From assembly GCA_963513935.1 (NCBI GenBank), contig OY740765.1:76677718-76741717 (forward strand): DNA of 64,000 bases. The letters run 5' to 3'. The notes below the pieces were generated by a model. That model saw only the letters and a list, made by a program, of their open reading frames with translations. It was not told the origin of the DNA and searched no databases. This DNA is from Aphrophora alni (lineage: Eukaryota; Arthropoda; Insecta; Hemiptera; Aphrophoridae). This document shows positions 1 to 64,000 of the stretch, piece after piece. How positions within the stretch are numbered: position 1 is the stretch's first letter; every line of letters starts with the position of its first letter. A program made the position numbers and the translations under genes.

Positions 1-876
1 GAATAAACTCAGTACATCTCGGTTTTTCTTCGTAATTTAAGGAAATTCCTAAACCAAATATTCCTCAATTTACGAATCCCAAAATTGTTTTGTGAAAATT
101 TTAATAGTTTTGTATTAAAAACAGCTTGATAATAAATTTGAAACAGCTCCATAGTGAATATTTATGTTTTTTTCTGATTACTTATAAACCAGCATTTTTT
201 AGAGTTCCTTATATTTTGGAGTGAATAAATTTTGTTTGGGTTCTTAAAGGCTACACTTGGGCAAAATTTTATCAAAACGATTAGATCCAATTTAAGTAAT
301 ATTGTAATTTTGTGTTTTTCTTATTACAGCTACCCCCAAATTTTGAGTTTCCAAATTTTTTTTTTAAATGCCCTGAGGTGTGGCCATAATGTATGCCCTC
401 ATTACCAAATTTGATTAAAATTGGTTCATGTATTTGGGTTGTAGAGCACTGTACATATAACAGACGATAACAAGGTAGTTAAACAAACATTATTCCCAAA
501 ACCATTTTTTGGTCACAAGGGACTTTGCAATGAATATATCTGCAAAAATCTGGATATCGATTTTTTGATGTCACACAACTTTCTATATATTACGTATATG
601 TAAGAAAGTAAATATGTGAAGTTACACAAAAATTCCACAAATAAATAAATATGTAGAGTGAATAATGACTAAATTAATGAGTTTGTTGTTTACTCTCTTT
701 GAGCAAACAAGTATCAGGGTTGATACAAAAGTTTTGTTTATTAATATAAGCTTATGTTTATTAGTACTTGTAATATCAGTATTTCCAGATTAATATCAGT
801 TCTGTATAAACTTATACTTTTATATGAACTATAATTGTTAAACATTCTTATTACATTTCCTATTATATTTTTATAG
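1..876. other. CLASP intron, no recognisable element
   Basis: AT-rich DNA upstream of the first visible CLASP exon. No coding frame, inverted repeat or transposon signature was recognised. It ends with the polypyrimidine tract and acceptor of the exon at 877. Confidence 0.6.
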
Positions 877-1130
877 GTGATATCATCCTCGGGAATAACT
901 ACAGTAAGATTTATTGTAACATACACTCATGCGCCCAGATTAATACCACTACTAGTCAGTAATTTATCTTCCAAGTCTCGTGACATCCGAAGAGCAACTT
1001 GTGAGTTTCTTGACTTGATTCTGCATATTTGGAACACACATTCCCTAGAAAGACATATAGCTTTACTTCAAGATGCTATTAAGAAAGGTTTATCAGATGC
1101 TGATTCCGAAGCAAGAATACATGCTCGAAA
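877..1130 (+). CDS. CLASP: CLASP (CLIP-associating protein) exon, TOG-domain part
   Basis: Internal exon of a microtubule plus-end-tracking protein that stabilises microtubules at kinetochores, spindle and cell cortex. The acceptor is a T-rich stretch ending in TATAG just before 877; the donor GTAAGT follows 1130. It encodes about 84 residues of HEAT-repeat helices typical of a CLASP TOG domain: RLIPLLVSNL, DIRRATCEFLDL, HSLERHIALLQDAIKKG and DADSEARIHARK, the last being the hallmark helix where CLASPs read DADSEAR. The exon begins in frame 0 and ends in phase 2, which joins exactly to the exon at 4706. Earlier exons must lie upstream of the window. Identity is well supported by family motifs; which paralogue applies is not a question if this is an insect, which usually has one. 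Confidence 0.93.
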
Positions 1131-1705
1131 GTAAGTATCTAAATTATTCTTTCACTTCTGTTTGTAATGGCCGAAATGGACCCATTAAAGGCAGATTGTT
1201 TCCTTACTTCTAACTTCATAATCTACCGGATAAATTTTGACATATTTGGTAAATGACACTTTTTAGAATTTTGTTGAATCATTTTAAATATTATTAAAAT
1301 TGGTCAATTTGTAATAGCTTATTTCCTAGCTTTGTTTTTGTTGTGTTATTTTGTTGTTAACTCATTTTATATTTGTTATGGCTTCGTGATTATTTTATAA
1401 ATTCTTCTCATGTTCTGTTCGGTACAAGATTTTTACCTTCTGCTATCATTGGAATCGGTGCAACCCACCTGATATTATTTGAACTCCATAGTAGAAAAAT
1501 TGGTTTCCTTTGTATTTAAAGATCTGTCTGTCCACCTAGTTTTGTTTGTGGTTTGCCATAACCAACCTTTAGCACTAGTTTTATTCCTTTTACTTGTTCA
1601 GAAGTGTGTTATAATTGTAAATAAGCTTAGTTTGTTAGTGGTGGTTATTATAAAAAATATAAATGTGTGAATATTTCTTATGGATTAGTGTTGTATTTGT
1701 GATGG

Positions 1706-1713
1706 CATAGGTC
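1706..1713. repeat. 8-bp target-site duplication, left copy (hAT-like element)
   Basis: CATAGGTC, repeated exactly at 3973-3980 on the other side of the element. Confidence 0.8.
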
Positions 1714-2534
1714 CAGGCCCGTTTTTAACCCTTGTAGCGCCTCCCCCCTGGGCAAATTAAAGAGATGCACCCCCCGATTAATTCATTTTTGCCAGTTTTG
1801 GTTCGGGAGGGATTTCTCCCTTAACTCCAACGAACTCCTTTTATTTGGTGAGTCGGTAAGTCTTTCCACTATCCACCACCTATGGACCCGCTGTGTTACG
1901 GACTGGCAACCGTCTACTGTAAAAACTTGCAAGTATTATTACTGCAGTTACAGGCGTAGGTGTTATGATTGACGTCACAACATAACAACCTTGTATTTTA
2001 CAGTATCACGGACCACCCACCCACCCTAATTAATAGTTCTTAATTATTTCAAACTTTTATTTCTATAGGCCTACATAACCGTAGCTCATTTTATTTCAAC
2101 TGTATGTTCACTTTTTAATTGAGTCTTGTAAAACAACATTAATACTTCAACCATAATATCTCTTATTTCCTATTTACATTATTGCTTTTTTTCTACTGAT
2201 CTTTGATGTAGCAAAACTATCAATTATATCTTTGAAGTCAAGCTTCAGTGTAATGTCATTCTGCATACATAACAGCATTAAGCTATTCAGCTTTTATTGT
2301 AGAACGATTTTATGAATGAATTTATACGAACGAGGTGATTTTTGCGATGCGCGGGTGAAGAGGGGGCAAAACGAGTTTTCTGTTTCGGACGCTATTTTCT
2401 AACCGATAAGCATGGAAATGTTACCAAATTGTTCAGAAAGATCTGAAGAATGGTTGTGCTACCTCAACTTTTTTATTTTTCAGCTCTATGATTTTTTATA
2501 GTTTTTTAAATTTATAAACTTTTATTGACATATA

Positions 2535-3845
2535 CAGTACTACCTCGTTTATCCGGACCTCATTCAACCGGATGTCCGGATTATCCGGATCGATCCGGAA
2601 CAAAAAACAAAAATAAAGCTTAAAGTTTCAAAATATTTTAATAATTACTGTATTTTGAATAATATTTTAAATAATATTTATAATATTTGGAAACTTTAAG
2701 GTTTTGTTTTATTTTATCCTTGAAAATGGAGTTTCAACAAGAAATATCTGCTATTATATTAATGTTGATAAAAACGTGATTTCCTCAACACTACAGTGTC
2801 GCCTCGAGGTATTAGGGCGGGTTGTTGATGCACTGGGAAGAGAAAGTGGAGGAGCAATAACCTCTGCGTCACTATCCCCCTACCCCGATGCGGCATGACA
2901 GTGACCTTGTCTATTGTCTATGCCGGCGGGTAGTCTATCACGTGCTAGCGACCGGAATACATCATTACCATATCATGCTGTGCCGTGTTTAGTTTACATT
3001 TTTGAAAAGTCAGGGAATTTGAATTTTCTGGAAAAGCCAGGGAAATGTCAGGGATTTTTTTAAAAAAACCGGGAAAAAAATAAAGAATGCCTGATATTTT
3101 AGAAAGTGTAATACAATGACGATGCCTGTAACGGTCCTTAAAGAAAATGTACAACTGTGAAATAAATACAAACCAGGTGCATGTTTACAACACATCATAA
3201 ACCATCATGTCATTTTTACAACTTTATTGTTGTCGGGTTGCTAAGACTCAAGGGTGTAAATCAGTAAATGTGAACATTTTGTCACATCTTAAAGCGGTGC
3301 TGCCAGCTTTGGGAACCCCCGTTCTTTTTTTTTAGCAGTTGGCACATCACATCCCCAGTCGGGAGTATCGAGGACGTGAATGAGAATCGGCATAGTATTT
3401 GAGGTGGGCGTTGTTGCTGCTATTTATTTATATTCGTGTGTTAGCGTTTGTGCGTGGAAATGGCGACGAAACGAAAACGTAATGTGCTTACAATGGCCCA
3501 AAAGTTAGACGCATTGAATCGTATAGACAGGGCCGCATTGAAATGTCACACCAAATATAAACAGAGGAAGATAAATGACTTTTTTGTAAATAACAACTAA
3601 ACCCTGTGTAAATTAAAAGCATGTGTAAATAAAATGTTTTTCGTCATTTACAGTACATTGTGTAATTTCGTGTATTGTGTAAATTGAATGACTGTGTAAA
3701 TATTGTGTTTTTCATGACTTATAAATGGTAAGTTATCATTTTATATTTTGTTTTATTTATCTTTCTATAATTTTGGATTATCCGGATTTTTGATTAACCG
3801 GATCACTTCCGGTCCCAATTAGTCCGGATACACGAGGTTGTACTG
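2535..3845. mobile_element. Tigger/pogo-like deletion derivative, copy 1
   Basis: Begins CAGTACTACCTCGTTTATCC and ends with the near-complement ending GAGGTTGTACTG, with TA on both sides (2533-2534, 3846-3847). TA target and CAG..CTG ends with a CCGG-rich inner repeat are typical of Tigger/pogo elements. A second copy lies at 35675-36777. Copy 1 keeps about 230 bp near 2900-3155 that copy 2 lacks. It contains a 46-codon frame joining the two ends of a Tigger transposase (3460-3600). A second open frame of 64 codons at 2704-2898 is also kept in the other copy but is not recognised. Confidence 0.82.
3460..3600 (+). pseudogene. Tigger-like transposase remnant: N-terminal HTH fused to C-terminal tail
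   Basis: A 46-residue frame with its own ATG. It starts MATKRKRNVLTMAQKLDALN, the opening of the CENP-B/Psq-type helix-turn-helix of Tigger/pogo transposases. After a few residues it jumps to KQRKINDFF, which resembles the extreme C-terminal tail of these proteins. The whole second HTH and DDE catalytic core are missing, so the element cannot transpose by itself. The frame is intact also in the copy at 36375-36515. Whether it is translated is unknown. Confidence 0.7.
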
Positions 3846-3980
3846 TACTGCCTTAATATGGTTGAAATTTTTTCAATTTAAAATTTATTTTATGACCCAA
3901 AACCCTTGCGCCCCTTGTACGCTTGCGCCCCTGGGCAAGTGCCCTTGTTGCCCAGTTATAGAATCGGGCCTGCATAGGTC

Positions 3981-4705
3981 TAGCCTACATAAGACTTTTA
4001 GAGGTCTAGTTGGCTATCTTTTTAAGTTCTTTGCTGATAATTTTTGTTTATATTTATTCACTTATTATGGGAATATTTGAATTGAGTTTAGGTTTAGAGT
4101 CTATTTTTGTTTTCATAATGGTAAGATTTCAGAATGTAAATAAAAAAAAATGAATTACATCAACATATTCTAAGAGAAATAAAAAGTGTAATTTTTCACA
4201 AAACAACATTCAAAAATTAATAATTCCATCTCAAAGGCTGAAATGAATAAAAAACATTATAAATTGGGTATGAAAATAATTGCAGACATTTTACATATAA
4301 TGAAAATATATTAAAAAATCTATGAAAATTGTATAGCTTATGTATAATGGGATATATCAATGAAACTAAAATTTTACAGAAACAAAATTGTTATTTATGT
4401 CGTCATAGTGTCATAAATTAAGCCAAACATTTCTTACATATCAAAATAAAATTACACTCTTATAACATACGATTTAGGCATAATAATTATTATGGGGAAA
4501 CAAGTGGGTAACTAAAAATTAAAAAAAAAAATCCTAAAGCGTAATTTTGCTTTGAAACTAATTGTGAGTAGATGGGACAATTGTAACATGTGATAGGAAT
4601 TGAGATAGGAAAGGGTTAAACTTATTCACAATTTTTATACAATATATTTTACATGTTTTAATTAACATGTAATTAATTAATTAATTGTCTGTCATAATGT
4701 TTTAG
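3981..4705. other. CLASP intron remainder
   Basis: AT-rich, no element recognised. It ends in the acceptor of the exon at 4706. Confidence 0.5.
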
Positions 4706-4902
4706 GTCATATTGGCATTTTAAAAAGCATTTTCCAGAACAAGCAGAATCTATGTTAGGCACGCTGGATGTTAAATGTAAGCAAAAGTTAATTCTGGATG
4801 CACCTGGAAACATGTCCAATTCTAGCTCAAATAATTCACTTCACCAAAGTGGAATCGGATCTTCATTGCCAGTAGGGCATAGAGTCTCTAGACAATCAGC
4901 AG
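4706..4902 (+). CDS. CLASP: CLASP exon, end of TOG domain and start of Ser-rich linker
   Basis: Continues the exon ending at 1130: the split codon restores a serine, followed by YWHFKKHFPEQAE, the standard end of the CLASP TOG2 helix array. The second half becomes serine- and asparagine-rich (SNSSSNNSLHQSG) and basic, as expected for the disordered linker that follows TOG2. The acceptor is TGTTTTAG, the donor AG/GTAAGA. It is 197 bp, entering in phase 2 and leaving in phase 1. The preceding intron is 3575 bp and carries the hAT/Tigger nest. Frame, splice signals and family order all agree. Confidence 0.92.
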
Positions 4903-6033
4903 GTAAGAACCAATTAAAAACTTTCAAAGTTTAATTAAGGGATTGTAAAACAAAATAAAGTGTTTCGTAAAGTATATTACTGTTAATGCTAATATTATTG
5001 CAAGAAACATAAAACAAGTACTAAATAACTAGAATACATAGTACAGGAAAATTAGATTTAAACAAAAATAAAATAAAATAACCTAAGGCTGAAAATTGGC
5101 AGAGATGGTGTTTTAGTACATCTACTTTAAAATGTGTGCGAGGTGCATCGTGCTTTCCATATCAAATGATTTTTGGGTGGACACACTAAGAAGTAAGTAC
5201 TACAACGAAAAAACTCAACACTTTTTAATGAGTTAAACTGTACACTTCCCCTATCTTTTTTAAAATATTTACTAGTCTCAAATCCTGAATTTTTTTTCTT
5301 TCAGGATCTGTTTCAGCGAGAAAAGAAAAGAGTTATCCAATCCACTGGAAGTCTAGGCTTCTTTAATTAATCTGACCTGGGTTGTATAACTCCTTCAACA
5401 GTTTGTCACCCCAAACAGTTGGTACCCCCCCCCCCTTTATACAATACTTCCAGTAACTATATTTACTTTAACCCTTTTACTCAGAGAGAACACGATTAAT
5501 TTTATTTATCTTTTTTATGCCTTGGGAGCATGTTCTTGAGAATACTTTTCTTAAATACAATATATCTTACCTTTTACATAGTAATATTTCCAGTAAGCAT
5601 AAAACAAGGCTGTGTGGATAATTATAAAAAGATAATTGGCTTTGTTTTCGATATTTAGAAATTAACACTCATTTATTTTATTTTAAATAAAAGAAACAAA
5701 ATCAAATTTCTTCTGACAAACAAAATAACTCAAAATTTTTAACTTATATAATTGTAAAAACCTAAAAATATTCGTCTTGTAACAATTTATAAATATGCAC
5801 TTTAAGAGTTCATATATTATAGTTACTTGAAAAGAAATAAAAATGAGTTTACCATTACTGTTTTGAATTAAAAGTTTGCTCAGCATTTTAGGGCGCCAGA
5901 CTTTCGTCAATTTTGAAAAAATGAATTTAAGTGAATCTAATCTCAGGGTCGAAAGTTCTTTTTTCTGTGTACTCCACAGTGACTCTTGGTTATAAATGAA
6001 TAACACTTGGCTGAAATTTTGACATAAACATTT
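4903..6033. other. Start of the 22.6-kb CLASP intron, nothing recognised
   Basis: AT-rich. A 107-codon - strand frame at 5683-6006 has low-complexity hydrophobic composition and no recognisable motif; it is probably chance. Confidence 0.5.
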
Positions 6034-6037
6034 ATTA

Positions 6038-8140
6038 ACCCTCCAGCTGGCGCATGTTAATGTGCCTTAAAAATTCTTCGTTCGTTTAAAAATTAATAAA
6101 ATATATTATTTGTATACAAAACCTAACTTATAAGATATCATTTTTCTCAGAAAGATGCATAGAATTTATCTATGTAATAAAAAAATAAATTTTTGAAACG
6201 GTTTTGGAGTAAGTATGTTAGATGTCAAAAATGATATTAACTAATTTTCAGAAATACCTGTATCACCCAAAATCAATAGCTTACTACCTATTTCTAAGAT
6301 ATACACAATTTTAGTGTATTATTTGTGAATATATTTAGGAAAAAATATATATAAATTTGTTATATTTTATAAATGTAAAAAAATATTTTACGTAAAAACT
6401 GAATTTTCTCTTTATTTTTTTAAAAAAACATTAAAAATAGTAAAATATATTTTATACAGAACTTCTATATATCATTATGTCCAGAAAGGTGCATAGAATG
6501 TAGGTGTGCAATGAAAAAAAAGTTAGATCTATCAAATTTGGAGTTTTTTGGTCAAATACCAAAAAATCTAAGAGTAACAGAGCAGAAATTTCATAGAAAT
6601 GGTGATCAAAAACATACTAATACATTTTTTGCAATTTTTTCGACCATTTGTTGAGATTTCTAATACATTTGTGAATATATTTAGGGGAAAAAAATAATAA
6701 TATGTTACATTTCTAAATAAAAATGACGATTTTTCAACAATTTGTATTCTGACGCTTGAGGTTAGGTTTGAACTCTTGACATTTAGGCGTAATTAGTAAC
6801 TTCCTAAAGCTAGGCCTAAGACAAAATCATTAGATTTTACTAAGACAATATACTTTACAAAGAATAACACACATATTCACTTGTATACTCATATAAAACA
6901 CTAAATATAAGACAATTTGCATATAGCCTAGACTTAGCATTTTCGTTTTAGGTTATGACAAATATAAACCTTTCACAAACTAGAAATTCACTAAAAACAT
7001 AATCTTTAGATATAAAAACACATATATTGTAACTTGTATACAAAATATATACAATTTGTATAAACAAACCTTCAAAATAAAATAGATATGTATTCCCAAA
7101 CTGTTACAGCGCTAAGTCATTTGTTACAGTATTTTACATCGCACCATTGCGTATGTTCCGGGCTCAAACAAAACCTTTATTATCAATTCACAAGTTTGTA
7201 ACATACACAAAATTAAAGATTGAAACCTCATCTTTGGAATGATGTAAAATAAAACAGTAAAATCTATGACGTCAATATAGAAATATGGAATAGCGTCTAA
7301 ATACTCCAAGTAAAGAGAAGGATCAAAATATTCAGTAAACCACATCGTAGACTGTATACAACTTGTAAACTATATAACTTAGGATGATTTCGTCTTCATA
7401 GTTCGAAAGAGGAAGAAAAATACTATATAATATTGTTAACTTGTAACATTTGGACAAGTTTTACCATTTCGAAAAAATATATGAACATATAGGTGATAAA
7501 AACTCGCCGCGGCAAATTGTCGCAGCCTAGCGTTATGAACCTCAACTTCAGTCAAATCTTGTATTACAGTTTTACGCAAGTTTAATTTTTCTAAACCTGG
7601 TTATGAAAGATTGAAAAATTACATTTTCAATGGTATAGAATACATTTCGATAATATAATATCTACTAGGATAAAAGTTGAATTGCAAAAAATGTAATTTT
7701 TAGCGTGTAAAATAGCGTTAAAACTCTTGATTTGGTTTAATTTTTATATAATAAAAACTATACTAGTTGGAAACATTTGAAAAAGACGGTTTTGAAGAGA
7801 AAGACGCGATCTATCAAGCAGTGTTAGGTTATATTTGACTGACAGTAATTTGGAAATAAGAAAAATAGGCAAACGAGACGAATGTTTTGTTTAAAACTTG
7901 TTAACGTAAAACTTTGACGTTACGCATCAAAAATATGCGAACTTCACCAATTTTTGGAATATTATTTATAACGTTCTGTGGTATTTTTTTGCATGATATG
8001 CATCTACGGAACATTAGCTTTCCAACGGTATTTTATTTATTGCGATGGGACAATTTTAAGTGGGCGTAACGTTGAATGGCCAAATACGTGTTTTTTAGTT
8101 GGTGAAGTGAGCCATTACTAATGCCGCGACCCGGTCGCAG
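6038..8140 (+). mobile_element. TTAA-flanked non-autonomous piggyBac-like element, old copy
   Basis: Starts CCCTCCAGCTGGC after TTAA (6034-6037) and ends near CCCGGTCGCAG before TTAA (8141-8144). The body shares long stretches with the copies at 13038, 40161 and 41914: the GATGCATAGAATTTATCTATG block, the GGTGATCAAAAACATAC block, and the 3' block around GGAACATTAGCTTTCCAACG. It is longer (2.1 kb) and more diverged than those copies, so it is probably an older or different subfamily. No transposase is present. Confidence 0.65.
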
Positions 8141-8144
8141 TTAA

Positions 8145-10420
8145 AACCGGGTCGTCCACCACTTCGTAGGTTAAACACATCAAAAATTATGCATGTACAT
8201 TTATCAAATAAGACATATCATAAATATTAATTATAAATAACATCCTGTTAAAATTTATTTCTTGTGCCTTTGAGGAAGGTCTAATTTGTTTGTTAAAAGT
8301 TGATTTTTTATTGAAAAGTTAAATTAATTTAAAAAGAAACTTGCAAGTATGAAATTTATGTCATGAAATAACAATTTTGAAATAATTTCTTACTCATTTA
8401 TCTGAGTACTAAAAAAAAATTATAAAAGAAAATTAATATTGTCCATTACCTGATGAGTAGTTGGACTAGCAATTTTTTTTTTTTTTAATGAAATTATTTA
8501 AATTTAAATATATAAAATTATAAAAAAAGTAACATAGAACATATTATACAAAATATATGGATTTGAATCATAACGTACTGTGCCACGGTCTCACCAAACT
8601 GTAGCAATTCATTGTCCTTCGGCTGATGACTCTTCTGTCTGTATTTTTTGGCGTGGAACTAACGTTGACTACACCAGTAATTCTTCTATTGTTCATTTTG
8701 CGATAATTGAAAACAAAGTTCGTACAACGTATCAAATACAATCGTTCATTGTCCGTTTTATCAAAGCACATGTACCATGTTGCACCATTTAAATCTTTTT
8801 ACTATTTTTTAAGTACATACGTTCTTAAAAAATACAAAATATTGTTATTGACACTTCTAAAATGTTTGTACACCATCTCTTTTGCAAAATTAATACTTTT
8901 TAACACATATTTTATTGTTCAACCAAAAACTCGTAGTGGACTCTAACATAGGTCCGTTACCGACAGGCCCCAATCTTCTAGTGACTTCTTACCTCGTGCA
9001 AATCAAGAACTTGTTCATTCCGGTTAAAAACTGCGCACACATAGATCTCAGCCACCGTTAGATTCAATTAATGTCTACCTCACTTCCTAAAAAGTGTCCG
9101 ATTGTCTTTTTACGTAACACACAATTAACACACATTTTATTTAAAAAAAATCATCTTAAATTTATACATTATTAATTGTTTTTATTTTGGAAATCTATTT
9201 TTACCATTATTTTATTCTGTCTTGTTTTGAAAATCCCTATTATACATTTGACTCGAGTTATTCTCCCACTACATTACCCGCGATTTTAAATATTCAATCA
9301 AACCTATATTTTACCAGTGTTACACTCTGACTAAACTTATTATTTTACTAATTTTATTTATTTTGATGGCAGATAGGCAATTAATTATATTAAAAAAAAT
9401 AATTAAAAAAATAACGTTTTACTTTACTCTGTTATTTATGAATTTATTTCCTTTAATCGCTAGACACTAATTTCTGTTAGCAATCTAATCAGTTGTCCAG
9501 GTTTATCATACAAATGTTTTACTTATATTACTTACAATAAAAAAAAAAATAAAAAAAATATCCACACACAGATATTAAATTCTTAGCCTAAACAATTTTC
9601 ATTAAATTATATTAAATTTTTTAACCCAGGAAAATCAGTAACCTTTGAATTTAATTTTAACTTTTGGCCAATTTTGCCCTAATAAGAAAAGGAATTTAGA
9701 TGGTTTCTCAAACCTTGACCGCCGTCTTGAAGATCCTGATAATTTTGCTCCTGTATGGTTGAATTGGTCTACTCCTCTGGTGTCTGGTTGCTGTGATGAC
9801 GTTAAGATTGATCCATGTATCTTTTAGTAAGTTTCCGGTGACATGTCAATTCCCATTAAACACTGGATATTGAAATTTTCTCACTTTTTTACGGAAATCA
9901 CTGATGACTCACTAATTCCACTTTCACTTTCTAAACTTTTGATTTTATTTTCATTTAAATATTTTTCTTTTAGCACTGACTCCTTAACATTTTCCAAACA
10001 AAATTTTCAATTATGAATTTTAATTATATTCTTCCTAATTAGTTAGATTCACTGTTCTGTTGGGCATAGTAACCCCTTACCGCCTTGTAAAAATTTATTT
10101 TCCAGAGAGTTCTGTCGGGCATAGTAACCCCTTACATTCTAGTAACAATTATTTATGAGAAAACGTCGGGCATAGTAACCCCTAACACCCTAGAAAATGA
10201 TTTTTATGAGAGAGACTCCTGAGAGCCAGAGCAGCTATATATTTATAGCCTGAAACTATCGTATTCTATTACCAATTTCTTCCCTTTTTGGGAATAATAC
10301 AATAGTTCCTTATTTTTCTATTTATGATGTTACTTTTGCGTTATTTTTATTTCTAGTGCTTATGATATTTATTTATGAGTTATTAACAATTGTTTAAGTC
10401 CTTTAATCCTTTGTTTGAAT
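8145..10420. other. Intron sequence, mostly unrecognised; short tandem repeat near its end
   Basis: No gene or transposon could be identified. 8570-8960 is less AT-rich than its surroundings and has short open frames on both strands, none recognised. A three-copy repeat lies at 10056-10200. Confidence 0.4.
10056..10200. repeat. Three tandem copies of a 51-55-bp unit
   Basis: Each unit carries GGGCATAGTAACCCCT (about 10062, 10117 and 10168), separated by variable AT-rich sequence. The core is highly conserved while the spacer is not. Confidence 0.75.
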
Positions 10421-10435
10421 TATTTTAATTTAATT

Positions 10436-10534
10436 TTCATTACTGTTGAGACCGATGGTTCTTGGTGGAATTCCATGTTTAAATAGTACAGTAAAGTGGA
10501 TAGTACAAAATAAAAAATTGTGTTTTATTATCTT
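10436..10534. mobile_element. 99-bp insertion with 15-bp target-site duplication
   Basis: Flanked by identical 15-bp direct repeats TATTTTAATTTAATT (10421-10435 and 10535-10549). It begins TTCATTACTGTTGAGACC and ends TTTTATTATCTT. Both halves recur in the 257-bp insertion at 39249-39505, which also has a long target duplication. Long target duplications point to target-primed reverse transcription. No coding capacity; family not recognised. Confidence 0.65.
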
Positions 10535-10549
10535 TATTTTAATTTAATT

Positions 10550-12213
10550 AATCATTTTTGTTACTGTAACTGTCCGTTGGTACGATAGCTCCATCTATTT
10601 CGACGTCACGAAGTCCTGGAGTTTGGAACCCTGCAGCTCAAAACTTGCTACTGTAGAAATCTCTATTGTCTTTTCTTTAAACTGTTCTAGCGGTTTTCCT
10701 GAGATAATTTTCACTTTTTCTGGGTCGGCATTTTGTAGTCCTTCGCGTCAGCTTTCACGAGAATTTCGCGTGATGTTTATCGGTCCGCACGTTCTCCCGC
10801 AATTCCTTACGCAACGATCGACGTAATTTTCAGTTTTTATTTTTCACATCTTTTGATTTACAGTTTTGAAACTTCACCATTTTGTTGAGTTTCCGAAATG
10901 AATACACTGGCCGTAACGAAGATGCTGTCTTACGTAATTTTGCACTCAACTTCACACTTTTTCGTTTAGGGGTTTATTATTTACTGATTACCCTGGGACA
11001 TACATATTCCTTAGCATTATGATTTTAAATTTTATCTTTATTCGTTTCCATGCAAGGGTGTGAAAACCATTGCCTTTCTATTTTATTCAAATATTGATTT
11101 TTACTTTTGATTCCTTAATAAACTTTAATCTTCTAACTAAACTTATGCAACACATTTTCAAAATTTATATTTATTTAAGTTTTATTCAACTTTCAAATTA
11201 TACCATTTTATCTAATTTTTATATTGATTTTTTCAACAATTACGCAAGAATATTTTATTCTTAGAATTCTTTACTTATTACAGAAATACTAAGGTTTTTG
11301 AATTTGATTAATTTTGAAAATTTTTTAAATTCTTCATTTAAATTTGCTGTAGCGCATGTTAGTTTATATGAAATAACCGTAATAGATCTGTATTGTGTAC
11401 AACTTGTACTACAATTACACATCTTTTAACATTAATATTTCATATTTTCATAATTCATCAAATATGAATTTTTAATTCAAAATCTACCGACATTCGATTT
11501 TACTGTCAAAAATTGTAGGCGAAAGTTGACTTTAGACCTAGCCATAGGTCAGTTTCACCGACTCGCTTTGAGCAGCAAAGTTGGTTACAATTCAGCCAAA
11601 CCTTGAATTAGGATTAAATTTAGATTTTTCTCTGTTTTGACCTAAATATAATCCCATACAACGAATTTCCGTTGTAATACTTTAAGAATCAAAACAGTAT
11701 ATTCTCCTATTGTTAAACATCAGGAGTGGGGGTGTAAACAGCTTTTGTTTATAAATCTAAATCAGTGAGTTTAATTTGAAAAATACCACAAGTAGTTTTG
11801 TTGTATTTTATAAAAATAACTTTAATTTGCTTTTTTACATAGGATAAAAATTATGTTTAGATTTTGTATGAAAAGGAGACACAGGCTTACCTTGGAAAGT
11901 GGTCCTTGGTATTTTCTAATAGTACACTAATAGAAAAATACAAAATAAAACACTAATGTTCTGAAATATTTCGTAAACACTGTTCACTTTTTCAATCAGT
12001 AGAGAGTATAAAAATGTGACTAAATTGTTTTAATTTGTTCACAGACGATGGATCTGTGTTAACCCAAAGATGAATGTTTTATTATTGATGTTATTGTAAT
12101 TATTCCATGTTTAAATTAACCATGTTGGATGAGGAAAAAGGATAAAGGATGATTTATCTAAGACTAAGATTAAGGGATTCTCTAGATTTTGTGACACATT
12201 GATGAGACAGTTC
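10550..12213. other. Intron sequence, unrecognised
   Basis: 10580-10830 is distinctly GC-richer than its surroundings. On the - strand it contains an open stretch of roughly 55 codons ending near 10596. That stretch reads like real protein (charged, balanced composition, GKPLEQFKEKTIEIS in the middle) but matches no family I can name. The rest is AT-rich. Confidence 0.35.
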
Positions 12214-13300
12214 CTATCTTCTTACTTCTGATGGGTTGCAATTTTGAGGGATTGATTGTATAATTTTAGTCATGAAGTAGTCATCAAAAGTGGCAATGTT
12301 GTAGGTTTCTGCATGTTGTACAATTGTTTTCTCTATATCCATGATTTTTACATCATGTCTGTGGCCATTCATTTTGGTGCTTAAGGGTTGTCTGTGGTTA
12401 GTCCAATATATTGAACTGTACAAAATCAGCACTGTGGTTGGTAGATAACATTTTTGTGTGGTACATATGTAAAGACATTTATACATATTTGTTAGACTAT
12501 TGTGACGGTAAGTCTCATTAATATTAATATATCTAAAGACATTTAATTTATAATTCTTTTTTACTGGAGGAACTATTGAAGTTATTAGAGAGAAGATGTA
12601 TTTTGCGTGTTTTGCATCTTGGGCTATTGCATGGAAAAGAATTGTGGGAAATGTTTAGGTGTGTTGGGATCTAGAAGTTTGAGGTGAATTTTGGATTTGT
12701 GGGCTGTTTAAATAAGACTCTGGGAGGTTCTGTCAGAAGATTGTTGGTAAAGTTGGAATCTTGTAGAATTTTAAAGCCTTCATTCAGTATGTTGTTTAAT
12801 TTCTGTAGGCCTGAGTGATAATTCGTATCCAGAGGGGTGGGCAAGTTATTTATTTTTCTTAGATGTGATATCTGTGTTTTGTACCAAACAAATTTGATTC
12901 CTAACCAGTTTCTCAGGATACCCTTTTTGCAAATACTGATGTCATCTTTTTGTTAAATTCATATAGTTCACTCTCCTCGGAATAAATCCTTTTGGCTCTT
13001 ATTGCCTGGATATATAGAATAGCTCGTTTAATGTTAACCCTCCAACCGGCAATGTTAATTGTCTTGAAAATTCTTCGTTTGTTTAAAAATTAATAAAATA
13101 TATTATTTGTATACAAAACCTAACTTATAAGACATCATTTTTCTCAGGAAGATGCATAGAATTCATCTATGTAATAAAAAAAAAATTTTTTTAAACGGTT
13201 TTGGAGTAAGTATGTTAGATGTCAAAAATGATATTAACTTTTTTTCAGAAAAATCTGTATCACCCTAAATCAATAGCTTACTACCTTTTTCTAAGATATA

Positions 13301-14125
13301 CAGTAGAACCCCTCTTAACCGGTCTAGTCGGGACTGACACCCAGGCCGGTTGCCCGTTTGACCGGTTAATCCGAGGCTCCCGTGAAAAATCGGTTTTCGT
13401 TCAAAGAAAGCTTATTTAATTAGGTAGCACTAAAAATTATGCAATAAAGATGTTATTGCAACTCATTATATTGTACATAAATGTATCGTATATATTATGT
13501 TATGTATATTATACATCAAACATGAAAAAATTAAACACTACAAAGCTTTTTTACAGATTTCCCCCTGTCAAGTCTTTTGACACATTTAACCGCGTCTCAA
13601 ACGAAACCAACACAAGCTTCCAAGAAAAAGAAATGTTATATTTTCCATAATGTAGGCTATACTAAATTGATTCGTGGAAAAAAAGCGGCCCATCAAACGT
13701 TTTTGTCTGTGTATGTCTGCTATACAGACGGGTGCCAATGCCGCGGTGTTTTTATGCCGCCGACAATGGGATACGCTATTGCCAAAGTCGTTTGACTCGC
13801 CGCTGCTTTGGTGCCGCCGACAATGCGATACTGATATCGACAAAGTCGTTTGACTCGCCGCTGCTTTGGTGCCGCGGTGTTTCGCCGACAATGAGATACC
13901 GCTATCGACAAAGTCTTTTGATATCGTCGCCACTTTGGTACCGCGGTGTTTTTACGCTGCCAACTTTGGGATACCGCTATCGGCAAAGTCTTTTGATATC
14001 GCCGCCGCTTTGGTGTTTCAATTACAATTTATTTTCGGAAACCCTCATCCAACCAGTACATTACGATATAGGCCGGTTAATCCGAGGACCGGTTAATCCG
14101 AGGCTGGTTAACAGAGGTTCTACTG
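13301..14125. mobile_element. TA-flanked Tigger/pogo-like non-autonomous element
   Basis: Begins CAGTAGAACCCCTCTTAACC and ends GGTTCTACTG, flanked by TA (13299-13300, 14126-14127). The sister copy at 41914 has the empty site (GATATACAAAAG), which proves the insertion boundaries. Inner repeats with CCGGTTAATCCGAGG occur near the right end. Its GC content and its minisatellite core (13735-14020) set it apart from the AT-rich host element. No transposase remains. Confidence 0.9.
13735..14020. repeat. Minisatellite, 4 copies of a 58-75-bp unit
   Basis: Units share GGGATACCGCTATCGACAAAGTC-like cores followed by TTTGATATCGCCGCC and CTTTGGTGCCGCGG. CAAAGTC recurs at about 13783, 13841, 13909 and 13984. 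The array produces long overlapping open frames on both strands that are not genes. Confidence 0.8.
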
Positions 14126-16441
14126 TACAAAAGTTTTGTGTAATATTTTTGAATATATTTAAGAAAAAAAAAGAAAAAAATGTTACATTTTAAAAATTAA
14201 AAAAATTATATACGAAAAAACTGAATTTTCTCTTTATTTTTTCCAAAAAAACATAAAAAATAGTAAAATATATTTTATACAGAACTTCTATATATCATTA
14301 TGTCCAGAAAGGTGCATAGAATTTAGTTGTGTAGTGCAAAAAAAGTTACATGTATCACATTTGGAGTTTTTTGGTCAAATACCAAAAAATCTAAGGGTAA
14401 CGAAGCAGAAATTTCACAGAAATGGTGATCAAAAACATACTAATACATTTTTTGCAATTTTTTAACCGTTACTTGAGATTTCTAATATATTTGTGAATAT
14501 ATTTAGGGGGAAAAAAAAATAATATGTTACATATTCTAAATAAAAATGACGATTTTTCAAAAATTTGTATTCTGGCGCTTGAAGGTTAGGTTGACATGTC
14601 AAACTTTTAGGCATAATTAGTATTTTTCTAAAGCTAGGCCTAAAACAAAAGCGTTAGATTTTACTAATACAATATACTTTACAAAGAATAACACACATAT
14701 TCACTTGTATACTCATATAAAACACTAAATATAAGAAAATATGCATATAGCCTAAAGTTACCATTGTTATTTATAGGTTATTCCATATACACACTCGAAA
14801 TTCACTCAAAAACAAACTTTAGAAATAAAACACATATATTGTAACTTGTATACACAATTTATATACAATTTGTATACACAAACCTTCAAAATAACAAAAA
14901 TCTAATCCCAAAACCAATATTTGCCACGCCAAATATTATAGTGTTCACGTCAGACATTTGCTACGTTTGGACTTCAAAACAACAAATTCTTAGTAAGCAA
15001 TTCCTCAACTCAAGTGGTACCAATTTATAGATTGGAATTTCACCTACAACATAGAGTAAAAAGAAAAATAATTTTAAAAACAGAGAGATATGAACTTCGT
15101 CTTTTTGTAAAGCGCATCGAATGTCAAATGAATTTCTTGTCGTCAGGTTTGTTCTATGTTCAAGTACGAATATCTCTGGATCTGTTAGACGCAGAACAAT
15201 TTGTAATCTACGGTTAGAAAGGGAAACATGTGATCTATATAACAGTGTTTTAGTTGACTTAAATGACAGAAAAATAGAGTTGTAATCATATCAGGAAAAA
15301 TGGAGCCGCGCTATACGAAAAGGCGCAGAGTTGAAAATTACGATTTTACGCATCAAAAATACGTGAACTTCACCAATTTTTGGAATATTATTTATAACGT
15401 TTTGTGGTAATTGTTTTTACATCTACGGAACATTAGCTTTCCAACGGTATTTTATTTATTGCGATGGGACAATTTTAAGTTGGCGTAACGTTGAATGGCA
15501 AAATACGAGATTAAGAGTTGGTGAAATCACTTGGGAGCACGTGGGCGACCTACTGTAGGTCGCCGTGCCGGTTGCAGGGTTAAGTGTTAAGTGGAGGTAT
15601 TGTATGTGATTTGTCGGTTTAACAAGTATGGCAGTTTATATTTTGCCGTACCTTAGTAACATTGTCATCCAGAAAAGTCCTGGTGAAATTTAGAACAGAA
15701 TATTTTAAAAGACTTTAAGAAATGATCTAGGCTTAAATTTCCTGATGTCCAAATTAAAAAAAAATATCATAAATGTATCTGTACCAACAGAGAGGTTGAT
15801 GGAGTTGCTTCTTAAGAAAAGTTTTTGCCAAATCTCTCATGTAAAGGTTCTCATAGGTTGGAACCATTCTGGTACCCATTGCCCCTTCTTTTATATGTAA
15901 AGTTTTTGCCTTGGAATTGGAAGTTATTCCATTGAAGAATGAACTTTAGCAAGGTTCATCAAAAAAGAAATAGTAGGAATGTGTTATTCTTTTGTTTGTT
16001 TAAGAAATGTTCTTAACCTGAAAGGCCGTGTGTATAAAGATACGACTTCTATGGTTGCAAGAATTGTGTTAGAAGCCATTTAATGACAAGAATAATACAG
16101 AATATTGAAGGCATTAAGTCTTATATTTATTATTTAATTTATTGTATTTTGTTGTTGGTAAATAATGTCTGATAGTTGTTTGTTAATTTCATTTAGGTAG
16201 TCTGCTTTGTTCATGACCACTTTGGTGATCCTTTGTATGCTGGTAAGATCATGATGTTTTCGTTAGTTTTCTGGGAATGTATTGCTGCTTTTTCAGATTT
16301 GGTAATATTAGGTTTTGTTTTTAGGCTATTTAAAAATGACAGTTCGCTTAAACTTTGCGTTATAAAATTGATATGTAGTTCTATCGGTTGATCGGAAGAT
16401 ATTGGTGGGTGATTCGAATTAGATGGCAGTTTGAATTTCAA

Positions 16442-17190
16442 GCCTGTATCTCCTATTCATAAAAAATCTACAATATAACAGGCTATGTGCCCTATTAAAC
16501 TCTTATCTAACCTAGGGAAACAGCTGTTTTACATGTGGTTAAATACAGAAGGCTTGTGACTATCGAGCCTAATGTGTCAGTTGGCTAGGTTGGAAAGAAG
16601 AAGAAAAATTAGATGTTGAAGGTACATCACTTCCTTTGGAATCAACATCCAAATTTATGATAACTAAATATCAGTACAATTTGATAACAGAATTAATGTT
16701 AAGTTGACCTAATTATGAAAGGAAAGTTAAATAAAATGACAAAAACATTTATAAAAAATTAACATTTAATGAGTAACCAAGGATGCAAGTAACCATAGAA
16801 CAACATATTTCTTGTATTGGTCACTGATATGTGTCGAACAATTATAAAATTACACAATTGATCATAAATGAAAATAAGAACACGCCAATAAAAACTGAAC
16901 AGCACATAAACAACCGATCTCGTTAGATAAATTCTCCTGATTATCGAAAAATAATAGAACCGTAATTTTCTTGTGCAGGCATGAAAAAAATTTGTACATA
17001 TTGCCCACGTAATTACAGTTATCTCTGTCAATAAAGCAATTCCAAAGGCAAGCACCTCTATTTATTTGGGATGTAAAAACTACACAGAAAACGTGTATTG
17101 TAGGTATAGATGCATAATTCATAAAATCTTGTGATCAAAAGTATTATAAATTAACTGCTTTATAAACTAAATGATCCAAAGTAATATTAC
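16442..17190. other. Intron sequence, unrecognised
   Basis: Two overlapping - strand frames of 86-98 codons (16759-17122) contain hydrophobic stretches but no family signature. The rest is AT-rich. Confidence 0.35.
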
Positions 17191-18450
17191 AGTAGAACTC
17201 CATTTATCCGAATTAATGTTTGCCAGATGTGATCTGGATATCCAGAAATCTGGATCCGATAGCCAAATATAGTTGTGATTATAAAATAAAACTATACTTT
17301 TACAATTGTTTTGTTATGTATATTTTGTTGTAAAAACACAGTGCTGTTTTGAAATAAAAACAAAACGTGTACAGTACTGTAAATAATTAACACTAAACAT
17401 AAAAAGTACTGTTTGTACTGTACTGTATTATGAAAAAGTTATAATTTTTACTTAAACATGTCCAGCATTGTTAGTTTATCATGATGATATTCACTTACGT
17501 GCAGCCAGGTCATGTAGGTGCTTGACAGAGAGAAGATATACTCAGGTTGACACTCCTTCTATTTTAAGACAGTATAGAAAGAAGCATTCGTTGTAGGTCC
17601 TATCCTCTTCTTCTCATTCTAACTGTCCTGTCCTGATTCGTTCATTACAGTTTTAATAATGCCTTATCATTTAAAATTTGAAATCCTTGGTAAAGTTTAA
17701 CACATTCCAACTATTCTTTCACATCGTCTGTGTTACATTTGTTACATCCATGGAATTTTTTGATAAAGTTTTCGATTTCTTATGTCAAATTTCATTAGTT
17801 CTTTGTACTTCCTTTTTCTCTTTCAAGGAGTTCTACTGAATGATGCTTCGGTGCATTGTCCAAAATTAGCAAAATGTTACCGGTTTTACCCATTTCTGCT
17901 AGACATTTCTTCACTTCTGAAATGAAAACTTTGTTTAACCATTCTGAAAATAATAATGACACCATCCATGCTTTCTTTTGATAAACTACTGAAAGTTTTG
18001 ATACATTTTAAAAAGCTCTGGGAGATTTTGATTTGCCAATCAGAAGCTATGGTTTCTCGTCAAAAATGTACAAGTTAGGATTGTAACAGGTTGTAACAGG
18101 ATTGTAACAGCTTGCTAACTTTGTGGCCAGAAAACATTTGCTTTTCTCTTAAAAGCTAACATTTTATTCAGCAGTGCCTTCCAGTAATGTCTCTTCGGAA
18201 TTGTAAAGTAAATCACCACCCATAACCTTCTGTTTTTAATTTAAAAGGTTTGATGAATACATCGGCAGATTCTTGACATGCAGAAATTTTTCTACACTTA
18301 AAGTTCAAAATCGATGCACTGCTTTCTTTAATGTCTGAAATGGTCCCATGGCAAATATTTCAGCCAGTTGTTTACTGGACGTTCCTTTGTTTAGCTGTTC
18401 ACACTATGCGTTTCATTTTGGCAGACATTTCAATCTAAACACTACAATCA
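17191..18450 (-). pseudogene. Decayed Tigger/pogo-type transposase
   Basis: The left end, 17191, reads CAGTAGAACTCCATTTATCC after TA, a Tigger-like terminal repeat; the matching right end was not found. On the - strand, from about 18430 downwards, fragments appear in correct order but different frames. They are an MSAKMKR.V N-terminus with LAEIFA and TISDIKES (CENP-B-like HTH), a GHKVSK block, IGKSKSPRAFK (family GKSKNPRAFK), and FWTMHRS (family LDNAPSH, carrying a catalytic Asp). Many stops. It is a different, much older element from the copies at 2535 and 35675. Confidence 0.65.
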
Positions 18451-18833
18451 AAATATTATACTACTTATATATACTTATATACTACTTAAATATAATATAC
18501 ACTACTTGGTACATATTATACTTATAATATATCATATTCATGTGGGCTATTTGTTACATAATTCGTATATTAATAAATACAAATTCAACATATTACCAAC
18601 ATTTGTTTGCTTTGGTAGTGAGCATCATTGAGTGTTGTTTTTAAAACTGCTAAAATGAGCTTTTACAACGACTTATGGAATCAAAGTTATCGGCAACAAC
18701 AAAGCAGTCACCATTTTAAAATTTACTGACCAATTTTCCTCAAAATTTCATCCTTTAAAGATTTGGATATGTTTAAAATTGCTTACAGCTTTTGTTCTGG
18801 TTTTGAAATAATAGTTTCGTTCGGGCAGTTTAA

Positions 18834-18995
18834 ACTTTATAGTTTTTTAAAAAATTAATAAAAAATATTAATATTATGCAAAACCAAACTTGTAAGATAT
18901 CATTTTTCTCAGAAGAGTGCATAGAATTTATCTGTGTAATGAAAAAAATGTTAGGTTAGGTTAAGTTTTGGAGAAAGTATGTTAGGAATAAAAAA
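18834..18995 (+). mobile_element. 5' fragment of the TTAA piggyBac-like family
   Basis: Aligns by eye to the first 170 bp of the 41914 copy: AAAATTAATAAAAAATATTA, then CATTTTTCTCAGAAGAGTGC, ATAGAATTTATCTGTGTAATG, TTTTGGAG.AAGTATGTTAG. It is cut off on the right by retrotransposon sequence. Confidence 0.6.
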
Positions 18996-19384
18996 AATGT
19001 GCAAAAAATTTATGACTACCCTACTAATTATGTTTTTGTCCCAGCTAAGTTTTAAGCTTCCTAAGGATCTTAAAATGGTCCTAGGTGACATAATCATTAC
19101 ATCTGCAGCTGTGGGGAAAGTAATACTGAGGTAAAGTAGCCTTTTGTAGGTTAGAGATTCACACTCACACAACCATTGTTCGGCTGTCTCATTATGTGTA
19201 AGGCAGAAGCAGCACGAATCCACTTCTCTCTTTCCAATGGTAACTTATATTTTTGGTTTTCGAGTCCTCTGATTCCTCAATTGACCCATAGCTCTTGGAT
19301 TAGAGCTATATCTTTAGTGGATTCAGTAAATCTCGTGTCAAGGTTTAGATTTATCTGAATGACATTCAGATTTGTTAAAGGCAT
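18990..19384 (-). pseudogene. LOA/I-like non-LTR retrotransposon ORF2, internally deleted
   Basis: Begins at 19384 with an ATG and VIQINLN...DIALIQELW, the opening of an apurinic-type endonuclease (family IALIQEPW). It then abruptly continues as a C-terminal zinc-binding block with CCFCLTHNETAEQWLCECESL (19223 downwards; family C.FC..EEET..H.LCEC). The whole reverse transcriptase and most of the endonuclease are missing between the two. The clade name is tentative. Confidence 0.6.
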
Positions 19385-19453
19385 TTTACTTCTTCATATC
19401 AGGGACTTGTTTTGTCCCTGATGTGGGAGTGTTTAACTTCAGTGAGGTCTGTA

Positions 19454-20647
19454 TTAGTCCACTCCTGTGGCCTCCTTCTGACGAGTTCTTTTGCTAGAAC
19501 TTTTCTTTGCAGGTGTTGATGGCCCCTTTTGAAGGAAGGAACTGCTAGACAACGCACCCCCACTCCTCAGACATACCAACCAAGGCTGTAATAAGCCTCT
19601 TGCCAGCATGACTTTGGAGGGAGCTTTGGCCTTCGACACAGCGATAGCCGTCCTATTCTTGCTTTATAATGTAGAACTAGCCTGACTAGAAGTTTCCGCT
19701 CCCCCCTCCCACAGCAGATCCAGCCCCAGGCACCTTCTCAGGCTCTGAGGAGCTTTTTGACAGTCAACCAGAATCAGAACCACCAGCAGGTAAAGCCTCC
19801 ACTACAGTAGCCCTTGTTACCTTAAGAGGAAGATCATGATTCCCTTTTAGCTGAAGTTGAATTTCTCCAAACTAGTAACTAAGTTTAGGCCCATTTTTTT
19901 GTGGCTGTCAAAACATCTACTGAAAGGATCAGAAGTGTCTTAAGAAAGCTTTGTTGCACTCTATGAAGAACTTTCTATTGATTAAGACTTAGGCCTTCAT
20001 TTTGTATCTTCAAGTATTGAAGAATGGTCTCATTAGAGTCATCTTCATTATTGGGAAATAAGCTGTTGCACCAAAGGAATCTCTCCTTCCGGCACAGCCT
20101 TGAGACCAGCGTTTTCTCATGGTTTTAGCTTTTTGGCTATTTTTTGAGCCAGTTAGCTGTTTCTTCATTTGAACAAATGAAGACGGTATCCTGGCTTAGG
20201 TATTACACCTAGGAACTTGGGTTTGATCCCCTTTCTTTTGCTGCAATACCTCTCTCAGAATCTCCCTTTGCTTCAATCTGCAATACCTCTCCCCGAATCT
20301 CCCTTTGCACCAATTTTATTTGGTTCACTGTGAGCAGAGTATTGGGGAAATCTTCAGATAGGAAGCTTACCCTTATTCCTACCGTCACTTGGCCATAAGT
20401 TCAGCTTCTAAGTTTGAGCCTTGAGGTTCAGAGCGCCTTTTAGATCTTTATGCTAATCTGGATTCCAGAGTAGTCTCAATGGATCAGACTCATTTTCATT
20501 TTGTTTAGAAGTTCGCTTATGTACTCCCTCTACCTGTGCATAAGCCGCACTGTAGCTTTGCACAATTAGCCACTTCATTCTCTTCCTACCAGCACCATTT
20601 AATCTGCCAGCTTTTCTTGTGGTAGTGGAGGCTGCTTGTTCCTCCAC
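19454..20647 (-). pseudogene. LOA/I-like retrotransposon ORF1 (gag-like) remains
   Basis: Lies directly upstream of the ORF2 fragment on the same strand. A block near 20550-20600 reads GRLNGAGRKRMKWL, like the N-terminal LSGA.RKR.K motif of ORF1 in LOA/R1/I-like elements. Basic, serine-rich sequence follows near 19454-19639, just before ORF2. Interrupted by stops. A 40-bp segment with TGCAATACCTCTC is duplicated in tandem at about 20241-20312. Confidence 0.5.
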
Positions 20648-21796
20648 TGTTTTTCATCCTCTGGAATTGATAGACTTTGTGAGCCTACATCTGCTTCCTT
20701 GGAATTTTTATTCTCCAAATCCTTAAACCTTTTTTAAGCCTTACTTTTGTGTTTTAAAATTACTATGTTTTCTTCTTGTGTATCTACCTTGTTCCTACAA
20801 GATATGTGGAATTATGAGTCCACTGAGGCAGTACCTAGTAAGTCCACTGAGGCAATTAGCAGTAAGGCTAATTGAAACTGGAGGTTCCCTGCTATCCAGA
20901 GTTTACATATAAAAGATCTGATTTCCCTCTGACAACACATCCATGAGCAGATACTGTACCATCTAGGATTGGGGAAAAAAGGCAGAATGTGAAGATAGTT
21001 GGAATCAAGAATAAATTAAAGTCCACATGTGTCCAGAGGATTGTAGGACAGAAGCTGAAGAAAGATATAAAAATAATAAAAAAGTGAAACAGTAGCTATA
21101 GATTAGGAATGCTAAATATTTCTGATAGTAAGATGGAATTGGATAGGAATCAAGAAAATTGTCCAATTGTACCGATGGACATTGGACATTCGGTCGTGTT
21201 TGCTATCCCCAGCCACCAAGACAGCCCAGCAAAAATCCGGACGCATACAAAGCCCCACCCACAGAATCAAACAGAAACCCGCCAGACCCAATCATCAACC
21301 CCACACAAACAAAAGCAACATTCATACAACAACAGTTACTTAGCGCGACGGTGAGGTTGACATTTGTATGTGAGAGGCTATAACTAACGCACCCATATAC
21401 CTTGCACCCATTTTAATTCCCCAATGGAAGTTTATTAATAGATGATAGTATTTATCCCATTTAGGGGTAAACTTGTATTGTAACAGTATATTGAGCAAGG
21501 TACAAAAATACAGAATAAAATCTTTCAAAATCAGTGACCAAGCAGGATATATTAGATTACTGCATTACAATTTATATCTGGATATGTATATCTATGACTG
21601 AAGGAATATCAATGACAATGTTTGTTGTTATGGAGCTAATTTCATCATTTTTAGACAAAATACACATATTATTTACATACAATTTCTACCCATTCATGCA
21701 ATTTTTTAATGTAAACAACATTTCTAAAAGAAATTTATTGTGACAATTTTTTGAAATATACAACTGTGTAGAGGATATTTGCTCTAAAAATTTTGA
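20648..21796. other. Intron sequence, unrecognised
   Basis: The + strand frames at 21109-21383 (74-81 codons, Gln/Thr/Pro-rich) could be the tail of a gag-like protein but have no diagnostic motif. Confidence 0.35.
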
Positions 21797-21800
21797 TTAA

Positions 21801-24050
21801 CACGTTGACTGCTAATAAAAAATGCAATACATGCTTCTATAAGCTAATATTTTTTTTTTTTGTGTGTTATCACTTACCTCTAGTATTATTGTGACGAAAA
21901 TAGGCAAAGAAAAGTCTTCAGGTATCCAAAACTCCAAATTTGACCATTTTGAAAATGTGCTTTAGATCTACCTCATGAGGGTATGGCGCCGGTCTTGCTT
22001 GCGGGCGCACACATTTGCACTACTTATTTTGAATAAATACTGCACTAATGTTTTAGTTTATAGTATTAAAAACAAACTAACTTAAAAGATAAATTGATCA
22101 AAAATGTAAAAAAAAAAAAAAAAAAATAGTTATATACAACCCAACCAACCAGCCAAAGTCTTTGTTCTTTAGTCATGGAACTGGTCAAAACAGTGTGAGA
22201 CACATAAGCCCGGTTCTCCATCGCACTATAAACACTGCCACAATACATATTTTTTTATACCTTTTGCGTAGCAGACTCTACACCTTTTCTGCTTGCTTCT
22301 TTTTCCACAAGCCACTTTCTCTGTCATTTTCGAGGGCACGTGATGTACACTCTTTCGCTTCAGTGGTCGTGGAGGAGGCGTTATGTCAGGCAGGAGCTTG
22401 TCGACAATGGCGAGATGGAAATTGTACAAAGGTATTTTATTTTGGCCGGTTGAGAGTTGTACCTCGTTGTACAGGTAGTGAAAATTAACCATAAACGTCT
22501 GCATTATATGTACAAAAATCTTTTTGTACCACCACAGCGTTTTCCTTTCGCATGGGTAGTATGACATCATTTGATCACTACGGTCTACACCCTTCATAAA
22601 ATGGTTATACTGCTCAATTGGCAGTGGTTTGTTCCTTGGCTGGCCAAATAGGTTATTTGAAATTACCATATCATTGGTAAATTCGGTTGAAATGTACGAC
22701 ACAACACGTTTGTCCTTCTACTTTCCAACGACGACACCTTCCGTGTAACAAGCAATAGTTTCATCCTTCTTCAATGTAGTGTATTTCACTTCTGCAGGAT
22801 TGTATTTTTGGTCTAGCTGAAGGGTTCCAGTGCAGTAGGTGTTTCTACGTACCAGAGCCGATGCAAGGGAAAAACTGTTGTAATAGTTATCCATAAATAA
22901 ACTATGGCCACAGTTCAGTTTTCTTTGCATTAGATTTAGTATGACATTACTGGCATATCCCGTACCACCATAGTCTTGTAACACCCCACAATACATAAAA
23001 AAATCTAAGAGTCAAACCATGGGGGTCGCATAAACTATGCAATTTGATTCCATACTTGTGTCGCTTCTACTTGATGTATTGTCGGAACTGTAGCCGCCCA
23101 CGCCACAGCACCATACCTAAGTCGATGCAAAGCTTTTTCTGTGAGTAATATATGGATTCCATCTTATTATTAAAATAATCAATCAAAAATTGTACTTTAC
23201 TTGCTCTGTTTTTAGGGTTAGGTCTTATTTCAAAATTTATGCACTGCAAAATGAGCAAAAATTTGTCTTGAGACATGAAATTGTGAAAGCATTTCATAAA
23301 CAGTTTGTTTGTTTTCCAATAATCTACAAAACGGGACAATTTATGTATTCCATGAGTAACAATAAGCCAATGAAAATCCGCAAGTCATCAATGGTGATGT
23401 CCTTCCACCTATGAATTCGTGAGCCTGGCATAGTAGAGTGCCCACAGAACATTTCCAATGCATACTTATTGGTAGCCGCCACAATGCCTTCCAAAAACAC
23501 CACATCAACCAGTAAATTGAAAAAGCTAATTGACGTTATTTCAATAGGTAAAGGGACTAGGAATTTCTCCTCTTTTGTAAACGGTATTTCTTTCATACCC
23601 ATAGTGTTGTTTGCACTCCATTGGGGCGGATTCAATTCATAGTCAGGGTCCTCAACATCCGACTCCTCACTCTCGTATGGCTGATCATCTAGGTCTGGAA
23701 CATGTGATGGATTGTCCACAAACTCGTCTTCATCGGTTGTAAGCACTACAATAGGTATATTTTTAACAAAACTTAGTCCTGGAGGCAAATCCATGGTTAT
23801 TATACAAACACTACACGTTCACAATTACAACTGTCCACATAACCAATAAAAAGTGACAACTGGGAACGAAGACTACCAAAACGCGGGAAAAGTATGTCCC
23901 AACACGCGCAAAAAAATCCATCTTACAGACCGAGTGCTGGAAGCACACTGACCCAATACAAGAACAATGGAGCTGTGCGGTAGTTCTACGTCATGCGCGC
24001 CTGGCGCTGCTTACTGGTGCAGTAGCGCTACCGCACCCGCAGTCAACGTG
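21801..24050 (-). mobile_element. piggyBac transposon, near full length, inactive
   Basis: Perfect 12-bp terminal inverted repeats CACGTTGACTGC (21801-21812) and its complement (24039-24050), flanked by TTAA at 21797-21800 and 24051-24054. This is the target site specific to piggyBac elements. It is 2250 bp and encloses one - strand transposase gene (22169-23794) in the expected position. Confidence 0.95.
22169..23794 (-). pseudogene. piggyBac transposase (PGBD-like), broken
   Basis: Acidic N-terminus (DEDEFVDN, SEESDVEDPDYE) from 23794, then LRIFIGLLLLMEYINCP, the DDE region with FMDNYYNS near 22870-22890 (family MDNWYTS, carrying a catalytic Asp), KGVDRSDQMMSYY near 22560-22600 (family GVD..D), and a C-terminal Cys-rich finger KRCRVC...C..C...PGLC...CF ending at 22169. 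Breaks seen: a frameshift near 23330; an in-frame TAG where KRHKYGIK follows QYIK (about 23067); a frameshift in a T run near 23000; TAG at 22716 where VVGKWKD would be expected; and one TAG inside the finger (about 22229). Conserved order and few breaks indicate a fairly recent death. Confidence 0.93.
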
Positions 24051-24054
24051 TTAA

Positions 24055-24701
24055 TATATACAATCCACAACCAAGATTCTATTAAAAAAATATTAAATAA
24101 TAAATTTAAATGTCTAGATAAATCATTAGTACAGTTATTAGTAGAAGTTATATTCAATTTTTGTTCTTTTGGGTCTCCTTTCTTGAACAAATTAATAAAA
24201 TCCACAATTTGAATTATCTATGCTAATTTTGCTATAAATTAATCCTTTTTTTATTTTTTTAATAACAGTTTTGTTTTGGGTTTAGTGCAAAGTATTATTT
24301 GTGCATAACATACCGAATATGTATACAAAATAACATTTTGTATATAAAAAAGAACTATTAAAAACAAATTGCATACCCCTATAAAACAGTCAAGAGTAGT
24401 TCTGTTTCATCCAAATTATTTGACTAAAGTTGGTTGGTTATTTATTCAATGTTCAGCTTATATTATGCCTTCCAATTTAAAGGAGAAGCATTTACCTCAC
24501 ATTCAACTCTAAATTAAAAAAAAAAAAGTTACTTAGCTTAAGGATTTTATAAATGACTGTGGGAAGTTTGCTGCTTATATTGTTTTAATAATTTTACCTG
24601 TACAAGATATAAATAGTTAAAAGGATAAACTAAATGTGTAGAGTTTAGTTATAGGTTACATTATATTATTTTTTTAATTTTTATTTATTTATTAGGTTAG
24701 T
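24055..24701. other. Intron sequence with a partial extra copy of the inverted-repeat arm
   Basis: 24375-24430 resembles 24768-24810 (ACAGTCAAGA.TAGTT..TTTCAT..AAATTATTTG). No gene seen. Confidence 0.4.
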
Positions 24702-25049
24702 AATTTGTTTTCATAAATAATCATTGTTATGCTTTCGAACTACTTATAATTACATTACATAAAAACAGTCAAGAATAGTTAGTTTCATTTCATTCAAATT
24801 ATTTGCCTACATGTTTCGTGTACAACAAGTTTAAAAAATATGAATACAATATTTCCACACAAAACCATCAATAGTTTTTCACAAATTTGGAACTATACTA
24901 AACCTAAACAAGAAAAATATTCTGATAATGCTGTATATATTTATAATGCAATGATTAGGAGAAAAATTTCATCAATGAGACTGGCAGTACTTCTAAAGCA
25001 ATACTTTCTGAAGGAAGAAAGAAACCAAGCAGTAAGAACATAACCAACT
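24702..25049 (+). repeat. Inverted repeat, left arm; non-LTR retrotransposon tail
   Basis: About 350 bp that recurs inverted at 26907-27298. It contains a 67-codon frame (24840-25043) with SQIWNYTKPKQE...SDNAVYIYNAMI...LLKQYFLKE. This resembles the last residues of CR1/jockey-like reverse transcriptase proteins (family pattern A..IYN.LP....S...F...LK.YL). Confidence 0.65.
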
Positions 25050-26906
25050 AGTATGTATATAATTACAAGTGCATAAGATCATTTTTCCTTTGGTTATTGA
25101 AATAAAATCAAAAATTGGCGATACTAACATTTTTTTTTTCTCCTGTCACCTCCATTATCTCAACTATTTATGAATAAATCAATCTGATATTCAAAGATGT
25201 TATCGACGGGGAAGTTCTTAATAGAACACAATTTATTTTTAAAAGATAGGCTCAAACGTTCTGGAGAATTAAACAGTTTTCAGAAAAAGGGGAACTTTTC
25301 CAGAGAGAGGATTGAAGAGGTTTTTTACTAAAAAAATGTAATTACTCGTAAACCGTTCATGATACTGAGTTCTGCATGGTCTCATTCTTATTTTATACTC
25401 GTTTTCAATTTTTAACATATTTGATTTTTGCATTTGTTGATTTTAATATTTATTTTTAAGTTGTATACTGATCACACATTCTTTAATTGAAATATGATTC
25501 ATGTATTTCTTATTTTATTTTAATATTGTAAACTCATTTGTGTACATGTTAAGCAATACTTTGTGCTATTATTAAATTAGTAACCTGGAGTTGTATGTTT
25601 CTATGATTTGTTGTCTAATATTGTAATGATTTGTATAACTGTACTTAGTAACGTTAGATTTCTTTATACTTGCAAGTTGACACCGAATCTCAAATTTTCT
25701 TTGTATTTATTGAAAAAAGAGCTTCATAGTGTACATTTGAACCTATAATTTATATTAGTATATTTACATCAGTTATTAAAATTGTAATAAAAGAATTAAT
25801 TGAACACACAAAAAAAATTGTAAGTACAATATGATACTTCTATTTGCATAGGTTAATTTTCCAAAAATTTAAATAAATTTAACTGGACTTTTCATCAAAA
25901 AGACTTGCTGTGAAAGAAAATTCGGAAGATATTCCAAGGCGAAACTATAAATTATAATGTAAAATATTATATAAAGCTTTTCATTTATATATAAATGAAC
26001 AGACTTGACTAACGATTTTTGTATGAAAACATTAAAGCTATCTTCAGTTTAAAATATTGCTCACTTGCTGTAAGGTATTTCGTTATAAATTAAATGTTTA
26101 TGAAAACATCTGGTGTTTTGATTTTGTATTTAAAATACCTTAAAGTTGTGTCTTAACATTTAAAGTGTCGTAAATACAGATACCATTATATCAATAGGAT
26201 AAGATATTAGTTTTAATATTTATAAGTGAGGACGCCTGACTAACTATTTTTCTACATGGATAAAACTTCAATCTCTTGTCATGCTCGATTGCAATTCTTT
26301 AAAAAGTCTAGTTGTAGTAAATTGCTAAACAAAGTAAAGAGTTGAGATCTGATTTAGTATGGCTAAATGTCTAGATCTATTAAATGGTAGGCATTATAGA
26401 ATTGCAAAAGTAAATTTTAACCCAGGTTAATAAGAGTCCTGGTGAAGAAAAAGACCAAATTAATATATAATACAATTCCTAGTCTAGCCATTTTATTAAT
26501 TAATATATTCTATACAAATTATGTATTATTCTGATATATTATTAGTACATCAATTAGTTTTTCATTGTACAACTGATGCTAAATCCAAACTACGTCCACA
26601 TTACGGTCCTCAGATCGTATGATCTGGTAAGTTAATCCGTATGTCCACCGTTCAACGATGAAAAACAAACACACATTATGGTCCTCAGTATGATCTGTGC
26701 AACATAGTCTAAATATTAACTTAGACTAATATCAATAAATGTATACCGTTCTGTTTAATTAACTATGCAAGTATATATGGAATTAGATGTAAATTATCTA
26801 ATCATTACGGCAAAAATAAACGATGCACACCCCCCCCTCCAGGTGGTTTGAAACAAGTGGTTCTCTAAATGACTAAAATAGAAATGTGTGTGTGTGCGTG
26901 TGCGTA
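25050..26906. other. Spacer between inverted-repeat arms
   Basis: No coding frame or transposon end recognised. It includes a short imperfect direct repeat near 26590-26700 (CACATTACGGTCCTCAG and CACATTATGGTCCTCAG). Confidence 0.4.
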
Positions 26907-27298
26907 CTTGGTTATGTTCTTACTGCTTGGTTTCCTTCAGTAAGTATTGCTTTAGAAGTACTGCCAGTCTGATTGATGTAATTTTTCTCCCAATTATTGC
27001 ATTATAAATGTGTACAGCATTATCAGAATATTCTTCTTCTTTAGGTTTAGTATAGTTCCAAATTTGTGATAAACTATTGTTGGTTCTGTGTGAAATATTG
27101 TATTCATACTTTTTAAACGTGTTGTTCACGAAACATGTAGGCAAATAATTTGAATGAAATGGAACTAACTATTCTTGACTCTTTTTATGTAATATAAATT
27201 ATAAGTATCATAATGTTGTTTGTGACCGTGGAAGTCTATCGTTCAAAATTATAAGTAGTTCGAAAGCATAACAATGATTATTTATGAAAACAAATTCC
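26907..27298 (-). repeat. Inverted repeat, right arm; non-LTR retrotransposon tail
   Basis: Inverted counterpart of 24702-25049, about 85-90 percent identical by eye. It has an extra stretch of roughly 45 bp near 27200-27250. The encoded tail (26920-27144, - strand) reads SQIWNYTKPKEEEYSDNAV and LLKQYLLKE. The two arms are separated by about 1.86 kb of unrecognised AT-rich DNA (25050-26906). Confidence 0.65.
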
Positions 27299-27518
27299 TA
27301 AAATATTGACAAATTGTTAAGGTTTTTGTGGCATACACTCACATCATGAAAACCTGGAAATACTCGGGAATTTTAAAATCCATTTATAGTGGATTGTGTT
27401 ATAGTGTAACCATAATAATTATTTTCAATTTGATTATATTTTGCACGAATTATTAGTTATATTTGATTGCATGAGTTTTATATTAGTGTAGAGTAGATAC
27501 ACATGTGCATTTTTTTAG

Positions 27519-27662
27519 ATTCACCACGACGTATGTCTACATTACCTGTACAAGCTGGTCGTTCTAATAGTGCTATAGATCTGCAAGCAGCACAGCGAGC
27601 AAAAGCAAGAGCTCAGTATGCTGCATTGGCTAGACAAAAAGTGGGCTCTGGTGCTTCTTTGC
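27519..27662 (+). CDS. CLASP: CLASP exon, basic Ser/Arg linker
   Basis: Encodes DSPRRMSTLPVQAGRSNSAI followed by an Ala/Gln/Arg-rich helix (QAAQRAKARAQYAALARQKV). This matches the stretch of CLASPs that follows TOG2, where mammals have RSRSDID. The region is a microtubule-lattice and EB1-binding linker in the family. The acceptor is a run of T then TAG; the donor is GC/GTAAGT. It enters in phase 1 and leaves in phase 1, compatible with both neighbours. The upstream intron is 22.6 kb. One or more small or alternative exons in that intron could have been missed, but the frame closes without them. Confidence 0.9.
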
Positions 27663-28217
27663 GTAAGTTACTTATGTTTTGTGAATATTACACAACCACT
27701 AATTGCTATTTTTCTTATAAATTTGAATGTTATGCACATACATTTTAATCTTTACAGACTGTGGGGCTTATCTAGTGTATGTGAAACCCCTGTTTAAATA
27801 AAATGAAGTAGGCTTCATATTATTTAAAGAAAATTATGAAAGTTCTGTTTTTTATTTGTTGTTTAACATTGCCATTTAGGCTAACGAGGATAGTGGTAAA
27901 TTTAGCGCTATAAAATGGACTCAAATTGTCGAACCTTGGCAATTCAAGAGACTGTAATTCAAGAAGATGTACATGTTCACTATGGTATTCCACAATTTTT
28001 TTTTCAAAGATCTGTATAATTAATCTCAATAATATTTATAACATTCGTAAAATTTTAAACACCGTATTGGAGTATTAAAACCTTCAATTAGCTCAAACGA
28101 AAACTCCCTGCTAATAATAATAATTCCATTCCCTGATATAAATAAATAAATAAATATATATATATATATAATTTTTTTAACGAATAAAAATAGTAATAAA
28201 TATTACAATTTGTATTT

Positions 28218-29429
28218 CAAAAGTAAGGGTTGATTGGAGTTATAAAGAAGAACAAATTAGAAAATGAAAAATTAGTGGTTCCAAATAAATACAAACTTAC
28301 ATTATTTTTCTACATAATCACCATTTCGTTTCAAAAATTTTGTGAAACAAGTTTTTACAATCTCTCTACATAAAATTTTACCATCTAGGATTTCAGGCAG
28401 TTTTGCACTGAAGTTTCCAACTTTTCAGTTTGATACAAGCCAATTTTTGAGGTGTGGGAAGAGGTGGTAATCACTGGGCATGAAATCAGGACATAAGGTA
28501 GATGATTAAAAATTTTCCATCAGAATTTTTGAATTGTTTCGATTGTATGAGCGGATGTGTGTTATCGTGGATGAGAACAATTCCTAACCTAGGTATACTA
28601 TGTCGTCAGTTTTGAATGGGACAGTACAGTTTAGAAAGTCTTTCACAATAGATTTGGAATGTGATGATTGTTTCAGGTTCCATAAAATCTACCAAAAATC
28701 TTTTGATCTCGGAACAAAGTTACCATAGTTTTCCTTTGAGAATGGGTTACTTTGAATTTTTTAGTTTGGGTGAACTGGAATGATGCCATTGCATGGATTG
28801 TTGTTTTGACTTCGCATTGACATACAAAATCCATATTTCATCACCAGTGATGATATGGAAAAAATATATAAAAGTGATCCGTAGAGAACAAGCCGATATC
28901 AGTATCTGGTTTTGTGAGTTTTTGCCAATATTTTGGCACTCACACAGTTTACAATAGCGTAGAGTGTCAGTCGCAGTTCTGAAAAATGTTGACTTTGAAA
29001 CTTCTGGAAATTCTATTGAATGATTTTTTTCTCACTTTCGCATTCAGATGTTCAGCAAGATCGTTGGTCTGTATGCTTGGCCTGTTACTCCTCTCTTCAT
29101 CATAAACATTTGAATGGTCTTCCCCTAACTCATGACTCCATTTCCCCATTTTTCCTTCACTTGTTGTGATACGGCATACATTTGACACAATTGACGATTA
29201 ATTTCAACAGCATTGGGTTTAGAAATTTAATTACTGATCGAACTTCACAACTGGCGGGATTGTCTATTTTTGCTCTCATTATAAACTATCTGTCACATAA
29301 AGGCAAACAACAATGGACTGACGATATTATTGTGGTTACATGCTCAACGGGCCAGTTGATGCTACTGTTCATGTGTGAACTAATCAGTGTTGCCAATCGC
29401 TCTTAATAACTGGTCTGCTCTTACTTTTG
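28218..29429 (-). mobile_element. mariner-type transposon, decayed
   Basis: Ends share about 30 bp of imperfect inverted repeat beginning CAAAAGTAAG (from 28218, and the complement ending at 29429), with TA after the right end. The 1.2-kb length is normal for mariner. The transposase lies on the - strand inside. Confidence 0.75.
28302..29260 (-). pseudogene. mariner transposase
   Basis: From the N-terminus: AVEINRQLCQMY, SEGKMGKW and NVYDEERSNRPSIQTNDL (29050-29230), the standard mariner N-terminal region with (V/N)xDEERSGRPS. Then LIHDNTHP near 28551-28574 (family LLHDNARPH, second catalytic Asp kept), PSDYHLFPHLKNWL near 28440-28480, and the C-terminal GDYVEK before a TAA at 28302. The blocks lie in several frames with stops, so it is inactive. 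The third Asp of mariner (DLAPSDYHLFP) appears to be in a changed context (CPDFMPSDYHLFP), with the final D retained. Confidence 0.85.
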
Positions 29430-29431
29430 TA

Positions 29432-32400
29432 TGTTGAATTTGTTAGTAATATACTTTTAAAAATTATCAGCAATTAAAAGTTATTTTTAGAATAATAATA
29501 TTTTTTTATTGCATGTTAAAATGGAATAAGCCAAAATAAACACATCATTAAAAGGGCTAATAATTATGCTAGTCAGGATTAAATAATGACATCATGATAA
29601 GAGATTTGCACTGTAAGATGATATAGGTGAAATCCTATAAATTGGGACTACTGGTCAATAAAACACATTGGCTTCTAAAGTGTTAAATATTTTTTATACA
29701 ATAATTAGTTAAAATAAAACGAAAACTAAATTAATGGTATGTTATGTAGTAAATTTACTTATTAGAGAAATTAAGATGGAGGACTGTTAAAATTGAAAGA
29801 TGATCAATTATCAGTTTATAAACTTAAAATGAGCCACACTTTTATTATTAAAATGAAAGTTCAATCACCAAATACAAGAAAACACAATTATCCACAATAA
29901 ACACCTTATTTGTTCAAGAGGACTAGTCTTCCTCTTCAGTTGTTAGATGTACACAAACCTTTATACTAAACAGCAACAGACAAGACCAATGTTTCATCCG
30001 GATGGCAGCTTAGAAGAAATTTGACCATACCCCTGAATATAATGCCGTCACATTATAAACAACTATATTCAGTAAAAGATCAATAGTATAAAAAAAACAC
30101 TGAAATAGAAACATAAAATGTATAACAACACCAAGGGGGAAACAATTTAAATAAATAAATGTTTAGAAATACTAAAATCGAAGTAAGAAAAAACATAAAC
30201 AAATAAAACCATTTGTGTTTTTAAAGTTTTTTATTTGTTATTCATGTAATTTTTTATTCAGTGTTAATTTTAAAAATATTTTTATGATTAAGTTTTTTTT
30301 TTTTATTGGGTTTTATATGTGTTTTTCTGCCTGGTCTGTTTCTTAGTCAGAAGTCATTGATTAGAATAATAGATATTGTAACGAAATAGAGGGCTCCCAA
30401 AAGGTCAGTGCTCGGCAGGCCATAAATTGTGAAGAGTTGAAAGGGTTGACAGCTAGAAAAACGATTCTAAAGTCAGTCAGTGACCCCAAGGAGTCAAATA
30501 AAGCATTCAAAAGTTCAATGCCTTCAACCGAAATTATTTGAAAAGGACCAATGAAAGGAATTGCATCATTTCTAAAGTAAAGTAAAAGATGTAAAATAAG
30601 CCAATGAAGGCAGAGGATCGGAATAAAGCAGTTTGAAAATTAAAATTATAAATAAGGGTAGAAGAGAAGCGCAAGGGGTCTTTTTGGTGGCGAACTTATT
30701 GAAGAAGGTTGTTCTGGTGAAAGTGTTTCTCTTAGTAGCAAAAAGAAAAAATGTTGTGAAAGATTTAGCCGAAATCAACCGTTGAAATTAAATAGTAACT
30801 GCGTCATTTTGTACAAGTGTTTAATAATAATTTTTGAAGTATAATTAAAAGATAATTGTCGTTTATAAGTTAAAAAGAGTCGTCGTCATAAAAGTGTGTG
30901 AGTAATAGCATCGTTCTACAAGTGTTTGAACAGGAATAATCATCAAATAAATTAAAAAGTAATCCTCGATTAAAAAGTGTATGAAGAAAAGAAGATTCGT
31001 CGAAAAGATTAAGGCAAATCAATCCATCTACTGGCAGTCTACGCGGGAACCACATTCAAGGAACCGGGAACATTGGAACTGTAATAGAACTTCAGAGTCG
31101 ATAAGTACAGATTAATGGACAATTTCAATTAAACAAACAACCACCAAATTTTATTTTATATTTTAAGTAAATTATAGTCACCAAAGAACCTAACGAACCC
31201 GTACAGAGAAAGTAAATTAAATTAATAAATAATAAATTTCAGTTAGCCAGAGAGCATTTTATCAAAATAATTAAAAGTAACAAAATTAAAAGTAAAAAGT
31301 TCTGATGCACTCTTATTTCTTTATTTTAGATTAAGACGTTGTAGAATAAGTTACTTGTATTTATCTATGTACTTAGAATAAGTAGTAGTTTAAGATGTTA
31401 ATTGTATAATTATTAAGTGCATCAAGTTTGAAAGATAATTGTTTTTATTGTAGATGATTTTTAATTTAAATTTGCAATTAAAGAAAGAGTTAAAATCTAC
31501 TTGTTTCAAAGTTATTTATCTTGTTAACATTGGCACGAATAACATGCGTATAATAAGTCAAATAGTAAGATTTGTTATAATATATTATTGTTTTTGCAGA
31601 TCTGATTAAAGTATTGGAAAAATTGTAATACTGTTGATCTTGTATTGAATATGACTGTTTATATTGTGACGGCATTGTACTTGGGGATGTGGAAAAATGG
31701 TTTTCCTTTTGTTATGTGGTTGGAGCATCGGCCTCGCCTGTTATAGTTCAATATCAAGAAGGTTTGAGTACTTGAAACAACTGAAGATGATATCCTAGTC
31801 ATTAAAAAATTATATTTTCTCTCATTTGATAGTTGTTTATTATTTTTATAGGTATTTAAGAACTACTTAATTGATTTTTTATTTATTATTTTTTTAATTG
31901 CTTCTAAAACAATTAAAACAGTTATTCAGATATGTCTCACATTGGCCAAAGAAGTAAATTGTAATGCGAAAACAAACACAAAACCATTTAACCGATCACT
32001 ATTTAACAAAATCACTATTTAAACAATTTCTGGATGTCTTGTTTCGCTTCTGTCTTTTTGTAATACAAAATCGATAGTCAGTTCAGTATTAATATATTTT
32101 GATAATAATTAGACTCTAAGCTTAAGGTTCAAAATAGGTAGTCATTGTAATTTGTTATTACTTTTATTTAATGGTCATATTTAAGATTGAATTAAAGATA
32201 AAACTTTTAATATATTTAGGGGTATTTAAGTATTGAATAATGTTGGGGCTACAAAAGAATAAAATTTGGTTTCTAAACAGGTCGTTGCACACCACTCCTA
32301 AGTTCTATTTACCAGGATTATGATTTACAAGTTTATTTCCTCTCTGTATGTAGAATGCTTTAAAAACTTAGTAAATATGTAGATATTGTAAAGGATGTTA

Positions 32401-32643
32401 GAGTACTTTTAAATATCTGAATAGCAGCATTTAAAAAATTTTTAAAGACCTGTGACATAAGCCGAATAAATTGTTTTTGTGTAATTGATATTGGTTTAAT
32501 ATATGTTTCATTGTCTTCCTACACTGGCATCAAAATGGTTTAGTTTTGTTTTCAGGTATCAAGAGGCTACTTCTGTAAAAATAAATTTCCTTCTCCAAGT
32601 TTTATAAAGTGTAAAGTTTTATAGGAGTTGTCAACTCCTTCAT
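29432..32643. other. Intron sequence with a possible large inverted repeat
   Basis: No gene identified. GACTAGTCTTCCTCTTCAGTTG at about 29921-29942 faces its imperfect complement CAACTGAAGATGATATCCTAGTC at about 31777-31799. These could be the ends of an unrecognised 1.9-kb element. 30360-31300 is A-rich on the + strand, with several short - strand frames of no known family. Confidence 0.4.
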
Positions 32644-32999
32644 TTAACCTGTTGAAGAGTACAGCATTGCTAAGCACAAATCCCAAAGTAGTACGTCATA
32701 TGTCGTCTGTTTCCAAATTAGTACATTTATCATGTAATGTCTTTTGATATTAATGTAAACAAAGTCAATTATCTGATAAGTGGTGATATCTTATGGTCAT
32801 AATCTAAACTACAACATGTTTTCTGCTTGTTTACAAGTCAGAATAACCACTTAGTGGCAATGCGTACTGGAAATAAATAGGGAAGGCTGTCCTTTAGGCA
32901 GTATATTCCAAACAAAAGAAAGTGATTTGGAATTAAATTATTTGTATTGTGTAACTGTAAGACTGGAATAGTTTAAGATTTTATTGTATATGCAGGAAA

Positions 33000-33704
33000 A
33001 GGAACTAACTTAGACAGCAAAAACATCAGTAATGATATGATTTCATCGAAAGTAATAAAAACACTAATGAATCCAAAACCATACTGTTTACATGGACAAC
33101 TGGTACTCAAGCCCTGACTTATTTGCTTGATTTTATGAAAAAAATAAAATAAATAAAAAAAACAAAAAAAATAGGAGCTTTTGCGAGATATTAAATGCAA
33201 AAAAGAAAGTTTGTTCCACGCCTCCTGAAAAAAATGATACCAGGTGAGGTAGCAGATAGACAAAACGACAAAGTGATAGTTATAAGATAGTGTGACAGGT
33301 GTCCAGTTACAATGCTTTCCACAGTAGATAAGCATGAAATTGTTACTACTGAAACAATTTTTATTTCGTTGAAAAATAAAATAAAGCCGAATTCTGTGGC
33401 AAACTACAACACAAATATGAGCGCAGTAAACAAATCCGATATGATGATATACTACAATAACTCAACTAGAAAAACAGCCAAATGGTATATCAAATTATTT
33501 TTTAATTTATTGAACGTTAGTGTTCTGAATTCATATTATGTATACAGACTAAAAATGAAAGAAAGAAATCCAAATGGAAATGTGCATTTAATGGATTTTA
33601 AAATAAACTTAATTCAACAACTATTAGAGGTGCACCACACTCCAAGAAATGTCTTGTCACGTCCTGCAGGCGGAGTCCTAAATCAATTGCGACTCTCGGG
33701 ATGA
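33000..33704 (+). pseudogene. Second piggyBac-like transposase, strongly decayed
   Basis: A block at 33086-33130 reads VYMDNWYSSPDLFA, the piggyBac catalytic box MDNWYTSP, followed by a stop. After about 170 bp of broken sequence a long frame (33312-33704) reads MLSTVDKHE, SVANYNTNMSAVNKSDMMIYY (family VxxYNxxMGGVDxxDQ), WYIKLFFNLLNVSVLNSYYVY and DFKINLIQQLL. The GVD motif is changed to AVN, so a further catalytic residue is lost. Candidate ends: TTAA then CCTGTT at 32644-32653, and AACAGG at 34188-34193; these are only 6 bp and weak. Confidence 0.8.
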
Positions 33705-33719
33705 CAATAAGTTTAGACT

Positions 33720-35672
33720 ACTAATGAGTTGGGAAAGAGGAAACTGCACAGAAAGTGTTATGTGTGCATGTATACAACTCTGGCTGAGGTTAAAAGAAAA
33801 GACACATCTTATGAGTGTTATTATATGAATGTAAATAGGATAATGATTACACTCAATATAAAAGAGTAATTGATTATTTAGAGAATGATACTTTTATAGA
33901 GTCAGAAAATATCCATTTTAACGTAGCCCTGGGGTAGGAAATAATGTAGTTTTGGACTTTTGGATACTTTTCCAAATAACAATGACAGTGAACTGCTTCT
34001 CCTAATAAATAATGAAATGAAGTTTGTATTTAGAGGCCTAATACTTTTTTTAAAAATATAATGTTATCTCTTTGGGAATTGGTATGTGTAATCTAATGTG
34101 TAATTTTAGTGGGAGAAAGTCATGGGTTTTTGCTCCAATAGCTATGAAAAAATAAACAGATGAGGAGTTTGCTAGAAAAAAACAATTAACAGGTTTAAGG
34201 GTTAAGTAATATAAAGAAATCAACATTAGTCGTATGTTAATATATATAACATAAACCAAAAAAAATTGTCTCTGGAATTTTGATATTAAAAATTTGCATG
34301 TACTTTATTTTTATAAACTGAGATTAGCCAACAAGGTAATGTGGCACCATTTTGTAGAAAAATTTAGCTTTAAATAAAAAGAATTAGATAAAGAAGGTTA
34401 ACCTAAAGAAGGTTAACCTGTCTGACCTATTTTATTTCCCCCGTTTTATTTGCATATGCAACTTTGATGTTCCATTTAAACCAAAAGAAGGTTTTAAATG
34501 AAAAAAAATCTGTTAAAACTAGCAGCATCGTTATAATTTAGATTGACAAGTGTAAGTTCTAGACCATTTTTCTTATTCTTGGGTAAACCTTTCTAGCTAT
34601 AAGAAATTACTATTTTATACTTAGGCTATTAAGATGGGGTTGTATTTTTAAATGTGTATATAACAATGGTGATTTCTGAAAAGTAAATTACCTAGCATTG
34701 GGAAAAACCCTCTCACTTCTCAGACAGCTATAAATTACACTCCTCCTTTGCATTCAATTAAATACGGGTACTTCATTTAAAAAATCAAAAAAAAAAATCT
34801 GATTGTTATTTTGAGCTGTTTTGTATTTACACACAGATGTATGAAAATGTTCGTTTTGGATTTACATTAAGTAGAATTTAAATATGAAAAGTTTGAGCCA
34901 TATATAATTTTGTAGATTTCTTAGTTCTTAAATATTAAAGAAAATATCTTTAGAATTAGCGATATTTAACAATATATTTAACGGCAGCAAGTGTGTCTAT
35001 TTTGTACTTTGCATTTAGTTTATAAATTGTTGATTTTTTTTATTTTAAGAAAAATGTTTTTCCTATCACTATAAATAAGCTAAAACTTAAGTTTCACTTG
35101 ATCACAATATAAATATAATATTCTATCCATGCTGCTCTAGGAGATGATTTGCAAGGTATTTATGTTAAAATAAATTATAAATAACATACAAATATAAATT
35201 CATTTGACTGAATAACCTTGAATTTTAATTTAAAATAAAGTATAACAAACTTGTAGCTTAAAACTTGAATAGCCTAGAGTTTATATTTAAAGTATAAAAA
35301 TCATATAGCTTTAAATTTATTTGACTAAATAGTGGTGAATTATAATTTCAAAATAATTTAGTTTTAAAGAATAGCCTTACCTTTGAATTTCAAATAAAGT
35401 ATGAAATCATACAGTTTAAATTTGGTTGACTAAGTAACAATTATATTACTAGAGCATACTGTCTCTGTTTGGAAATTATAACCTATAAAAACTATATCCT
35501 CAGAATGATCACTTGAACAAGAAAAAGTAAGTTCCACAAAAACTTCTCCTAGAAACAAAATACATATTTTGTTATTTTCATTATTTTACACAGATTCACT
35601 ATATATGTACACTAGTGTGGAAAGTTATGTCACCTCGGGTAAATTACCTCTAGGTTGACCCTCTATATAATA
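33720..35672. other. Intron sequence, unrecognised
   Basis: AT-rich. No open frame or repeat of note beyond the possible right end of the decayed piggyBac near 34190. Confidence 0.45.
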
Positions 35673-35674
35673 TA

Positions 35675-36777
35675 CAGTACTACCTCGTTTATCCGGACCT
35701 CATTCAACCAGATGTCTGGATTATCCGGATCGATCCGGAACAAAAAATAAAAAATTTAATCAAGGATAAAATGAAGCAAAAGCTTAAAGTTTCAAAATAT
35801 TTTAATAATTACTGTATTTTGAATAATATTTTAAATAATTTTATAATAGGCCTATTTTGAAACTTTAAGCTTTTGCTTTATTTTATCCTTGAATATGGAG
35901 TTTCAACAAGAAATATCTGCTATTACATTAATGTTGATAAAAACGTGATTTCCTCAACACTACTGTGTCACCTCGAGGTATTAGGGCGGGTTGTTGATGC
36001 ACTGGGAAGAGAAAGTGGAGGAGCAATGACCTCTGCGTCACCATCCCCCTACCCCGATGCCGCATGACAGTGTGAAATAAATACAAACCAGGTGCATGTT
36101 TACAACGCATCATAAACCATCATGTCATTTTTACAACTTTATTGTTGTCGGGTTGCTAAGACTCAAGGGTGTAAATCAGTAAATGTGAACATTTTGTCAC
36201 ATCTTAAAGCGGTGCCGCCAGCTTTGGCAACCCCCGTTCTTTTTTTTGGCAGTTGGCACATCACATCCCCAGTCGGGAGTATCGAGGACGTGAATGGGAA
36301 TCGGCATAGTATTTAGAGGTGGGCGTTGTTACTGCTATTTATTTATATTCGTGTGTTAGTGTTTGTGCGTGGAAATGGCGACGAAACGAAAACGTAATGT
36401 GCTTACAATGGCCCAAAAGTTAGACGCATTGAATCGTATAGACAGGGCCGCATTGAAACGTAACACCAAATTAAAACAGAGGAAGATAAATGACTTTTTT
36501 GTAAATAACAACTAAACCCTGTGTAAATTAAAAGCATGTGTAAATATTTCAGGTGTGTAAATAAATGTTTTTCATCATTTACAGTACATTGTGTAATTTC
36601 GTGTATTGTGTAAATTGAATGACTGTGTAAATATTGTGTTTTTTCATGACTTATAAATGGTAAGTTATCATTTTATATTTTGTTTTATTTATCTTTCTAT
36701 AATTTTGGATTATCCAGATTTTTGATTAACCGCATCACTTCCGGTCCCAATTAGTCCAGATAAACGAGGTTGTACTG
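35675..36777. mobile_element. Tigger/pogo-like deletion derivative, copy 2
   Basis: TA-flanked (35673-35674, 36778-36779), with the same terminal repeats as 2535-3845 and over 90 percent alike by eye. It lacks about 230 bp present in copy 1 (at 2900-3155). The deletion junction falls at a short GACAGTG/CTGTG similarity. Both intact small frames of copy 1 are kept: 46 codons at 36375-36515 and 64 codons at 35873-36067. Confidence 0.85.
36375..36515 (+). pseudogene. Tigger-like transposase remnant (HTH start fused to tail), copy 2
   Basis: 46 codons, same structure as 3460-3600: MATKRKRNVLTMAQKLDALN then KLKQRKINDFFVNNN. It differs from copy 1 at three residues only (K-R-N versus K-C-H, and L versus Y). 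No catalytic domain. Confidence 0.7.
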
Positions 36778-36893
36778 TACATAGAAACAAGCTTGTTCGG
36801 AATATAATTATATCTAACTTACATAAAATACTTCGGAGTTTAATTTATATAGTTTTAAATTAAAACTTTAACTCTTAAAAAAATTAATCATTA

Positions 36894-36898
<5 letters not shown>

Positions 36899-36940
<42 letters not shown>
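36899..36940. repeat. (AT)n microsatellite
   Basis: About 42 bp of uninterrupted AT dinucleotide directly beside a retrotransposon-like tail frame on the - strand. Confidence 0.9.
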
Positions 36941-36944
<4 letters not shown>

Positions 36945-37245
36945 CATTTACATCTACACATTCATATATAAACAACTTAAAAATATATTTTACATTAGAT
37001 CTTAAAATCCTTTTGTTTTCATGACTATCCAGGAACTTGTGCAAGTCTCTCTCGAAAACAATTTTTCTTAAGCATTTCTTAATATTTTCTGGTAGCATAT
37101 TAACTAATTTGGGTACAAGGTAAAGATGGATTTTTTTAAATTTTATTTTTTTTAATGAGAGCTTTGGCTTAAGTACAATGTGATTACTTATATGTCTTAA
37201 ACCCTTTCTTTGGTCATTTATAATACTACCTTTATCTCTACTCAT
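36940..37245 (-). pseudogene. Possible non-LTR retrotransposon C-terminal fragment
   Basis: 101-codon frame with LVPKLVNMLPENIK and FERDLHKFLDSH, similar in layout to the end of reverse transcriptase proteins of CR1/jockey-like elements (LP..I......F...L..FL). It abuts the (AT)n repeat at its 3' side. Weak evidence. Confidence 0.35.
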
Positions 37246-37249
37246 TTGT

Positions 37250-38400
37250 AATATATTCTTAGCACTTTATATAAAAAGCCATAAGTGGTAAAATGTTTAA
37301 TTTCCTAAATGGGTAATCGGAATTTTCAGTTTTTGGTTTTCGGTGTATTATTTTAATAAACCATTTTTTTTGCTACATATAAAGGGATTTATTGTCGTTT
37401 ATAATACTCTCTCCAGCTATCAATTCCATACTTGATCTTAGAACTAATTGAAAAAGATAAATGCTTCATAAAAAACTGACAAAACAGACAGACTTCAATA
37501 TATAAATTATTTTAATGTACTGCAACAGTTTTGCATTAAGAATAAGAAAAGCTACACATGTTTTCCAGTTACGTTTGAGTCAACCAATAAACCTAAATAT
37601 TCTTGTTTAATCTTACTGTGTTAATTTGGTAGTGCAAATCATATTCGAAAATTCTCTTTACACTTCTGTCAGACAATTTCAAGGTCTGTGCATGGCACAG
37701 CTGCTGATCTCCGTGGGCTTTCTGTACTTCTAACGTCACTTGCTCAATGTTTTCCTACATTCACACCATTTCACTTCCCCTAACAAAAGACATCCTTACT
37801 ATACAATTAGCATTAATGAATTTATTCATAACAGGATAGAATTAGGAGAAGGAACGTGACTATCTTTCAAGTCCAGAATTTACGTTTGTTGAGTTAAATA
37901 ATAGACTTAGTTTCGATGAATGTTGTGAGAGCAAAAACGTGTTTGTCATAAGCCATTTGTTCAAGGTTTACTGAGTGGCAAAACTGTAGCTCACCTTAGA
38001 AGTAACCACTTATCCTGTACATTGAAAAGTGCGACCACCACAATATCATTAAATTCATCAGATTTTATTGCTGGACTCTTTATATTCAACACCCGTTGAC
38101 CTTTCTGGTTATCTTAAGCACTTAAATGTTGTACTCAAAGTCATTGTAGCTATGATTACTGGAGTTAAGAGATGTCATATCTGTCTATAATAATAACAGT
38201 ATATTACTGTTGACATTTTACAAATGTATAGCAAAAATGAAGTTGGATTAATAATACACAAGGCCTTACCACATCACGAACAGCCTTCAAAATATATCAC
38301 AAAATATATAAAATTTCAATTACTACAACAAATTCATTACAGTTATATACATATTAAATTGACAAATAAATAGCAATCAAATATTTTATCAAAATCTTAA
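37250..38400. other. Intron sequence, unrecognised
   Basis: No open frame or repeat recognised. The last part may be the 3' untranslated tail of the retrotransposon that follows on the - strand. Confidence 0.4.
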
Positions 38401-38860
38401 CACCTAATAATCATATATATTTACTTTCAAGGCAGTAATGATAACATATAAACAAAATAAATTGAATATAAGAGAGTCTTTAAATTCAGGTCCTGACTGT
38501 CCAACATCCCAGTGCACCATTCAATATCCCCTATAGAGTAATTTGTGGCAGACATTAAAAAGTCCCACAAGTTTTTTAATAGGTTATTATCATTTATATT
38601 TTTATGATCAGGAAGTTGATTTAGAAGTCTGATGGCAGACTGAGTTGGGAATATTTCAGTTATCTTGGTATTATTCACCTGCAAGTCATTTTTATGATAG
38701 TGTTATACAAGTGAATATTCCTATTTCGAATTAAATTTCATTTTACTTTTCCAAAATCAAAATAGTTTCCTGAATGTAAATACAGGGGTGTGTAAGAACA
38801 CCCAACTTCCTGAAAGCGTCTTTACAAGCTTAATTTCTTCTCAAATCTCCATAATATGAA

Positions 38861-38915
38861 CTACAAAAAAGAACTATTAGGCTTATATTATAAGCCTAAT
38901 AGTTCTTTTTTGTAG
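38861..38915. repeat. Perfect 27-bp palindrome with 1-nt loop
   Basis: Left arm 38861-38887 starting CTACAAAAAAGAACTATTAG, loop T at 38888, right arm 38889-38915. It sits within the reverse transcriptase remnant exactly where the LQKRTIRLI motif is encoded, so the coding sequence is copied back on itself. Confidence 0.92.
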
Positions 38916-39248
38916 AGTGAAGATTCTCCTGAAGAATATTCTATTCATAGACACCCCAATAGCAGTGCCATAGGCCGAATGTGGATAAATTAGACCATAA
39001 TATGCCATCCTCAGTATATTAGTTGGACACAACTTGGAAATATCACAAAAAATGAATAGGCTTGCAGTAATCCTTTTGTATTCTTAACCACATGATCCTT
39101 CCAAGTTAAACCATTGTGCCCAAAAGCTCAATGGAATCCACAATCTTAGTCTCTCTTCTCCAAGAAATATAACTAGCTCAACTCTGTTGGCCAGAGGACA
39201 TAATGAAAACTAACAAATTTAGATTTATTATTAAATTAATTTCTGATA

Positions 39249-39505
39249 TTTTTCATTACTGTTGAGACCGATGGTTCTTGGTGGAATTCCATGTTTAAAG
39301 ATAATAAAACACAATTTTTTATTTTGTAATATCCACTTTTTATTAGTCTAGCCGACCAATGGTTTCGCCTGCTAAGGCATTGACGAGGCTGTATTACAGA
39401 CAGTCTGTAATACAGCCTCGTCAATGCCTTAGCAGGCGAAACCATTGGTCGGCTAGACTAATAAAAAGTGGATATTACAAAATAAAAAATTGTGTTTTAT
39501 TATCT
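39249..39505. mobile_element. 257-bp palindromic insertion with 13-bp target duplication
   Basis: Flanked by TTAATTTCTGATA at 39236-39248 and 39506-39518. After a 48-bp head (TTTTTCATTACTGTTGAGAC onward) shared with the 99-bp insertion at 10436, the rest is an almost perfect inverted repeat. Its arms are about 103 bp each, centred near 39402 in ATTACAGACAGTCTGTAAT. The arms' ends (AAAACACAATTTTTTATTTT) also match the tail of the 10436 insertion. Inserted in the reverse transcriptase remnant. It gives mirror-image open frames on both strands. Confidence 0.8.
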
Positions 39506-40160
39506 TTAATTTCTGATAAATACTGTGTAAGGCTGTTAACTTGCTGAAAGGTTTGGATCTCAAGTTGTTTAACGGCCTTCCCTCTAAAATTGAGGTTGGT
39601 GTCGTTAGGATACTGATTAATGCGTCCAAGACTCAGGAATATTGTATTTACAAATAAAATAAACATTAGAGGTCCCACGGAGGATCCCTGGGAGACCCCA
39701 TATTTTAAAACAACTTTATTAGAAAACTTGCCAGTAAGTTGTATTCACTGAGATCAGACAAAAGTGACATATCAGATGCACACTACGAATGCCATATCTC
39801 TTCAAAATCACAAAGAACACTGACAAATCCACACAGTCGAAAGCCTTGAACGAAGTCCAAGAAAATACTTATTGTTTAAAACGGCTGATCAAACGTTCAT
39901 TTATAAAATCCACCAGCTGTGCTACTGCATTAATTGTGGACCCTCTCTTAAACCAAACTGATTGTGAAAAAATAAATTATTAATTTTAAGGAACGATGTC
40001 ATTTGTGCCACAAAAGTTTCTTATATATTTTACTAATAACAGATAATAAGGATATCGGTAGGTAATTATTCATATCTAATGGATTTTTTTAAAGTATTAC
40101 CTTGCCAATTTTTAAACATTCTGAAAACACCATTTTCAAAAGAGTTATTAGATTGGTTAA

Positions 40161-41877
40161 CCCTACAACCGGTCATGTTAATTTTCTTAAAAATTCTTTA
40201 TTTGTTTAAAAATTAATAAAATATATTATTTGTATACAAAACCTAACATATAAGACATCATTTTTCTCAGAAAGATGCATAGAATTCATCTATGTAATAA
40301 TAAAAAAAAAAATTTGAAACGGTTTTAGAGTAAGTATGTTACATGTCAAAAACGAAGTTACCATTTTTCAGGAAAAACCTGTATATTCCAAAATCAATAG
40401 CTTACTACCTATTTCTAAGATATACACAATTTTTGTGTATTATTTGTGAATATATTTAGGGGGGGGGAAATTGTTACATTTTTAAAATTAAAAAAAAATT
40501 TTACGAAAAAACTGATTTTTCTCTTTATTTTTTCCAAAAAACATTAAAAATAGTAAAATATATTTTATACAGAACTTCTATATATCATTATGTCCAGAAA
40601 GGTGCATAGAATGTAGGTGTGTAGTGAAAAAAAATGTTAGATATATCAAATTTGGAGTTTTTTGGTCAAATACCAAAAAATCGAAGAGTAACGAAGCAGA
40701 AATTTCACAGAAATGGTGATCAAAAACATACTAATACATTTTTTGCAATTTTTTCAACCATTAATTGAGATTTCTAATATATTTGGGGGAAAAAAATAAT
40801 ATGTTACATTTTCTAAATAAAAACAACGATTTTGACTAAAAAGTGATACTCTGACAGTTGAGGTTAGGTTTGTAACCTCCACAATTTAGCCTCACTAGTA
40901 ACAATCTGAAGATAGGCCAAAGACAAAATCATTAGATTTTACTAAGACAATATATACTTTACAAAGAATAACACACATATTCACTTTTATAATCATATAA
41001 AACACTAAATATAAGAAAATGTGCATATAGGCTAGACTTACAATATTGGCCTAGGTTATCCCAAATATGAACCGTTCAAAAACTAAACTATCACTCAAAA
41101 ACATAAACTTTAGATATAAAAACACATATATTGTAACTTGTATACACAATTTATATACAATTTGTATACACAAACCTTCAAAATAACAAATATCTAACCC
41201 CAAAACAATATGCGCTACGTCATTTGTTACAGTTTTTACGTTGCACATTTGCGTATGTTCCGAGATCAAAACAAAGCCTTCTAAACTAAGTATTGCATAT
41301 ATCAAGTGCTACCAACTTATAGAATGGAATTTCCCCTACAACATACTGTAAAGAAAAATAATTTTAAAAACATAGAGAAATGAAATTCGTCTTTTCGTAA
41401 AGCGCATCGAATGCCAAAGGAATTTCGTGTCGTCAGGTTTGTTCTATGTTCAAGTAGGAATATCTCTGGATCTGTTAGACGCAGAATAATTTGTAATCTA
41501 CGGTTAGAAAGAGAAACATGTGCTCTATATAACAGTGTTTTAGTTGACTTAAATGACAGAAAAATAGAGTTGTAATCATATCAGGAAAAATGGAGCTGCA
41601 TTATACGAAAAGACGCAGAGTTGAAATTTACGATTTTATGCTACAAAAATATGTGAACTTCACCAATTTTTGGAATATTATTTATAACGTTTTGTGGTAT
41701 TTTTTTTGCATGATATGCATCTACGGAACATTAGCTTTCCAACGGTATTTTATTTATTGCGATGGAACAATTTTAAGTGGGTGTAACGTTGAATGGCAAA
41801 ATACGTGATTAAGAGTTGGTGAAATCACTTGGGAGCACGTGGGCGCTCTACTGTAGGTCGCCGTGCCGGTTTAAGGG
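40161..41877 (+). mobile_element. TTAA piggyBac-like non-autonomous element, copy A of a close pair
   Basis: Starts CCCTACAACCGG after TTAA (40157-40160), ends GCCGGTTTAAGGG before TTAA (41878-41881); 1717 bp. It contains an intact 72-codon frame at 41590-41808. Inserted in the reverse transcriptase remnant. Confidence 0.9.
41590..41808 (+). CDS. Small conserved frame in TTAA element (72 codons), unknown
   Basis: Starts with an ATG, basic N-terminus (YTKRRRVE), then NFTNFWNIIYNVLWYFFCMI, a hydrophobic run that could be one membrane segment, ending GCNVEWQNT. Matches the frame at 43348-43566 except for about eight residues. No known family. It could be chance conservation between young copies rather than a gene. 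Confidence 0.3.
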   Translation: MELHYTKRRRVEIYDFMLQKYVNFTNFWNIIYNVLWYFFCMICIYGTLAFQRYFIYCDGTILSGCNVEWQNT

Positions 41878-41913
41878 TTAAAGGATCTGATATTTTCGTA
41901 GTACACTGTTTAA

Positions 41914-43635
41914 CCCTCCAACCGGCAATGTTGTCTTGAAAATTCTTCGTTTGTTTAAAAATTAATAAAATATATTATTTGTATACAAAACCTAACTTAT
42001 AAGACATCATTTTTCTGAGGAAGATGCATAGAATTCATCTATGTAATAAAAAAAAAAATTTTTTGAAACGGTTTTGGAGTAAGTATGTTAGATGTCAAAA
42101 TGATATTAACTTTTTTTCAGAAAAATCTGTATCACCCTAAATCAATAGCTTACTACCTTTTTCTAAGATATACAAAAGTTTTGTGTAGTATTTTTGAATA
42201 TATTTAGGAAAAAAAAAGAAAAAAAATGTTACATTTTAAAAATTAAAAAAATTATATACGAAAAAACTGAATTTTCTCTTTATTTTTTTCCAAAAAACAT
42301 AAAAAATAGTAAAATATGCTTTATACAGAACTTCTATATATCATTATGTCCAGAAAGGTGCATAGAATTTAGTTGTGTAGTGCAAAAAAAGTTACATGTA
42401 TCACATTTGCAGTTTTTTGGTCAAATACCAAAAAATCTAAGAGTAACGAAGCAGAAATTTCACAGAAATGGTGATCAAAAACATACTAATACATTTTTTG
42501 CAATTTTTTTAACCGTTACTTGAGATTTCTAATATATTTGTGAATATATTTAGGGGAAAAAAATAATAATATGTTACATATTCTAAATAAAAATGACGAT
42601 TTTTCAAAAATTTGTATTCTGGCGCTTGAAGGTTAGGTTGACACGTCAAACTTTTAGGCATAATTAGTATTTTTCTAAAGCTAGGCCTAAAACAAAAGCG
42701 TTAGATTTTACTAATACAATATACTTTACAAAGAATAACACACATATTCACTTGTATACTCATCTAAAACACTAAACATAAGAAAATATGCTTATAGCCT
42801 AAACTTACCATTGTTATTTATAAGTTATTCCATATACACACTCGAAATTCACTCAAAAACAAACTTTAGAAATAAAAACACATATATTGTAACTTGTATA
42901 CACAATTTATATACAATTTGTATACACAAACCTTCAAAATAACAAAAATCTAATCCCAAAACCAATATTTGCCACGCCAAATATTATAGTGTTCACGTCA
43001 GACATTTACTACGTTTGAACTTCAAAACAACAAATTATTAGTAAGCAATTCCTCAACTCAAGTAGTACCAACTTATAGAATGGAATTTCCCCTACAACAT
43101 AGAGTAAAAAGAAAAATAATTTTAAAAACAGAGAGATATCAACTTCGTCTTTTTGTAAAGCGCATCGAATGCTAAATGAATTTCTTGTTGTCAGGTTTGT
43201 TCTATGTTCAAGTACGAATATCTCTGGATCTGTTAGACGCAGAACAATTTGTAATCTACGGTTAGAAAGAGAAACATGTGATCTATATAACAGTGTTTTA
43301 GTTGACTTAAATGGCTGAAAAATAGAGTTGTAATCATATCAGGAAAAATGGAGCCGCGCTATACGAAAAGGCGCAGAATTGAAAATTACGATTTTACGCA
43401 TCAAAAATACTCGAACTTCACCAATTTTTGGAATATTATTTATAACGTTTTGTGGTATTTTTTTTGCATGATATGCATCTACGGAACATTAGCTTTCCAA
43501 CGGTATTTTATTTATTGCGATGGGACAATTTTAAGTGGGCGTAACGTTGAATGGCAAAATACGTGATTAAGAGTTGGTGAAATCACTTGGGAGCACGTGG
43601 GCGACCTACTGTAGGTCGCCGTGCCGGTTGGAGGG
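41914..43635 (+). mobile_element. TTAA piggyBac-like non-autonomous element, copy B of a close pair
   Basis: Best-preserved member of the family: perfect 13-bp terminal inverted repeats CCCTCCAACCGGC / GCCGGTTGGAGGG, TTAA at 41910-41913 and 43636-43639; 1722 bp. Same orientation as copy A, only 28 bp away. No transposase, so it presumably depended on a piggyBac enzyme supplied elsewhere. Its ends differ from those of the 21801 piggyBac, so that element is unlikely to be its partner. Confidence 0.93.
43348..43566 (+). CDS. Small conserved frame in TTAA element (72 codons), unknown
   Basis: Starts MEPRYTKRRRIENYDFTHQK and ends GRNVEWQNT; one hydrophobic segment in the middle. Same frame as 41590-41808. 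Translation is not shown by anything in the sequence. Confidence 0.3.
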   Translation: MEPRYTKRRRIENYDFTHQKYSNFTNFWNIIYNVLWYFFCMICIYGTLAFQRYFIYCDGTILSGRNVEWQNT

Positions 43636-43720
43636 TTAATTAGGTAAACAGAAATATTATTAATGTCAGTAGGTTTTGAATTTTTTAAATTACAGTAATT
43701 ACAACCGTCCTAGATCTTGT

Positions 43721-44629
43721 TTAGTTATAGGAGTCAGAAACATTTATATGTAAATGCTCTTGTACGTTGTTCATGTAAAACAACTTTATTTAAAAAAAGA
43801 ATTATTATAAGTACCTAAAATTATGATTACATTAATGATTTTTTAATCACGAAACACATGCACTTTCGTTCGTTCTTCCTCTTCACTTACACTTTGCTCT
43901 TCGTTCGCCCCTCTTCCTTTGTCTGCTATTTCTTGGTCCGTTAGTCACTCGAATCCCAGCTCATTAGCGTCACAGTCCAACCACTCTAGACATTAAGTTT
44001 ATCTCTACTGCACAACTTCGTTATCGTAGTTTTACTGGTTGTTACTCATACTAAACAGGTAAAGAGAACCGTAAAATTTGTTTACAATTTTTCCGCAAGA
44101 CTCGTGGATCAACCGCTCGCAGATAATCAGGAGTACACTGTATAACAATAGGAGGATGTGGCTTAGATACTTTGTTGGTAACCTGTATGAGGTGTGAGTA
44201 TATACTGCACATGTTTATAATGTTAATTTGGTCAAGTTGTATGCCAATGTTTGTAACGTTGTAAAAAATACAAAGCTTAATTAATACAATACAAATTTTA
44301 ATATTTGAAATTTAGAGATATTTGTATTGCTATTTCATATGATTTTAGTTGATTGATGAGTTGGACCACACTAATCTGCCATGGTGTTATATATTCACAT
44401 GGTGATGCCATGAGAAATTGATAAGTGTTGGATAGAAAAAGTATTAACTAAATCAATTTAACTCATACTAATTTCTCTTGTATAAATTAAATTAATAAAT
44501 ATTATTTTTAGTAATTTATCAAATCATTTGCATATAATAATATATGAGCGGAATATTGTTTGAAAATGGATGTACAAGTTGTTACTTTGTATAATGTTAC
44601 ACGATAAACCACTGCCATTCATTTACTGA
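43721..44629. other. Intron sequence, unrecognised
   Basis: 43860-44130 is slightly GC-richer than its flanks; no recognisable element. Confidence 0.4.
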
Positions 44630-44633
44630 TGAA

Positions 44634-46130
44634 CCCTAGAAGTGGCAGTGCAATTGCATTACATTTTTGATCTTTTTTTTTTTAAATTCATAAAAAATAG
44701 TAGTATTATGCAAAACACAACTTGTTTTATATCATTTTTCTCAGGACGGTCAGTAGAATTTACCTATGTAATGAAAAAAGTTTTAGATGTGTAGGTTTTT
44801 AAGTTGAAGACCCAATATATACTATGTAACAAATTTTAACCTAAAAATCATTAACATGGATACAATGTTAGACTATTAGAACATTTCTTTAGACTATTAG
44901 AACACAATAGTTGTAGAATAGAATTATGAAGATAAATCTGTATCAACACATATCAACAAAACATAATAAATAATTCAGAATAAATTTCATCGCAAAAAAA
45001 CTAATTTACAGCACACTAAATTGTACTAGATACCAAAAGGCATCAGATTGCCAATGTTACTAAGTAACTGCAGTAGTAAGGTCATGAGATACCTTAATTA
45101 TGGCGACTTTCAATGTGTCAGTCCAGCCCTAAATATTAGTTGGACAGCGGAATAGACTGAAACACGACAAATCTTAAATTCTCTTTCTAATGATGTAAAG
45201 ATCGTGAAAAAAATCGAAATATTACTAATCGATATTTGAGATTTCGTAACATATCGAAAAGAAAACAGGATTGGTTAATCTTGATTACAACTTCGTAGTA
45301 TGTATATATCTCAAAAACTATGACAGCATCGATAATTTGGAATACATAGTTTGAAAGGAAGAAAATTTATAAAATATTGTCAACTTGTGGTATTTGTAGG
45401 AGTATTAACATTTACAAAAATTATATGAACAAAGATGTCATATTTTCTTGTTTTGCGAAGAACCATGAAATGCTGCTTCCTAGTGGCAAAACACTCCAAC
45501 TACATCGAATTCTTTAATTTTTACCTGTTGTTGTAAAGGATTTCGCTTATATGATTATGAATGGTTGAAACATTATCTTTACAAGGATATATAACTCATT
45601 CTGATACAATAATATTTACTAGGCTCAAAGTTGAATTGAGAAAAATGTGATTTTGTTTAGTGTATAAAAATGTGTTAAAATTCTTCATTTTGTTTAATTT
45701 ATATATATTAAAAACCAAAATAGTTAGAAAGATTTGGAAATCACAGATCTAAAGATGAAGAAAGGTTCTATAGAATGGTGTCACTGTAGATTTGTTAGAC
45801 AGAAATATGAACTTGTAAAAATTAGACAAGGAATGATGTAAATTTGTTTCACAACTACCCAGTTGTTGCATTATTCATTAGTGTTGAAATACTCAAACTT
45901 TACCTATTAATTAAATATTATTCATACTGTTTTATGGACTTTTGGTTGTATGAATAGGAAGGTATGGAATATTAGCTTTAAAACAGTCTATACATTATTG
46001 CGGTATATTTACTAAAGTGGGGTAAATGTTGAATTAAAAAAAAGAAAAGATTTCTACTGCTTACCGAGCCGGTTACATGTACAGACATGTCGCTCAACGG
46101 CTTGGTTCGAGTCATTTGCCACTTCCAGGG
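44634..46130 (+). mobile_element. TTAA-family relative with different terminal repeats
   Basis: Ends CCCTAGAAGTGGCA and TGCCACTTCCAGGG; right flank TTAA (46131-46134), left flank TGAA (44630-44633), a one-base change from TTAA. The body keeps family landmarks (CATTTTTCTCAGGACGGTCAG, GTATGGAATATTAGCTTTAA near the 3' end) but is strongly diverged. 1497 bp, no transposase. Confidence 0.72.
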
Positions 46131-46772
46131 TTAATAATAATATACAACAAAATGGTTCCTCGTAGAAAAATGTGCTTACATGCAACATTTTCTAAAAACC
46201 ACCACTATAAATAGTTGTGTTGACATTAGAACAGAAATAAAAAAACTTGATAGATCTAAAGCAGGTCACCTAAAAAACGTACATTGATTCCATTATGTCT
46301 AAATTTGACCTAAACTAGCAAAGTGGATAGAACCATTCATTATATTTCACAGCTGAAACTATCAACACACCATTTAATCATCAAATTTTGTTGGACTTAA
46401 CTTAATTTTGCAAATTCAAACTTAATAATTAAACTTCATCCACATCACAATTTCATCATTATGTGTTTTGTTAGTCTAGTGCGCTAGTCGTTTCTTGACT
46501 AATGTCAGTTTTTAAAACAATGAATATAAGTAATAGCTAAAAAAAAAATTTGAAATAAATATTAGTAAACATTTATTTGGACTACCCATTGTTAAATGGT
46601 GACAATAAATAAAGGATTTTTTAACAGAATGAACCAAAATCTGGTTGACACAAATCATATAACATAAATCGAAATAAGCGTATATGGATAATAATTATTT
46701 TTTTCGTTAATTTATTTTCTGTTTATTAAAATAATTTACTTGATATGTAATACATTTAAAAAAATTTTTTAG

Positions 46773-46913
46773 CACGTGCCAAGAAATTGCCAGATCTAGG
46801 ATTACCTTCATCACAAATTTCTACACCAGTACATACGGCTCAACATCCAGCAGCTGGAGGTGAAAGAGTTGGTCGAACAAGAAGTAGAATAGCTGGAGTT
46901 TCTCAGTCCCAAC
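46773..46913 (+). CDS. CLASP: CLASP exon, SxIP-region linker
   Basis: Encodes PRAKKLPDLGLPSSQ, then a stretch ending GRTRSRIAGVSQSQ, very close to the RSRxxxVSQSQPGSRSGSP segment of CLASPs that precedes the second EB-binding motif. Acceptor TTTTTTAG; donor AAC/GTAAGT. Length 141 bp, phase 1 in and phase 1 out. It follows a 19.1-kb intron. The next exon, expected to start with PGSRSGSP-like sequence and SxIP motifs, was not found before 64000, so the following intron is at least 17 kb. Confidence 0.9.
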
Positions 46914-48331
46914 GTAAGTATATTAAGTTAACAATGAAATCGTAACCCTGAGTTCATCCCACCTTAAACAAATAATTTGTGTGCTTTTTTTACCATTAGT
47001 CTTTTTGAAGCTCAATCCTTAGAGTGTAGAATTTTAAAAAACTCACCCTGGTAGTCAGTATTATGCCGTGATGGGAAATCAGTAATAATGGTCCTCACAA
47101 TTCCAACCTTGTTTCAAAAACTTGGAAGGTTAATTATTAAACACATCTGCTGTCTTCTGATAGTACTGGATATCAGCAAAATTTTAACATGAGAGTAAGG
47201 GGTAAAGTGATAGGTGCTCTTTGCAATTTCTTCCAGAATGTTTGGCATATCCAGATTGTCATAGATTCTGTGTTTTGTGAATACCAGGTTAATCCAGCAA
47301 TGACTCTAGTATCATATTTTTGACCCTCTACAGACAATGGATGTTTGTTTTATTTGCAGTGGCCCATTGTTGGATGCCATAGGTTCAAATTGGTTTTATG
47401 GATAGAGCAATACACAAACAACTTGTTCATTGATTGGGCAGATTGTCTACTTAGGAGCCAGGGTTGAATTTTAAACTGACTGATTAGATCTCTTTTATTT
47501 TTATTGTGGTCTTTCTAAAACAGGTAACAATCCAAGTGGAATTCCAGATATTTGACACATCATGTGGATTGTGAAAGTATATCTTCATCCAATTTTAAAG
47601 AGGTACAGTTACTTTTTCGAAATGTGAATGTGATGTAGTGTGATTTAGAAACACTTGTTTTTATTTGTCATTTTGTTAATGAGGCATTTGTGTTATACAA
47701 GTATTTTTGAAGTCGACTACTTTTTTCTTTAGGATTATCACTACACGAAAGGATGTTGCAACTGTGGATGTCAGGTAATTGTGGTAGGTAATACTTGAAT
47801 ATATTGTAAAGCACAGGACCAAGAACAGCCCTGATGTATACCGACAGCAATGTTAGAGAACAAACTTAGTGTCTCCTTCTTTCAAAAAGTGAGGCAAAAA
47901 GTTTCTGGCCTTTGTGCCAAACTATGTTGAAGACTGACGTCCAATAATGCAGCAAGGAATATTCCTTCCTCTCTAAACACTATCTTGATTGTTTGGTAGA
48001 CTCTATACACTTGCTTAACAGTAGAGTGAAGTTTACAGAATCCAAATTGATGTTGTGTGATACTAGTAGTCTCATTGAAACTCAGTTCAAGCCCTGGATA
48101 AGAGAATTCTTCCCCACAGTTAGGTAGTACAGGTGTGAGAGTAATAGGGTGATACGTATTGGTTTACCAGACATGAGGATCATAATTATCTGTAGATTTT
48201 TCAAATTGATGAAAAGTGAGATAGTCTAAATATTAGTCTATATGTGTATCAAATATCAATAAAGTTGTCAAAAATATTAGTGTATCTATATAGGCCTATA
48301 CTTTTTGCTTATGGCATCAACTAGTCTTAAC
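46914..48331. other. Start of last CLASP intron, unrecognised
   Basis: Begins with the donor after 46913. 47000-48200 is less AT-rich than its neighbours and reads like degraded retrotransposon sequence, but no motif could be fixed. Confidence 0.35.
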
Positions 48332-48335
48332 TTAA

Positions 48336-50690
48336 CCCTGCAATCGGCGTATGTTAAAGTTTTGTTTTCTTAAAAAATTTATAAAAAATATTATTTTTAT
48401 ACAAAACCTAACTTATAAGATCATTTTTCTCAGAAAGATGCATAGAATTCATCAATGTAATAATTTTTTTTTTGAAAAGGTTGTGGAGTTAGATGTCAAA
48501 AAATGAAGTTAACATTTTTCAGAAAAACCTGTATCATCCAAAATCAATAGCTTACCACCTTTTCTCAAGATATACAAAAATTTTGTATAATATTTGTGAA
48601 TATATTTAGGGAAAAAAAAGAAAAAAAGAAAAGGAAGGGAAAAAAAAATACATTTTCAAAATAAAAAAAATAAAAATACGAAAAAAGGGAATTTGTTACG
48701 CCTATTTTCAAATCTTCACCAAAAATAGTAAAATTTATGGAAAGCACAACTTCTATATACCAATATATTCATAAAGGTGCATAGAATTTAGCTGTGTAGT
48801 GAAAAAAAATGTTAGATGTAAACAATTTGAAGATATTATGTCAAATAGCCTAAAATCGGAAAGTAACACAGGCAAGAATTTCACAGAAATGGTAATGTAC
48901 ACCATACAAAACAAATTTTGGAATTTTTTCAACTATTACTAGAGCTTTGTAATATATTTGTAAATATATATAGGTGGAAAAAAAATTGTTACATTTTCAA
49001 AAATACAGAAATTGTTTTACGCAAAAAGGGAATTTGTTGAATTTATTTTCAAAAATCACCAAAAATTGTAATATATATGGAAAACCAACTTCTATATATC
49101 ATTATATTCAGAAAGGTTCATAGAATTTAGTAGTGTAATGAAAAAAAAGTTTAAAAAATAATTTTGGAGTCAGTATGGCAAAGAAAAAAAAAAACAAAAC
49201 AAAAATCGAAGGCTAAATTTCACTTCAAAGTCCAATTGAGCATAGAAAATTTTGTTTTACATTTTTTTCAAAGTATTACAAACGTTTTCTAGTATAAATG
49301 TGAATAACTATTGGTAAAAAAAAAAAAATCAAATTCTAAAATTTTCAAAATAAAAATAACTTTTTCCCGTAAAAAGTGGTAATCGACAAAGTGAGGTTAG
49401 GTTTGAAACCTCAACAATTTAGGCCTAACTAGTAACAATCTAAAGCTAGGCCTAAGACAAAATCACTAGATTTCACTAAAACAATAAACTTTACAAAGAA
49501 TAACACACATATACACTTGTATAATCAAATAAAGGTTTAAATTCCCTCTAAAGGCTTTATTTCCTGCTGTGACCTCTTGAATGAGAGCACGGAGGAAATA
49601 TTGAAAGAACTTGCTGAACAACACATATTTATAAAACAGAGAATGGTGACAAAAAACCAACTGGTTCTATTATTCTAACAGTTGGTACTCCAAATCTTCC
49701 GGAGCGAGTGTATGCTGGTTTCTACAGTCTAACTGTTAAACTTTATATTCCTAATCCACGGCAAGCATTTGAACATGTAAGCAACACTTGCTCTATAGAA
49801 GAAATGTGTGGACGGTGTGGCAAATAATGCCATAAAAGCGAAGGGTGTAATATATGGAGCCAAAGTGTGCAAATTGTGATGACGACCATCCTGCTCGTTT
49901 ACCGAAATGCCCAAAATATAAAGTTGAGAAAGCAATTATAGAAATAATGGCTTAAGAGAAACTTTCCTTTCCTCAAGCAAGGAAAGTATACAAACAAACA
50001 ACTGTTCTACGTCCAACCATAAGTAAATCATACACAAATGCAACATCTGCCCCAGCCCCGAATTCATGTTCATCGTGTAAAAAACTGGGTGAGATGGTTC
50101 GTATACTATTTTAAAATATTATATGATTTACATTTTTTAATATTATGCCGTTCCGTGAGGTGCATCACTCTCATAAAATACAAAATTTTATAGAATTCTT
50201 GAATTTTTATCTTTCGTGAGAAGGATTTTGTGATACATGATATGAAAGATTTAAACATTACATTTACAATGATATATTACACATTTCAATCAAATAATAT
50301 TTACTAGGCTCAAAGTTGAATTGAAAAAAACGTGATTTTTATCGCGTAAAAACGTGTTAAAATTCTTGATATTGTTCAATTTTTATATATTAAAAACTAT
50401 GAAAGTTAGAAAGATTTTGAAAGCACAGATTGAAACAGGAAGATTTGATCTATAGAATAGTGTTATGGCAGATTTGTTGTATAGAAATATGGATTTGTGG
50501 AAATTAGAGAAAGAATGATGTAAATTGTGTTTCACAACTGTACAGTTTTCTCTTTTTACTCGTTTGCGATGAAATACACAAACTTTCCAATTAATTAAAT
50601 ATTATTTATAACTTTTTATGGTATTTTTTTGCATGATCATGCATCTATGGACATTAGCTTTCTAATGGTATTTTATTTATTAAGGTAGGA
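48336..50690 (+). mobile_element. TTAA-family copy with internal 0.34-kb repeats, 3' end lost
   Basis: Starts CCCTGCAATCGGC after TTAA (48332-48335). Three diverged copies of a block with TCATTATATTCAGAAAGGTG and CATAGAATTTAG follow at about 48424, 48755 and 49093. A retrotransposon gag fragment interrupts it at about 49533-50105. The family's 3' body resumes to about 50690, where similarity ends without a recognisable terminal repeat. Confidence 0.65.
49533..50105 (+). pseudogene. Non-LTR retrotransposon gag-like ORF1 fragment with zinc knuckles
   Basis: LPERVYAGFYSLTVKLYIPN near 49695-49760 and, in a shifted frame, CANCDDDHPARLPKCPKYKV near 49862-49920 match the jockey/CR1-like ORF1 pattern, where LP..V..GY....V..YIPNP precedes CCHC zinc knuckles (C..C...H....C). 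One in-frame stop follows at about 49955, then SFPQARKVYKQ. It interrupts the TTAA-family element. Confidence 0.72.
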
Positions 50691-50843
50691 TGAATCTAAG
50701 CCGATTTGATTTGAGATCCAAGATTTAAACAGACATATATCTGGCCTCAACTTTGAAATGTATTTTCTGTCTACATCTAGTTTTTTCTTTTTCATATAAC
50801 TGATCATATAACTTTCACAACTTTATATATATATATATTTATA

Positions 50844-51365
50844 TGTGACCGTCTCCACTTCTTTCGACCAGCTGGAAGCTCCGGCTGGCTGGAGACCGCG
50901 TACACTTAGCCGAATCTTGTCAGGATGGGCCAAGGAGTCGGGTTAGGATGCTAATGAACGCACGCAACGCAAGTGAAATTAAATATTATATTTTATTATA
51001 TGGCCGAATTAAAGATTACAGAATTGATTATAGTTTATGAAAAAAAAAAACATAACGGCAAGGTTAAGCCTTTAAAATGGCCGAAAAGCATACCGTTGAA
51101 TTTACTAGCACGTGGCCGAAAATGGACTGACCTCGTCCCGTGGCGGTCTTCCGTCTAGCGACTCTCGGACAAGACTGAAGGTCGGCTCGCTAGCTCAAGG
51201 CCTCCACTCCTCGTCTCTCCCCTCCCCTTCTTCTACGTCATATTGCACTGCTCATCAAAACCGCAAGTGCCAATTCATATTTTATTAATTAAAAATCCCT
51301 TTTCATTACATTCTAATTTATTATTATTAGGATTTTGGTTTGGTGGGCTCCTTGGCTGGGCCACA
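50844..51365 (-). repeat. LTR (3' LTR of the - strand element)
   Basis: 522 bp, matching 53959-54476 over its whole length with only a few differences (for example AGCGACTCTC versus AGCGGCTCTC, and a longer A run). The few differences suggest the insertion is young. Confidence 0.92.
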
Positions 51366-53030
51366 TCACCCCCCTCCATACAATTCGAGCCGCACCACTT
51401 GAATAACCAATTTCTTGTCACCACTCGGCTCGCTGTAAAGTGGTGGCTAATGTGACACTCCACTCATTAGCAAAAATAAATTTTAAAAATCGCCAAAAAT
51501 ATACTACAAGATTTCTTTAAATTTTGAAAGGAGAAAGAGAAAATACGAACGTGAGGTCAATTCATTGCTGCCAAATGCTTTCAAAGTCCCCATGCGCCTT
51601 AATTAAAATTTTGAAATCAGTTAGCAATCTGCAAATAGGTGAAGACAATATAGTCTCCTAGCGACTATTACCCCTTCTTATTATAAAAAGTGATTAACTT
51701 AAAACGAAATGAGTGTCCATTTAGGCATCTTTTAAATTTTGACAATGTATTTACCCCCCTTGAATCAAAAAACGAAAACCAAAATAAAATTTTGTTGTGT
51801 TTTACCACCTTGGGTGCGCATCTGCGGTCTTAAAGAGAGAAGTGTTCTTCTGTTACTTTCTTTTGATTGCTTTGCTTACAATCATTAAAAAAATTTTAAT
51901 ATTTTATTCAGAGTTTAAATAATGTATTCAAAATATATCTGCTATAGGATTAAAAATCACCATGGCTTCATTGTGGGGATGCTCGGTTTCTGCATGGGCA
52001 ACCTTACAGCACTTTGCTGTTACTATAAATTGATGTTTAGTTTGTTAACAATTGAAGGGCACCCTTTGGGTCCCTTCCTTGCCTTGTCCTTTTGGACAAA
52101 GGCACTAGGCCTTTATAACAATTGTTGCTGGCATGATGGTGACATCTTTACATCTATTCCCCCACTACAGACCCGCCCCCGAAATCTACCATGGTGTTAT
52201 CCTAAGAGAGAAAAAGAGAAAAAAAAATTTTTTTTTCTACTGTTAAATAGTAACTTAATTATAACAGAAGCACACTTTCTCATGACCCCAGATGCGTTCA
52301 CAACATTTTGGTTGCGAACATAGAAATAAATATTTATAATATTATACTTCCCCCTTGTTTTCCTAACTGAATTCTCATTTCGTGTCCCATGATCCCGTTA
52401 TTAAAATTTTTTTTTTCTTAAGTAAAATCATAATTCCTCTTTACAGATTGTTAACTATCTTTTATTTATTTATTAATTATTATTTTTACTAATATTATTT
52501 ATTTATTTATTTATATTATAATTATTTTGTAATTTGAAATATATTGGTTTGTTCAATTTGTTTATTATTCTTAACCTCTAACCTAACGATATATTTTATG
52601 TTTTATGGTATGTAAAGTTGGGTTTGATGTTTTACTCTACATATTTATATAATTAGAAACTGTTTGTAAATTATAAATGATTATTATATTCAGTCATATC
52701 TCTAAACGATCTTCCCCCCTCCCTTTTTGTTGATAAAAGCAGAACCCGAAATATACAACCAAGTTTATTTATATTGACTAGATAGTGCCTGTTATTTTAT
52801 TTATTTTTAATGTCTATCTCTTTGTGAAACCATATATATATATATATATATATATATAAATGTAAATAATTAATGTTATTTTATTTTTTATTTTATTTTT
52901 ACGTATAATTTTTAGATGTTTTCATTTGTAATTTTTTAATATAAAAATAATTTGATATTACTGTTACATATTTTACTTTTATTGTCTTATTTTACTTTTA
53001 TTGAAAATATTTATTACTATAAATGGATCT
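51366..53030. other. Internal region of LTR element, non-coding
   Basis: AT-rich, with many T/A runs and an (AT)n stretch at about 52831-52857. A 133-codon + strand frame (51922-52323) has a Lys/Phe-rich low-complexity end and no motif. Part of 52600-53077 may be intron sequence that came with the TSC1 exon, since the exon's donor is intact. Confidence 0.5.
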
Positions 53031-53077
53031 TTTTACAAAGTTTGTTTAAAATGTTGTAATATTTGACTAGTTGTTAC

Positions 53078-53542
53078 CCTTAGTAGCTTGAGGAGATCTC
53101 TAAAAATGGAGTGGTTGGTAATTTTATAGAGCCAAGTAGGATGTCTGCGAACTATATGTCCTAAAAGTGTGAGTGCTTGTAATTTAGTTGAATTTCCACG
53201 GACACTCTCAGATAACTTGTCAAACAGATATTTGTCATGGGGCTCTCTAACCCCTACAAGAATTTCTACTGTTCGTATGGATCCTGTTGATAAATAATGT
53301 TCGAAAAGACCATTCAACAACCATGATTCTTTAGTTGAATTGAAATGCTCATGAAATTTTTTCTTAATATCTTCTACAATTTGAAGTTGATTGGATTCTA
53401 ATAGATTGAAGAGTTCCATCATCTCCATTGCTGCTTGGAATGGTTCATTGGGCAGCTCTTTAGCTCATAAAGCTTGTAATTTGGCTACAGAGAAAAAAAT
53501 TCTCTTTGCCCTAAATTTGTGTTACATTGTTGATGACATCAT
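53078..53542 (-). pseudogene. TSC1: Captured exon of hamartin (TSC1), N-terminal part
   Basis: From the ATG at 53428 the exon encodes MEMMELFNLLESN, then LNGLFEHYLSTGSIRTVEIL, REPHDKYLFDKLSE, LQALTLLGHIVRRHPTWLYK and FRDLLKLLR. This is the start of hamartin, whose human form has EPHDKHLLDR..E and SLLGHV.R.QPSWK in the same order. Hamartin is the scaffold of the TSC complex that inhibits Rheb and mTORC1. The exon is bounded by TTTTTTTCAG before 53542 and GTAACA after 53078, ending in phase 0 after an Arg codon. About 117 codons are open. Upstream of the ATG there is a stop in frame 8 or so codons back. No other TSC1 exon was seen on either side, and it lies between LTRs, so it is read as a captured fragment, not the working gene. 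Confidence 0.82.
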
Positions 53543-53556
53543 CTGAAAAAAAGTTG

Positions 53557-53637
53557 TGACCGTCTCCACTTCTTTTGACCAGCTGGAAGCTCCGGCTGGC
53601 TGGAGACCGTGTACACTTAGCCGAATCTTGTCCTGAA
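53557..53637 (-). repeat. Extra 81-bp LTR-end fragment next to captured exon
   Basis: Repeats the last part of the LTR (CTGGTC..AAGTGGAGACGGTCACAAC on the - strand) and continues two or three bases past the LTR end before turning into TTTTTTTCAG, the acceptor of the exon. It is slightly more diverged from the two LTRs than they are from each other (TTTGACC for TCGACC, GTGTAC for GCGTAC). Confidence 0.8.
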
Positions 53638-53940
53638 TCATGGAAAATTCCTTGATACGCCTTTCCCCTTATGAATGATTTCTACATTCATACGTTTGGA
53701 AGAAAGAAAAAAAAAATTAGCCTTAAAACCTTAAAAACTTAGACTTAAAAAAAAATTGTACATAGGAGACGAGGTCAGTGAAATATATTTACTTAAAAAA
53801 ATAAAGGAATTTAAATTTTATCTCCTTTTTTAAAAAAATATAATTTAGAGCGTTAAATTTAGTTAAAGTTCAATTAAATATTTGTAATTCCTTACCTGAG
53901 TTGCGCTCGCTGTCCTCTCCCAAAACAGAGACGGTCGGAT

Positions 53941-53957
53941 CCCACTTCTGACACCAG
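53941..53957 (-). other. Primer-binding site, tRNA-Leu type
   Basis: On the - strand reads TGGTGTCAGAAGTGGG; the + strand CCCACTTCTGACACCA looks like the 3' end of a leucine tRNA including CCA. Position two bases after the LTR is standard. Confidence 0.8.
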
Positions 53958-53958
53958 T

Positions 53959-54476
53959 TGTGACCGTCTCCACTTCTTTCGACCAGCTGGAAGCTCCGGC
54001 TGGCTGGAGACCGCGTACACTTAGCCGAATCTTGTCAGGATGGGCCAAGGAGTCGGGTTAGGACGCTAATGAACGCACGCAACGCAAGTGAAATTAAATA
54101 TTATATTTTATTATATGGCCGAATTAAAGATTACAGAATTGATTATAATTTATGAAAAAAACATAACGACAAGGTTAAGCCTTTAAAATGGCCGAAAATC
54201 ATACCGTTGAATTTACTAGCACGTGGCCGAAAATGGACTGACCTCGTCCCGTGGCGGTCTTCCGTCTAGCGGCTCTCGGACAAGACTGAAGGTCGGCTCG
54301 CTAGCTCAAGGCCTCCACTCCTCGTCTCTCCCCTCCCCTTCTTCTACGTCATATTGCACTGCTCATCAAAACCGCAAGTGCCAATTCATATATTATTAAT
54401 TAAAAATCCCTTTTCATTACATTCTAATTTATTATTATTAGGATTTTGGTTTGGTGGGCTCCTTGGCTGGGCCACA
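53959..54476 (-). repeat. LTR (5' LTR of the - strand element)
   Basis: 518 bp. Followed on the - strand by the primer-binding site at about 53941-53957. Confidence 0.92.
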
Positions 54477-54573
54477 TATATATATATATAAAGTTATATA
54501 AAGTTGTGAAAGTTATATGATCAGTATATATATATATATATATATATATAAAGTTGTGAAAGTTATATGATCA

Positions 54574-54602
<29 letters not shown>
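54477..54602. repeat. AT-rich palindrome and tandem copies flanking the LTR element
   Basis: Two direct copies of a 60-65-bp unit with AAAGTTGTGAAAGTTATATG and ATCAGTATATAT. The same unit occurs inverted at about 50798-50840 on the other side of the LTR element, separated by (AT)n. Confidence 0.8.
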
Positions 54603-54604
<2 letters not shown>

Positions 54605-54610
54605 TTTATG

Positions 54611-55010
54611 TATAAGACCTTTCGAGTGCCTAATGGTACGGGCGACGACCTATTGGAGGCCTGGAGTGCTTGAACTCAGGCATTCAAAAGGTCTGTTTTC
54701 ATACACTAAAACGACCTTTTGTGCCCTCTGTATAAAGCGAAAACGTCGACAAACCTTTTGGATGCCTAGAGTGCCTGGTGTGAAATGTACGGGAGACGAT
54801 ATTTTGAAGGCTTATATACGATCAGTTACAAATGCCACCTATTGAAGTCTTATACGATCAGTTACAAAAGTCACCTTTTAAAGGCTCTAGTTGACGCCTG
54901 TTCCTGTTAATTTCTATTTTCTGACGCCTGTTATCACCATGGTATAAGTCATCGTGTTTTAGAGACCTTTTGAAGACCTGCTATTATTTAAATAGAACCT
55001 TTTGAAGACC
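54611..55010. repeat. Field of degenerate short repeats
   Basis: At least eight relatives of ACCTTTTGAAGACCT on either strand at irregular spacing (for example near 54618, 54686, 54712, 54751, 54876, 54965, 54991), plus two copies of TACGATCAGTTACAAA (near 54827 and 54853). No frame. Confidence 0.55.
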
Positions 55011-56270
55011 TTATGCTCTCCAATAAACTTAATTTTGATATTACTTTGTCTGAAACATTATTTGAGTAAAATTTTGCGTCACATAACAATATTGTATAGT
55101 TTTAATACAAAAAAATTTGATTTAAAAATTTTCTCATATCACTTACTTTCTTTCATTAATACTATTGTTTGTCAAATACTAATGAATTAACTATTTATTT
55201 TAAATATAACTAGAGGGTACATAATCCTCTGTTCGCGGTACAACCATTCGTTGTCCTCGTTTTCATAATATAGTTAACAGAATGTTAAAATATGTTACAC
55301 ATTATTATCAGAAGACGAAAATAGTTACATTTATTTCTCCAAACAAGTAGGCTACGGTATTTATTTTTTCAAGTTTATAAAAAAACTATATTTTAACTAG
55401 TTACCATTTTACTTTCACACTATACTATAGTATAGAGAAAGTATAGTGATCGCAAAAAAATCGATGATGAGATTTTTGTGGATATACCCGTTTTGGGACC
55501 CCCTGAGTCCAAAAAAGTGGTTTTTACAAAATGTCTGTCTGTATGTCTGTATGTATAAAAAGCTAAAGAGAAAAATATTCGCTCGATTTCAAACAAATTT
55601 GCACCAAGCATGTCAATTTGGCATGCTTTATTTTTGTTTAAATTTGTTAAATTGTTAAATTTGTTTAACAACAAAACACACATCATAGTACTTTTCCCAG
55701 CCCTAAAATGTATGTTATACTGTACAGTCCTAATTGTAGTTATGCGATTAAGCAGAAAAGTGTCTTAAATTAATTCAGCAGCCTAAACAGTTACTTTTGG
55801 TAGTGTTTAACAACAAAACACATGTCATAGTACTTTTCCCAGCCTTAGGGCATTTATTGTCTGGGCATTGAAAGACAAGAAATTGAGATATTCGGCAAAA
55901 TACACTGGGAAATCCTCACACTTAACAAATATCATAAACCACCTAACTTATAGAAAGGTTTTGAACCCGAACGGCCATAAAGGACCACCGGGTTTTCACT
56001 AATTCGTTCTGTTAAAAGCATGCGTTAATGACATACCTATAAATATAAGTAAATATGTTTTTTTCACAAACACTTCCGAAATTACACGCCCTTACTACAT
56101 GTAAAAAAAAAGTTTGCTAATGGCCACCTTAGGATCGTCACGTTTAGGGAAACAGATAATACAAATTTTCCCTAGGCCCTTTAGTGGAACCGACCTTATT
56201 AACCTATCTTGTTATTTGTGCTTTAGATAATAGTATTAATACATACAACTGCTATATTATAAATTGCAAA
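55011..56270. other. Intron sequence with part of a palindromic repeat family
   Basis: 55411-55620 matches the left part of the element at 57433 (ACTATACTATAGTATAGAGA, then TCGCAAAAAAATCGATG, TTTTTGTGGATATA.CCGTTT). AACAACAAAACACA.GTCATAG with TACTTTTCCCAGCC is repeated at about 55668 and 55809. Nothing else recognised. Confidence 0.5.
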
Positions 56271-58270
56271 TATACAGGATGCCCTCGAAATCTCTGGTCC
56301 CCTTTTGTGGATTTGTTCTTGGAATCGAGACAAACAAATTTCACAATATAAACATAGGTCAACGGTGCTTACTTTTTCGTCTGTAATGTCTGTATGTTTT
56401 TTTCACAAAATAATTCATATCTATAGAACGGTTTCACCAATTGAGTTCAAACTAGACTTGAAGCTATACCTAATAATGATCTATTATAAATAAAATAAAC
56501 GATTATATCCAATGATGCGTTTAAAAATGGCGACTGTTAAAAATGTCATACCTAACAAACTAAAAAACCTTTTATTTTGTCAAAAAATTTCAATACATCT
56601 TTGTTGTTGCCCTTTTCAATTTCCTATCGGAAAGTGTAATTATCAAAACAATTGGATGAAGGATAATTGTTAAGTTAAAGATTATAACAGCATAATATGT
56701 ACACACAATATATTGTTGTGTTTACTGTGTTGGTATAAGATGCCCAGTTGAACAAACCGATTATTACACATAACTTAACAATTATCCTTCATCCGATTGT
56801 TTTGGCGGTTACACCATCCGATACGAAATGAAAAGGGCTATAAAAATAATTTCTTGAAATTTTTTGTTAAAATGTAGGCCTACGTTTTTTGGGCAATTCA
56901 GGTTTGAAATTTTCAAACACCTTATTGTATATAATCGGTTATCTTGTTTAAATAGATCATTGTTAGATTAAACTTTGTGCAAAGGTTGTGCTCAATCAGT
57001 CATATAATTCTCTAGATAAAAATTATTTAGTGAAAAAACAAATTGGTGGCTATGGGGAAACAAAGCTTGTCCGGACCCATGTCTAATTGATTTTTTTCTC
57101 ATTCTTATGTGCTGAATCATATCCTAGAATATTGCAGAGTAATTACAAAACATCCTGCATATACTTAAAAATCTTATTAAAATTATGCAAAACATCCTAA
57201 TACTTTGATTACGTACGCTGTTATTATCTTTAACTTAACTGTTATCCTTCATCCGATTCTTTTGAAGTTACAACATCCGATAGGGAATTAAAAGTGCTAC
57301 AAAAAGGTGTCTTGAATTTTTTTGTTAAAATGTACTGTTTTTGGGTATATTAGGTTAGAAATTTCCAAACGGTCGCCATTACGAAACGCAAGATTGGATA
57401 TAATCTTTTATTTTACTTAAAGTAGATCATTTTACTTTCTCACTATCCTACTATAGTATAGAGAAAGTATAAATATAGTGATCGCAAAAAAATCGATGTT
57501 GAGATTTTTGTGGATATATCCGTTTTGGGACCCCCTTAGTCCAAAAAAGTGGTTTTTACAAAATGTCTGTCTGTATGTATGTATGTCTGTCTGTATGTGT
57601 GTCTGTATGTCTGTCTGTATGTCTTTATGTCTGTTTGTAGACAAAGCTAGAGAGAAAACTATTCGATCGATTTCAAAAAAATTACACCAAACATGTCAAT
57701 TAGACCTGTTCAGATTCACGAAAAAGGGTTTTGACAAATTTTGAAAAATAACCCCCTTTATGGCCAAAAAACTCCCAAAAAATCAGTTATTATTTTTTTA
57801 ATAAAAAAACGGCTCTAACGATTTTGATAAAATTTTGCTTATTTTTAGCCCTTAACGTACCATACCATATGCGAAAATCGCCATCATTCTAAAAATTCTT
57901 GTTTAGGTAATAATAAAAATAATAATTTTATTATTAAAAACTCTCCTACTTTAATGTGTTCCTTCTCCTACTTTAATACAATTGTGAAGTCACAGTTAAT
58001 CTGTTTAGTAATTTAAATGTGAGAAAGTATGTGCCAGTTTCTGGTACCGTTTATTTAGGTATAACTTCATGTCACGTTTGAACCGAATCGGTCAAACCAT
58101 TCTCCAGATAGATATCAATTATTATTTTGTTAAAAACACATAGAACCTACATACAGATAGACGATAAAGTAAGCACCGTAGACCCATTATTATATTGCGA
58201 AATATGTTTGTCTCGATCCCAGATAACAAATCCACAAAAGGGGACCAGAGAGTTCGGGGCATCCTGTATA
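56271..58270. mobile_element. 2.0-kb element with 130-bp terminal inverted repeats
   Basis: Outermost 14 bp are perfect: TATACAGGATGCCC at 56271 and GGGCATCCTGTATA ending at 58270. Similarity continues inward for about 130 bp (GGTCCCCTTTTGTGGATTTG, CGAGACAAACAAATTTC, CGGTGCTTACTTT). Inside, a block with GGATGAAGGATAATTGTTAAG occurs once forward (about 56652) and twice inverted (56770, 57236). It hosts the 57433-58029 element. No transposase recognised; superfamily unknown. Confidence 0.7.
57433..58029. mobile_element. 597-bp MITE-like element, TACTTTCTCAC ends
   Basis: Terminal inverted repeats TACTTTCTCAC (57433-57443) and GTGAGAAAGTA (58019-58029). Near the left end is an internal palindrome around CTATAGTATAG. 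A (TGTC/TGTA/TG)n array occupies 57565-57640. A partial relative starts at 55411. Confidence 0.6.
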
Positions 58271-60240
58271 TAATCATATGTAACACAATACAATATAACA
58301 ATAGTCCCATGTAGGTATATAATGTTTCCATATTTTTCTTTGGAATTACAACTTTTTTTACTAGAACCCCTTATTCTGTACTGAAGAACCAATTAGTTCT
58401 TTATAAAGACATAATTTATGGAAAGATTGATTAAGCTATGCCTAAACTCGGTCAAGGCTTGTACCAATGTACTAGGATACTTAGATAACTTTTTTTTTTT
58501 TATAGGAGATGGCATAACAGTTGAACACAGCCTATATGACTGTATGTATTCACCTTAAAAGTAGGAGGAATTCACTAAATGAAAGTTTTAATAGTAAAAT
58601 TGAGTGTTGGTGTGGAAAAGTGGGTTTTTTGAGCCCGATCGGTTCGTCGGAGAAATAACCTAAATAGTAAAATAAAATGTAGGAAATTTTATGTTCTTTA
58701 ATTTTGAGTATGCTAGAGAGGTTATTAAAGAATAGAGAAAACCCGCAAGAATGAGATTTTTTACCTTTTTTGCATTTTTGTCAATGTTGCGTCACGAAAT
58801 TTTGTAAGCAAACCTCAGATTCGGATTCAGCACCCCAAAAACATACAGAGGGGAAGAAATAAAAACTACCCTACAACTTTCCTAGTAATCCACCCATGTA
58901 ATTTGACATATGTATAATTGAACAATATACAAACACATTTTTGTTCAAATACTAAGAGACGAGCAGCTCAAAAGTTGTAGATTGATAATTTCCAAAATAT
59001 CAATTTACCAATGAATTTTACGAAACAAGTGCACACTTTGTAGAGAAGTTGGAGTCCTAAACTTGTGTCCAACAAAATTATTCTATACTATAAATTAACC
59101 ATTCTAGTGCGCTTAAGGCTTATTTTGCGCATTTGTTCACAACCACTCGTTAACTCTGACGCTGGAGTTGTAGTTTAAGCTACAAAGCCGTTACATTTGC
59201 TGTTCATTAGCCCCCTATCATATCCCGCCGGAAATAAGTCGAGTTACAGTAACCCTATATTATGTTCATATTAGGTTAATATCATTCAGTTTTACTCGTT
59301 TTCAGTTACATATGAATTTGCTTACTTATTAAAATACAGTACATTAGGTTGTATTAAACGCTTTAATTGTTTAGCATACAGAGTGTTTTACGAGAGTTTG
59401 GCACAACTTCAGAAGATGATAGGGGTCCACCTAAAAAAAATCAAAATTGTTCATAATTATGTACCTAGGGCCAGAAAAGCTTCGTTTTCCAGACATCCGC
59501 CATTTTGTTTCTTTTCCAAAATGCTTTATACCTGACCGATTGAGTTTAAACTTGGCACAAAGTTTAACCTAACAATGATAGACCCTATATATACAGGGTG
59601 AGTTTCTACTGACACCATTAACTTCGCCAGTATGTTCTACTCACTAAATGGAATAAAAAAGTTCATATGGTCCCATGCTCGATCTCAACCGTTTGGCTGT
59701 AGCCGCGTATTTTGTGTTTTTTCAAAATCATGCTATTTTGCCTCACTATTTGTTTTAGACATTTAGTGTTTAAGACATTCTCGCTCTTGATCAGAGGACA
59801 TTTTTCTCATATATATATACTCTTGTTCAGAGCACAGTTACTGTCCTCTGAATATTATGAGGACAGTGTATTCTCATCAAGAGTATAATATATAACTTAC
59901 TGTCACCTTAACATGAGTTAACATAACACGGATTTTTGCAACAAATGCTGCCAACATTGTCTTGTCCCCAACATTTTCCTTTCTTCTATACTCTCATTTT
60001 TGTTATCTCCCTAAATCTCTCTCTGCAATAGGCATAAAACATTTGGTTTATTTTAGTTTAAATCGATGGAAAATAAACAATTAACATCAAATTTTGTATG
60101 ACGATTTTTTCTATAGACTTGTGAATGGAAACACACGATAATATTTTAACCAGACTTTTTTTCTATAGTAAAAACAATCTAGATTTTTTAATACCATATT
60201 TAATAAATTAGATAATTTATCGAACTATTAAACGCTATTA
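58271..60240. other. Intron sequence, mostly unrecognised
   Basis: Contains a hairpin at about 59837-59868 (ACTGTCCTC..GAGGACAGT) and two short TACAG(A/G)GTG motifs (59391, 59592) like those at ends of insect inverted-repeat elements. No gene seen. Confidence 0.4.
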
Positions 60241-60241
60241 C

Positions 60242-60716
60242 GCAACTTACCCAGCGCAACATTTATATTAAGACACCGTTTGACCGATCACTATGAAAAT
60301 TGGCAAATACGTGTTTTTTTTTTTTCATGGAGAAGAATTTTACCTAATTATTATAAAAGCTATCATGTTACTTACCCAGTCTAACATTAATACTAAGACA
60401 CCGTTTGGACGATTACAATGAAATTTGACACACACATGTATTATTTCATGGAGAAGGTTTTTATCTAATTATTATAAACATCATCATGTTACTTACCCAG
60501 TCTAACATTATTACTAAGACACCGTATGACCGATTAAAATGACAATTAGCTCACACATGTATTATTTCATGGAGTTGGTTTTTTATCTAATTATTATAAA
60601 CATCATCATGTTACTTACCCAATCCAAAATTAAGACTAAGACACCGTTTGACCGATTAACATGAAAATTGGCACACACAAGAATTATTTTAAGGAGAAGG
60701 TTTTTATTGAATTACT
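60242..60716. repeat. Tandem array, four copies of a 118-bp unit
   Basis: Units carry CAACTTACCCAG or GTTACTTACCC, AAGACACCGTTTGACCGAT, AAAATTGGCACACAC, and ATTTCATGGAGAAGGTTTTT followed by CTAATTATTATAAACATCATC, repeated at about 118-bp spacing with 80-90 percent identity by eye. Confidence 0.85.
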
Positions 60717-61023
60717 ATTGATTTAACCCGGTATCGCCCGGGACTTCTATCATATGATATTCACTAATAAATGTTGAATATGATCTTGATTTCAAAGTAT
60801 TCGCAAACCCGTCTGCTAGCACCTAATTTAAGAATCATGCGCAAGACCCTAAAAATGATAGTAATGAGTTAAATAAAGTATTTTTACAAAGTAGAAATTT
60901 ACTCAGTAACAGTAACTTTTTTAGATGATCCGGTGCTATAGGATTGTGTGGTAGTTGGAATATAAAGAGATAAACCTCAAAATATAAGAAGTAAAAGCTT
61001 TTTATTGAAAACATTCTAACTAT

Positions 61024-61184
61024 TTAAAATTCTTGTTTATAAACAACATTTTTCATTTTGTTATCTAGGGGTAAGTTATACAAATTTTTCGGATTTCCTA
61101 CTCGAGATCAAGCTACGTATAATTGACCGTGAGAAAAACAGGAATCTTTGAGACTTATGCCGCAATACTTTAAAGTTGTCCCTA
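61024..61184 (-). pseudogene. Helitron helicase, C-terminal end
   Basis: On the - strand reads YCGISLKDSCFSHGQLYVA, a stop where the family has Cys, then SRVGNPKNLYNL and NVVYKQEF before a TAA at 61024. CFSHGQLYVACSRVG.P and NVVY are the hallmark end of Pif1-type helicases of RepHel Helitrons. The upstream part is not recognisable. A hairpin CCCGGTATCGCCCGGG at 60727-60742, about 280 bp downstream, resembles Helitron 3' hairpins, but no CTRR end follows it. Confidence 0.75.
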
Positions 61185-61450
61185 TGGTTTATCTGGCTTA
61201 TTGGTAATGTGTAACATATGGGTCTGACTTTTTAATCTTACAAAAGTTATCGGCGTAACTTTACATACTCTATAGTGTTTACTTGATTTCTTATTTATCC
61301 ACTACATCTAGTAAAACTTAATGGTTTATCAGGCTTATTGGAAATGTGTGACAATTGGGTCTGACGTTGTCATCTCGCAAAAAGTTAACGGTTTAACTCT
61401 ATATACTGTATAGTACTTACTTTATTTCTGATTTAAAAGGAAGCAAGACT
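61183..61450. repeat. Diverged tandem duplication, about 136 bp
   Basis: ATGGTTTATC.GGCTTATTGG at 61184 and again at 61320, each followed by AATGTGT.ACA and GGGTCTGAC. It lies directly upstream (in - strand terms) of the Helitron helicase end. Confidence 0.6.
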
Positions 61451-64000
61451 ATCGTCACCTTTGAATACGTATTCATTGACTTCATTTAAGTTAAAAATAT
61501 AAATAAATAAAAACCAACCATCTCTATAAATATTACATCACATCCTTTTTTTGCCCTATGGTAATCTATTAATAAAAATTTGAAAAACATTTCTACTTTT
61601 AAAAAAAGAGAGATTGAGATTGTAGTTTTTCTTCGTATAAATTTATCTCTATTCAGACAAGATGTGTATATTCTAAAAACACAGTAGAAATGTAAACTTT
61701 TTGGAGGTATTAAAAATATATTATATAACATTGATTAGTATAACATTTATATAATATAAAATTAATTAATAAATATATTGAAATTGCTATTTTAAACGAC
61801 AAAGGCCTACTTAGGAAAATGTATTATCAACCAAATCTATAACTAATTATGAGGGCTAGATACCAAATTTTTACGAAATAATGCTACAAATCTTCTTTCC
61901 TTGTAATATTTAGCATTGACTTGGTGGCCGGTTGCATAAACGTCAATCAGATATGATCTATGATCATCGTCCAAATTGATCTAACATCAAGAGTTTATGT
62001 TTATTATTGAGTATATGTTTAGAGTTTACCTAACATTATATTTTGTTGTATTACTTCATGTTTCATTGATTGTAGACATAAAAATTGAACAAGCTGCAAA
62101 ATTAGCAGTCTAGTAGTCGTTCAGGTAGCCTCTGCCCCTAATAAAACAAAGGGGCTACAGTGTGTTGATCTATAAAAGAAACTAAAAGTTTTGTTAATGG
62201 TTTTAGACTAATGACTCCAATGCCTAGTATCTGTTGTCTTTAATGCAGTGCAATTACATTTATACAAAAATTCAATACAATCAGTATGAAAATATTTCAA
62301 TAATAAAAATTAAATCCAATTTTAATCCTAATCTTTTAAATTTTGGACATTTATATTTCATTATTATTTTAAACACATATTATTGAGACAGTATCAAATT
62401 TCAGCACAATATTTAAAACGCTTAAGTTTCAACTAAAAGTTATCGCACATTAGGACCGTTTAAGGTTATAATTATTATTGTTATGGAATAAATACTTCTT
62501 TCCACAGAACTTTGGTTTAACCGGAACAGAATGGTCAGGATCGAATTTAAAACCTATATCCTTTTACTAAAAATATTAAGGCTTTGTGATTATAGATTGC
62601 CAAAAATTTTCCAAAAAATTACCGTTTACCGTTTTTACATTGAGGTGGATTGTAATAACTGTTATTGATGTACTCAATCGAAAGAAACTGACTTCTTAAA
62701 CTGTTAAAAATTATAAATAGCTAGGAAAGAATTCACGACTGACGTAAAAATTTGTCTTTTAAACCGAAAATGTATATCTTTGTTTTCTTTTATATGTGTG
62801 TGAACTTGTAACACAAATAAAACTAAAATTTATTTTAGGAAAGTTTGATAGAAAGGTTTCTACACTAGTCTGTAATTTATGTTTTGTAAAAATATTGTGA
62901 CTGACCATTACAGCTCTCTCATTATCAGGAATTATTTTGTCTTAACTGCTATGTTGAGGTTCAGGTAGCCAGGGCGTTAAGACTAACCTAGCCTCTCTTA
63001 GTTTTATGACACTAAGAGACATTTTTAAATATATTTTAAATGAGATTGACGTTTTACCTTTTCGGGAAAATCATTGTTTTTAAAATTCCTTTACACTTAA
63101 AGAAAGCGAATACTATCCCAATTCATATTGCCAACAATTAAAAATAGCGTATGCCTTTTACATTTTAGGAATCTTGATTTTCTTAGTAATAACGATGCCA
63201 TTTTTTAATTAAGATAATTAATATTACTACTGTTACATATTAATTGTAAACAAGTGTGAGGATCAAAACAATAACGAACTTTGTCTAAGAAATGTTTCTT
63301 GTTAAATAAGAAAGTTTTGTGTATGTATATATTAAAGCACACTTTAAGAGTGTTATATAGGTAAGGATTTTTTTTTTAAGTACTAAATTTAAAATGGATG
63401 AGTCAGAGGTGGGAGGCATAACAAATTACCGGACGTTAAAGTTGAAGAAGTCCTGGAAATATTTCAAAGTTTTTAAACAATAAATCGTACTATAGCTATT
63501 CAACAACTCGAGCAGAATATTGGAGAACTCAAAATTTCCAATAACTTATTTCAATAACCTATGTATGGTCAAAGTTATAGGCTTCTTTGGCGCAGAAGGA
63601 TAGCACTTTCGTAAAGGATCTTTAATTGTGGTGTCTTATATTTATATTTAATTTCAGCAATAAATCAATTACAGTACTGTAGTTATTAGTTGCACAAATT
63701 TGGTAATTTCTCTAGTTCACAATATTATCCTGAAAACGGAAAGATAGACAGCCAGAGTGAAGTCCAAAGAGGACTTTATTTTTATTATATAGAGGAACTA
63801 TATTAATCTTTGTTTTTCTAAATCTTAGGTAGGTGGTTCGAATCTAAATCTCGTTATTTTTTTTAATAAGCCTAAAGATTTCAATTTATTTAGGAAAGGC
63901 TATTTATAATACTAGATTAATTACGATTCTAAAAAGAAAGTACGTTTGTTGTTTTTAAGATTCGTGTTAAATAGAACAATGTTGAAAATACAATAATGAG
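61451..64000. other. CLASP intron, nothing recognised
   Basis: AT-rich. The 81-codon - strand frame at 61486-61731 has no motif. A possible hairpin GTAGCCTCTGCCCC..GGGGCTAC lies at about 62126-62158, and GTTCAGGTAGCC recurs at 62962. Confidence 0.4.

Follow-up and report, generated by a model that had tools for sequence, protein, structure and literature searches.

A segment encoding the N terminus of hamartin (TSC1) lies between two long terminal repeats (LTRs) in the genome of Aphrophora alni, and this raises the question of whether the locus is a TSC1 gene around one exon of which LTRs happened to land or an LTR element that took up host sequence. The window analyzed, meaning the whole stretch of 64,000 nt, corresponds to C17:76677718-76741717, and the source genome searched comprised 1.70 Gb in 388 contigs. 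A minus-strand LTR element was confirmed at 50844-54476, its LTRs having TG...CA ends, and all features of the element given below are on that strand. As delimited by blastn and LTR comparison, the 5′ LTR measures 518 nt (53959..54476) and the 3′ LTR 522 nt (50844..51365); the pair showed 98.1% identity by blastn and differed by 6 substitutions over 518 positions and a 4-nt T-run. The primer-binding site (PBS) TGGTGTCAGAAGTGGGATC (53938..53956), which we take to be complementary to the 3′ end of tRNA-Leu, starts 2 nt past the 5′ LTR, and the polypurine tract (PPT) GGAGGGGGGTGA (51366..51377) adjoins the 3′ LTR. The initial annotation, which had described near-identical LTRs with both priming sites, was thus borne out, and the insert is flanked by same-orientation LTRs, the PBS, and the PPT.

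The frame at 53464-53033 matched Pfam Hamartin PF04388 (E = 8.8e-56) and, in the PDB, human hamartin (E = 2.3e-21), and its orientation is that of the element, as had been proposed. The nearest hamartin found was that of the spittlebug Clastoptera arizonana, with 85% identity. The frame has in common with it E43, rare among the 120 hamartins compared (8%), and R117, which occurs in 3 of the 120, including the two Clastoptera entries; this points to a host that is likely spittlebug-like. The frame is intact and its conservation is on par with that of real hamartins, as 3 of 37 conserved sites deviate, 2 of them also in Clastoptera; these properties speak for a genuine TSC1 gene, one exon of which came by accident to lie between LTRs. 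Against this reading, tblastn with nine long hamartins (eight from named insects) detected no further hamartin exon in the window, the best other match (40040-40177, plus strand) having an E value of 0.27, and a complete, separate TSC1 was found on contig C1 (34,544,355-34,624,536), with its exons ordered along the Clastoptera hamartin (P0013). In that gene the corresponding exons A (C1:34544241-34544448), B (C1:34546769-34546886), and C (C1:34549352-34549490) are separated by introns of 2,320 nt (A-B) and 2,465 nt (B-C), and intron 3 spans ~10.3 kb. Other TSC1 exons around the locus and no second TSC1 in the genome had been named beforehand as the pattern of a real gene; the tblastn search found none of these exons in the window, and the second gene exists. 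The PBS and PPT on either side and the flanks, which rejoin to a single palindrome, also disagree with chance landing, and we count this explanation as refuted. A perfect TSC1 domain at this locus is therefore not a TSC1 gene, which is a warning for annotation.

The palindrome obtained by joining the flanks without the element has 48-nt arms with 41 of 48 positions pairing, and it is TA rich and centered on the insertion point. Its left arm (50799..50843) ends in TATA, a possible 4-bp target duplication, and its right arm (54477..54575) consists of a 50-nt unit in two tandem copies. TATA flanks both ends of the element, but it does so inside a (TA)n tract. The restoration of the palindrome on removal indicated that everything from LTR to LTR was inserted together.

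The captured sequence had been described as one exon of 465 bp. While the 465-nt segment (53078-53542) is real, it proved to be three spliced exons, and it is followed by ~570 nt of intron 3. Exon A (53335..53542; 208 nt) holds part of the 5′ untranslated region (UTR), 31 codons, and 1 base; exon B (53217..53334; 118 nt) lacks the preceding 2,320-nt intron, and exon C (53078..53216; 139 nt), which reaches codon 117, lacks the preceding 2,465-nt intron. The total of 208, 118, and 139 nt is the exact spliced length of the native exons; no base was gained or lost at the exon joins, and both introns between the captured exons were excised exactly at the native splice sites. Captured and native spliced exons were identical at 463 of 465 nt, and both differences are synonymous (GAG in the element, GAA in the gene); the comparison with the gene that had been suggested was thus informative, but two differences are too few to give a dN/dS ratio any power. 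Downstream follows the unspliced beginning of intron 3 (52505..53077; ~573 nt), which reaches 542 native nt into that intron and differs from it by one substitution and in the length of repeats at two places (19 and 12 nt). Overall, insert and donor show 3 differences (2 exonic and 1 intronic) in ~1,005 positions, or ~0.3%, a count that excludes an additional substitution at the edge of the intron 3 joint. A multi-exon origin had been hinted at by short hamartin fragments from other insects, of which 6 of 11 stop at the codon-33 boundary and 7 of 11 enter nonhomologous sequence directly past the residue matching codon 117 (both read by eye), together with the intron that human TSC1 has after c.106 according to the portion of PMC1592085 consulted.

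Since two introns were excised and a third was entered, the capture points to an RNA intermediate that had either been spliced only in part or stopped within intron 3. Placement of genomic TSC1 DNA in the element by double-strand-break repair or recombination would account for the intron 3 sequence, and the short similarity at the joints would equally fit DNA end joining, a point that also weighs against our preferred account. However, exact excision of two introns requires an intron-less TSC1 copy as the DNA donor, and none was found among the best 40 of 79 candidates scored; we therefore strongly disfavor DNA-level capture and hold it to be extremely improbable. Instead, a Ty3/Gypsy copy very probably captured spliced TSC1 exons and unspliced intron 3, most likely because reverse transcriptase left the element RNA for an incompletely spliced TSC1 transcript and later returned. 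The initial suspicion that an LTR element had captured host-gene sequence agrees with spliced exons inside an LTR/PBS/PPT unit and a donor elsewhere.

The element that received the insert belongs to a large family, as judged from sequence matches. Its 3′ part (window 50844-52512) was found at 39 other loci over at least ~1.5 kb with 90 to 94% identity (best 40 of 2,506 candidates scored, the window included), and the parental 3′ internal part within the element covers 51378..52512. The parental leader (53633..53937) is likewise common to many family copies, some leader matches being shorter or broken. At leader loci L011-L020, 9 of 10 carried an open reading frame (ORF) of at least 130 amino acids (aa), and the ORF past the leader matched Ty3_capsid PF19259 in all three loci scanned, with E values of 3e-8 and 5e-8 above the Pfam cut-off and 4e-5 below it. 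On the basis of this capsid similarity in other copies, which was not seen among the ORFs scanned in the window copy, the element is of Ty3/Gypsy type, in line with the gypsy-type assignment made at the outset, and the captured TSC1 sequence occupies the position of gag in other copies. In the window copy gag-pol was not seen, as noted earlier: from the 43 ORFs of 30 aa or longer listed in the internal region, 10 were scanned besides the hamartin frame, and none reached the Pfam cut-off. No protein relative at an E value of up to 1 was found for a 134-aa ORF at 51919-52320 (plus strand), the window gave no Rfam match at gathering scores, and the LTR pattern and hamartin alignment matched nothing in viral and prokaryote contig collections.

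The three joints of the chimera were then compared with their sources. At the joint between intron 3 and the parental 3′ part (J1), the low-complexity sequence ATAAATAAAT (~10 nt), in which the two parts overlap, occurs alike in the native intron, in its captured counterpart, and in the three parental loci whose sequence across the joint was read (L002, L006, and L007), the sequence read at four further loci covering their LTR end; the exact switch point cannot be fixed because the overlap is of low complexity and AT rich. At the other end, 78 nt from the U5 terminus of an LTR (53555..53632), referred to as the U5 scrap, are attached to the leader via GACAA (J3). Here the parental copies read CAGGACAA and then diverge, the LTR reads CTGACAA and then GATTCGG, and the window fuses both at GACAA, a junction spanned by the window only (best 40 of 1,339 candidates scored). 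Leader matches started at query position 89 in 12 of 13 cases and at 95 in one, and LTR matches ended at 93 in 26 of 26, which gives a 5-nt overlap. Two of the three joints thus carry short similarity (~10 nt at J1 and 5 nt at J3), as template switching predicts, and all segments of the chimera share one orientation, which successive template switches during minus-strand synthesis would demand. The U5 scrap differs from both LTRs of its own element at two positions, and the base at one of them is the same in 7 of 8 other copies with U5 read. Because that base is shared with other copies and not with its own LTRs, these data suggest that a second element RNA took part in the capture.

The joint between the U5 end and exon A (J2) reads CACAAC TTTTTTTCAG ATGATG, with AC and TTTTTTTCAG following U5. 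TTTTTTTCAG (53543..53552), immediately 5′ of exon A, is a candidate for the end of an upstream TSC1 5′UTR exon. Since the splice acceptor before native exon A differs in sequence from J2, an upstream exon ending in CAG likely precedes exon A. A candidate end for it, TTTTTTCAG/GT, was located at C1:34541970, 2.3 kb upstream of exon A; T6CAG/GT occurs once in the 62.7 kb upstream of native exon A, and at least one such site was present in 13 of 100 Markov sequences. The candidate has T6 where J2 has T7, and J2 is only partly accounted for by template switching. Two LTR copies with T-rich ends were also considered as the source of J2 and were rejected, as the joined sequence is absent from them.

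With these joints, the capture probably proceeded as follows. Minus-strand DNA would begin at the PBS and make its first jump to the 3′ LTR; synthesis would then cross the 3′ region of the element and enter TSC1 intron 3 through the ~10-nt similarity at J1. Exons C, B, and A would be copied in turn, followed by the end of a possible upstream 5′UTR exon. At J2 the enzyme would move to an element RNA at its U5 end, and at J3 it would use GACAA to pass on into the leader and so reach the PBS. Fuller copies of the family presumably provided the integrase in trans, and the product would have entered the center of the palindrome. This young capture has every part in place, and because a single genome offers the donor gene, the parental family, and all joints for reading, the route and order of switching can be traced base by base.

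Acute transforming retroviruses carry spliced host growth-control exons between leader and 3′ end, and the arrangement at this locus is alike in this respect. The chimera could accordingly have arisen in the manner of a retroviral oncogene, with an element lying 5′ of TSC1, a transcript that read through from it or began in its LTR and was spliced into TSC1, the U5 scrap as the remnant of that LTR, and a single 3′ switch. The position of the U5 end just upstream of exon A and a join at the exact exon start, as from splicing, fit such a transduction. On the other hand, the family LTR was not found in the 210 kb around native TSC1, including the 62.7 kb upstream, and the two LTR copies with similar-looking ends lack the joined sequence; a sequence bearing on this reading is GGTCACAACTTTTTTTCAG. 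The source insertion could since have been lost or be polymorphic, and we consider transduction unlikely. Unlike acute transforming retroviruses, moreover, the element carries a truncated fragment of a growth suppressor, with no LTR found in the 62.7 kb upstream of the donor and no sign of spread.

As for the timing of a capture by template switching, at each of the six LTR differences one of the two LTRs carries a base that occurs at most once when 17 other LTR loci are compared, although some of these loci may represent opposite ends of a single element. On account of this rarity, the LTR differences appear to have arisen mostly after insertion. LTR divergence (6/518) and insert-donor divergence (3/~1,005) did not differ significantly (Fisher P = 0.07), although the LTR pair is nominally the more diverged, whereas a capture that preceded insertion should give the reverse; the same figures also count against the template-switch account. 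Since one copy was found and it is ~0.3% from the native gene, capture and insertion probably took place in the same round.

The retained intron, together with the exact removal of the other two, makes the locus informative beyond its own history, as it indicates that incompletely spliced RNA can be captured and bears on where and when reverse transcription of LTR elements meets host RNA. LTR-mediated retroposition is already known in animals, and the present locus is an unusually complete example. In animal LTR-mediated retrocopies, host RNA is copied with template switching at micro-similarities (Tan et al. 2016, as described in the portions consulted of PMC5408686, PMC9674220, and PMC8232201). 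Judged against these descriptions, the TSC1 insert is similar in that host RNA was copied in, switches lie at short similarities, introns are gone, and LTRs flank the product, and it differs in that the full chimera was kept (both LTRs, PBS, and PPT), an intron was retained, and the U5 scrap marks an extra switch. The maize element Bs1 is also an LTR element with retrocopied host-gene fragments, but it is from a plant and carries three host genes (PMC5408686, in the part consulted), versus one gene and one copy found here. Among insects, Pxyfem of Plutella xylostella comprises W-linked PxyMasc retrocopies, an event linked to sex determination, in which a partial spliced host cDNA is likewise fused to LTR-element sequence (gag) at a micro-similarity (PMC9674220, sections consulted). 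In contrast to the TSC1 insert, for which one copy with LTRs was found, Pxyfem is described there as multicopy, with LTRs not found by its authors, and as making silencing RNAs. Our literature search found no LTR-element capture of TSC1 by name, and the combination of retrocopies and Hemiptera gave nothing.

The silencing RNAs made by the W-linked partial PxyMasc cDNA copies (as given in the consulted sections of PMC9674220) lend some support to the idea that the present element belongs to a multicopy, nonautonomous, TSC1-bearing family that regulates TSC1 by sense or antisense RNA. Several loci with the same LTR-exon arrangement had been anticipated, but this did not hold: the coding part of the insert matched only the window copy and native TSC1 (best 40 of 79 candidates scored), and the insert is in sense with its own LTRs. 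Such a regulatory family is thus highly improbable, the single-copy statement resting on the best 40 candidates scored per search.

Read from the start codon of native TSC1, the open frame (53033..53428) encodes 131 aa, namely hamartin 1-117 plus 14 intron-encoded residues up to the stop. AlphaFold modeled this product with a pLDDT of 92.6; the predicted fold resembles the TSC1 N terminus, with chains C and D of 9ce3, a TSC:WIPI3 complex, as its best PDB match. Human TSC1 has its N-terminal dimer interface at 197-237 and its WIPI3 motif at 659-680, according to the part consulted of PMC12245910. The 131-aa product contains neither, and by that account a dominant-negative effect through the interface or the motif is unlikely. 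A message for this product could arise by splicing of an LTR transcript from leader to exon A, given the LTR signals, a donor in the leader, and TTTTTTTCAG before exon A. The donor-like site, CAG/GTAAGG at 53896/53895, has the counterpart CAG/GTAAG in all four other copies read there. As consensus matches, the LTR has an Inr-like site at LTR position 190 (~54287) with a DPE match at +28, a second Inr-like site without a DPE at position 238, and AATAAA at positions 44 and 365. It is very doubtful that both parts of a stronger proposal hold, namely that a Ty3/Gypsy reverse transcriptase copied TSC1 pre-mRNA of the nuclear type before its splicing was complete, so that such elements can sample nascent host RNA, and that the chimera makes an LTR-driven leader-to-exon-A message for a folded 131-residue stub affecting TSC/mTOR signaling. 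The insert is most likely a neutral by-product. The captured intron 3 piece also contains a short dispersed repeat, to which the remaining matches of the insert in the genome correspond.

The Ty3/Gypsy-type LTR retrotransposon carrying the captured TSC1 exons (50844-54476, minus strand) splits a palindromic sequence (ACTGATCATATAACTTTCACAACTTTATA...) through its middle, with the arms at positions 50799-50843 and 54477-54575, and it is possible that this palindrome served as a cruciform target at the insertion point. Allowing up to 5 mismatches, no further close copies of the palindrome unit were found within the window, where the best matches elsewhere were just two, at 36118 and 3203, with 5 mismatches each.

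Within the captured intron 3, positions 52677-52900 correspond to a short dispersed repeat with many matches in the genome (70-97%), and this repeat came into the element along with the intron. A second polypurine tract-like stretch, GTGGGGGAATAGATGTAAAG, was spotted by eye in the 3′ part of the element (52146-52165, minus strand) and may be the relic of a nested LTR element.

Elsewhere in the window, a family of dispersed repeats reaching ~1.7 kb in length is represented at 6035-7177, 13033-15583, 40154-43639, and 48366-49533 by copies that are 73-97% alike. Broken transposase pieces matching Pfam PF13843 (piggyBac) were present at 22226-23815 (minus strand) and 33291-33701 (plus strand), and positions 39295-39509 form a near-perfect (99.5%) self-palindrome of 215 nt.
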